Below, in pieces: positions 1 through 64,000 of a DNA stretch of 64,000 nt (within the stretch, counting starts at the first letter, position 1; each line of letters starts with the position of its first letter). Origin of the DNA: Salvia splendens (Eukaryota > Streptophyta > Magnoliopsida > Lamiales > Lamiaceae); contig NC_056036.1 of NCBI RefSeq assembly GCF_004379255.2, positions 36,780,076 through 36,844,075 of the forward strand. Reading direction: 5' to 3'. Under the pieces are notes generated by a model. It was not told the origin of the DNA. It made no database searches and saw only the letters and a program-made list of their open reading frames with translations. The position numbers and the translations under genes are program-made.

Positions 1-1018
1 AATACTAACGAAGACACACCTGCCAATAGTAATAGTATGTAAAACACAAAAAAATAAACCAAAAAAATCAACCCAATAAAGTAAATATCACCTTCAAACG
101 TCAAAACATTGTCATTACAACTTTTAAAAAACGATCGTTGATTATCTTCGACCAGACCAGGAGTGTTAACACCTACAAAACAATAATGAAATAATGCGAA
201 CAACTCAATGAAATACAATACCATGAAAATAAATAATTTAACTTAATAAATCATAACATCAGAAAATACCATTTATAACAGCACCATTCCTTGAAGCCAT
301 TGTGAACTTCAAATCACCATAAAATAATTTAAATTTTCGAATGGGAGTACCTTCCCAAATATTCAGACCTTTAGACACCAATGAAGATTTACCTACAAAT
401 ATATTATCAAAAATTTTAATTAGTAATTAGTCACAATATAAAGCATACATAAATATCAAAAACTAACAAAAAATTATTTTAAATAAATTAAACAAATGAT
501 CTCCGTAAATACAAAATATAAATTTAAATTATAACAAAAAATATCAAAATAAATGCCCATACGAAAAATTAAATATACAAAAAATCAATTCCCTAATTAT
601 ATTCAAGGAAACAAAGAATATTTAACATTTATATATCACAAGATCCCTAAAATTTTGAGCTACCCCAAAATAGATAAAATGCAATAGCAAAATCTCCACC
701 TTCTACATAGATCAACATCATAACATAAATAAACAAAACGACAAAAAAAACATTTTTAAATTATCCCAAAAATCAACAACAAAATCAAATTTCTGCTAAA
801 ACCGATAAAATGATTCATAAATAGATTATACACTGAATGAACAAACATGCCATTACATTTTCATATACCAAAAAATGATTAATTGATATATGCCAATGAG
901 TAAGCAACTTCTAAGAGTCTCTTTGATTTAAAAATTCAAATTTCAAATTATAAAGAAACATATGCCATACTCATTTCACATATATATACCTGAATTATTG
1001 ATCGCTTCGCACAATATG
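1..1018 (-). other. AT-rich flank with exon-like segments of an unknown gene family
   Basis: On the minus strand, about 397-268 reads as an exon bounded by a TTTGTAG-type acceptor and a GTATTT donor. It encodes a stretch containing KFKLFYGDLKFTMASRNG. A second exon-like piece (about 172-90) starts GVNTPGLVEDNQRSFFK. A clearly related exon lies at 15952-15828 and encodes FKLFNGGLNFTMVSMDG, so this is a dispersed gene or element family. I do not recognise the family. The rest of the stretch is A/T-rich with no reading frame. Exons and splice sites were read by eye. Confidence 0.35.
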
Positions 1019-1427
1019 TGATACAACCCTTTGTCGTATCCCTTTCTCCGGCGTCCTAGCGTAGGATCGGCGGCGGCGAAGATCTGGCTGTGCGCGGAAG
1101 TCCTCTCCGTCGGGCAGCGCAGAATCTAAGTTACAGATAATTCTCCGGCGTCCTGCGACAGGATCGGCGGTAGTTCTAGTTCTAGCTGTGCGCGGAACTC
1201 CTCCGTCGGGCAGCGATGGAACTAGGGTTTGATTAATTCACGTTGGGTGTGGGCAAATAATATATTTTCATTCATGATTATTCAAATGATTACATTCTGC
1301 CCTATTTATAATACTAAGTCCTAACTTACCGAATAAGAAAATAATATATGAAAAGATATTATGAATCAAAAGATAACTAAATAGAAGATATGGAATATAT
1401 GGGAAGATATGGGAAGATATCGTATCA
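1019..1427 (-). repeat. 3' LTR of the compact element (minus-strand orientation)
   Basis: This 409-bp copy is nearly identical to 2926-3334, with differences such as T/C in the CATGATYATTC stretch. It is bounded by TG...CA and by the target duplication ATATG. It contains two related GC-rich blocks (CTCCGGCGTCCT...GGATCGGCGG) that form an internal direct repeat. Confidence 0.92.
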
Positions 1428-1469
1428 ACTCCCCCACGGTTGAAATCCGCCTTGTCCTCAAGGTGGAAA

Positions 1470-1988
1470 TTACGAAGCAACGACGATAGTTGGAAGCAAA
1501 AGCTTTGGTGAGGTGTCTCCTCCTGGATCGAACACACGCCAAATAGGCAAACGTCTCCTGACATAGTAATCCCCATCAAATTCCTGAACATTCGTGAAGA
1601 CAACAGGTTTTGCCGGCATGTTTAGCCCGATGTTAAATGCCTTTGTGGCTAGCAAGCCCTTCATCCATCCTCCATGTGGCAGCTCCTTATCATCATCCGA
1701 TTTCCCCTCCACCAGAGATTTCACAATCTGCTTCCTCAGCTCCTCCTGCTCTTGCGAATAACTCTTCAACTTATTATTCTCTCCATCATTCCCACTTCCA
1801 TCCTCTCCATCACTTAGCTCTGGACCCGCCTCAATCAATTGCTTCGAAATGACGTCTTTCAAATACATTGGCTTCCCCTTCTTCATACTTGCAGTATCCT
1901 CCTCTTCATCACTATCCTCGTCATCGGATTCGAACAATTTCGCATCTCGCTCCCTCAAAACCGGGTCTTGATTTTTCACCTTAATCAA
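1470..1988 (-). pseudogene. KRI1 fragment, second part, and retroelement tail
   Basis: This minus-strand frame continues the KRI1 similarity after a one-base shift at the poly-T run. The order is QDPVLRERDAKLFES, an acidic tract, GKPMYLKDVISKQLIE, another acidic tract and QEQEELRKQIVKSL, which is the order of conserved blocks in the N-terminal half of KRI1. Similarity fades near 1707. The remaining ~70 residues, ending WRVFDPGGDTSPKLLLPT, look element-derived. No intron interrupts the captured part, which suggests capture through RNA. The frame has no good ATG of its own, so it is best read as the broken continuation of the frame at 2901-1996. Confidence 0.7.
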
Positions 1989-1995
1989 CGCCTCA

Positions 1996-2901
1996 AAAAA
2001 AATTGGCGTCAGTCTTCTTACTCGGTTTCTTCAACTCCTCCTCCCCAGACGACGATTTCTCTGAATCCGAGTCCGACGAGTCGACTCTGCCCTGCTTCTT
2101 GAGCACTTCGTACCTATGCAGTTCCACTCTCTTCTTGTTGTGCTCGTAGCGTTTGGCAAATTCCTGGTTGATTTCAATTTTGGACAGGTCTTCGTCTGAA
2201 GAAACGCCGTCGCTGTCGAAAAGCTTCAAACGATCTATTTCTGGGGGATTTCGTGGTGGTACGTCTGACGAATAGGTGGGTTGCCTAATAGTCGAGGTCT
2301 TGTATTGCCTCGGCGGTACATATGAGGAATCCATGTTGGTGAAGATCGGCTGCCACGGCGGTACATATGAGGAGTCCGAATATTCTCGCGATGCACGGCG
2401 AGGCGGTGGTTCCCAACAAGGGGGCCTCCGCGACTGTGGTGGGTCGTACAACTGGCAACTCGGCAGTGGTCGATCACCGGGAGGATACCAACAGGTGGGG
2501 CGATGGGTTTGGACCGATCCCATGTGGTGATTACTATTCCAATTACGTTTACGACGATAATCCTCATACTCCCATTCATCGTTGTCATCGTAGTCAAGCG
2601 GATGGCTGAACACGCGCGGGATTGCAAGTTTCAAATCCTCAAACCGCCGGTCCGTCTCCTTTCTCCAAGCATCTAATTTATCGATCCTATCCATCAAGCG
2701 ATCCAATTTGTTGCCAATTGAGTCGGCATTGCGTCCCTCGTCGGAAGGGCGGCCAATCGGGTCCTCCTCCATGGGAGGGCGCTGAAAGTCTGGCCTGTAG
2801 CGACGGCTTCCCACGTGAGTGCAGCGGAAAGCACCCTCTGGAAAAGTGTCGGGGCAGTGACCCCCCCACAATGATTTCCCGTTGCTATGGAAGCGGGACA
2901 T
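1996..2901 (-). CDS. Gag-like/KRI1 chimeric reading frame, first part
   Basis: A 302-aa minus-strand frame starting MSRFHSNGKSLW just inside the 5' LTR. Residues about 50-100 form a predicted coiled coil (NKLDRLMDRIDKLDAW), and about 130-220 are rich in P, R, W and Y with repeated SSYVPP units; this part is probably element-derived. From residue 225 (about 2229) the sequence switches to KRI1-like protein, with EFAKRYEHNKKR followed by an acidic/serine tract. The frame stops after NFF at a run of eight T (complement). Removing one T would join it to the next frame with the KRI1-type reading NFFEALIKVK. KRI1 is a nucleolar 40S ribosome-biogenesis factor, so the fusion is unlikely to keep that role. 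Confidence 0.7.
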
Positions 2902-2925
2902 GAGTAAACCGATGAAAGCACCAGT

Positions 2926-3334
2926 TGATACAACCCTTTGTCGTATCCCTTTCTCCGGCGTCCTAGCGTAGGATCGGCGGCGGCGAAGATCTGGCTGTGC
3001 GCGGAAGTCCTCTCCGTCGGGCAGCGCAGAATCTAAGTTACAGATAATTCTCCGGCGTCCTGCGACAGGATCGGCGGTAGTTCTAGTTCTAGCTGTGCGC
3101 GGAACTCCTCCGTCGGGCAGCGATGGAACTAGGGTTTGATTAATTCACGTTGGGTGTGGGCAAATAATATATTTTCATTCATGATCATTCAAATGATTAC
3201 ATTCTGCCCTATTTATAATACTAAGTCCTAACTTACCGAATAAGAAAATAATATATGAAAAGATACTATGAATCAAAAGATAACTAAATAGAAGATATGG
3301 AATATATGGGAAGATATGGGAAGATATCGTATCA
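2926..3334 (-). repeat. 5' LTR of the compact element (minus-strand orientation)
   Basis: This is the partner of 1019-1427, with the same 409-bp length and ends. The near identity of the pair suggests a recent insertion. Confidence 0.92.
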
Positions 3335-3339
3335 ATATG

Positions 3340-3721
3340 TTAGTTCCCAACTTGATAGATTTTTCAATTTTCTTCATTTCACAGCTACGTTTTCTTCAAA
3401 GTGAGAAATTCAACTAATAGACAATATATAAAACAATCTGATTGAAAATGATTTTATACAATAGTAAAATGAACCAAGTATATTTAAAATAAATATTCAT
3501 TGGGAATTACAAACTTCTCACTAAAGTGGTGTTCCTACAACGCAAGTACAATATACAATCATCTATAACAAACAAAATCAAAAAGTACATATTAAGAATA
3601 TTCTCATTTGTAATTAATTATACAATATTGGATAATACTTTTTAAATAATTAATTAAAACATATACAAATAAACGAAAAGCAATAAAATAAATTATAAAC
3701 AATAAACAGTGAAAAACTTTA

Positions 3722-3758
<37 letters not shown>

Positions 3759-3858
3759 TTTAAAAATTTAAACCGAAACTATAAATAATGTTTTTGCTAA
3801 TTATTTCAAGTATTTGGCCATGGCATATAATTATTCAACAAAAAAACAATACTACATA
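3340..3858. repeat. AT-rich gap with (AAT)n microsatellite
   Basis: No reading frame was seen here. An (AAT)n run occupies roughly 3721-3759. The sequence continues the AT-rich flank that both neighbouring LTR elements entered. It ends with ACATA (3854-3858), the left copy of the duplication made by the solo LTR. Confidence 0.7.
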
Positions 3859-4025
3859 TGTAACGACCCGCTAAGACGATATTATTAGAAATAATAATGA
3901 TGACGCAATTATATATATATATATATATGTATATATAAGTGACTTTTTGCGTAATTAATTTCGAACTACGATAGAGTGTTGTTTACGATGGAGTGTCGTT
4001 GTTGTTGTTTCTTATGTTAGCCAAG

Positions 4026-4028
<3 letters not shown>

Positions 4029-4066
<38 letters not shown>
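4029..4066. repeat. (TA)n array, left border of the TIR-element cluster
   Basis: An uninterrupted TA run that ends exactly where the TIR GGGATGTATTCATTTCC begins. Further TA arrays at 10354-10386, 10676-10726, 11041-11066 and 12446-12466 separate the following elements. Confidence 0.9.
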
Positions 4067-4069
<3 letters not shown>

Positions 4070-5410
4070 ATGTATTCATTTCCTTTTCCTATATTTCCTC
4101 CTTTTTCCTTTTTAATCTCAACCCTTAAATACGTTAATCGGATGGTTGAAAAAATTGCTGATTCCATTTAAATTTAATTAAGTGAAAATCGATTAAGGGT
4201 AGATTTGGTAGAGATTTACTTGTTAGTTATGGAAATTCCATGATTCTCTCATTGGCAAATATTACGGTTTTTTTACTTCTCTCCCCTCGAAGAAGGACGA
4301 CACGGCGCAGGCGTATATGATTATGCATCGCTAGTTTTTTGCAAGGTTTCAATTATCACACATCTCAATTCTATCGTTAATCAGTCCTCGGCAGTCAGAG
4401 GTTGGTCTTAATCAATGGAAGAAGGTAAATTACGAATCAGCCTGACTTTGTTTATGCTTCGGATGCTTCAGTACAAGTTGTAGCAGTTTGATTATCTGAT
4501 TTTTAATCACCAATTAAAGCGTCTTTTGTGTTGCCATGGTATAACATTACTGCTTGCAGTCAAAACTTTGTCCATGGATTCGCTTGCATCATATGTACAG
4601 TATTATGTTGAAACGAAGCATGTAATGCACATATTGACGAAATGTAATGAACTTAGTTACCTATATAATGCATCATTCGTGAGCGGCAATGTTGCCGGTA
4701 AAATGATTTTGTCGGGTTTGCGATTTGTGGCGCACGTAGCTTGTTTCCCCTAAGGGTTTGATAAACCTAGGGGCTAGGGTGTAGTATGTAACCATTAATA
4801 ACAATGTTTAACAAATCTTTGTGTTTGACGTACAACTATTTTACGTAAGCTCTTAAAAGTAATGCATAAACGGAATATACTTAATGCTCTATTCCGTATC
4901 TATGATGCATACCTTTAATGATATTACGTAAGTTTGTAAAAGTAATGCATAAAGTGATTATACTTAATGCTCTATTCTGTATGTATAATGCATACCCATA
5001 TTACGTAAGTCCGTACAAGTAATGCATAATGTGTATATACGTAATGCTCTGTACTGTATGTATAATGCATAATATTTTATTTGTAATGTGTATGTTGTAC
5101 GAATCAAGATAGGTATGATTTTATGTCTCGTTTTCCAAGTGCGTAAATATCGGTTGTTAGCTTTTAATTATAGCATACGTTTCTTGTTTTCCCCAAAGGG
5201 TTTAATAATGGTAGGGGGTAGGGTATAGTATGTTCAAATAAAAAACAACGTGTTTAATAGCGTGTGTTATACGTATGCATAACTCACGTGTTTGTCCAAC
5301 TGAATAATTTGACATACTGAATACGTGCAAAATCGTGCATTACTTGTCAGCATATTATATTGCGAAGTTGTTATTTTATGCTGACCCCTTTTTTTCCAAT
5401 TGTGTACAGT

Positions 5411-5538
5411 GGTTGTTGTACCTGAATGTCCTCCTGAGGTGAAGCCTGTAGTAGGTCAGAAATTCCAATCATTGGATTTTGCTTTCGCTTTCTACGACGT
5501 GTATGCCCGCGCAGTTGGCTTTGATACGCGGTTATAAA
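5411..5538 (+). pseudogene. FAR1-type transposase exon fragment, copy 1
   Basis: After an acceptor-like GTGTACAG the plus strand encodes PPEVKPVVGQKFQSLDFAFA, then FYDVYARAVGFDTR, and then a stop (TAA). This matches the start of the FAR1 DNA-binding domain, a WRKY-GCM1-type zinc finger found in FAR1/FHY3 proteins and in their parent MULE transposases (G-x-x-F-x-S-x-x-x-A-x-x-F-Y-x-x-Y-A-x-x-x-G-F). Only this exon piece survives. No DDE core was found downstream, so it cannot encode an active transposase. Confidence 0.7.
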
Positions 5539-6007
5539 TCATTCATTTGGGGTTTTGGTTTAGCTTTTGGCGTGGCTAGGGTAGTAGTTTAAAACGATAC
5601 AAATAATGCAACAAGTGATGATGTATAATGAATTGAATTGAGTATATAATGCATAATGCATAATTCGTGTTTGGCATTAAATGGATACATATAATGCACC
5701 AAATGGTTATGCATAATGATATCTATTGCCTGTATAATGCATAATACGTTGGATGACTTAATGAAGGACCGCGAGTATGCCTCATTCCTTTACGGTTTAG
5801 ATGTGCCGTGTTTCGATGTTTGGAACACGTTTCTTGTTTACCCTAAGGGTTTAATAAGCCCAGGGGCTAGGGTATAGTACATACACGTATTTTTGCTAAT
5901 TTACATATTTAACCGAATAAAGTTATAAAAAAGGTGCATTACTTGTCAGAACAATCGATTGCTACATTGCACATTTTTGCTAACCTCTTTTTTTGCGTTT
6001 GTGTATA

Positions 6008-6305
6008 GAGAGTGTTGTTCGTGAATGTTCTCCGGAGCTTAAGCCTCATGTCGGTCTGAAATTCCAATCCTTGGAATTCGCTTTTGCTTTTTACGAGGTA
6101 TAAGCCCGCCCAGTTGGCTTTGATACGCGCAAACAAGCGATGAGAAAGGTCGATGATGTCACAACCTGGTATCTCGTAGTATGCAATAGGGAAGGAAAGA
6201 AGAAGTCGAACGAAGATGACCAGTTGAATGCCCGGTCGGGTTTTAGTATCTAGCGGAGGAAGTTATCTAAGCGTTGTGGTTGTAAGGCTAGTATATCTTT
6301 CAAGC
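6008..6305 (+). pseudogene. FAR1-type transposase exon fragment, copy 2
   Basis: This is a second, longer copy of the same exon. It encodes ECSPELKPHVGLKFQSLEFA and then FAFYEV, a stop, and ARPVGFDTRKQ. It continues through TTWYLVVCNREGKKK to KRCGCKASISFK, the usual second half of the FAR1 domain. In-frame stops (TAA for the expected Tyr, then TAG near 6252) show decay. The upstream acceptor and the stem-loop motif at 5841-5880 are shared with copy 1, whose motif is at 5191-5230, so the two arose by duplication of a unit of roughly 620 bp. Confidence 0.72.
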
Positions 6306-6929
6306 TTGAGTTATGTTCTTTAAACACCACATCACAGCTTTTGTTTGGGTCCTAGTAGTATTGTTGTTCAAATCTTTGTCGTAGTATTATAAGTTGAAAC
6401 ATGTGGTTTGTTGCATTAGTAAACTTTTTCTGTTCATTAATGGATTATATATCAGTCGAGTACTATATATATCTGTGAAGTTAACTCAATGAAGTATCCA
6501 TGACGCCATGGATACTTGTGTTCCCTACTGTATGCAAAATAATGAGCATTTGTTGATGCATAATGCACTCCTTTAATCAAATAATGCACATATCTATTCT
6601 CCGTATCTATATCCACTTTTCAAAAAACAATGCAGCACATAACATAAGTAATGTCAAATTTTATTTGTCTGATGCGGACAATGATAGTTCACAAATGTAA
6701 TATACCAAATACGAAAGTACGTAAGAAACTAAACAATTACACTACTGTTAAGGACTACAAAACCAATTTACCCATATAAACAGGACAAATCTTATAATGC
6801 ATAATATAATATAAATAATGCCTTTGTATGTATACATAATGCACTGCATAAATAAACGTACTACACATAATACATTTCTGAATAAGTGCATTATTTGTTT
6901 TACATCTTGCATTATTTACTATGTCATTT

Positions 6930-7190
6930 ACATTACGTGGAATATGATAAGGATTCAACTGCTTCAAGCAATTAAGGAATTCTGACGGCATTCGCCGACA
7001 ATAGAGTCGATCACCTTTTCGACCTGTAGGTTGATTTGGCTCACCCTCACTTCTAGACGTACTTGGGCCTACATCAGCCAATCTCTTTCTGAATTTTTTT
7101 GCCAACGCAACTGGTATAATGTCGTCCACTGCGTCGTCTATCTTGTCTCTAAGCTGCTTCTCTAATATTAGCAACCAACACAACACATCA
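6930..7190 (-). pseudogene. Unrecognised minus-strand coding-like piece inside the MULE
   Basis: Within a longer minus-strand frame (7426-6755), the central part reads LRDKIDDAVDDIIPVALAKK and then FRKRLADVGPSTSRSEGEP, with balanced composition and an acidic/basic pattern like a real protein. The rest of that frame is hydrophobic only because AATGCA repeats translate that way. It is probably a late exon of the gene starting at 8140. The family is not recognised. Confidence 0.35.
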
Positions 7191-8092
7191 GAAAATATCA
7201 CCAACTCAAAGGACAACATGATAGGAGTTGTGTAAGTTTGTTGTGGGAAGTGCATTAAGTTAATCAACACCCGGATACTTAATGCATAAAACAGAATAAA
7301 AAATGCGTATGACAAAGCAAATAATGCGTTAAACAAAGCAAATAATGCACATGTATTAATCACAACAAATATTGCCTCAGTCAGAACACATAATGCATAA
7401 AACAGTACCCATAATGCGTTTGTCAAATCAAATAATGCACTTATTACAATCAGATAAAATATTTGTCAATTTAATCAAAAACCTGAAACTTAGTTTCTGA
7501 TACGAGGCAATTAACAAATACAATCAACACCGCTGATGTGCTTACTATACTCGTAATAGTTAACTACACCGGCTGCACAATGGCAGATTCTAATAATACC
7601 ATGTTATAATGCATACTATACTTAACATAATGTACATTTCATAGGACATAATGCATTGTCTAAACCCAAAAATGCACATGTATTACACCAAAAAACTAGT
7701 AACCAATATCAAGAATACAACTCATAATGAACCATAAACTACAGCATATGCATGATTACAGATTTATGATGCACTTCCCACACCAAACAATAATCAGATT
7801 TATACTTTGCCGGAGTTGCTTAACCCCCGTAGCCAACACCCGTGTTAATGCATAATATAGCCAACATAATGCAAAAATCATGTTAAATAATGCATAGTAC
7901 AACATAAATAATGCACAAATATAATTTTGTCAGAGTCTAGTCAGTAAAAAACACAACACCCGCAATAATGCATCATTTACTTCACATAATGAAACCTACA
8001 TATACACATAATGCAATAATCCAACATGCAATTATCCTTCCACAAAATAGACGGATAAAATATTGAATAGCACAAGCAGCGCCGCAAATATA

Positions 8093-8140
8093 CCTGCAGC
8101 TTGGGATGGTTGTGAGCGCGGACGTCCTCGCTTAGGCATT
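8093..8140 (-). CDS. First coding exon of an AT-hook protein (partial)
   Basis: On the minus strand an acceptor (CCCGACAG) is followed by ATG at 8140, the short frame MPKRGRPRSQPSQAAG and a donor (CAG|GTATAT). RGRPR is the core of an AT-hook, which binds the minor groove of AT-rich DNA. Upstream (about 8520-8380) is a 5'UTR-like, CT-rich leader with its own donor (CAAG|GTACGT). Later exons are uncertain; 7190-6930 is a candidate. The gene runs opposite to the FAR1-type exons, so the element may have held two opposing genes. Confidence 0.4.
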
Positions 8141-8919
8141 CTAAATCTGTCGGGAAATAACCAAATCAAACACCAAATCCATGATTTCAAACGCAAAACA
8201 CAAAAACCACAGTAGGATGCAGAGAAATTTCAGCCCAAACAATATAAACCACTCGGATAACAATATCCATGCTTTTATACCCAAAACAATAAAATTCAGT
8301 GTGAATTTCATGAGCCGCGACAATTGTCGCTGTTCCAGTTTATATTTTTCGTGGCTACAACAAAATTACAGGAAAGTAACGTACCTTGACGCCGATATCG
8401 GTTCGGTCTTAGCAACGGTGGAGGGTGGGTGTTGAAATATTGGACGATTTCTTCAATGAATTCAGAGCGGCGAACGAGATCTAGGGTTTAGATAGTGGAG
8501 AGAGTGGAGAAAGGGTTTACAAAGCTTAATGACCGAGAATGAAGAGGCGGATGTTTCAAATCCCAAAAATTTCGCCATTTCCAAATTCTGGCAGTTCTAT
8601 TTGGGTAGAATGACACTTTTAGCCTTATAATGCATAAACACAAGTTCCATAATGCAACACGGATAAATATTGGTAGTAGAAATCTGGACCGTTGATTAAT
8701 ACAATCTAACGCCTATTAATAAGAAGAACAAAGGATGTTAGTATTGAAAAGGAGAATAATGCTATCCTTTTTCCTTCTTAATATTACGCGTTAGATCTAA
8801 GGCATCAACGGATCAGATTGATTCTATAAAACTGGTTCCGTGTTGCATTATAGAAGGTGGTTGTATGCATTACAGGGTTATTATTGACATTTGACGGAAA
8901 AGTAACTGCCACATTTTGG

Positions 8920-10190
8920 TATCTGCGAATAATGCACCACATGGTCACGAGTAATGCATATAATTGACTATATAATGCACAATATGTTAACTGCAATGCA
9001 TACGAATAAGATGTACCATGTTATGATGTTTGGACACACGTTTCTTGTTTCCCCTAAGGGTTTAATAAGCTTAGGGGTTAGGGTATAGTACGTAGACACG
9101 TATATAATCTTCACATGGTAACGAGTAATGGATATAAGTGACTATATAATGCACAATTTGTGAACTGCAATGCATACGAACAAGATGTACTGTGTTATGA
9201 TGTTTGACACACGTTTCTTGTTTCCCCTAAGGGTTTAATAAGCTTAGGGGCTAGGGTATAGTACGTACGCATTAATAACAAATTATAAAACGATACGAAT
9301 AATTCACCAAATTGTCACGAGTAATGGATGTTATTAACTATATAATGCACAATATGTGAACTGCAATGTATACGAATAAGATGTACCATGTTATGATGTT
9401 TGACACACGTTTCTTGTTTCCCTAAGGGTTTAATAAGCTTAGGGGCTAGGGTATAGTACATAGACATTACTAACAAATTGTTGTTATTGGAATATACGTA
9501 TGTGCATTATTTGGTTTAGGTAGTGCATTATGTAGCTGTTAATTGTCATTATCTCAATATATTATGCATTATTAGAGGTATTGTGTATATGGGTTAATCA
9601 ACGGATTGAAGATTACATACGTGCATTTAGTAATGTCTACGTACTATACCCTAGCCCCTAAGCTTATTAAACCCTTAGGGGAAATAAGAAACGTGTGTCA
9701 AACATCATAACATGGTACATCTTATTCGTATGCATTGCAGTTCACATATTGTGCATTATATAGTTAATAACATCCATTACTCGTGACAATTTGGTGAATT
9801 ATTCGTATCGTTTTATAATTTGTTGTTAATGCGTACGTACTATACCCTAGCCCCTAAGCTTATTAAACCCTTAGGGGAAACAAGAAACGTGTGTCAAACA
9901 TAATAACACAGCACATCTTGTTCGTATGCATTGCAGTTCACAAATTGTGCATTATATAGTCAATTATATGCATTACTCGTTACCATGTGAAGATTACATA
10001 CATGTCTACGTACTATACCCAAGCCCCTAAGCTTATTAAACCCTTAGGGGAAACAAGAAACGTGTGTCAAACATCATAACACATCACATCTTGTTCGTAT
10101 GCATTGCAGTTCGCATATTGTGCATTATATAGGCAATTATATGCATTACTCGTGACCATGTGGTGCATTATTCGTAGCGGTTTCCAACCT
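8920..10190. repeat. Large imperfect palindrome built of ~180-bp tandem units
   Basis: The left arm (about 8920-9480) and right arm (about 9620-10190) are inverted copies around a centre near 9550. Each arm has three units carrying an AATGCA phrase, an ATGTTTGACACACGTTTC-like stretch and the stem-loop motif. RNA from this stretch would fold into a long hairpin. Confidence 0.8.
9051..9092 (+). repeat. Stem-loop motif, representative copy
   Basis: CCCCTAAG...CTTAGGGG, an 8-bp stem with an 11-nt loop, is followed by GGGTATAGTACG. Further copies lie at about 4747-4790, 5191-5230, 5841-5880, 9224-9266 and 9420-9460, and inverted at 9640-9682, 9837-9877 and 10009-10050. Some copies (5191 and 4747) have imperfect stems. 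Confidence 0.8.
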
Positions 10191-10351
10191 AGATTAGATT
10201 ACTATTGTACCCTCATAATGCACAAAATAGGACAAATAATGCAACACGGGATTAATTACCCAATGTTGATCTTGACCGTCCATTTCTCTAATCTAATGGC
10301 TGATATTAAGAAGGAAAAAGGAGGAAATATAGGAAAAGGAAATGAATACAT

Positions 10352-10386
<35 letters not shown>

Positions 10387-10389
<3 letters not shown>

Positions 10390-10671
10390 AGATGATCAAA
10401 ATAAGTATGTGTTTAAATCCAGAAATGCAGACCAAATCTTGGCCCTAGGATTAGATGATCTAATGGTCAATAATTAACCAAAAACACGGAAGGTCATAAT
10501 TAAGCAATTTTAGGTCATATTATAATATTTGGATTTAATGTCAAGCTAAGATCGTTTTAGGTCATGCTTTGTTAGCATGACCTAAAAATTACCTAATTAT
10601 GACCTAAAAGTGCCCTAATTATGATATTGTTCTGCGTTTCTGTATTTAAATCTAGTTTTGCATAGATCAAA

Positions 10672-10675
<4 letters not shown>
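10387..10675. mobile_element. 289-bp TIR element (MITE) between TA arrays
   Basis: The left end is GGGAGATGATCAAAATAAG and the inverted right end is GGGTTTTGATCTATGCAAAA. Similarity continues inward (TTTAAATCCAGAAATGCAGA against TTTAAATACAGAAACGCAGA). Both ends touch (TA)n. The interior holds mirrored GACCTAAAA phrases and no ORF. It is a non-autonomous element of unknown parent, likely MULE-related by position and target. Confidence 0.75.
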
Positions 10676-10726
<51 letters not shown>

Positions 10727-10729
<3 letters not shown>

Positions 10730-11040
10730 TGTATTCAAATCCTTTTTCCATATTTTCTCCTATTTCCTTCTTGATCTCAGCCCCACGATTTTGTCATCCG
10801 ACGGTTAGATTGATGCCACGTGTCATTTAATAATGCAGATTTTCAGTTAAATAATGCACACCGACTAATAATGCACCGTTATAGTGTAATAATGCAGATT
10901 TTCAGTTGAATAATGCACACCGACTAATAATGCACCATTATAGTGTAATAATGCAGATCATCTGGCCCGTTGATGAATGAGATCTAACGGTCCAGATTAA
11001 GAAGAAACTTAAATCTAAGGGGAGAAAAGGAGTTTAACAC
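10727..11040. mobile_element. 314-bp TIR element between TA arrays, related to the big MULE
   Basis: The left end (GATTGTATTCAAATCC...) resembles the TIR of the 4067-10353 element, including the following CTCCTATTTCCTTCTTGATC. The right end is a degenerate inverted copy. The interior has about two copies of a 59-bp unit (from 10831, 10890 and a partial from 10949) containing AATAATGCA words, the same vocabulary as the big element. No ORF. Confidence 0.72.
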
Positions 11041-11066
<26 letters not shown>

Positions 11067-11081
<15 letters not shown>

Positions 11082-12445
11082 TCGTGATCAGATGATAACC
11101 CCTAAATATCGTAATAACCCTATAACCAAATCTGGACCATACATATTTCTAATCATGCGGTTGAGATTCAAACTTAGATTTACTTCATAAAAAAAACGCG
11201 GGGGTAAAACTGTCATTTCTCTCATTTAATTTCTGAATTTTGCCAAATATCACGTAAAATGGTAAAATGATAAAATGATAGGTTTATTGCATAGAATGAT
11301 AGTTTTGAGATTCAAACTTAGATTTACTTCATTAAAAAAAATGCACGGGGGTAAAACTGTCACTTCCCTCATTTAATTTCTGAATTTCGCCAAATATCAC
11401 GTAAAATGATAAAATGATAAAATGATAGGTTTATTGCATAGAATGATAGTTTTGCCGGATAGAATGATACTCTGAGTTGATAAAATGATACTTTTGACTG
11501 ACTGATAAAATGATAGGTTTATTGCATAGAATGATAGTTTTGCCGGATAGAATGATACTCTGAGTTGATAAAATGATACTTTTGACTGACTGATAAAATG
11601 ATAAAATGATAGGTTTATTGCATAGAATGATACTCTGAGTTGATAAAATGATACTTTTAGCTTATAAATGTTAGGTTTACTGCATAAAATGATAGTTTTG
11701 CCGGATAGAATGATACTTTCAGCCGATAGAATGATAGTTTTGCCGGGTAGAATGATACTTTCAGCCGATAGAATGATAGGTATTTTTGGTGTATAAAATG
11801 ACATTTTTGTTTAATAAAATGATACTTTTATCTGATAAAATGATAATCTAAGCGGATAAAATGACAGTAACCTTATAAAAATGATACTCTGAGTTGATAA
11901 AATGATACGTTTACTGCTTTGTAGGTTTGTATATTATGTATTGTGCCGATTATATTAGGTTTATTGCATAGAATGATAGTTTTGCCGGATAGAATGATAC
12001 TCTGAGTTGATAAAATGATACTTTTGACTGACTGATAAAATGATAAAATGATAGGCTTATTGCATAGAATGATAGTTTTGCCGGATAGAATGATACTCTG
12101 AGTTGATAATATGATACTTTTGACTGACTGATAAAATGATAAAATGATATATGTTAGGTTTATTGCATAGAATGATAGTTTTGCCGGATAGAATGATACT
12201 CTGAGTTGATAAAATGATACTTTTGACTGACTGATAAAATGATAAAATGAGCGAAATTCAGAAATTAAATGAAAGAAATTTGGATACGTAAATTTTATCA
12301 TGAGCGAAATGACATATTTACCCCCACGCTTTTTTTTTATGAAGTAAATCTAAGTTTGAATCTAGACCACGTGATTTTAAAAATGTGGTCCAGATTTAGT
12401 TATAGGGTTATTACAGAAATTGGGGTTATCATTATAATGCACCCC
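11067..12445. mobile_element. 1.4-kb TIR element filled with an AATGATA minisatellite
   Basis: After (GA)n (11067-11082) the left end runs GATGATAACCCC...ACCCTATAACCAAATCTGG. The right end (12250-12445) is an inverted match, continuing through TTCAAACTTAGATTTACTTC, for well over 100 bp. Both ends lie at (TA)n arrays. The interior (about 11260-12250) is a higher-order repeat of roughly 85-bp units made of RAATGATA words with short linkers. Apparent ORFs there are translations of the repeat and not genes. Confidence 0.78.
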
Positions 12446-12466
12446 TATATATATATATATATATAT

Positions 12467-15393
12467 GTATGTATAATAAAAGAATCAGATCCCAAAATAA
12501 AAATCTTAATGCTCGGTACATTCAACAAATGTCCAACAAGATTTAATTTCTACATCGTGCGTCGAAGAAGGCGGGTACGTCAACAAGAGCAGCCCGAACT
12601 GGAATTGGTTTTTCCTACACCAAATCAAACAAATAAACAAATAAATATTCTAAATAATTAAAGTAATGCAAGTTAAATAATAAAACAAATATAAAATAAA
12701 CCGGCAGATTCTAGAGGATCGATTTTTCCGACAGCAGCATTAAATGTTGCATTTAATGATAGCAGGCTAATCATATCTCCTGACAAAGGAGAATAGTTGA
12801 GAAAGGGATGTCGGGGCACTTGCATTCCTTACACTTAAATACCGTCACTTTCACCTCCCCCACCCTCCTACCAAAATTTACTCATCTCCAAGAAGCAGCA
12901 AGAATCCTTCCACCATAGTAGGGGAAAAGGACGTCCACATCATAGAGGAAAAGTCCAAAAACAACAAGTCTTCTTCACACCACAGAAGTGAGTACCATCA
13001 ACACCTCACTTTTTTCCACATATTACAACATATTGCATATAGGCAATTTAACACCTCAACACCTCACTTTTTTCCACATATTACAACATATTGCATATAG
13101 GCAATTTAACACCTCAAGAACATAATTGCTATAGCATCTCAAGAACATAAAAATGGCAGATCCTCAAAGGATAATAGGAACTTAGCTTGAAATGACATAG
13201 GAGTCTGCCGGAGAGGCTTCCGGGAGCGAGCTCGGCACTCCATCGCCGACGGTGACAGCCCACGCTCCAAAACCGTCTGTCTGTTTTCTTTCTTTTGAAT
13301 CTGAAAATTTTGAATTTAACACCAAAGCTATTAAATTTGAAGATAAAACTTGAGAATACAAAACATATAAATGAAAGATTAAGTCTTTATAGAAATTAAA
13401 CAAAAGAGAAAGAAAGTTAAAACTTAACCATACTTGTCGATACGACGACGGTGATAACCGACGGAGAGGGGGGCAGCAGCGGTGGGTTGCCGCCGTGTGC
13501 AGCAACGGCGAGGCGAGGAGGCCGAAGCCGCCGCCTGTGCATGCACAGTGGCAGCGGCAGCAGAGCCGAAAGAGAAGAAGAGAGGGAGAGATAGGAGAGA
13601 AGAGAGGATAGGGAGAGAGGGAGAGAAACCGAGAGAGAGAGAGAGTACAGATCTGTTGCTGTCCGGAGACGACCGGACTGCCGAGAGGAGGGCGGCAAAG
13701 CCGCTGCCTCTGCGTGTCGGTGGTGAAGAGGGAGAGAAGAGAGAAGAGAGAGGAAGAGTCGGCGACGACGGCGGACGGTGGCGCTGAGGATGGCGGCGGC
13801 TGTAGCAGCAAGTGAAAAATGGGGTCTCTCATTTTAGGCTTACTGTAGAGTGAGGAAGATGATGAATGGATATACATGTGGGTTTTGTGTTAATTGATTG
13901 GACTAGCATTTTATTTACTTGGGCCAAGGGAGTGAGGAAATTAATATGAGCCTAGTCCTTAAAATCATAATGGTTGTTTTAATCGGAGGGAAGCCCAATT
14001 CCAAAATTTATTTATGTTTTGGGCTGAAAATAAAAGGGAGTCTTCATCTAGCTTAGAAAATAATATCTTCTGGGAGCAAATCTATTATTAATTTTTTTTT
14101 GCCTAAGTTTTAGAACAAGATTTCTTTAAGGTTTATATTAATAATTATCTTATGATTTCTTCTGATGTAACTAGCTAAAATAATTGATCTTGGGATTTAT
14201 ATTAGAAGTTTTGCGTAAAATTTGTAGTATGGAACGTCACTTAATCGGAGCCGAAATAGAAAATGAAGTAGTAATAGATAATGTAAGTTTTGGAAATTTC
14301 TTAATGAAGAATAATAATACTAATAATAGTAATAATGTTAATTATAATAATAATAGGGTTAAACCTTGAGTTTTTCTTTCTCATTTAATTAGATTAGTTT
14401 AAAACTAAATTAGTACTTTCCTATTGTGATGTTTTTAAAAAGGGTACGTTCGCAAGTAAAGTCGGAACGAAGGATTCAAGTTAAGGGAACTAAACGATCA
14501 AGGTGAGCTTTCTTATACTAAAAATACAAATCGTATTTTATGAAAACACGAACACATGTTCGTGATTTTTTTTAAAGATGTTGTCTTGCCATAAATGTTT
14601 TTGTATGATGCATTTCTGTTTGGCTAAGGCCAAGTGAATTATGAATGATAATACAAGTCGAATTCAGGTCCCAGTGAGGGTGGTGTCCCCGCTCGAACTA
14701 GTGTACACGGGATACCTCTGACCGTGAACGGCAGAGAAGGTGACCGTGGAAGGTGGTCACCTTCCCTGCACAAGGATACCTCTGACATGTTGGGCAGAGA
14801 AGGTGATCGTATGAAAACACCATCTCAGCGGCACAAGATGATCAGATATGGCTAACTACAGGAGAAAGGGTCCAATGTGAATATATTTAGTAAGCTCGGG
14901 TCTTTTCAATAAAACCCCCGAGTATTATTGTGATGATTACTTGACAATATTTTCAAATGTATATTGTATATTTCGGCAATGTGTTCACTGAGTACTTTTG
15001 TACTCAGCCCTGCATATACTTCTAAATGTGCAGGTTGAGTCGTGGAAGGGGGGACAAGTGCTGTGGAGAGCAGGCTATTAGCTAATTAAGAATAAAACTC
15101 TCGGAGGTTCATATCTCCACACATGGACCGCGTTCTTTTGCTTCCGCTGTGCCGGTTAAGAGGCAGTGCCTATTTTACTTTTGACTCTGATAATCAGAAC
15201 TTGTATGAACAGTCGTTCGATTTTGCATGATCGAGTGTATTTTGTTATAAGTATTTCCCTTTCGACTTTATTTTGTGTGTCTCGTTCTGCCTTGGCTCTA
15301 ATTTCCCCTAAATTCTATCCCCGCTTATTATAATCCCTCCTTAGTCACGATTTTCCCGAGTTATGCTATCCTTAGCTAACTGCGGTCGTGACA
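12467..15393. other. Right part of the interrupted solo LTR
   Basis: This stretch resumes after the TA arrays. It holds a 58-bp tandem duplication starting at 12999 and 13057 (CAACACCTCACTTTTTTCC...). It also has a CT/GA-rich stretch (about 13440-13800) giving long but low-complexity frames on both strands, and a GC-balanced block (14640-15390) ending in the LTR terminus. No gene is supported. The direction of LTR transcription is not established. Confidence 0.55.
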
Positions 15394-18300
15394 ACATAAC
15401 ATTTGATTTCAATATAATGACAGTAACAAATTAAACTTGTCAAAATATTATAATAACTAAGATAAACATAATAAGTATCAATACAATACAAAAAAAACTT
15501 TTCTTCTAACAAACGAAAATTAACAAATCATGAACAAAATTATACTCCATTTACTACCAAAATTCATCACCAGCATTCTTTAAACCTAAAAAAATATAAA
15601 ACAACAAAATTATTAGTGATAAAATGAACAAAAACAAATAATAAACAATATAAAATATAATTAAATAATACTTGAGATAACCTGATTAGCTTATTCCAAT
15701 GCAGAAACTTTAACACCTACATATCAAGAACATTAAAACTGAGAAAACATCAAATTATATAAAATTAAACAAATAATAACCAACTATAAATAACAATAAA
15801 AATAAAAATAGATCTTACCATTAAACACAATACCATCCATAGACACCATTGTAAAATTCAAACCACCATTAAAAAGTTTAAATATGTTCTTTGGCATTCC
15901 CGAACCAAAGTCAAAGTCCTGAAACACCATTGAAACCCTACCTGCAAATTATTTAGAAATAAACTGCTATATTAACAAACAATATTACATAACAAAATCA
16001 ATCACACATGCTACGAAAACAGAATAAATTAATATTAATAACAAAAAATGAATCACTTAGCGAATAAATGAAAACAAAAAATCATATAAATAAAATGCCC
16101 CAAAAAATACATAACAAATTAACTAACAACAAAAAAATACTATAAAAATATAAATAAAACACCCCATAAAAAACACAACAAATTAACTAACAAAAAAATA
16201 TACCAATAAAAAAATACCTTTATCATCTAATAAAATTTCATCTTTAGAAGTAACCAAAGACAGCTCAACATTGTCAGACTTGTTAGACACACAACCACTT
16301 CTGTTTCGAGCACAATTTTCTTCTACAACATTTTCATTCACTTCAACTAAACCTGAAATACAACAACCTACAATAAAAGCAATAAGAATAAAGCAAGTAT
16401 AAAAATATAAATGCAATACAAATCACTAAAAATATGATTATCACATAGTCAAATTATCATTATCAATTTGCAATTTTTACACAAATAATACGCCATCAGC
16501 AACCAAAACAAAGATTTAACCTATACATATAAACTAATACATACATACACACGTCTAAATATTCTATCATAAATTTTAAATTAATAAAAACTTTAAACAA
16601 TTGATGTTACTCTATAACAATAAACAATGCTACTCTATAACAATTTATTATAAGTTGAAGCCGAAACATATTGGTTGCAATTTAAACTTATATATACAAA
16701 TAATGTAAACCTATACTCACAATTTAACTTTTTAATTTATGTCAATCAGCAATAAATGCAATACAAATCACTGCAAATGATTTCTGTTTTGCATTAATTG
16801 GCAATATCAAATTTCAGCAGAAAGATAATTATTACAGATTTAACCTATTCATATAAATTAATACATACATACATACACACATCTAAATATTCTATCATAA
16901 ATTTTAAATTAAGCAAAAATTAAAAAAGTTGTCAATCAACAATAAATGAAACCACCTCAAAACAGTGATTTAGATTTTCTATGCAACCTTCAATACATAC
17001 AAATACGTATAACACATTCACAACTAACTTGTTGATTATTTTAATTACATAAATAAATTTAGACAATCCAAGAATATATCTGAAAATATATTCAATATTC
17101 AATGCAAACATAATAGTCCAAAAATAATACTCCCTCCGTCCCGGACTACTTGCACGTATTTCCTTTCTGGGCGTCCCAAGTTATTTGCACTCTTTCCATT
17201 TTTAGTAAAAATTATCACCTACAGCAGCAATTGTTGACTTTGCTATACACTCATTCCTTAATCTCCGTGCCGAAAAGGAAATGTGCGAGTAGTCCGGGAC
17301 GAAGGGAGTACTTCTACTACATAACAAATTATTAAAATTTGAAATCAAATGTTGCAATATCTAATAAATTATTTTGAATTTCATGAAATTTTAATTTTTG
17401 GAAAATTATGATTAATACATACATACATCTCAATATTCAATCATAAATTTTAAATTAATCAAACCTTTAAAAAGTTGACAATCAACAATAAATTATACCA
17501 CCTCAAAAACAGTGATTTAGATTTTCTATGCAACCTTCAATACATACAGATACGTATAACACATTCACAACTAACTTGTTAATTATTTTAATTACATAAA
17601 TAAACTTAGACAATTCAAGAATATCGATGCAAAGCAAACTAATAACTACACTTCGATCAGTTAGTGAGCACTATGCTATGGTTATAACTTCAATCACTAA
17701 GTAGTACTACACCCTAGCCTCATGGACTACTAAACCCTAGAGTTTTATGTGTATTAAACTATTAATACATACAAATACCTATAACACATTCACATTAACA
17801 CTATGAAAATATCGATGCAGCAAACTAATAACTACACTCAAAATAACTTTTGATAATATTTTAAATCTATTAGTTAATGTAGTATTTTATGCAGAATATT
17901 ACATAGCAAAAAGTAATATATTAAATTGTAAACAATATTTGCTAAGTAGGTGCTACAACCTAGCCATATGGATTACTAAACCCTTTGGGGATGGATTTAA
18001 CTTCGATCAATAAGTGAACACTATGCTATGGATATAACTTCAATCACTAAGTAGGAACTATACCCTAGCCTCATGGACTACTAAACCCTAGAGTTTTATG
18101 TGTATTAAACTATTAATACATACAAATACCTATAACACATTCACATTAACACTATGAAAATATCGATGCAGCAAACTGATAACTACACTCAAAATAACTT
18201 TTGACATTTTTACAATATTTTATGAAAGAAGAACAACAATCAGGAAAATATACAACTGTCACAAACAAATGAAATATCTGGTTGAACATCGCTTAAAAAA

Positions 18301-18917
18301 TCAAATGTTCTTAATTCATCTATTTAATAATATTTTACATCTATTAGTTAATGTAGTATTTTATGCAGAATATTACATATAAAAAAGTACTGTATTAAAT
18401 TGTAAACAATATTTGCTAAGTAGGTGCTACAACCTAGTCCTATGGATTACTAAACCCTTTGGGAATGGATTAAACTTCGATTAATTAGTGAACACTATAC
18501 TATGGATATAACTTAAATCAATAAGTAGGTACTACACCCTAGCCTCATGGACTACTAAACCCTAGAATTTTGTGTGTATTAATACACACAAATACGCATA
18601 ACACATTCACACCATGAAAATATCGATGCAACAAACTAATAGAATAAATTAATTAGTGAACACAATGCTAGGTATAAAATAATTACTTGCAACTAAACAA
18701 AAATTTATATACTTCATCGCCAAAAAAAATTAAAATTTATTTTGCAACAAACAAAATTTCATTCAACAAAATTTCATCAAATTGTCATATATTCTAATAA
18801 AAGTGAATATCCAAAAACATTATATCAATCATATAGTTGGATAATCGATGAACAAACTTAGTACATACAAATACATTGTTATCAATGTTATTTTATTATT
18901 TCAACTTCCACTCATTG
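15394..18917. repeat. AT-rich region with diverged duplications and tandem repeats
   Basis: There are three components. First, minus-strand exon-like pieces near 15952-15828 and downstream GVKVSALE are related to those at 397-90. Second, a ~120-bp block beginning CAGTGATTTAGATTTTCTATG near 16965 recurs near 17510. Third, tandem repeats of a few hundred bp lie at about 17650-18640. Each of these carries an ACCCTAGCC...TACTAAACCCT motif that resembles the stem-loop motif of the MULE. A minus-strand frame of 77 aa (16416-16183) has no recognisable domain. The true host function, if any, is unknown. Confidence 0.5.
17130..17308. mobile_element. Stowaway-type MITE
   Basis: A 179-bp element with TIR CTCCCTCCGTCCCGGACTAC, inverted at the right end as GTAGTCC...GGGAG with small differences, flanked by TA. 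Typical non-autonomous Tc1/mariner MITE of plants. Confidence 0.85.
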
Positions 18918-18922
18918 TTCAA

Positions 18923-19648
18923 TGATGGGGTACGGACTAAACAAGCCCAACAGCACCAACGGCCCATCAGCCCAAAGCCCAAGAAGAGTATGAGTTCGGC
19001 ATAACCAAAGAGTTCGGCCTCAGCCTACAGCTCGGTAAAAGCCAACCAATCAAGCTCTGCTCTCAAGTCGGCATCAAGCTCCCAGATCGGCAACCAAAGC
19101 AGTTCGGTCTCAGTAAGAGTTCGGCCTCAGCCTACAGCTCGGCAAAAGCCAACTAATCAAGCTTTGCTCTCAGGTCGGCATCAAGCTCTACTCTCAGATC
19201 GGCAACCAAAGCAGTTCGGTCTCAGTATTCGACCGAACAAGGAGTTAGTGGACCCATGCAGGATTTCCACAACTTCCAACACACCCACTACCACGTGGTG
19301 TCAACTCAGGCCACGATCGTAGGCCGTCACCTACGCTACATCCACGATCTTAGGCCACGATCTCCACGACATCCACTACCTAATAAATGGTGCTGCATGC
19401 CACGATCTTGGTCCTATATATAAATAGAACTTAGATCTGGTAGAAAAAGGTTAAGCTCTCTAGAGATAAAACACCATATAGCAAGTTTGTATTTGTAAGC
19501 TGTAGAAAACAGACCAAGCAATACAACTCTGCCCTCTTTTCTTCCCGTGGACGTAGATTTACTTCAGTAAATCGAACCACGTAAATTCTTTGTGTCGTGA
19601 TCTGTATTTTCCTGCATTCTTCAACATCAGAGATTCGCGGACTCATCA
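18923..19648 (+). repeat. 5' LTR of the young Ty3-type element
   Basis: A 726-bp LTR (TGATGGGG...ACTCATCA). It contains a ~107-bp internal tandem duplication starting near AGAGTTCGGCCTCAGC (about 19009 and 19115). A TATA-like TATATAAATAG lies at 19416-19426, likely the promoter for the genomic RNA. Confidence 0.93.
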
Positions 19649-19726
19649 CTGGCGCCGTCTGTGGGAAACGAACAGAGAACCAAATTTGTGATAAAGCGAG
19701 TTTTTTGATCCTCTTCTACCAAAAAA

Positions 19727-20806
19727 ATGCATACCAGATCACATAACACCCGTGCCTCCGTCCGTGATAACCATGAGGAAACTAATCCAGCAGCCCATAG
19801 GCCTGGAAAGCAGCCTCGTAAAAAATCTACCCCCGGTTCTCACGAAGAAGGAACAAGTCACTCCAGGAGTCATCGCACCGAGTCTTCCCAGCAGCCCAAT
19901 TTAAATGAAGCTGTCAAGCTGTTCTTGGCCGAGAAGCAGGAGGAGTTCTTAACCTTCCTGCAGAAGAGCCAACAACCGGAGAAGACAACGGCGGATTCTC
20001 CCTCCTCATCCAGACATGAAAGTCACTACCGCAGTAGTGACGTGTCTTCCAAGAGAAAGAATCCTCAACCCCGACGTGTTCCTGTTCCTCCTCGGTACCG
20101 GAATCACAGGAGAACTCCATCTCCTCCATACCGAAGAGGTGTCGGGTTCGCCACGTACGGAGCATTGAAGACTCCGTTCTCGGACGATATCACCCGAACT
20201 TCCTTGCCACAGAACTACCGAACTCCGTCAATGACTTATGACGGGTTGGTGGATCCTCATGACTTCCTGGGACGCTATCAGTATAATATGGCGAACCAGG
20301 GTCTCAATGAGGTCCATATGTGCAAACTGTTCCCCGAGCTGCTCACCGGGAACGCCAGAAGGTGGTTCGACAGCCTTCCTCAAGGCAGCATTAGATCCTA
20401 CCGAGATCTAATGGATGCTTTCCACAGGAGGTTCTTTCAGAAAGCGGAAGCCCGGATTACTTCGGCTCAGCTGCTTTCTATACGTCAAGGTCGCGACGAA
20501 AAGATCAGCGACTTCCTGACGAGATTCCATAAGGAATGCCTACAAGTAGATAATCTCAATGATCTACTTGTCATTTCGGCATTCCAAAATGGAATCCTGC
20601 CCGGAGCTCTCTACAGAAAGCTCGTGGAATGCAGTCCGCAAACAGCTCAAGAGATGTGGGACATTGCGGACCAGTTCTCCCGAGCCGATGAGGCAGACCG
20701 TCGAAAACGGTCTTTAGACAGCTCATCTAGAGGAGACGAAAAGAAGCCCGATCATAGCGATCAGAGGCTTCCTCGCCGAACACCTTCCCCCCTAAAGGAG
20801 GGATAG
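19727..20806 (+). CDS. Retrotransposon gag protein
   Basis: A 359-aa intact frame starting MHTRSHNTRAS, 60 bp after the PBS. Residues 1-150 are charged and S/P/R-rich. Residues about 165-310 form a Retrotrans_gag capsid-like domain with the typical LTGNARRWFDSLPQGSI and YRDLMDAFHRRFF motifs. No CCHC zinc knuckle is seen, and the frame stops after a basic tail (PRRTPSPLKEG). Gag would build the virus-like particle that packages element RNA. Protease and the pol part that should follow are absent. Confidence 0.88.
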   Translation: MHTRSHNTRASVRDNHEETNPAAHRPGKQPRKKSTPGSHEEGTSHSRSHRTESSQQPNLNEAVKLFLAEKQEEFLTFLQKSQQPEKTTADSPSSSRHESHYRSSDVSSKRKNPQPRRVPVPPRYRNHRRTPSPPYRRGVGFATYGALKTPFSDDITRTSLPQNYRTPSMTYDGLVDPHDFLGRYQYNMANQGLNEVHMCKLFPELLTGNARRWFDSLPQGSIRSYRDLMDAFHRRFFQKAEARITSAQLLSIRQGRDEKISDFLTRFHKECLQVDNLNDLLVISAFQNGILPGALYRKLVECSPQTAQEMWDIADQFSRADEADRRKRSLDSSSRGDEKKPDHSDQRLPRRTPSPLKEG

Positions 20807-20931
20807 CGGTCATCCGAGGTGATCAAAAAAGAGCAAGAGTTTGCAGGTTGCGCTTAAAAGTGCCGAGCAATCAGCTCGGCACCATCAAGCATAGCAATCA
20901 CAGCAGCCGGAGTCAGAGGCAGGCGAAATGA

Positions 20932-21360
20932 CCGAAGTCACACCGGAGCCGAACTCGATGGTGTACGGCACTGAAGCCGTGATTCCGGTTTAGATCGGCA
21001 TACCCAGTCCCCGAACTCAATTTCTCCTCAGAAATGAATGGTGACGGACTGAGAGCCGAACTAGATCTTGCCGAAGAAAGAAGAGAATTGGCCTGCATAA
21101 AAGCAGCCAAGTACAAGGAGCAAGTAGCCCGGTATTATAACCAAAGGGTGAAAAAGCTGCAATTTCAAGTGGGAGATCTCGTCTTGAGAAACAACGAAGT
21201 AAGCCGAGCAGAAAAGCTGGGCGAACTCGAACCCACATGGGAAGGTCCATATCGGGTGTCAGAAGTCCTCGGCAAAGGGTCTTACAAATTGACTAACGTG
21301 TCAGGAGCACAAGTACCCCGAACATGGTACGTTTCCAACCTCAAAAAGTTTCATTTGTAA
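20932..21360 (+). pseudogene. Remnant of Ty3 integrase C-terminus
   Basis: Reading starts with MVYGTEAVIPV, typical of the end of the integrase core in plant Ty3 elements, and meets TAG where Glu is expected. A one-base shift follows before LNFSSEM. From 21034 a frame of 108 aa is open (ELDLAEERRELACIKAAKYK, YYNQRVKKLQFQVGDLVLR, then WEGPYRVSEVLGKGSYKL), which is the SH3-like C-terminal DNA-binding domain. It ends SNLKKFHL and a stop. The catalytic DDE residues, RT and RNase H are missing, so a large internal deletion has occurred between gag and this piece. Confidence 0.85.
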
Positions 21361-22024
21361 GAGACAGTCCGGTCAGTCAGTCTTGAGTTCTGTTCGGTCA
21401 ATGTGTTTTCTTTGGTTTGCTTGGTCTTTGTTTGTCTCTGTGCGTTTTATCTGTGCGTTTTGTCTGTCTATGTGCGTGTCGTCTCTTACAAATGTTACTG
21501 AGGTATCTTGTTCTTCGAAGGCTGATCCCCTTCTTAGAACATATATAAGCCCACGATTGTGAGTCAAAGCTTCTAAAGAGGATACAAGACCACAATTCAG
21601 CTTAAACAAGCAGTTCGTCTAAAACGAGCTGCAATAAGCCCACGATTGCGAGTCAAAGCTTCCAAGGAGGATACAAGACCACAATTCAGCTTAACAAGCA
21701 GTCCGTCTGAAACGGACTGCAACAAGCCAACGACTGTGGGTCCAAGCTTCCAAGGAGGATACAAGACCACAATTCAGCTTAATAAGCACTTCGTCTGAAA
21801 CGAACTGCAATAAGGGAAAGTCCGATCCACGCGATAAACCTCGCCGAATTAGGACGACCAAGTTCGGTCAAAGAAGTTTACCTCATAAGACCGAGGACGA
21901 CCATGTCTAGTCAAAGAGGCTTACTGCATAAGACCACTTCGGTTAACTGGGAAAGTCCGATCCATGCGATAAAACTCGCCGAATTAGGACAAGGGAAAGT
22001 TCGATCCCGGCGACAAAAATCGCC

Positions 22025-22460
22025 AAATTAGAACACAAAGACGAGTCCGGTCAAAGATATTTATTTCATCAGACCAAAGACGAGTCCGGTCAAAGATGTT
22101 TATTTCATCAGACCAAAGACGAGTCCGGTCAAAGATGTTTATTTCATCAGACCAAAGACGAGTCCGGTCAAAGATGTTTATTTCATCAGACCAAAGACGA
22201 GTCCGGTCAAAGATGTTTATTTCATCAGACCAAAGACGAGTCCGGTCAAAGATATTTATTTCATCAGACCAAAGACGAGTCCGGTCAAAGATGTTTATTT
22301 CATCAGACCAAAGACGAGTCCGGTCAAAGATATTTATTTCATCAGACCAAAGACGAGTCCGGTCAAAGATGTTTATTTCATCAGACCAAAGACGAGTCCG
22401 GTCAAAGATGTTTATTTCATCAGACCAAAGACAAGTCCGGTCAAAGAAGTTTACTTCATA
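22025..22460. repeat. 39-bp minisatellite, about 11 copies
   Basis: Units of AAAGACGAGTCCGGTCAAAG plus ATGTTTATTTCATCAGACC repeat in tandem with few changes (ATG or ATA). Because 39 is a multiple of 3, several frames stay open and yield 13-aa repeats on both strands (MFISSDQRRVRSK on plus, FDRTRLWSDEINI on minus). No evidence that these are translated. Diverged forerunners of the unit extend back to about 21840. Confidence 0.93.
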
Positions 22461-22607
22461 AGACCGAGGACAAGTACGATGAAATTTTTTCGCTAAGCTG
22501 TAAATACACAGTGTCAGAAGCGAAAGCAAAATTTCATTTTCAAATCTTGTTCAGCACACAACTCCGCTACCCTACAAGATGGCGTTACGCTATTACAAAG
22601 GACTATT

Positions 22608-25455
22608 CTACTGTCCAGGGTTGCTAAAGTTGAGCCATCTATTCACAAAATCCTCGTGAAGCTGAGTTCGGGCGTTCCAGGCAGCTGCAGAATAAGCAGG
22701 TCGACGAGATGCTCTAATCGACCTGCCACCTCTTCTCTGAACCCGGGAAGCCCTAGCACCTCGGCGGCGAAGAGTCTCTTCACGAAGCATTTGTTGATCT
22801 TGCTCACTCATAATCACAGCTCCTCTACGAACTTCAGCCTGTTCTCGTCGTGACGTTTCCGGCTGTTCCAGAGTTCGTTGCTGACTTGGAGTACGGTTTT
22901 GAGCAAGAGAATCAAGGGTTTGAGCTGGAGTATGAACATCTGTTGGCGGGAAATGCCTAAGGAATCTCTCGATTGGAGGACGCCGGGAAAGAACGATGTC
23001 GTACCGAGAAGCCCAGCGCCGTAATGATTTCACAACTTGTTGGCAAGCCGAGCTCTCCAGCGCATTGTTCCTCCGGAGTACATGATATTCCTCCCACAGT
23101 TCGTCAACTCGTTCCTGAACTTCTGAGATGGTCATTCCTCCACGCCTGCTGATGAAATCCTCATACGCAGTCCTCTCAGCCACGGCGGTATTCAGCTCGG
23201 CCTCCAGATCCTTCTTTTCGGACTCTAAGTCCCTATTATCGGCCTCCAGCTTCATTGAACGAGCCAAGAGTTCGTCATTCTTCATCTGGTCAGCTATAGC
23301 TCTTTTCTCAGCTTCGTCTAAAGCCGAAGAGTACAGCCGCTTCCAGTGAAGTACCTCCAGCTCCTTGAGAGTTAAGAATACAAAGCAGCTATGTCAGTTC
23401 GGCATTTCAGCTTACCGAGCAGGTAGTAAACCACAACAGGAGTAAGAGAGTACGAAAGGCTATACGAAGACACAAGAGCAGAAAGAAGAATTTTTTTTCA
23501 TTCATAAGAAAAAATTCTTTCTATACAAGGAGGGCTTCAAGGCCATTTTACATAAAGGAAGAAACTAAACTAAGAGAAGGGGGGCGAAATCATACTTCGC
23601 TAGCTTCGTCTCCGCCTTCTCGGTGAGGTTCAGCTTCCTTCTCCTTATCTGCTTCAGCTTCAGCCTCTGCCTCCTTGCTCTCCCCAGCCTGCTCGGCGCC
23701 ACCGTAGCCGATCTGCTGCGCCTCCTGCTCGGCCTGCTCATCGCCGGTCTGCCGCTCCTGCTGCTCGGCCTCACCCTCTCCATGGAAAATTGGAGCGGGT
23801 GAAACGGGTCCCACGGAGGCAAAGATAGCCTCCAGGTTCTCGTCCCGATCAGCTCGACAACTCCGGACTCGGTCTGCAGAAAGCAGGACCGAGGATGAAG
23901 CGAGCTCCTCAAGGAGCGGCAGATTCTGAAGCCGAGCTGCTATCTCTCGGCTGTACAGAGGCAGCACGACGTCGGCCCCCTGCTCGCCCTTATCGGCAAT
24001 TAGCCTTACCAGGCTACCGACAAAGGCCGAGAATTGGTGGCTCAGAAAGAGTTTCTCCACGAAAGCACGGAGACCCTCTCCTTGGGCAACCACGGCGGCA
24101 GCATCACTCCGTTTCGTCTGCTCTCGCTGGATGACGAGCTGGTTTTTGGCAAACTGAGCTTCATCCTGGGCCGAAATCCTAGCAGCTCTGGCTTTCTCAA
24201 AGTTTGCCTCAGCCTGCTCGGCCCGGTGACAAGCAGCCGCCAATTTCCTCTGCATCTCAGCATAGTCGTTGGACGCTTTGGAGAGCTCGACGGCGACGAG
24301 CTTGGAGAGCATATCGTTCCTCTGAAAATGGATAAGGAAAAAAGTCAACAGAGGGCACCAAAAATACAGGACAGAAGCCAAGCCAAAGAATCAAGAAGAC
24401 TATTCACCTCGGCAAAGTCCGTGGGCCATAAAAATGGCTCACAGATATGCTCCGAAGGAGGCGCCAAGACCACGTCTTTCTCTGGCGCTCTCGGGGGCTT
24501 CTGGGTCTTCCCCTTCCTACTTGCCGAAGTCGACTCCGGCTTCTTTGGACCCGAAGAGGTCTTTTGCCTCTTCGGATTCTTCTCGGCATCAGGCGCCGAG
24601 CTGGTAGCCTTCTCTTTCTCCGGCTCCTTAAGCTCGGAGGATTTGCGGCTAACCTTATTCAGCATGAACACTGCCAAAAAGCAAGAAAGCAAAGTCAGTT
24701 TTCTTCGTTAAAGCAGTAGAGCATAAAGATAAAAAGAAATCCTCACCCTCGGCCTCCTCGTCCGAAGACGAGATGTTGAACACGACGTCGCCCGTGACGA
24801 GCTCAGACTCCGTGTATTGTTTCCTAACTATGGGAATCTTGTTGAGCTCGCCATCGAGCTCGTCCAACGGTTCAGGCCGAGGATGACGGATAACGGACTT
24901 CGGCCCTCTCCAGGGAAAACTAGGAGCCGCGGTCCTATTATAAAAAAAGAAGCGATTTTGCCATTTCGGCCATTTGGTTTTACAAAAGGCCCTAAAAGGC
25001 TGTAAAGGGACCAAGTAAAACCAAGATCCCTTCCTCTTAAACTGGAAAAAATTAAGGATTGCCCGCAGAGACAGATCCTTATCTAGCCTACGGAGTTCGG
25101 CAGCAAAAGCCGACAAGTGCCTCCAAGAATTCGGAGTCACCTGACCTAAAGGGAGTTGAAAAAAATCAAGAAGCTCTACAAAAGGTGGGGGAAGAGGGAA
25201 ACGAAGCCCGCATTCTAAGCAGGCTTCGTAAACGGTGGCATAACCCTCCGGCGGGTCGTTAGCCCTATGATCATCGTCGGGAACCACCGCCTTCCCCCCG
25301 GGAAGAAGATATTTTTCGTGTAGAGATACCACGGTGTCCTTACTCAAGACGCTGTGAAAGTATTCTACAGTCTTCTCTCCGGACTCTTTCCGGCTAAAAG
25401 ACCCCTTGCCTCCTTTCCTACCGCTACCTAACTCGGAAGAAGAAGAAGAAGACAT
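22608..25455 (-). CDS. Antisense gene of putative gypsy-type transposon family (Transposase_28-like)
   Basis: The minus-strand gene starts at ATG 25455 (MSSSSSSELGSGRKGGKG). Probable exons are 25455-24747, 24670-24408, 24321-23596 and 23363-22608, all with GT-AG borders and matching phases, giving about 817 aa. If the third intron is not used, it ends at a stop at 23592-23590. Residues about 30-200 (HEKYLLPGGKAVVP, ECGLRFPLPPPFVELL, WPKWQNRFFFYN) match the plant 'putative gypsy-type transposon' domain. A charged linker follows, then two long coiled coils (ASNDYAEMQRKLAAACHRAE and LESEKKDLEAELNTAV) and an R-rich C-terminus. The role is unknown; similar antisense genes occur in Tat-group elements. 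The intact frames fit the young age of the element. Confidence 0.7.
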
Positions 25456-25795
25456 GGTTCTTACTCTTTGCAAAATCTGAAGAAATTCTGAAGATATTCT
25501 TGAAAGCGGAAGGAAATTTTTACGCAAAGGAGATAGAGTGCAGAAGAAGCAGTCGCAAAAGTGCTTCAATGATGAAGAAGGGAGGTATTTATCAGATTCG
25601 GCGAAGATTTCAAAATCGTCGCACCGTTTCGAATCCCACCTTTTCGGGATTCAACGGCCGGATTTTACTGTCGCATTTAATGCAGTCACGTGCAAGGCAC
25701 GTCCCCTGACGACAGCCTCCCCCGTACCTTTATCCAGAATGCCGAAGTGACTCGCTTCACCGAAGTGATTCACTTCGTCTTTCGGGGGGGGGTAG

Positions 25796-26522
25796 TGATG
25801 GGGTACGGACTAAACAAGCCCAACAGCACCAACGGCCCATCAGCCCAAAGCCCAAGAAGAGTATGAGTTCGGCATTACCAAAGAGTTCGGCCTCAGCCTA
25901 CAGCTCGGTAAAAGCCAACCAATCAAGCTCTGCTCTCAAGTCGGCATCAAGCTCCCAGATCGGCAACCAAAGCAGTTCGGTCTCAGTAAGAGTTCGGCCT
26001 CAGCCTACAGCTCGGCAAAAGCCAACTAATCAAGCTTTGCTCTCAGGTCGGCATCAAGCTCTACTCTCAGATCGGCAACCAAAGCAGTTCGGTCTCAGTA
26101 TTCGACCGAACAAGGAGTTAGTGGACCCATGCAGGATTTCCACAACTTCCAACACACCCACTACCACGTGGTGTCAACTCAGGCCACGATCGTAGGCCGT
26201 GACCTACGCTACATCCACGATCTTAGGCCACGATCTCCACGACATCCACTACCTAATAAATGGTGCTGCATGCCACGATCTTGGTCCTATACATAAATAG
26301 AACTTAGATCTGGTAGAAAAAAGGTTAAGCTCTCTAGAGATAAAACACCATATAGCAAGTTTGTATTTGTAAGCTGTAGAAAACAGACCAAGCAATACAA
26401 CTCTGCCCTCTTTTCTTCCCGTGGACGTAGATTTACTTCAGTAAATCGAACCACGTAAATTCTTTGTGTCGTGATCTGTATTTTCCTGCATTCTTCAACA
26501 TCAGAGATTCGCGGACTCATCA
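25796..26522 (+). repeat. 3' LTR of the young Ty3-type element
   Basis: A 727-bp copy of 18923-19648 with about four differences, for example one extra A in the AAAAAGG run and TATACATAAATAG for the TATA stretch. It is followed by TTCAA. Confidence 0.93.
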
Positions 26523-26527
26523 TTCAA

Positions 26528-27884
26528 CATTCCACAAATTATACAACTGTTACACATAAAAGAAGAATAAAAAAGGTCGATATTCTCTATTCAATACTAA
26601 AACCATATAGTATAAAATTAGGGTTTGTATCTATTTGTCCTATATATACAGGGTAACAACTTTACACAACTTTTCAATTGTCTCCACCGTCTTCCAAATC
26701 AAACTACGTTTTCGCCTATTCAGACCTCTCTCCACCTTCCATATTTAAATTGAAACTGCGTTAGCTCATTCTAAGCTCTTCCTGCAAAAAATAGAATTCT
26801 GTGTAATTTATTCTTTGGTAATTTACATTTTTTGCTTTCCTTTTAGATCCAGATCTATAAGGTAAAATCATTTAATATCGATGAATTTCCTCAGTTCTGT
26901 TGGTTTTCCTTGTGCAGTACTTGCAGTGAACAATGGCGAACATCTGCGTAAAAGTTGAAGACGATTTCTTCAAAAGGATTGAAGATATTGTTAAAATAAT
27001 AAATGAGTTTTTATTTTTTTATTGTTATTACCTTGCACCTTTGTAATAGATAGGCAAATAAAATAAAATGAGTACACAAACAAATGATTAAATAAATAAA
27101 ATATAAAAAAAAAGCGAAAAGGAAACAATACTAAAACCCAAAGAATTAAACAACAAAGATTTTACCTTTATAATCTGCAAAATAAGAAATCATTAGCGTT
27201 TAATGAATTAATGAATAAATTTAAAAAAAAACATTAAACAAAACAATACTAAAACACAAAGAATAAATTACATAGATTTTACCTTTATTATATGTAAAAT
27301 AAGAAATGGTTAACCAACAGTGATTAATTCGAAATAAAAGAAAATAAGAAGATGAAGAGAGATATAAAAGTAACAGTAATACTAAAACACAAAGAATAAA
27401 TTACACAGATTTTACCTTTATTATCTGCAAAATAAGAAATGATTAATAAGTAGTGATTTATTCGAAATAAAAGAAAATAAGAAGATGAAGAGAGATATAA
27501 AAGTAACAGTAAGAGTGTAGAGAGAGAAATAAGAACCTGGAATTTATAATTGAGTGCAATTGCAACTGATATTTATAGAGAAATTTCTGAGTATTTCAAA
27601 TTCAAAATTTGTTTCCCTCCTATTTTTTGACTCTAAGAAACGATTCATGTAGAAGAGGGAAAACCCCCTTTTTTTGGGGAAAAAACTCTCTTTTTTTAGG
27701 GGGCAAACCCTCATTATGCAATTGTTTGAATTGTATATACATATAGATGATGTGTATATATATAAATGGTGTGATGTAATCAGCTTTACAACTAATTAAA
27801 AGGCTTTTAACCACTGGATTTAATGCATAAAGTGTGTACTCTCATTTAAACTATTGGTTAATACATTTGAATTGGTGAATGGCA
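26528..27884. other. Promoter-like stretch, short ORF and ~120-bp diverged repeats
   Basis: Near 26640 a TATATATACAG precedes a CT-rich leader. An ATG at 26933 opens MANICVKVEDDFFKRIEDIV but the frame stops after 37 codons. From about 27120 to 27500 a unit containing GATTTTACCTTTATTATCTG repeats three times at ~120-bp spacing. This may be the broken 5' part of the unknown family that flanks the young LTR element. No complete gene is seen. Confidence 0.35.
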
Positions 27885-27887
27885 TTA

Positions 27888-28463
27888 CAGCATCTCCAAT
27901 GGCGGACGTCCGGTCGGACATCCACTACGGGCGACCGGGACGTCCTCCATTGTAACGAAGCAACTCAGATACGGATGTCCCGTAACGACGTCGGATGTCC
28001 TCGGACGTCCGGGCGACGGGCGGGCGGACGTCCGCCATTGTGGCGTAGGTCGGACGTCCGGTATTTTTTTTTTAAACTCTATATATATGGCTCGTTGAAC
28101 TTCATTTCATTCGCACCACTTGTGTTAACAAGTTTCTCGCACCACTTGACGTTGATGTGATTAAATTTTTTTGTTTTATTACTATGTTATTTTTTTTTCG
28201 AATCATGTATGTTTTTTTTAATGAAGTTGTTAATTTTTCCCGTTCGTATTCGTGTTGAAATTTTATTTCCGTAAACGTAAATTGTTTTATTTGTGAATTT
28301 GTGATTTTTTTATTGCGGGAAGTCCTAGTGGGAAGGGCGGATTGTGCAGGGGAAGTCCTAGTGACATGACAGTGGGATGAGAAGTCCTAGTGACGTGACA
28401 AGAGGTGTTTTTGGGAAGTCCTAGTGGATATCCGAGTGGGACATCCGTGCATTGGAGATGCTC
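27888..28463. mobile_element. PIF/Harbinger-type MITE, copy 1
   Basis: A 576-bp element with TIRs reading GCATCTCCAATG inward from both ends and flanked by TTA on both sides (27885-27887 and 28464-28466), the usual PIF/Harbinger target. The left third is GC-rich with repeated GGACGTCC palindromes. The right third has GGAAGTCCTAGTGG repeats. It lies about 1.1 kb upstream of the LNK1-like start codon. Confidence 0.88.
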
Positions 28464-28466
28464 TTA

Positions 28467-29569
28467 GCAAAATTCCCTCCATAACGAAATTTGAAAACAC
28501 GGGGAATCCCCTTAAAATTCCCCTAAAAAACCATGCTTTTGATGATAGTATAGATTATGGAGTTGTGAGAGATCTGATTTCAGGAGCTGAGTTGATTGAC
28601 AGCCTGACACTTGACAGCAATCTAAACTATTTCATGGCTGGATTAACAGCGATAGATCCGATTTCAATCGATTGAGAACCTAGAAAAGGATCCGAAAACC
28701 CGAAAGCAAAAAAACGGACCAATGAGAGCGCAGAAAGAGATCGTATCCCGACCCGCCTTCTCATCCACTAGTTCTGATACGAACCCGTTACTCTGCCGCC
28801 TCCGTAATGATCCACTCGCCACGTGGCGGCCCCTCCACGATTCCCACTTTTTCCATTTCTTTTTATTTAATAAAAAAAATTCTCAACAAACATTTTCTCT
28901 CCCCTTCCAACTTTCATTCGCCCCTTTTCATTCTCTCTCTGAAACTTCCCCAGATTTGCGACTCTGACTTCTCGTTGCTAGGGTTTGTGACTGGACTCAG
29001 CGGTGTTCCAGTGAGTTTTATGTGGAGCTCCGGTCAGAAGAGATCAGCTATATATTATTGTTGAATAGAACGTTTTAGTTCGATTATGCAATTCGTTTTG
29101 GTCTTTCTGTGAAATTGTAATCTGGTGGAGTGAAGACTAGAAAGTGAGTGATCAACTTTGTTCTTACTGATGTATATTGGTATTAACCTTTGAATTGCAG
29201 GAGAATAAAAATTGTAGTTAATTAGCTACTTCATTCATACCGTTTTAAAAAAATATGCTGAGTAGTAAAATTCACTTATTATGCCTTTTTGAGAGGGTTG
29301 AGATTCGTTTTTCCCGGTTTTTGCGGCGTTCTGTGTTCTTATCTGATTATTATCTCATTTGCAACTGCAAGTACACATTGAATTGGTGTTAGCGGGATGG
29401 CTTGTTTCTGTGGTTTTGAAGATTGCGATTTATTTACTTTTGGCTTCTAATATTTTTCCGGTTGCTTGTTTCTTGGGGGATATTTCAACGCGGAGGTGAA
29501 AGAAGATTCGTATATAAACATGAAGAAAATTTCCTACAGCTTCAGTGCTGGTTAAAATAATTTTAAGGA
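28467..29569 (+). promoter_or_regulatory. Promoter and 5' leader of the LNK1-like gene
   Basis: It contains a perfect palindromic G-box GCCACGTGGC (28818-28827), bound by bZIP and bHLH factors such as HY5 and PIFs in other plants. A CT-rich leader (about 28880-28960) is followed by a likely 5'UTR donor CCA|GTGAGT (GT at 29011) and a possible acceptor CTACAG near 29539. No evening element was noticed, though I could not scan exhaustively. Confidence 0.5.
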
Positions 29570-32500
29570 ATGACAGATTCGCGCATGTATGAGGTGAGTT
29601 CACCATTTCTGGTTGTTATATGATTAAATAGCACATTAGTATTTTATTAAAGAGAAATGGGGGAACACTTAATAAAACATCTTCTCCTTCTCCTTTGTTT
29701 TGTGTGGAGCTTTCGGCAAAATATTCTAACCAGACTATAGAAATAGAACCATATCTGTTCGTTGAAGAAATTGTACTTGAAATCATTTTCATCTGATTGT
29801 AAAGTATGAGAGAGATAGAGATAAAAAAATTTCTTGTAAGCTTATTAGTTAAGAATGGGCCCCCCCCATTAGAGAGAAACTTACCATTAACAGAAAGTAG
29901 CCTAATTTTTGTTATGGATTGTGATGGCTAAACCATATATTGGTTTATCTACTTACTGTTCAAAGTCTGTTAGGTGATAAATACCTACTAACAGAACACG
30001 TAGCAATTGTTAACACTGATATGGGAGACAAGCTGGGTTGTTAGTGAACAAACTTTATAGTTAAAATTCAAAAAATAGGTATAGTTCTTCTGTTCACATT
30101 ATCGGGTTGGGAAGCATATACTTCTATGATATCACTTCAATGTCTAGATGAGTGATGTTAATATGTCTAGGTTCGACTCTAGATTCCAGACAAAATTGAT
30201 AAGGTGAACAAAAAGTTCCATTAGTGTTTCATTTTAATACATTCTGTCATGTATGTTTGGACGTCATTAACTTTTGGCCTACGTGATGTACAAAACATGA
30301 ACCAATGATGAAACATTTTGTACCAACATGAAATAATAATGAAACTTTTTTGTATCAATATGAAACAATGTTAAAACATTTTGTACCACATGTAGGCAAA
30401 AAGTTGACTTTGTCTAAAAACAATTGACGGAATGTATTAAAATGAAATGCGAATGAAGATTTTTGAATGGAAACTTCAAACTTTTTGTACTAACATGAAA
30501 CGCTGATGAAACATTTTGTATGAATAGGGTAATTACCCCTGAAAATTCTGCATGAAGTGATATTCATCAAGTGTTGTTGCATTCATTTCCACTTTTAATT
30601 TGTAGTGAACCAGTTTAGTAGCCCCAGTTGCCTCTTTTTAAAGGAGTATTGAAAAAAATGAGTCAAATACATGCTTTGAGTTTGTTTATGATTCATGCTG
30701 AGCTGGAAAGCTAATTTATGTTGTTTGATCTTTTGCATTACTCTCCTAACCTGGAAATTTAACAATTACAATACGAGATTATACTATCCAGCTGCTTTAA
30801 CGAGGGCCACAGACTTCTTCCTTGTGATTTTAGAACCCATTACTGGAACTATTGGCTTGTCACTGCATGACTCATTTGTGATTTGGTACAGTTTATGCAT
30901 TTATGCAAGTATCATATGAAGTTATTTCAGCTGAAACTCTGTAATGGCTGTCACAGTTTGAAGACATAGGTTGGGATGATCTTTGTCAGAGTGATGACCA
31001 TATAGTGCCTCGTCCTTTGGAAGATAATTCTCTCTTGCGTGATAGCTCCAAGAAACCTCACTTTGAAGAAATAAATATTGCATTTAACACCGAGGACAGA
31101 CAATATGCTGGACATGTTGATCAAGGAAGTGAAGAAGGAAAGTTTTCATTATTGAGTAAAAGGAAGTACAGAATGTCGGAAAGAGATTCTACACCGGGTG
31201 CACCAGGTGGTGTATTTTCTTCCTCAACAGATCCTGAATCGACCAAAGAAGCATCTAGTTTAGGTTCTGAGAAAGCCACTTCCTCAACTAATGTTCATGA
31301 AAGTAGTAATACGGATACCCATGGTAATCAGTTTTGTGTTGCTGGTACCACTGGCTTTAAGACCAACTCCTCCACTGATGCTCTTGGTGACATAACTCAT
31401 GCTGGAAACAATCTCAATTTCTTTGAAAATGATGAAGTCAAAGATTCAAGTGATTTCTTTAATTTTGGTTGGCCTGAAATAGAGAACTTTGAAGACGTTG
31501 ACAGGATATTTAGGTAACCCTGAACTCTTTCACCATGAGGTTTTCGAGTTATGTTTTATTTTTGTTCATAATGGCCTACTGCATTTCAGGAGTTGTGACT
31601 CAACATTTGGACTTGGAGCCAGTAGAGAGGATGAGTTCCGCTGGTTTTCAGCACCAGATAACATCGGAAGCACTGGAGAACTTGTCAATTCAGACTTCAA
31701 ATTCACATCACCTGAGTCGAATTCTGCCGAAAATCTCTCATCAAACCATACCTTCTTGAAGGGCCATTCTTCAAATGATGGTGCCATGGTGGGTGCACCT
31801 ATCAGGCTCAGAGATGGTTCTTGGATCTCAGAGAACCCTGAATCTCACGTGTCCTTTGTGTATGGACCTGCTATTGCGAATGGCGAGCAAGGATGTAACC
31901 CTAAAGCACATGTAAGTACACATCACAATATTTTGAAGCCTGTATCGGCCCTATTGGGTTTAATTTTTCATAATAGTGATGTGGAACCACTTCGTAATAG
32001 TTGTGGACTTTTGCCACCCTGAACTGATCATATTGGGGTTGGCAGGGTGTGGGTGTGGGTGTGAGTAATAGTGCAGAATATATTACTTCTGTATGGTAAA
32101 TGTACTTTGTTTATGAATGTCAAATGCTAATCCATCTCTAGATGATTTTTCATGATAGTGATATGAAACCACTTCTTTCCATGTTCTGGGGCGATAGACT
32201 GATAGTTAAGACCATTTTTGCATATTACTAAAAAAACAAGTGTGTTCTATCCTTATAATTGTGGACTTCTTGCCACCCTGAACCAATCATCTTGGGGGTG
32301 GCAGGGTGTGAGTTTGAGTTTTATGAATTTCAAATACTAATCCATCTCTAGATGTTGGGTGTTTTAAAACTGTACCACAGTTTCTAAAATTGTACTTCAC
32401 TTTACAGCTGAACAGGCACCAAAGTCAGGTGAAGCTGCAGAACCAGTTCAAGGGAAAAATAAAAGAGCATGATTTTGGAAATGGTGCAAGTAAGCTTCCG

Positions 32501-35186
32501 GATGACGCAGTGCACCCCCCTTCTAGGGCCAAGTGTTATCAAGATTTCTCATTCCAGCAACAACCAATGCATGTTTTGGTGCCAGATCCCTGTAATTATT
32601 TACAAAATCACCTCCCGTATGTGCATCCAGATAACAGTCCTTCGTCTGATCTGACATCAGTAAATCCAACATCTTCTGCTATCAAAACTGAGACAAATGA
32701 GTTGACATCTCCACCAACCAGAGATTCCTCCCATACACCCAATCTGTTTCAATCTATAAATGGCTCTCATGACCTTCCTCTTCCTGAAACAGTTCCAACA
32801 GGAACTGGAAAAGGAGGAGTAAAGCTAAATCGTCGCCATGGTAGTCAATCTCAAGTCAAGAGCAATATAAAACCTGCAAACATAGTGGTGCAAGCCACCT
32901 CAAGCAATCCTGGTTCTATGACCGAAGAAGCGCATTATACCCAAGATAAGTCAGAGAATCATAGTGAGTTGGCAGAAGTACGCCACTTCATTCCAGCAGA
33001 ATTAGGATCCTCAAATGTTCAAGAAAGCTCAACAAGTTCTGGAAAGGATGATGCTTCTCTTGGAGCAGCTAGTTTTCGCCAGCTTAAGCTGGTTATGGAG
33101 CAGGTATCATCTGGTCCTAAGATTATGAATACTAACTTCACAGTCAATCACAAAAAGGGCACTGTATCATTCTTCTGGAATAAAGGACAAAAACTAGTTA
33201 CCAGTATTGTGGCACACAGATAGAGTATGTGAAGTTCGATACTCCTTTTTGCTGATACTAACTTAATTCAAAGTCTGCTAGTCTATTTTATGTAGCTTTC
33301 CAGTCTTTGTGAAACTATTTTGCTGAAGTCTGTCCACTTTGAAATTGCTGCATGCATGCTAACTTGATATAAGTAGTGCAGTACATCATACATTCTGAAA
33401 TTCTACATGACATACATTTTGACATTTTACATGATATACATTCTGAAAATCGGATTATGTCCCGAATTCATTTTATTTTTTGTATTTTAACTAGGGTTCT
33501 GTCTCATCTTACCAACAATTTGTCGTTGAAGTTTATTACTTTCCATTATTAGGCCCTGTAGATTGAAATAGCCCTGTCATTGAGATTTGCCTGGGAAAGG
33601 ATTTGCCACAATCACATGCTCATGAGGCCTAATTCAAAATTGTAGTTCTGTGCACATCAATGACTGCCTTTCATGCTGATGAAATAGTTTGAGCAGTACC
33701 CTTAGATATTTATTTGAAGGGCAAATTGCCAAAATAGTTTGGTTTTTCCCGTGAACTTTAAATGTTGCATGAAAAGTCATGAACTTTATCAGATTGCGTA
33801 AATTTCCCATCCGATCCGACCCGATAGATTTCCGACACAAATTTATCCTACGTGGCGCGCCGGATGCGTGACTTGGCAAATGACAAGTTTATGGTTCAAT
33901 TTGAATTGTGGAATTAATGCTACTTTTATGCTGAATTCGATTTGAATGCTTATGTCGATTTGTATGTTGAATTCGATTTGTATGTTTTCATTTGTGCTAC
34001 TTGTATGTTTGTGATAAGTCCGGGGTCAAAGGTTCTAAAGATAGAAGAGAAACAATCAGAATTAGTTGAGTTGCCAAGTCACGCCTCCGGCGCGCCACGT
34101 AGGATAAGTTTGTGTAGGAAATCTATTCGGTCGGGTCGGATGAGAAATTTACACAGTTTGTTAAAGTTCATGACTTTTCATGCAGCATTTAAAGTTCACG
34201 GGAAAATCCAAACTATTTTGAAAGTTCATGACTTTATAGGCAATTTGCCCTTATTTGAATGAAATGTCGAATGACTGTCTGAAGTGGACGAGGAGTAAAT
34301 AGTTTCGGAGTACATATAGTGATATTAAAGAATTTATATAACTGCCTAAAAGCATGGAAGAAACCAGATGCAGCAAATTAATAGTATAACAGATGCTTAT
34401 ACATTAAATTTATTAGGTTAAGGAAAGACTGTCTGTTTGGTCCATGTTATTTTGTGACCAAGAACACTGTGTCAACTGTGGTGTCCATTCTATCATGATC
34501 ACCACATTCTTCATTGAGTATAAAACATCTTACCTTGTTACACATTCTGGTTTGTTGAATTATCTGTGTCCATTGTTGGATTAGTTGGATCTAAGAACGA
34601 AGATATGCATAAGAGACAGTTTGTACCGTCTTGCACGGAGTGCTGCAAAAAGGCATAACCATGCAAACTCAAACAGCAGCTTTGATGTTGTAAGAGATGC
34701 CAGTGGAACATTAGTAGCTGAAGGAACAAAAAGGTATGAGAACTCTTCCCTGCATTATTGTATGTTAATCTACCTTTATAAAAGCATGAATGTTCCTTAT
34801 AGTGCACTAAGCTGAAGATTACTCCCTTGCCTCCAGGCCACTTAAACTTAAGTTACATGCTAACTCTCTTTTGTCCGTCCCGGGCACAACAGCTTCGTGG
34901 ATTTTGAAACGGATACAAATCCTATAGACCGCTCGGTAGCACACTTGCTGTTTCACAGACCTTCTGAGTCATCCCCTGCATCTGCCCAAGATTCACTGCC
35001 ATTCAAGTTGCCAAGCATGGTAAGCTTTTCAATTAATGTCTGTCTATCACCAAGTACACGTGTAACTAACGAGATAGTCTTGTGCGCTGGTAGGTACGGG
35101 GTTCTGACACAAGTACACCTGTAATGAAGAACTTGATAGACAGTGAAGAGGCAGGTGACTGCAAACAATTGCTCTTAAAGAGTTAA
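29570..35186 (+). CDS. LNK1: LNK1-like circadian clock co-regulator
   Basis: LNK proteins are plant nuclear co-activators that bind the MYB factors RVE8/RVE4 and promote afternoon clock genes. Seven coding exons were traced with GT-AG borders and matching phases: 29570-29593, 30957-31513, 31590-31911, 32408-33103, 34585-34733, 34893-35019 and 35094-35186, giving 655 aa. The N-terminus MTDSRMYEFEDIGWDDLCQS and DDHIVP, the middle block IENFEDVDRIFRSCDSTFG, the basic helix-like KICIRDSLYRLARSAAKRH and the C-terminal TNPIDRSVAHLLFHRPS are hallmarks of LNK1/LNK2. The N-terminus favours LNK1. No breaks were found. Intron 1 (29594-30956) and intron 4 (33104-34584) hold MITE-like sequences. Confidence 0.88.
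30217..30455. mobile_element. MITE-like inverted repeat in LNK1 intron 1
   Basis: TTTCATTTTAATACATTCTG...GGCCTACGTG on the left is mirrored by CACATGTAGGCAAAAAG...GAATGTATTAAAATGAAAT on the right. The borders are approximate, and no target duplication was confirmed. Confidence 0.5.
31920..32360. repeat. Tandem duplication in LNK1 intron 3
   Basis: Two diverged copies share TGGACTTYTTGCCACCCTGAAC, GGCAGGGTGTG and CTAATCCATCTCTAGATG, at about 31965-32145 and 32150-32355. Both are intronic. Confidence 0.65.
33719..34250. mobile_element. MULE-type MITE in LNK1 intron 4
   Basis: A 532-bp element with ends GGGCAAATTGCC...GGCAATTTGCCC and the 9-bp duplication TTATTTGAA at 33710-33718 and 34251-34259. 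Long inner arms are inverted copies (CATGAACTTT..., GGCGCGCC...). There is no ORF of note. The 9-bp duplication is characteristic of MULEs. Confidence 0.88.
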
Positions 35187-35804
35187 GATGATCTTGGTGG
35201 CCATATGAAGTTCTTGTATAAAGAATTTTGTGTGCTTATAGTAGAGCTCAACTTTCTTTGATCCTGATAGAACTTCCATGGTCTAACCCTGCCATAACTG
35301 TGATTATAGTGAGTTGAAGAAAAATACACTTAGCAGTTCAGTTACTAGGTTTCTTGTATAAATGTCAATATGGTGTCTAGCTTTAGGCTCCAGCTATCAA
35401 CTATACTATTAGAATTTCATTTTATGCATTTAATGTGCAAATATAAATAATAGTAGTATCTCTAGTTAAGTTGGACCAACGTCATATTCTTGTCATTAAT
35501 TGTTTTTGTGCTATCAATGTTGTCTAATATGACTACAATATGATGTAATCCAATGCTATAAAATAACGAATTGTCTGAAAATTCAATCCAAAGTCTTATC
35601 TAAAAAAATCTAATCCGAACTATAAAAATTCTAAAATTAAATAATATTATAATCAAGAGGAGAGTGATCAATTGCTAATTACAACTAATTTAAGAGCATA
35701 AGATTTTAGAAATCTTGTGGTCTACAATTTGTCATGTGTAATTTCGTTTTTTTTTTATTTTTTAATATTAAAAAGATAATAGAAATCATTAAATTTAGGG
35801 TTTA
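35187..35804. other. LNK1 3' flank
   Basis: AT-rich 3' region after the LNK1 stop, without a gene. It ends with TTA (35802-35804), the left target copy of the next MITE. Confidence 0.6.
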
Positions 35805-36320
35805 GAGCATCTCCAATGGCGGACGTCCGGTCGAACATCCGCGACGGGCGACAGGGACGTCCGCCATTGTAACGAAGCAACTCGGATACGGACGTACCGT
35901 AAGGACGTCGGATGTCCTCGGACGTCCGGGCGACGGGCGGGCGGACGTCCGCCATTGTGGCGTGGGTCGGACGTCCGGTATTAATTTTTTTTAAACTCTA
36001 TATATACGGCTCGTTTTTTTGTTTTATTACTATGTAATTTTTTTTCGAATCATGTATGTTTTTTTAATGAAGTTGTTAATTTTTCCCGTTCGTATTCGTG
36101 TTGAAATTTTATTTCCGTAAACGTAAATTGCTTTATTTGTGAATTTGTGATTTTTTTATTGCGGGAAGTCCTAGTGGGAAGGGCGATGGGAAGGGCGGAT
36201 TGTGCAGGGGAAATCCTAGTGACGTGGCAGTGGGATGGGAAGTCCTAGTGACGTGGCAAGAGGTGTTTTGGGAAGTCCTAGTGGATGTCCGAGTGGGACA
36301 TCCGTGCATTGGAGATGCTC
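35805..36320. mobile_element. PIF/Harbinger-type MITE, copy 2
   Basis: A 516-bp relative of 27888-28463 with TIR GAGCATCTCCAATG and the TTA duplication at 35802-35804 and 36321-36323. It is highly similar over the GGACGTCC-rich left third and the GGAAGTCCTAGTG right part, with a shorter middle. Confidence 0.92.
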
Positions 36321-36630
36321 TTAGAAACACAATGTCAATACAAGGTATGAAATACATCAACACAAAGGCATGACAATATCAATACAATTTCATATTGACA
36401 TTGTACAAGCATTGTATTAACATATTATATGCCATATAAAACTATTAACAAAATTTATGAAAATTTTCAAAAAAAATTCAAATTTTGACATCGGAACATA
36501 TGCAAGTGAGATCTTGTTAGAATCCTTATGAAATTATTTTTAATTTGATATATGTTATGCATAAAAAATAATTTAAATCGAGAAAATTATATGCGTTTTA
36601 ATGTTATGAGATATTTTTCAAAAGTTAGTT

Positions 36631-38458
36631 CAATGTTGTCAAAGCAGTATAGCGGTTCATGGCGGTTCGCCCGAAAAATGACACAGGGATATAGCGTATC
36701 GGTATGGCGGGATATAGCGGTCATTAATTAAATATATAAAATAATATTTATATATTCATATATAATTCAAAAAATTAGAAAATAATAAAAATATAACATA
36801 AAAAACTCTAAAAACATGTAATAAAGCATAAAATAGAAAACAATTATATAAAAGTCTAGCAATTAAAGTCTTTAGTTCAAGTGTTCAACAAAACATAAAA
36901 CCATGATAAGCTCAATAGACATCAATCATCAAGCTCAACATAGTCTTCTAGCTCATCATCATCACTATCATCGTCATCCATTTCATCTTCATCTTCCATT
37001 GCTTCATCCTCTTGATCTCCACTTACACTATCCTCAAATTCTTCCTCTTCCGATCCGTCATCTACAAGCGCAAGCCTTTTCCTTTTCCCTTTCCCTTTTC
37101 TAGGTATGATAGGTTCTTTTTTCTTAGAAACTCTAAGACAACTTGAACTAGATGTAGAAGATTCTTTCCTCTTCTTTGACCTAATATATGTCCTAGGCTC
37201 TCCAACACCCGAAGCCTTATACACCATGTTCCAATCAAGTGTATCATCGTCATCATGAACCAAATGATTACCACCATCAATATCATCATCATCATCATCA
37301 TCATCATCCAACTCCCCAACTAGCCACTCATTGCACTCATCAATATCATCGAGAATAATAGGATCAAATTCATCGGTTGCACTAAGCTTGTTCCTATCAT
37401 GCAATTTTTGGTTATATTTCACATAAACCAAATCTTACATCCTCTTATGCTCGAGCCTATTTCTCTTTTTTGTATGAATCTACAAAATAAATATAATTAA
37501 TCACATAATTGTTATTTATAAATATTATTAGAAACTAAATCACTATAAGTACAGTAAGTAATCTTTAAAAAAAAGTACATTAAGTAGTAAAGTACTAACC
37601 TGCTCAAAGACACTCCAATTGCGCTCACAACCGGAAGCGCTACATGTCAAACTTAAGATTTTGATTGCAAACTTTTGCAAAAGCCTAGTGTCTTTCCCAA
37701 ACATAGACCACCAAGTAGCTACACAATCATATATGTTTCCAAATTAGAAAATAGAATTCAAAATTTTTTTTTGGATTGGAAGTGATCCCAAAGCTCATCT
37801 CGCACCTGTTTCGGACAACTAGGACATAGGGCAACCTTTCCTTTCTTGCCCATCAGATGCTCTTTTGCTCTTGTGATGCCCCCGTTCATCTCTTTGTTGC
37901 AAAAGTTGCATTTGACTTTACTAGTGGGGATGATTGTGAATAGGAGGGGCTGTAGGGTGCAGATTGTGAATAGGAAGGGCTGTATGGCTGGGCGGAGGCT
38001 GAGTCACTGAGTGGGGCTGGAGGGTGCTGGCGGGTGCTGGCTAGGCTGCAACAGGTGGCGGCGCGACGGTGGGTGGCAGATTGTGGAAGGACTGAAGGAG
38101 TAGAGATGAAAAACGGCAGATTGGGTTTTTTTTTTTTTTGGTAAACGGCAGATTGGGGTTGTGGACTTAGGGTTTAGAATTATTGGGGTTAGAATTATTG
38201 GGGTGGGCTGATTGGGCCTATACAAAATTAAATTAAAAAATAAAAAGCCCAATAAAAGTCAAAATTAGCACCAAAAAGTCAAAATTGGGCTAAAATACCG
38301 CTATTGGGGGATATGGTAGCGCTATGGCGCCACGACCGCCACGGGTATGGCGGCCGCCACAGAAAAATGCTACGTATCGGTGTGGCGATAGCGTTTTCAT
38401 TAAAAACTGATATGCTATAGCGCAATATCCCCGCTATAGCCGCTATTTGACAACATTG
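36631..38458 (-). mobile_element. hAT transposon with internal deletion
   Basis: The ends are CAATGTTGTCAAA and its inverted copy, with the 8-bp duplication AGTTAGTT perfect at 36623-36630 and 38459-38466. Subterminal ATAGCGG/CCGCTATA repeats lie near both ends, a usual hAT feature. On the minus strand are a BED finger piece and the C-terminal dimerisation region of a hAT transposase, with the middle missing. Confidence 0.92.
36922..37920 (-). pseudogene. hAT transposase remnant (BED finger and C-terminal dimerisation region)
   Basis: The first part (about 37915-37770) encodes VKCNFCNKEMNGGITRAKEH and then CPSCPK, a BED-type zinc finger. The second part (about 37735-37600) encodes WWSMFGKDTRLLQKFAIKIL and then SGCERNWSVFE, the hAT C-terminal dimerisation motif. 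The third (37431-36922) encodes VYVKYNQKLHDRN followed by a long D/E-rich and K-rich tail. The RNase H-like catalytic core that should lie between BED and dimerisation parts is absent, so the protein cannot cut DNA by itself. Confidence 0.85.
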
Positions 38459-38466
38459 AGTTAGTT

Positions 38467-38850
38467 ACAACTAATTTTGTTGTAAATTGACCTTAATACC
38501 CTTATTGACGTTTTTTTGTTGATGATATTGACATTCCGAGGCTGATGATCTAGGCCCTTGATTTGAATATCTAATGGCTATTATTTACTGTAATTAACAA
38601 TTAAGTATGAAGTTAGCAATATAACACTCCCCATAACTAAGAAGTATAAAAATCTAAAGAAAAATTGATAGAATATATTCACATTCATTTTGGGACTGTT
38701 CATAAAAATTAGTCTTATTTGTATTATAAACTTTTTCATCACTTTTTCTTCTCTGATAATAATACTTTACAATCGAGTCGAGTTGATCTACTTGACAACT
38801 CTAGCTACGAATTACAATACTTTTATGTCTAATGCATCTGCCAAAAATTA
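38467..38850. other. AT-rich gap
   Basis: No gene or repeat recognised between the hAT element and the Stowaway MITE. Confidence 0.6.
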
Positions 38851-38852
38851 TA

Positions 38853-39076
38853 CTCGTTCCGTCTCATAGAAATAGACTAGTTGGAGATACGAATTTTAAT
38901 ACATAATTAGTAAAGTAAGGGATAATGTAAAAAAAAAGTTGAAATAATGTAGCGGGTGGTGAGACCTATAAATGATAAAGTAAAAAAGGAGAAAATGTTT
39001 CTATAAATAGATATAAACTATTTATAAGAGATGGACAACAAAGGAAATTCGGCATATATTTACGGGACAAAGGGAG
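38853..39076. mobile_element. Stowaway-type MITE
   Basis: The left end CTCGTTCCGTCTCATAG and inverted right end CTCCCTTTGTCCCG are flanked by TA. The termini are diverged. Confidence 0.7.
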
Positions 39077-39118
39077 TATTTTGGATTTGCACCTATAAAT
39101 GACAAACATTTAATATTA

Positions 39119-39415
39119 CTCCCTTCGTCCATCATTACCGGTCACTAGTTTCCTTTTCGGTCTGTCTGTCAATACTTGTCACACTTACTTTTTATTCTAT
39201 CTGTTCCATAGTAGTGAAGTCATTTCTTTTTTAGTAAAAGTCAACATATTTTTTTCACTTACTTTACTTTTTCTTAGTATACTTTGTTCTCTCTTCTTCT
39301 CTCTACCTTTTTCATTTCCTACTTTATTTTCTTCCTTTATTTAACTCACATAACATAATCTTTCTTAAATCGTGTGCAGAAAAGAAACGCATCCACTATT
39401 ATGGAACGGAGGAAC
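39119..39415. mobile_element. Two overlapping Stowaway-type MITEs
   Basis: The first starts CTCCCTTCGTCCATC at 39119 but has lost its right end. The second (about 39197-39415) has CTATCTGTTCCATAGTAGTG on the left and an inverted GTTCC...CCATAATAGTG on the right. TA flanks the outer ends. Confidence 0.6.
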
Positions 39416-39516
39416 TACTACTTTTGTTCATGAACTTCACATTTTATTAATTTTTAACTCATCTGTATTTTATTATAAAACTAATATATTAAAGGGAGGA
39501 CAAATATTACATTAAA

Positions 39517-40006
39517 GAGTAATGGCCAAAATTGGTCCTGAACATATGGTCATTTTACGTTTTTGGTCATAAACATTATCTTTTGGATTTTTTGGTCCTG
39601 AACATATGAAAATTTGATCATTTTGGTCCTGGACTAACTGTTCCGTTAAAAACTAACGGTCAACGTAAAATGATCATATGTTCAAGACCAATTTTGGCTT
39701 TTACTCTTAAATCCTAACTGATTAGTTGAAGTAATGTATGTATTTTGGCATGAATGTGGAGTGGAATCATGATGTAAAAGCTTTATTTGACATCAATAGA
39801 TTTAGTAATGTTTGAATTTCTTGGTAGTAAGGTATGTATTTTGAATGTGGAGTAAAGTAATGTATGGATTTTTTTAACGTAATAGTTAGTCCAGGACCAA
39901 AATGATCAAATTTTCATATGTTCAGGACAAAAAAATCCAAAAGATAATGTTTAGGACCAAAAACATAAAATGACCATATGTGCAGGACTAATTTTGGCCT
40001 TTACTC
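39517..40006. mobile_element. MULE-type MITE upstream of ERGIC3
   Basis: A 490-bp element. The ends GAGTAATGGCCAAAATTGG and its inverted copy (CCAATTTTGGCC... with one change or gap) are flanked by TACATTAAA and TACGTTAAA, a 9-bp duplication with one mismatch. Long TIRs of over 100 bp contain GGTCCTGAACATATG phrases. Confidence 0.82.
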
Positions 40007-40015
40007 TACGTTAAA

Positions 40016-40577
40016 TTTTCAATCCATTTTCTTTTTCTATTATATTTATGGACTCAAAGTGTGATAATTAATGGTGGGTTGAGGGAGCAAATAGTTATAA
40101 ATTATTTTTACTAATTAATGGAGTAGTAAAAGATAAAATAAAAAGACAAAATCCTATGACGAGGCGTAGACATTTGACGAACGTAGGGATTGAAACAGTA
40201 CAAATAATCAAAACCCCCTCAATTGTTAATCATACATTCCCGCAAAATAATCGCAGAGCGTTAAATCCCAATAGGTGAAGAAAATCTGAAGAAAAATTGA
40301 CCCAAATTTCAAACTTGTATAAATAGATAGCAGCAGGATCACACGCAATTCGAATCCTTGCTGAGATCTTCTTTTTTATGTGAGAAAAAAGGAAGGGTTG
40401 ATTAATCTCCTTAGTCAAACCCTCCTTTTTTTTTCTCCGTTGCCGGCCGCCGATCAATCTCTCCCTCGTTCGGCTCCGGCACCACAAATCAAGAACTAGA
40501 AAAAGAATAGATCTTTTGGTCTGTCGAATATATCGTTGATTTATTACAGAAATTCCTGCTTCCTTTGTAATTTTACC
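40016..40577 (+). promoter_or_regulatory. Upstream region of ERGIC3
   Basis: AT-rich followed by a mixed leader. It lies between the MITE and the ERGIC3 start codon and probably holds the promoter and 5'UTR. No defined box was identified. Confidence 0.35.
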
Positions 40578-47118
<6,541 letters not shown>

Positions 47119-47610
47119 TGTCTTGTGGTTTATCATGAAATGAAGAAAGGGCAGCGAAGTGCTTGACATGACTACTCTTGTTTCACTCATAACCATCAAA
47201 ATGTGTTGATCAATTCCGTCTTCGAATTTGTGCTCATTTCTCGACAGTTTTGCCTTGTTTTTGTAGTAATTGATTTTGTATACTTTGTTCATTTTCAGAA
47301 TATAGAGAGCTCAGCTTTTTTTCACTTGCAAATTCTGGGTTTTGAGTTTCTGGGATTGAACTGGCAACAAATTAAAAAATAATGAGAAACTCTATAAATT
47401 TTGAAGCATTCTAATACAGAATACTTGCAACAGAAACTTGACATGAAATTATGAATACAACATAAAGAAAGTAAGCCTATTTTCTGGAAATTCTCCTCAA
47501 ACTATACGGATTAGGCTCTTGTATGTGAGGAAACAAAACTGAAGAAAAATGCAGTTCAACATCTACCTGTTTCAGCATGGGCTTCCAACTCTAACTTGAT
47601 GGCCTCAAAC
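47119..47610. other. Convergent 3' ends of ERGIC3 and the PHP gene
   Basis: Only 492 bp separate the two stop codons. The stretch holds both 3'UTRs and no further gene. Overlap of the transcripts is possible but not shown. Confidence 0.6.
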
Positions 47611-50600
47611 TCAGAATTCTCTCGTTCTTCTTGGGATTAGCCATGACACCAAGCACTGGTTAATCAAGTCGCCCGCACTGCCCAAACTCAAACTTGTCTT
47701 GGACGTTGCCATTCTTCCGAATTTGACGATACCTTGCAAATTTGAGTCAGAAGGATCTTTTATGTAGTTCTCAAGTATTTCTTGAATGGCGTTACACCAG
47801 ATTGGTCTAGCGACCTTAAGGAATTCTTGTACAACCAACATAGGAACACTAGTACTTCCCACATCTGACTCCTGATAGCCCCCCCTCCCATGATAATCGG
47901 ATCCTCCGAGCTTCAACAAATCGTGTGTATCTGCTAGATCACTATATTCTGCATACAACCAAACCAAAATTATGTACTGGAAAGTACGTACAATTTGCGT
48001 GTCTAGTACAATAGAAACAATATGACGGCCTTAATTTTTCTCAATTTCATATTAGACAAAAGTCCAAAATTAATTTTCTACATTTGCCCTAAAAAACTTT
48101 TTAGTCCTATTCATTAAACTTTTCTACTGAGGCCTATTTTCACAACTTCTACAACCTCCCCACTTTCTTTCATTCCATAGATTGGGATAAGTAGCAATAT
48201 ATAGACTAATTAACATCTTTAAGTCTCAACTTCAATCATTTACTTGGTGTGACATCAGGCGTCATCTAAAACAGTTTCAGTCAGAATTAGCTGAAGAAAA
48301 GAAATTTATCTACCTGACAGCTTTCCATCGCTTCTATAAACCTCTATGTCGTGTAAGCCAGCATCCTTAAGTCTCCTGACTATAGCAGAAGGGTTTTTCA
48401 GAGCCCATGGGTGTGCCAATACTGCAACACCCCCGGTTTCACATATAAAACGCACTGCATCCTCTGCAATGGGCTCACTTCCGCTGAGACATACATACAA
48501 TACCAAGACAATTAGTAATTAAAATTGTTGATGAAACATCGGTTACCATTCTAAAGCATAAATGACAATACAAAAAAAATATTACGTTGAGTAAGCAGGT
48601 CCGTCATCATGAAGATAACTGGCAAATGCCTGCTTCAGATTTTCTATGTGTCCCGCTTCAAGCATAGCACGGGCAATATGAAGCCTTCCGGGTGCAATGC
48701 CTTTTCCTGCTATATTTGTCACGGTTTCCCACCTAATTGGCAGCTTGAGTTTGTTCAGCTTTGAAATAATGTTCTTTGCACGGAGGAATCGGCCATCCCG
48801 AATATCCCCTAAAAACTTCTCCAGTGTTGCAGAATTTGTAGGACCACAGTTACTGTAATAAGCAAGGATGTGAACCGATTCCTGCACTCCTGAATCCCCT
48901 CTGTGAGCAATTCCACACACATCAATAAGATAGTCATGGATAAAGCAAGTAGCAATAAAACACTGTAAACTTACTTTTATTTTTTTGAGATGCAAAACTT
49001 ATTTAAATGTCCATAATATGCAATGATAAATGATCGCAAGTGCACAAGAAAAACATAAAGCAGAAGCAAAGGGACAAGTAAACTAAATAAAGTACAAGAT
49101 GATGATAAGTGTGAGAATTAGAATCACTTTTGTTTTGTCGAGCAGAGCACAGAACCCAAATTAAGAATAAACAACCTTGACTAGAAAATTGTACTGATTT
49201 CAACACCAGGAATAATTTTGATGCCAAGTCTGTGAGCTGCTTCCATGGCTTCGGGGATGCCAGACATTGTGTCATGATCTGTCAAAGCCAACACTTTCAC
49301 CTGTTCCACGCCTTTAAACATTCAGTCACTTTCAACTTTATTCCAAATGAATTATTCATAAGAAATGCATTGAAGTAGTAACATTGTTATGATCCTATTG
49401 TAAGACTCAAAAGGAAGAGGCCAATACATACATAACATTCTAAGTCACTACAGAATAAAACAAGAGTAACATGTGAGAAGAAAATTATATTTTTAACCCA
49501 CAACATCAAACCAGTGTGAAACTTACCGGCTTTCTGGATGCATAGTACACACCACACACAACTAACAAGAGATTTCATAAACCATTTGGTGAAAACACAC
49601 ATCAGGCTACACCAATCAGTCAAAATGATAAATATCATTCTGTATCCACAAAAACGTGAAAGCAAGTCTTTCCATATTCTCCTTCATATTTCAGTCACTG
49701 CTTTATAAAAGGTGTGGGATGATAAAAAAACAAGCTCAAAATAAGACAAACCAGATGAATTTCAGTCCTTGGAATTTCGGTGTTGTGACTCTCTTTTAAG
49801 CACAAAAGCTAGCACATAGAGGCATCAATTCCAAATTAGCCAACTAATAACTGTAGTTACTGTACACATCAGTGTTATTAGATGGAACATAAAGCTCCAA
49901 GGGCATGGATTTAGTACGGAAAAAAGCTTCTTCAAGAAACTTAGGCACCAGGTAATACTATGTGGCAAGTAAGTGTGTACATTTTCAAGGTCAGTTTGCA
50001 TCTCCACCTAAATCCTACTCCATATCCTAAATCCTAACTTGGAGCAGTTAATGATCTAAAAGTGGTAATCTAAAGCAGACAAATTCCTTTTCTAGTTCTA
50101 AAAATTCAACCCCGTACATCCACACTGTTCCTCCACTTAAAACCATTTTCTGCAAACATTGAAAATGCTTCCTGATTTTGTTCTTCTCATGTTGACAGTT
50201 TATGATATCATGTGCTTGTTCTTATCATGTTGACACTTTATGAAATCATGTGCTACACATGCTGAAAACTAAACACTTCAACAGAGCTTGAAGAAGGTCA
50301 TTGCTCCTTTCTCTGCAACACCATCCTTGAAGATTCAACTACAGTTTTACTCAAAGGGGTAAGAATTTCAATACCTATCTCAGATACTAGTTATCCTATA
50401 CAAATTCACTAACACAATTCATTTCACTGAAAACTCAAATCCAAAAAGGTAACATGTCAACAAATCTTCAGCCTCTCATTTAAAAAAAGCAACAACAGAG
50501 AGATATAGAGAGATGAGCCCACCCCTCTGTGATGAGCTCTCTCGACAAGCTTTGTAGGGGACAAGAATCCATCGCTGCATGTTGTAAGGCAGTGAAATTC

Positions 50601-50801
50601 AAAGACAAGCTTCTCCTTGGGCTGGTAGCATTGCACTCCAAAATCATCATCAACAACACAAGTATCCAATGAATTTCCACAACTATTCGACTGCTCCAAG
50701 AAAACCCATTCCCTAACAGCTTTGTATGCCACCCTCTGCTCAACTTCCATGTTCCTCTTCGCCCCGCCTCTCTTCTTTTTCTTCTTCTCTTTATCGCCCA
50801 T
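47611..50801 (-). pseudogene. PHP-domain phosphoesterase gene with lesions
   Basis: The PHP family (polymerase and histidinol phosphatase) uses clustered His/Asp residues to hold metals and hydrolyse phosphate esters; plant relatives resemble 3',5'-nucleoside bisphosphate phosphatases. Five minus-strand exons fit GT-AG borders and phases: 50801-50523, 49300-49176, 48900-48586, 48483-48314 and 47948-47611, nominally 408 codons. Recognisable blocks are CSDGFLSPTKLVERAHHRG, VLALTDHDTMSGIPEA, IIPGVEIST, VHILAYYSNCGP, GGVAVLAHPW and LLKLGGSDYHG. There are two lesions. The first metal motif reads FHCLTTCSDG, with Leu where the second His of HxH is expected. Codon 133, just after GVEISTIF, is TAG. 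Upstream ATG 50801 is the first good start. Possible alternatives are an unusual splice avoiding the stop, or a sequencing error. Confidence 0.8.
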
Positions 50802-51142
50802 CACTTCCCACAAAAAAAAGAGAGGGAAAATTGGGTATTTTCTTTTGCTTCTGCTTTACTCACAGACCAATATTCTTCCCTGGTTTCTTAAATTTATTTT
50901 AGTTAAAAAATATACTCCATACTAATTCGAGTGATTGAATTGAGTTGAGCGGCCATTCATCATCACCGCGAAGAAACCTTTGACCATTTCTCTCGGAGAC
51001 GATTTGCAGAGATCTTCTGTAAACTGCACACACGCCCTATAAATTGCTAGACTTCAATTGCAACTCATAGGGAAGGTAATTTATACCAATTAATCTTTCC
51101 ATTAAAATTTACTTTTAATGCCCTTAAATGTGTTAAATACTA
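50802..51142. other. Upstream region of the PHP gene
   Basis: Probable promoter of the minus-strand PHP gene. No distinctive element was seen. Confidence 0.35.
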
Positions 51143-51310
51143 TATGCTGACAATTTTTGTCACGTCACAATATCTCGACACAAATTCGCATGAAATTAAT
51201 GGGATTGGGTAAAAGCTTATTAAGTTCGTGTACTTATCGGATCGACCCATTAAGGACATGAAAATTTGGTGTCGTGTTCGTGTCGGGTTCGTGTTACCCG
51301 TTACGAAATA

Positions 51311-51516
51311 CTCCCTCCGTCCTATTCAAGATGACCACCTTTCCTTTTTTGTTTATCCCAATCAAGATGACCACTTTCCAATTTTGGAAATAACCTCTTC
51401 TCTCATCATTCAAATATTCAACTATCTTTTTCTTCTCTACTTTATTTCACCTAACAACACTTCCTAAAATCACATGTCACTCAAGAATGTGGCCATCTTG
51501 AGCGGGACGGAGGGAG
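51311..51516. mobile_element. Stowaway-type MITE
   Basis: CTCCCTCCGTCCTATTCAAG on the left, inverted CTCCCTCCGTCCCGCTCAAG on the right. TA on the left; the right dinucleotide has changed. Confidence 0.85.
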
Positions 51517-51524
51517 TTATAATA

Positions 51525-51711
51525 CTCACTCCGTCTCACAAGAATATGCACTTTATAATTTTGGAAACTCTTTTATCTCTAATGAGGTGAGACTCATTCT
51601 CCACTAACAATACTTTAATTACCTTTTCTCTCTACTTCTCTCTTACTTTATCAATTTCGCATTAAAACTCGTGCCGAACCCAAAATGCTTATTCTTTGAG
51701 GACAGATGGAG
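51525..51711. mobile_element. Stowaway-type MITE
   Basis: CTCACTCCGTCTCACAAG on the left, inverted CTCCATCTGTCCTCAAAG on the right, flanked by TA. Confidence 0.78.
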
Positions 51712-52310
51712 TATACTATTATTATTTTTTTAGTATTTTAAAATTGTACTTTTTTTGTTGGATTTTGTTGCTATGAATCTATTGATATTACTGTTAATCA
51801 GATTTTAGGTTTTTAATTAGACTCTTAGTGATCAGATTTAAGGCTTTGCAACTTTTATTAATAAAGAGCAGTTGTTACCAGGTTTTAACCGTGTTATCAG
51901 GTCGTGTTGTTATCGTGTCGTGTTGTTATCGTGTCGTGTTGACCCAAGGTGGTTCGTGTTGTTAATGGGTTCGTGTCGGGTTTGGGTTTGAGGGTAGCAG
52001 ACCGAGTTCGTGTTCGGGTTTGGGGTTTTCTTAACAGATCGTGTTCGTATTTGTCCTTATTGGGTCGTGTCGTTAACAGGTTGACCCGATAATGATCCAA
52101 CATGCACGATTTGCCACCCCTAGTTAAATGTGAACACAGATAGTTCGCATAATCTATTGAAAAAATCTTTGCTCTCTCCGTCGGCCATTATGAGTTCCAG
52201 TTTTTGTCCATAATTAAAATTCCGGTTCATTCAATCTATCACTATAAATAATAAAAATGTGTCACATTTCATTAATTCATTCTACTTACATCTTAGTACT
52301 ATAAAATATA

Positions 52311-52570
52311 CTCCCTCCGTCCCTGAAATTTTATCACATTTTTCTCTTTCCGTCCGTCCCACAAAATTTATCACATTTCACCTTTTACTATTTTTGGTAA
52401 TGGACCCCACATTCCATTAACTTATTCTCACTCACATTTTATTATAAAACTATTAGTACTTTAAAAGTAGGACCCATATCCTACCATTTTTTTCAACTCA
52501 CTCTCCATTACATTTCTTTAAAACTCGTGCCCTCGGTCAAACTGTGACAAAATTTAGGGGACAGAGGGAG
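52311..52570. mobile_element. Stowaway-type MITE
   Basis: CTCCCTCCGTCCCTGAAATT on the left, inverted CTCCCTCTGTCCCCTAAATT on the right, flanked by TA. Confidence 0.87.
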
Positions 52571-52572
52571 TA

Positions 52573-53036
52573 AAAAAATACTTATACTCCATTTCATGTC
52601 TTTTTCAGTATTGAGGTATTACATATTTGTTGATCACAACATCATTTACTTAATAGTCAATGTGAAATTTTATTTAAATTTTTAATTTAATAAACAAAAA
52701 AATGTTGAATATGAACACAATTTTTTATTTTTATTAAACACATAATTTAAATTAGTGGAATTGGAAAGTTTGCCGACTTAGAACTTGCAACCACTTAAAA
52801 ATAATTTTAACTAATCGAAAATAGACGAGTATCAAGTTCAAAATCTATATGACAGTGTTGCTTTGCCATCGAACTTAGATACATATATAATCTATTTTCG
52901 ATGCCATAATGTCAATTTTAATTTGGTTGGTAGGAAATTTCAAATTACACTAATTTACATAGTTCCACAATCGATTAACGTTGATAACGTAATTATTTGA
53001 AAATAACTAAAACACAAAATGATTACAAAAGATGGA
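52573..53036. other. AT-rich gap downstream of the kinase pseudogene
   Basis: No gene or clear repeat seen. Confidence 0.6.
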
Positions 53037-54570
53037 CTAAAATGTCTTAACCGAGTAGGAAGAATCATCGGTGAGAGAGGAAGAATCATCGGTGAGAGAG
53101 GAAGAATCCACGGCGGCGCTCACCTTCTCTACTTCTTCCACCACCTCCTCCATCTCCGGCCTCTTCTCCGGCAGCTTCTCACAACACTTCATGCCGAGCT
53201 GCAGCAGCCTCAGCATCAACTGGTTGGCGCCCCTATTCACCACGATCTCCGGGTCGAATATCTCCGCCGTCCACTCCTCCCTCACCGCCCTATTCACCCA
53301 CCCGCACAGCTCCACGCCGTTTGTCCCGGGCGGCGCCGAGTGCGCCGGTATCCGCCTCGTCAGGAGCTCGAACACGAGGCAGCCGTAGCTCCAGACGTCG
53401 GATTTCTTGGAGATGCGCTTGTGGAGCTGGTACTCGGGGGTTTTGAAGCAGACCATGCGATCGGCGCCGTGACTAGGGACGTCAGCCAGTAGTCGCACAC
53501 CAGCGCCTCCTCCTTCTAGTTCAGAAGCACGTTCGAGGATTTCAGGTTACCGTGCGGCGCTGTGGTGTCGCTAGGCCCGCTGTGGCGGTGGAGTTTCTCC
53601 AGCGCCCTCGCGACGCCACGCGCGCGGCGGCGAGACGGGAGCTCCACCGGAAGGGGACCCGCTCCCTCGTGCCCCGCCCTCCTGCTCCACCATTAATTTT
53701 GTTACTCCATTTTATACCAAGATTGATTATACTAATGCATACTAAATAAAGTAATAACTTAATTATTAATTAGAAAATTGCAAAATATATATTAAAATTA
53801 ATTAGAAATTCTGATTGAATTCGTGATCGTAATAATCTTAAAACTATGGTAATACACATTAAATTAAATTGTATAAAACTTATTAAGAATTGAAAAAATT
53901 ACTAAAGACGATTGAACAAATTAAAATTTACAGTAAGATTTAATTTTATTTTTAATATTATAAAACTGACCAAAACTTCGAACAAATTTCGTGATTTGAA
54001 TAGGTATATTTCTAATATAAAAATAAAACTCTAAGGCCAAGACTGATATGGATATATAATGGACAAAGCCTAATAAGAAAAGAGTGAACTGCATAAAATA
54101 ACCCTGACCTTTTCAAAAGTTTCACTCCAGACCTCTGACTAAAAAAAATATCGCCACATGCCTCTGACCTAAACCATCATCACAAATGAGGTTTTTCGGA
54201 CCAAAATGCCCTTCAGCCCTAAAAGGGCTTTTTTGTCATATCACCATGGGTCTGCATTGGCGGCCCTGTATCCCACCTGCCACACTGCCTGATTTGACGG
54301 GCCGCACGTCAGATGTGTCTCAGTAATGATGGTGCTACAGTGGCAGTTCAAACGACCATTCCACACGATGGCGGCCACGTATTCAGGACACCCTGTGTGA
54401 ATTATGAAATAAGTTTCAAAAATTTCACATACCATTTTTTCGGCCTTCCATCGTCTACCCGCCTAAAAGTCTAACAAAATTATAACCATTGTGAAACCCA
54501 ACAATTCTCAACATTGTTTTCATCTTCATTGTATCTGCACTCTCCCCGCTGTGAAAACTATCTTGCATGA

Positions 54571-56443
54571 ATGGCGCCTAAACGGAAGCGCGGTGAATCG
54601 TCGTCACGCCGTCGAAGCAAACCCACACCCCCGCCATCGCCACCATACCGCCGACCACCACCAGTGGTCATAGATGTGGAAGAAGAAACCTGGGATATCC
54701 GAGATCCTGACCTGGAGTTTTTCGTCCCAGAGGATGAATACAGTAAGTGAACTTTTAATCCTCTGGTTGTGATTTACTCTTACAAAATTGATTTTGTGTG
54801 AATATATTTTTGATCATCCGGATACTGATTTTGTTATTCAGGCTCCACAAATGTATTTTCGTTGTGTATTTATTTTTGAGTGATTTGTTCTGTGCGCTTA
54901 TTGTCCGCCTTAATAGGGGATGCACCTGGAAGGTTTTCAATTGCTTTCCATCATGGAGGTTCATTCTTCAGTATGAATGATGCGAAAAAGTATGTTGGTG
55001 GGCATTTGACGTACTTCGATCTCTGTAACATAGAAAAATTCCAGCTTATAGACCTCTCGAGCATGGTACTAAAGCTGAAGTATGATAGGAAGATTATATG
55101 TGAGTTCTATTACTGTGATCTGAAGTACAGTCATGAGTGCACAGGGGTTTTAATCGGAGGCCCGTTGTTGCCCATTGTCGAGGAAACACATCTGCAGGAT
55201 TTCCTCAAAGTGGCGTCTACAACGACAAAGTTAGTTCACATCTACGTTGTGGAGATAACCCGGGCTCAAGCCATACTGAAAAAAATGAAGGATGAGGCGC
55301 AAGAGCTTCTTAATTTAAGGGCTTGTAAACCCCCCGGAGTCATCATTGAAGAGATTGAGGAAGCCACACCGAATGTGCAAAGGCAAAAGCCTAGACCGAA
55401 GAGGAGGCAACGGTCTCAGTTTCAAGGGCAACGGCATGAGCCTTTAATGATTTGCTGGTATTCTAGGGATGTTGTGATATAATCCTGAACAATATATGTG
55501 AAACCTTTAATTCGAAGATAGCAATTGCTCGGGAGTTGGCCATTGTCACCATGCTGGAGGAGATCCGGACAAGTCAGATGGAGAGGATACAGATTAAAGG
55601 CCAATGGATCAACACATACGATCACCCATTGCCGCCCGTTATCAAAGAGATAGTGGATAAGTATTTGACGAGGGCTTCTTCTTAGAGATCAACTTGGAAC
55701 GGAGAGGCTTCGTACCAAGTGTCGGGACCGTCAGACCAGTATGTAGTGAACATGCGTGACTTTACTTGCTCTTGCAGATTATGGCAGCTGACTGGGATCC
55801 CATGCACTCACGCCATCGCAACAATCAACAAGAATGGGAAGGATGTAGCAGACTATATATCCCGCTACTATTTACGGTCCACTATGACGCTTCTGTACGA
55901 GAATGTCCTCTACCCAATCAATGGGATGGGTAATTGGCCGAAGTCTTCAGATGTTGGATTTGAACTGGCACCCCCGAGGACAAAGCGACAACGTGGACGG
56001 CCAAAGAAACTGAGGCGTGAAGAACCCCAGGTTCGTCAACATGCGAATGGATCAGAGTCTCTGAGACAAATCTATGTAGTCAGGTGTCGTCGGTGCGGAC
56101 AAGATGGGCATAACCGAAGAACATGCACTAATGATCCCCGCGTAGATGCCCGAACCGAGGTTGGCCAGAGTTCACAGCCCAGTGAGACCAATACGCCAAC
56201 CACGACGGACGGCGGTGACAGGCCTGCGGCGTCCAACCTGGAGGTATTTGTCAAGATCTCTTTTCATTTCATAAACATTGCAAGTAGTATTCAAGAGCAA
56301 CCTTACACTTTTAGAACCCTAAAATCAAGACAATTTGAACTGTTTATTGTTTGTTGTAGACCAATACGACTGTTCCAAGGCCTAGCACACGCCGGATCAG
56401 GACACAACCGCAGCGCTGTGGCCGTCGAGGGGATCGGGATTGA
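54571..56443 (+). pseudogene. mudrA-like transposase lacking its catalytic core
   Basis: Exon 1 (54571-54742) starts MAPKRKRGESSSRRRSK, with basic, proline and acidic stretches. The intron ends at 54917. Exon 2 runs DAPGRFSIAFHHGGSFFS, KYVGGHLTYFDLCNIEKF and IKKMKDEA-type N-terminal blocks up to about 55440. The reading frame is then lost (stop at 55480-55482). Sequence resumes with the C-terminal side: NICETFNSKIAIARELA, QYVVNMRDFTCSCRLWQLTG, IPCTHAIATI (SWIM zinc finger CxC...CxH), an AT-hook KRQRGRPKK and a CCHC knuckle CRRCGQDGHNRRTC. A last small exon (56360-56443) follows an intron. The DDE catalytic region expected between the halves is gone, and a stop near 55683 breaks the second half. 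Confidence 0.88.
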
Positions 56444-57012
56444 ATACACGATCTTGTCTAGTTTGGGAACCTTAAAATGGGAGAAAATGGTGTTGGTTTT
56501 TTTCGGTGTTTTGTAAACAATGGTATCTGGTATCTTGTATTTGCTACGCATGTGGTATCTTCAAGGCTTTTTTGTCAAACATTACTCAGATTTCACCTAC
56601 GGTGGTTGTTATAGATCATCGTGATAATGCACTTGTATTTGCTATGCATGTTATGGATCCAACATTATGACCGATTTTTTTGGGGATATGCTAAAGGAGA
56701 AGGCCCTTGTACTGCATATGTCAACTATGTACGTATGGTGGTATTTCGGAGAAAGTTTTCAACGTGGTGTGTTATTTCAACTAAAGTGTTGTGCGCATTG
56801 TGGTATTTCATCATAAGATGCGTACTTCATTGGTGATTAACTAAAACTATAACTAAAACTTGAAATGTTTAGCTACAATATTCAAATGTTTAGTACCTAC
56901 CTAGGCGGGAACCCCATTCGACTGTGTGAAACTTATTGTTGGGATATACTTACATTAGAAATTCAAATGTTTAGAAAAATTCCCATCATATTGGAAGAAA
57001 AAAGTGTTGCCA

Positions 57013-57483
57013 TCACATTAGAAAAATAATTACAAAGCAAAAAAATAATATTACAATTTTCAGCATTCGGGACGTTTTTTTGGTTCTAAAAATTTCTAAA
57101 TGAAGACCTGCACACTCCTCGGTCTTCAACCTCAATTTTCGCTTAAGATCTTCACATTCGTCACTTTTCAACCGGAGTTTGTCTTCAAGCTCACCATGAG
57201 CAACACTCTTGCATCGGAGTTGTTCTTCAAACCTGTCTCGTTCGAGCTTGATTCGTTGAAAGTAAGAGTCTTGGCTTGGCGATAGACCCGAATCAAACCA
57301 ACGGAAGAAACGACAATCATCGTCCTTCCAGAATGGACACCGATAGTAACGGCGGCCAGGATTGGCCGTCGTCCTTGACGTCACAAGCTCAGCCGCGACA
57401 TCGTGACTACAGAGAACAACAGGTGGACGAGGCCATTCCCAATTCCAACTTGAGCCGAACGACTGCGAACTTGAAGACGACAT
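57013..57483 (-). CDS. GRF-type zinc-finger protein encoded by the MULE
   Basis: An intact 156-aa frame starting MSSSSSQSFGSSWNWEW. Residues about 25-65 have the GRF zinc-finger pattern: LCSHDVAAEL, then NPGRRYYRCPFW, then DCRFFRWFD (C-x-H...C...C). Residues about 75-130 form a coiled coil with heptad-like repeats (LKRKLRLKTEECAGL), and the C-terminus is a hydrophobic segment (IVILFFCFVIIFLM), possibly a tail anchor. GRF fingers bind DNA or RNA in other proteins. The gene converges on the transposase, with its promoter likely in the right TIR, like the two-gene layout of maize MuDR. The function in transposition is unknown. Confidence 0.75.
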   Translation of the reverse strand: MSSSSSQSFGSSWNWEWPRPPVVLCSHDVAAELVTSRTTANPGRRYYRCPFWKDDDCRFFRWFDSGLSPSQDSYFQRIKLERDRFEEQLRCKSVAHGELEDKLRLKSDECEDLKRKLRLKTEECAGLHLEIFRTKKTSRMLKIVILFFCFVIIFLM

Positions 57484-58956
57484 TCAATAGCCACCTGAAT
57501 TGGAAATTCAAACCCAAACAAAATGTCATTATTTATGAAATTACTTTCCACAAAAAATTGCACCCCAAAGCAGAACACACATAACCCTTAAATTGAAAAA
57601 TGAACTGACATAAGCCGAACACGCATCAGACGAAATAAAATGGGGGATGAATGAATTGAGGTCAGAGAATATAACATAATTTCATATCCTTAAAATGTAG
57701 AGGAAATTACAAACCTCGACCCAGCCAAACAACCAAAAACGACGAAGAAACTGAATGTCGACCTAATGTGAGAGAATGAAATGAAGTGAGAGAAATAAAG
57801 TGGGAGAAGAGAACAAGATAAATTCATTCAAACTATAATGAACACCACAGTATGTGGAACATCACATTTGAGTTGTCACTTTTGCAGCCTATTGTCTGCA
57901 AAAGTGACCATGACGGCAGAGTAGGCCTGCAAATTGACTGAAATTGACTGAAATGCCCTTCAAGGTATAAGGCCCTTTTAGTCCGAAAAATGGCTACAAA
58001 TATCTCATTTGTGATTATGGTTTAGGTCAGAGGTATGTGGCGATATTTTTTTTAGTCAGAGGTCTGGAGTGAAACTTTTGAAAAGGTCAGGGTTATTTTA
58101 TGCAGTTCACTCATAAGAAAAAATTAGCTTCATATTTCACGTATTACTCCTCTTTTGGATATAATTGAAATAGGTGGTTAAATCAGAACCGATGGCTACC
58201 TGAAAGAAGACCGATGACCGCCGATTCAAACTTGTTGGCCATAGTTTTGGGCGAACTTATTATTGAAACCATAACTAGGCGCTCTAGTTTCAGTTCCAAA
58301 ATTTTCGAACGGTAAACCAATGGTTTGTTTCAGGTCAGAAAAAATGATAGTTTTGAATCGAACCTCAACTATCAATTTTGGTTACTCAACTATCAATTTT
58401 GGTTAAAAATTGGAACCGCAAGAACCATTCAGGGGCCTAACCATATTCCACGAAACCGAAACCGACGGTTTCTAGCTGAGCAACATCACTAGATTGAAAT
58501 GAGTCACACAAATAAAAACAGTAACACACATTTATTCTACCTAGAACTTATAAAATAAGATTGGTTTAACCCTAATAACACAGTTTAATTTGTAAGATAA
58601 CAAGATTACCATGAAGTCGATTGAAGAGATTCCCATGCGGTAGAAAACGGTAGAGAAAAAGCCTATGTTCACCCTTGGAGTGATAATAAGCAAGAAGCGG
58701 CAACAAATTGGGGTGTCTGATCGCAGCAATCCCTCTCACTTCTCTCACAAACTCCTCACTGCTCAAAGGCTTCAAATCAACAAGCCGCTTCACCACCACC
58801 GCCTCTCCGCTCTCCGTCAACGCCTTATAGCTCCCTTTCCCCAATCCTTCGGCCGAAGCCCTCAGCAGATCATCCAACCCCGGCTCCGGCCTGCTTCCTC
58901 CATCATCCACGAACACCAGCTTCTCGTCCCCTCCTCCGGGGCTCCTCCTCTCCAGG

Positions 58957-60030
58957 CAGTGGCGGACATAGTAAGAGAGAATGGAGGGCTTAAGCCCCTG
59001 CCAACAAATTAATTTCTTCTCTTTTTTCTACTTCAAAACTTTTTGTAAATTTCAAAAGCAAGCTTCAGCCCATGCCAAGATAGTGCAATTAAAGAATAAA
59101 TCAACAAAAATTTATTGGTAGGAAGGGCTGAATTGAACCTGCAAATTGAAAACTTACTGGGAAAAATAAAGAAATAAAATGGCCGACCAACGTCTGAAGG
59201 AAGAAGATGACCATCAATATAGGATTATTATATTATATTATTGATTGTTGTGCCTATTAAATTTATTGACTTTACCAAATAATTCCACTTTCAAAAAACT
59301 ACTATATCTATTTTATTTCTATAAGTGATTAATTCACTAAAAAAAAACCGTAAACTGGTATATAAATGATAAATCACATTAATTGACTAAAAAAACAATC
59401 GAGGTCGATCAAATAGTTTGTGGGAAATTTAGTGGCTCAACTTTTTAGCCAATATTGATTTAAATTCAGTTTTCATCATGATTTTTCTTTTTATTCAATT
59501 ATGTAAACATTAATTTTTTATAATTCTTTATATTTATTTTATTATTGAAATATGAGAATACAATACAAAAAATAAGCATCGGACGTGTAATAGTATAATT
59601 CATATAAAGTTGTATAATTTATTAAAAAATTATAATTTATGATTATTTTGCTTGACTTTAAAATATTAGGTTTAAAATTTTTATGCTGGGTTAGAATTAA
59701 GTTATTTAAGTTGAATATTTTGAAGTAGATTCAAATTATATTTACACTCTTCAGAAAATATATAATTCAATCCATGAAAATACATAAATACTATCAAACA
59801 ATAACAAATATAAATACAACATGAATCGCTTTAATATATTGCTTAAAGCGAAATTTCTTTCTAGAAATGAGATTGTATATGGTGTTCTATTCAAAGTTAA
59901 ATTAAGAAAGAAAAAAATAGAGATGATGTCAAAAAGAAAACAAGTCATCTTAAATGGATAATGGGAAATAGTACTATTTTTCATATACTAGTGAAGCCCC
60001 TGCCAAGAATTTTTTCTGCGTCCGCCACTG
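58957..60030. mobile_element. hAT-type non-autonomous element in the kinase juxtamembrane exon
   Basis: The left end CAGTGGCGGACATAG and inverted right end CAGTGGCGGACGCAG both continue with AGCCCCTGCCAA-type subterminal repeats. The 8-bp flanks TCTCCAGG (58949-58956) and TCACCATG (60031-60038) agree at six positions, consistent with an aged 8-bp duplication. No transposase ORF is present; the interior is AT-rich. Confidence 0.72.
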
Positions 60031-60189
60031 TCACCATGATCGTGCTGCTCTCTGTCTTGACGAGGCGGGACCACCACGCCCTGCGCCTTTGCAGCCGCGG
60101 CGGCTCTCTTGAGCTTGGCGTATTTCTTGTAGTATATGATGAGGAGGAAGAGGATGACGATGAGCTCTCTCTGAAGATTGTCCTACTCA

Positions 60190-60665
60190 CGCGCCTTTGC
60201 TCGGGCCGACTTCGTTCGATTGTAACCTTAGCAATCCTCACCCAAAAAGTGCGAACACTTTGCCCAAAACCGATAATCGGATCCTCTGAGACATCAACAA
60301 AACACCTAGCAACCATCTTCGACCCCCTGATTGAATCATTCTTCCCGCCCATCACATTAGCCTTCACATTGTGTTTGCCCTTGCCCTTTGTTTGGGAACC
60401 AGACGCGATCTCTTCCTCGAAGGAAGAAGTGGGCCCCATATCCGAAATCTCGTAGTCATCTAGGTTGATTCAAGATGCGTCACTACTTGGAATACCGAAA
60501 TCTAGGAGTGGTATTTGCGTGGCTGGAACCTGGGTGTCCGGAGGAGATGGTGTTGGTGCTGGCTGAAATGGTGGAATATTATTCCACGTATTCACGTTGT
60601 TTAGGCCCAACTCAAAGCATTAGCCATGGCCATGAACGCGGTTTGAGCATTTGGATCCATTTCCG
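60190..60665 (-). pseudogene. PIF/Harbinger ORF1-type Myb/SANT protein remnant
   Basis: Minus-strand reading gives EMDPNAQTAFMAMANALS, FQPAPTPSPPDTQ, then a stop near 60475, DYEISDMGPTSSFEEEIA and KMVARCFVDVSEDPIIGFGQ with SVRTFWVRIAKV. This is the trihelix/Myb-like helper protein common in plant Harbinger-type elements and their domesticated relatives. It is broken and joins the kinase membrane-helix piece near 60190-60230, so an old insertion or rearrangement probably replaced the kinase ectodomain. Confidence 0.65.
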
Positions 60666-60720
60666 GAAAATTTTTAGAGCGAGTATGAAAATCAGAGGTG
60701 TGAAAAATGAAATGAAGTTG

Positions 60721-60930
60721 TAGGTATCCCAAGGTAGTTGGGGCATTTTTTTGAGCACGAGATTTAAGAAATTGATGTATTAAAGATAAAAGTTGAGAGA
60801 GTAAAATAAAATAGATGAAAAGAGAGTATAGTATGAGAGAGGAAAAAGTTTTTATCAAAAAAAGGAAATTACTTAACTACCTTAAGACAATCTCAAAGGA
60901 ATACTACACAACTACCTTGAGACGGAGGGA
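60721..60930. mobile_element. Stowaway-type MITE with damaged left end
   Basis: The right end CAACTACCTTGAGACGGAGGGAG is mirrored by TATCCCAAGGTAGTTG on the left. The outermost left bases are lost. Confidence 0.55.
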
Positions 60931-60943
60931 GTATACTAATATA

Positions 60944-61859
60944 CTCTCTCCGTCCCTGAAAATTTGTCACTTATTTCCACTTTCGTACGTCCCTAAAAAT
61001 TTGTCACATTTCACTTTTACATCATTTTTTGTAGTAGACACCACATTCCACTTAGGGCTGGCAATTTTTTATCTGTCACGATAATCCAACACTAATCCGC
61101 ACGAAGTTAACCCGACACGAACACGCACGTTTAGGATTTGGGTCCTTATCGAGTTAACCCAATAAGAACCCGAAGATAATGGGTTGGCTTGGGTTGGGTC
61201 GGGTCATGTTTGGGTTATCCATTATGATGATTTTTCTTATTTTTATTAATTTAAAAATATTAAACTTTAATTTTAGTTATTTTTATTATTTAAAAAATAT
61301 TATACTATAATTTTAATACTTTAAAAAGTATTATACTTTAAATTTATTAATTAAAAGATTGTAATTATGTTTTATAAATTAAAAAAATTAAAAGATAGTA
61401 ATTATATTTACACTTTTGTTTTATTAAAAAATTAATTATTTTAATTATTTAATTTTAATATTTAGATTTAATATTACTACTATACTTTAATTTTATTCTT
61501 TTGATATAAGAAAATAATTATTTTAATTTTGTAATATCTTATTTTATCGTATAATATCATGTTTTAATCGTATAATAATGTTTTAGTAGTTATCGTGTCG
61601 TGTCAAACTATACTGTATAGTAACTTGCTATCATTAACAGAGGGCCGACTTTTTTTTGGATGACATGATAATCCGCACGAATCCGACACAAATCCGTTGG
61701 GTTGGAACACGATGATTTCGGGTCGGGTTGGGTCGATAACGGATTGACTCGATAACTACCCAACCCGCACGATTTGACAGTCATATTTAACTCACTTTCT
61801 ATTACATTTCTCAAAACCCGTACCAAGTCAAATGATGACAAATTACTAGACAAAGGGAG
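60944..61859. mobile_element. Stowaway-type MITE split by a larger repeat
   Basis: The left half begins CTCTCTCCGTCCCTGAAAAT and the right half ends ACAAATTACTAGACAAAGGGAG. Between them (about 61052-61790) lies a GGGCTGGCAA...ACCCGCACGATTTGACAG element like that at 51143-52124. Confidence 0.62.
61052..61790. mobile_element. GGGCTGGCAA-type repeat element inside the MITE
   Basis: The left end TTAGGGCTGGCAATTTTT and the right end complement ATGACTGTCAAATCGTGC have GGGTCGGGT/CGACACG-rich arms and an AT-rich core. Same family as 51143-52124. Borders are approximate. Confidence 0.5.
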
Positions 61860-61860
61860 T

Positions 61861-62491
61861 CATTTATAATTAAAAAAGAGAGAAATTGAGAGGCGCGGCT
61901 GCTACAATGCAGCCACAAAACCAGCTGCAAGGCCGGCATAGGCTGGCGGCCGAGCCGTCGCACGTCCTGAAGTAGCAATGCTGCCCTGTCTGGCGGCCGA
62001 CCCAATCGTTAAATTGGAAGGAGGAATTGACAAAATGACAAAAAAGTAGAATCATTAATTGGAAAAAAATATGGGGTCATTAGTAAAAGACTTATAAGCC
62101 ATTAATTGCCTTAGGGGCAAGAGGGTCCGTCTAGGCATCTCATTTGGGAATTTTCCTAGTTCTCCCCGAACGTAATTTTTCCAACTTCATAAACACAGGG
62201 CAAAAACATGTAAGGTAAAATTTACATGCAATGCCCATGAGTGGTCAAACATATATACTACTACTAATTTCAAGCAGTAAGTGCTCATCCGCAGTCAAAA
62301 AAGAAAGAAGACTCGGCCCAGTAATCAGAAAATAAACTATAATGTTAGTTCTAAATCCCCAAGATCAGAGGAAAGTGATGGATCCAATTCAGGATGGAGG
62401 GATCATCCTAATTTTAGCTATAGGCCAAGCAGCAGATCACTGTAGATGGAATTTCAACTGTCAGCAAGAAAAAGTGCAGTTACAGAATAGA
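61861..62491. other. Gap and probable 3'UTR of the right-edge gene
   Basis: No ORF with recognisable domains. The part from about 62300 may be 3'UTR of the minus-strand gene at the right edge. Confidence 0.35.
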
Positions 62492-64000
62492 TTATATTCT
62501 CTCAAATGGAATAAACGCCATCGCTGCTGCCACAATGTCATCCCAAGTTCTGCTGAGTGATGCTGAAAGGTCGATATCTCAATATTATGTCAAAGTTTGG
62601 TAATATCAAAACTTCGTCCTCCTTAAACTATGAAGGTTGCTCCTATTTAGGTTTTCTTGGCATTGTGGGCAATTCATTTGTACTCTTAAGTCTGATAGAA
62701 GTCTTATGCAATTCAAGTTTACTCAGCTCCGGTAGAAGTCTTACCAATGCTTATTAAGGGAATCCAGCCTACAAAGGTCATCATTTCAACAACTTTGCTA
62801 CAGCTATCACATCTTCGAATAGCCATCTCTTAAGGAGAAACAACACTCAAACCTACATATTACCATCCTAATCATCCTTCTTAGTTCTACACAAAACCAC
62901 AAATGCTATTCATACTTATTTTAGTTTTCTCCAAATACGTGCAGATACTCAGTCTTGTTGCATCAGTCACTGGATAAAACAATATAATATCACCCTAAGA
63001 CCCTAGTTTCTCTTGTATAACATAGTGAGTGGTCATTCACTCATTGAGAACTCACTCTAACAGGGTGGAAGCAAGGGGTTCTCAAGCTCAAAACTCATAA
63101 GTACCACTTTTCTATTTGATTCCATAATCTTTGCTTCCTGGTTTTAAGGGTGAGGATCACTAGTCCACAGATTTTGGGGAACTATTTACGTTGTCGAAAG
63201 ATAGCCATTGAAAAACAGAAATTCACTTAACATTTTATTGTTACATGCATATATGCATTTGATGTGAAGTAGATAACTAGTTAATTTGATTTAGTATGCA
63301 GGCTGCCACCACTCTGAAAAATCATAGAGGGCAATAGCAAAAGTAATGCTTCACCTCTCACATAGAATGAAACTGAGCTAAACTTATTGCCAAGAACTAA
63401 AAAGCATGAAAAATGTTGTTGCCTAATAGGTACTACTAAAGTCAAAACGATAGGCGCGTCTACCGTCTCCACGTTGTACTAATGAAAACTCATCCATTCG
63501 TGTTCCCTTTTCAGAAATCATTGTTGCTAAGAGAAAGAGAGCACTTATTTAACTCAAAGTAGATAGCACAGAGAGTGCCACACAAATGGCATCGTCAATG
63601 TTAAATATGAGTAAAACAATTACAAGCTAATCAATTAAGAAACAAAAATAATGGGAATTCTATATATTGCACCAAAGTGCCATATCAACAACAAAACTCA
63701 GGAATCAAAAGCATTTGAACAAGAATAGGTACACATCAAATAAACAATATAATGCATAATACTATTACACAACATCATGAAGCATATATCCCTTTAATCT
63801 GGCGCTTTACCTTCCGTCAAAAGCAAATACTTTTATCTATACGTATAGTTCTAGTAACAATTAATAATCTGCACAAAACCACACATTCTCACAATGAACA
63901 ACAAATGCAAGTTAAGAACAGGAAAATTCTGACAGAGTAACATCACTTGGAAACTAAAAGCATCTCGGGTTTCTTAGCCTTACTGGGAGTGTTAACATTC
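62492..64000 (-). CDS. 3' end of an unidentified minus-strand gene (partial)
   Basis: Two exon pieces agree in phase. The first, 64000-63984, ends ACTCCCA|GTAAGG and reads NVNTP plus one base. The second, 62562-62492, follows acceptor CTTTCAG and reads SLSRTWDDIVAAAMAFIPFE and then RI and a stop. The junction codon would be Thr. The intron (63983-62563) holds no other coding-like stretch that I can see. The tail is too short to name the family, and most of the gene lies beyond the window. Confidence 0.4.

Follow-up and report, generated by a model that had tools for sequence, protein, structure and literature searches.

Introduction

The closest described counterparts of the locus studied here are the SaTar elements of guayule, rice, sorghum and citrus, in which different families of Mutator-like elements (MULEs) form uninterrupted rows linked by TA, with larger MULEs of similar terminal inverted repeat (TIR) among them; the rice Micron element is included as rSaTar2 and is classed as a MULE, and FAR1 is not mentioned in the text of that paper (PMC5907723). 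MuTAnT elements of Medicago are MULE MITEs that likewise reside in (TA)n and whose empty sites have fewer TA repeats, and AutoMuTAnT, a putative autonomous member, encodes a protein similar to Jittery transposase (PMC4486113). In pineapple, the Ac-mMITEs are Mutator-derived, target TA and are clustered with TA in between, but they form two families, and the available part of that source describes no linked transposase (PMC8449440). The phenomenon itself is therefore already published. A literature search for such elements in Salvia gave no mention of Salvia splendens among the matches listed.

We have analyzed a 64-kb stretch of the S. splendens genome, referred to as the window, in which a preliminary description had noted four TIR elements separated by TA arrays and likened them to Micron. 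The row is very probably a SaTar-type array of Mutator-like elements that target TA tracts, built by serial insertion. With SaTar it shares the occurrence of several MULE-type families in (TA)n-linked rows, some 10-bp duplications and deletion fusions of neighbors (PMC5907723); species and sequences differ, and one end family in S. splendens, E1, could be linked to a FAR1-type transposase whose catalytic matches include stop-free ones. New in the present case are the plant itself, the connection to a transposase, the empty sites and short motifs that are dense and family-specific.

Architecture of the row

Only seven TA runs of at least 10 bp are present in the window, and five of them lie at element ends, as listed below; the other two are at 3910-3928 and 27755-27764. 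Strand is given where it applies.

4026..4066: left TA tract with host repeat on its left side; run 4030-4066, 37 bp
4067..8763, plus strand: E1a, non-autonomous FAR1-type MULE of ~4.7 kb; left end GGGATGTATTCATTTCC, terminal bases lost at fusion
5406..5537, plus strand: FAR1-like N-terminal coding stretch, copy 1; translation resembles the start of P0114 by eye
6014..6260, plus strand: FAR1 exon with in-frame stop, copy 2
6302..6303: deletion point, from blastn blocks against the element at C16
6949..6957: second deletion point; ~4.4 kb of the C16 element missing (blastn)
6956..8139, minus strand: remnants of a convergent second gene; open frames, exon model inferred
8763..8764: point at which E1a is fused to E1c, from comparison with L101, L102, L011 and L019
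8764..10353, minus strand: E1c, second element of the E1 clade; GGATGTATTC end on the right, left end lost
10354..10386: TA run, 33 bp
10387..10675, plus strand: E2, MITE of 289 bp, GGGAGATGATCAAAATAAG...AGATCAAAACCC
10676..10726: TA run, 51 bp
10727..11040, plus strand: E3, short element with TAATGCA motifs; end related to E1
11041..11066: TA run, 26 bp
11067..11078: (GA)n separating the TA run from E4 (window sequence)
11079..12445, plus strand: E4, ~1.37 kb, with AATGATA repeats; ends GAGTCGTGATCA and (right, reverse) GGGGTGCATTATAATGATAACCCC
12446..12477: right TA tract followed by host repeat; run 12446-12466

The row and its TA borders are thus real, but it has five members rather than the four described initially, as the presumed 6.3-kb element consists of two that are fused at 8763/8764. 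In L101 and L102, two other copies, the match to the window runs from ~5745 to 8763 at 98.7-99.1% and then stops, inside unrelated DNA, at ...AATGCTCCCC|TATATA, the junction reading CCCC|TATATA. The E1c relatives L011 and L019 extend ~31 bp past 8764 before they reach a TA run, starting GGGGAGCGTTATTC or GGGGAGCCTTATTC. These copies rule out 4067-10353 as a single element; the tip of E1a, a TA run and ~31 bp of E1c are missing at the fusion. No element interrupting another was seen in the row of the window.

The TIRs had also been taken to be all distinct. This does not apply to the 10727 end of E3, which scored 63 against one E1 end and 66 against the other while every other cross-family pair scored 13-22, so that four unrelated TIR families are ruled out. 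As the two ends of E3 score only 18 against each other, its own inverted repeat is weak. E4 is a putative MULE, assigned by two features only, its TA target and its terminal core.

The statement that elements begin and end exactly at TA arrays holds for the five TA runs at the borders, but erosion is evident at some of them. One G of the more frequent form GGATTGTATTC is missing from the 10727 end, E3 is without the CCC that most other copies have at the right end, and (GA)n intervenes between the TA run and E4, the last element. Judging from an E4-type end beside L055, this stretch is probably an outgrowth of the E4 tip GAG. Stretches of (GA)n or (CT)n are present at some element ends.

Probable TA targeting across genome copies

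Insertion into (TA)n, as proposed for the row, was supported by copies from the genome. An end was counted as TA-adjacent if a TA run of at least 10 bp lay no more than 4 bp away, and the set was limited to the copies of highest similarity, the best 40 scored of 1,197-1,431 candidates per family; for E2 these were 40 matches at 100%. A TA run abuts 88 of the 100 ends examined (98 from outside the window, plus its own L003 and L071), versus 390 of 20,000 positions drawn at random from these loci, and in the part of the window from 13000 to 64000 just 5 of 51,000 positions qualify. By family the counts were 27/30 for E1, 29/30 for E2, 16/20 for E3 and 16/20 for E4. Twelve of these most similar copies have no such run at the end. 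As in SaTar, the ends are thus flanked by microsatellite, mostly TA.

Another recognizable element end lies on the far side of 41 of the 88 TA runs. The neighbors, found with 23 end strings that were partly read by eye and allowed up to two mismatches (at least one, of untraced origin, matched nothing), come from many families. Together with the row of the window, these 41 cases reproduce the SaTar arrangement of different families linked by microsatellite. The diversity of neighbors speaks against the row having been assembled at another site and copied here as a segment, as do three paralogues of the host repeat that lack the row; some loci do share flanks, such as L017/L027 and L020/L021, but for the row of the window we regard such an origin as barely conceivable.

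Target duplications and empty sites

TA-rich target duplications, also part of the preliminary description, were readable at imperfect targets. Exact duplications of 10 bp were found in two copies, L056 (E2) and L066 (E3), and these are themselves TA-rich. Note that the value for L056 was read from the flanks, the script having returned 9 bp owing to an extra G. In the same comparison L076 showed 9 and L067 showed 8 matching bases, and 8 of the 42 E2 and E3 copies with both ends had no duplication. In this two-end comparison of E2 and E3, both elements thus have copies with duplications in the 8-11 bp range of MULEs. The 10-bp length and the several families in rows set S. splendens apart from MuTAnT, where one family makes 9-nt duplications (PMC4486113), and the end sequences also differ from the MuTAnT TIR GGGGTTTGCTAGAACA. 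A fixed phase, with TA directly on both sides of the element, was seen in 25 of 27 E2 copies, but only in 4 of 15 E3 copies.

The search for empty sites yielded related ones: three of five fetched host-repeat paralogues (L108, L110 and L112) run through a TA-rich tract of 20-25 bp, such that the flank left of 4026..4066 is continuous with the right flank. Their longest TA runs measure 10, 10 and 16 bp, as opposed to 168 bp in five runs at the filled site, a comparison between paralogues and not alleles. A further copy on C9 (L109 and L113) contains one half of an E2 at this host site, but as a search of the 2.5 kb fetched did not reveal its left flank, we counted it neither among the empty sites nor among independent insertions. 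A search for insertion polymorphism among the fetched loci gave 128 candidate pairs; the 40 inspected look like artefacts of internal repeats, and a stricter search returned none.

In the model proposed by the authors of the SaTar study, elements form circles in which microsatellite filler joins the two ends, and these circles recombine homologously with microsatellites already present; flanks at odds with cut-and-paste are reported in that study (PMC5907723). The 8 of 42 copies without duplication and the (GA)n or (CT)n at some ends would agree with this. Exact 10-bp duplications at imperfect targets, the fixed phase on both sides in E2 and the short TA tracts of the related empty sites do not, and in S. 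splendens the empty paralogues favor insertion with 10-bp duplication, leaving recombination highly unlikely. It is less improbable, but still unlikely, that the TA runs are mostly made by the elements, being added or expanded upon insertion, and that site choice is for AT-rich DNA only. The 168 bp in the row fit this idea, as do the empty sites of maize TAFT with 6-8 bp of TA that, as cited in the SaTar paper, expand upon insertion (PMC5907723). Nevertheless, a TA run of at least 10 bp exists at the spot even in each of the three empty paralogues, and the duplications in imperfect targets are TA-rich in themselves.

For serial insertion into TA tracts, we envisage that FAR1-type MULE transposases, a P0114-like one in the case of the E1 end, would excise elements and insert them into TA-rich tracts by a 10-bp staggered cut, with a preference for TA that may reside in the enzyme itself; E2 and E4 would have moved likewise. 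A pure TA target would be (TA)5, and because this reads alike on both strands an insertion would leave at least 10 bp of TA per side in fixed phase (TA, then GGG...CCC, then TA). The remaining runs may lengthen and become targets for the next insertion, and different families would therefore align end to end. In the order of events that we infer, a TA-rich tract of ~20-25 bp in the host repeat grew to five elements, two of which were later fused by a deletion. The run lengths at empty and filled sites are compatible with the earlier idea of a self-propagating landing site, although later slippage could explain part of the difference.

Link to a FAR1-type transposase

Sequence comparison shows that E1a derives from a FAR1-type MULE by deletion. 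It is collinear with such an element at C16 that starts after (TA)5 and whose transposase is broken; at 6302..6303, 1.77 kb of the C16 element are missing, including the catalytic part of the transposase. The exon at 6014..6260 matches PF03101 with E 0.00097 and 20.2 bits, below the family cut-off of 28.1, and is 83% identical to P0114 across 82 amino acids, while a Pfam search with 5406..5537 gave no match. P0114 itself matches PF10551 (E 4.5e-27) and PF03101 (E 6.6e-13). The second gene has a possible start MPKRGRPRSQPSQ at 8139 and a further possible exon near 7170-6960; the frames tested gave no Pfam match at a meaningful score, and a homologue search with one of them returned six proteins, the sole named one being an uncharacterized S. 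splendens protein.

A P0114-like transposase match lies 1.1-3.0 kb inside at least 12 of 40 genome copies of the E1 end (chance 0.004), a lower bound because only 28 of 95 P0114 matches and 14 of 40 FAR1-exon matches entered the comparison. The 12 copies are not all independent, as flanks are common to L017 and L027 and to L020 and L021, and several copies cluster on C14 and C15. All 12 ends adjoin a TA tract, and eight have no stop within the catalytic match. The E1 end is thus that of elements with a MULE transposase inside, and the only one for which the SaTar trait of a TIR common to a larger MULE was found. The expectation that the FAR1-coding member would identify the mobilizing enzyme therefore applies to E1 but not to the whole row, and a single transposase for all members is not supported, a link having been found for the E1 end only. 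The search for an intact FAR1-type MULE with the same TIR led to the eight stop-free catalytic matches, also in TA; the transposase of the C16 copy is broken.

Family-specific motifs

TAATGCA, the motif of E1 and E3, occurs 36 times in E1a (7.66/kb) and 18 times in E1c (11.32/kb); E4 has AATGATA, and E2 perhaps TAGGTCAT. Such dense, family-specific short motifs in non-coding DNA are also found in MULE-type elements of the VANDAL/VANC system of Arabidopsis (PMC5735166), a comparison of possible workings only; the S. splendens motifs differ and no VANC-like gene was found. A literature search on motif arrays in FAR1-type MULEs gave no useful result among the papers listed. By analogy it is conceivable, if rather doubtful, that the motifs, kept even in short non-autonomous copies, are binding sites of an element-encoded protein, either a sequence-specific anti-silencing factor of the VANC type, for which the second gene may code, or the FAR1-type transposase. 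In that case, families whose motifs differ would have an open chromatin neighborhood in common when crowded at a single TA site, which would be a reason for rows beyond target choice.

Implications

With S. splendens, a plant of the mint family joins those with TA-stacked rows of MULEs. Both the fixed TA phase of the insertions and the related empty sites count against the recombination model for SaTar elements. One family of the row is tied to a multi-copy FAR1-type MULE transposase, some copies of which are stop-free in the catalytic match, and through this link targeting becomes testable, namely which part of the transposase picks (TA)5 and whether leftover TA runs recruit the next insertion.

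Composition of the row

The window occupies C5:36780076-36844075 (contig C5) in the 806-Mb genome of S. splendens, and the elements of the row follow each other in this order:

4067-8763, E1a
8764-10353, E1c, matching a separate element in reverse orientation
10387-10675, E2
10727-11040, E3
11079-12445, E4

The elements are separated by TA runs of 33, 51 and 26 bp and the row is closed by runs of 37 and 21 bp, and elsewhere in the 64 kb just two TA runs reach a length of 10 bp. The preliminary description had taken 4067-10353 as a single first element, a reading that we rejected on the evidence of the ends of related genome loci. Positions from about 5745 to 8763 are matched at 98.7-99.1% by L101 (contig C15) and L102 (C3), both of which then end in CCCC followed directly by TATATA; toward the left end, L019 and L023 are only about 84% alike. 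The relatives of the 8764-10353 element, L011 and L019, come to a TA run about 31 bp beyond that border. At the E1a/E1c junction the tip of one element, the TA run and the beginning of the other are missing, a kind of fusion also reported for guayule clusters (PMC5907723). The left end of E3 is related to the E1 end. At some ends (window 11067-11078, L002 and L093) a (GA)n or (CT)n stretch separates the element from its TA run; it may have expanded from a terminal GAG.

Association with TA runs across the genome

For the four ends, the best 40 of 1,197, 1,386, 1,409 and 1,431 candidates were scored, which makes the copy numbers minimum values and limits the sample to the most similar copies. 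We examined 30, 30, 20 and 20 copies of E1, E2, E3 and E4 out of 41, 41, 44 and 40 listed matches, including the window's own copies L003 and L071. It had been asked how often copies adjoin (TA)n, and among these most similar copies a TA run of 10 bp or more lay no further than 4 bp from the end in 88 of 100 (27/30 for E1, 29/30 for E2, 16/20 each for E3 and E4), compared with 390 of 20,000 random positions in 80 longer loci and 5 of 51,000 positions in window 13000-64000. The dinucleotide immediately flanking the end was TA in 90 of the 100. On the opposite side of the TA run another recognisable element end was present in 41 of 88 cases.

Sequences adjoining TA runs formed 170 clusters, 26 of them present in at least two loci. 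Some clusters differ from others only by a shift in register, so there are fewer than 26 families. Fourteen of the 26 have G as their first base, and GGGNNGTGATCAA is the form favoured by their counts per position. Recurrent ends that border TA runs in L001-L100 but are absent from the window, such as GGGTAGTGATCAAG, GGGTTGTGATCAAT, GAGTCTCATTATTC and GGGTCTTCATCTAC, represent putative further TA-targeting families. In 23 E2 copies selected for an identical first part, the remainder differs by 1.2% on average, which makes these copies young.

Insertion footprint and related empty sites

As the length of a duplication cannot be measured in pure TA while its parity can, the phase TA-element-TA was counted. 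Where both ends of an E2 copy were observed, 25 of 27 had it, as expected from a duplication of even length such as (TA)5 but not from a 9-bp one. E3 was less clean (4/15), in part because of GA or lost bases at the borders. Of 42 E2 and E3 copies with both ends, 26 carry (TA)5 on both sides. Among the other 16, the duplication could be read directly in imperfect tracts at L056 (E2, TATATATTAG) and L066 (E3, TATACACTAT), L076 and L067 have 9 and 8 matching bases at their flanks, four consist of TA alone and give no information, and in the last eight no duplication is seen.

The right flank of the row is part of a dispersed repeat. The host DNA on both sides (3900-4025 and 12467-12900) belongs to one such repeat with several copies at 88-96%, and the TA run at 3910-3928 is part of it. 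Seven other places with at least 88% identity were found, two of them partial, and five were fetched. The empty sites that had been called for exist as paralogues: in L108, L110 and L112 the counterpart of the window's left flank (82-89% alike) continues unbroken into that of the right flank through a TA-rich tract of 25, 25 and 20 bp, whose longest TA run measures 10, 10 and 16 bp, respectively. At the filled site the five TA runs add up to 168 bp; the tract lengths above are those of paralogues and need not equal that of this locus before insertion. L109 has half an E2 at its right border, and at L111 similarity is lost near the site.

A transposase linked to the E1 end

E1a contains two FAR1-like stretches, one of which is interrupted by a stop and scores under the Pfam threshold, as well as remnants of a convergent gene. 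A collinear element on contig C16, with its left end at about 22805747, begins AGGATGTATTCATTTCC after (TA)5; directly outside it lies an E2-like MITE (77% alike). The C16 element carries an extra 1.77 kb at window 6302/6303 and an extra ~4.4 kb near 6955. The former encodes the catalytic part of a FAR1-type Mutator-like element (MULE) transposase, broken by frame changes and with about 35 residues without match to P0114, a 742-aa S. splendens protein standing for a cluster of 25 member sequences. P0114 has MULE (E 4.5e-27) and FAR1 (6.6e-13) domains and a SWIM domain just above its cut-off, and the C16 pieces are 84-88% identical to it. Three FAR1-MULE proteins of S. splendens, P0114, P0153 and P0160, are 700-759 aa long and represent clusters with 25, 37 and 29 members; only two genome matches of P0114 reach 99%, the others at most 94%.

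The search for a FAR1-type MULE with the same TIR, also suggested beforehand, was successful for E1. Of 40 E1-type ends, 12 have a same-strand P0114-like catalytic match at a distance of 1.1-3.0 kb inwards (0.004 expected), and in eight of these copies the match is free of stops. A TA tract precedes each of the 12 ends; it is shortest at L010, with four repeats, and at L011 a GAG stands between tract and E1-type end. Among the ends of the row, these matches link the E1 end to a transposase; none was linked to E2 or E4.

The C16 element (L107, L104; plus strand of the loci) also carries another gene, in convergent orientation to that of the transposase. The frame tested has few database relatives (6 proteins). 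One L104 frame recalls what we take to be the C-terminal motif of Ulp1-like proteases, with no Pfam match for it in that frame.

Family-specific motif arrays

From 30 second-order Markov simulations, 5.9 copies of TAATGCA are expected in 4067-10353, where 54 are present, and 0.8 in E3, which has seven; for AATGATA in E4 the expectation is 3.6 and the observed count 40. The E2 motif did not exceed the top-ranking simulated word. The motifs are family-specific, with TAATGCA in E1a, E1c and E3 and AATGATA in E4. Within 1.5 kb inwards of the E1-type ends, all 30 loci contain 4-12 TAATGCA, and their total of 261 is the highest among 420 same-letter words (median 3). Outwards there are 96, probably from neighbouring E1/E3-type elements, and none at 19 of 30 loci. 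The C16 element, of which 9.5 kb were fetched, has a single TAATGCA in its transposase coding part (0.49/kb) and 34 in the rest of that sequence (4.54/kb). Tandem repeats account for part of the motif excess.

The nearest published parallel, by resemblance only, is VANDAL, for which PMC5735166 describes VANC proteins that recognise family-specific short motifs accumulating as tandem repeats. By analogy, and as the boldest reading left, the second gene may encode an accessory factor with the motif arrays as its targets.

Rows built in this way, their targeting of TA, their assignment to MULEs and the occurrence of larger MULEs among them are already in the literature (PMC5907723, PMC4486113 and PMC8449440), and our literature search found no report of TA-linked MULE rows in Salvia. 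The row is a well-supported, real case of a known phenomenon, to which the present analysis adds a useful link to the enzyme and related empty sites.
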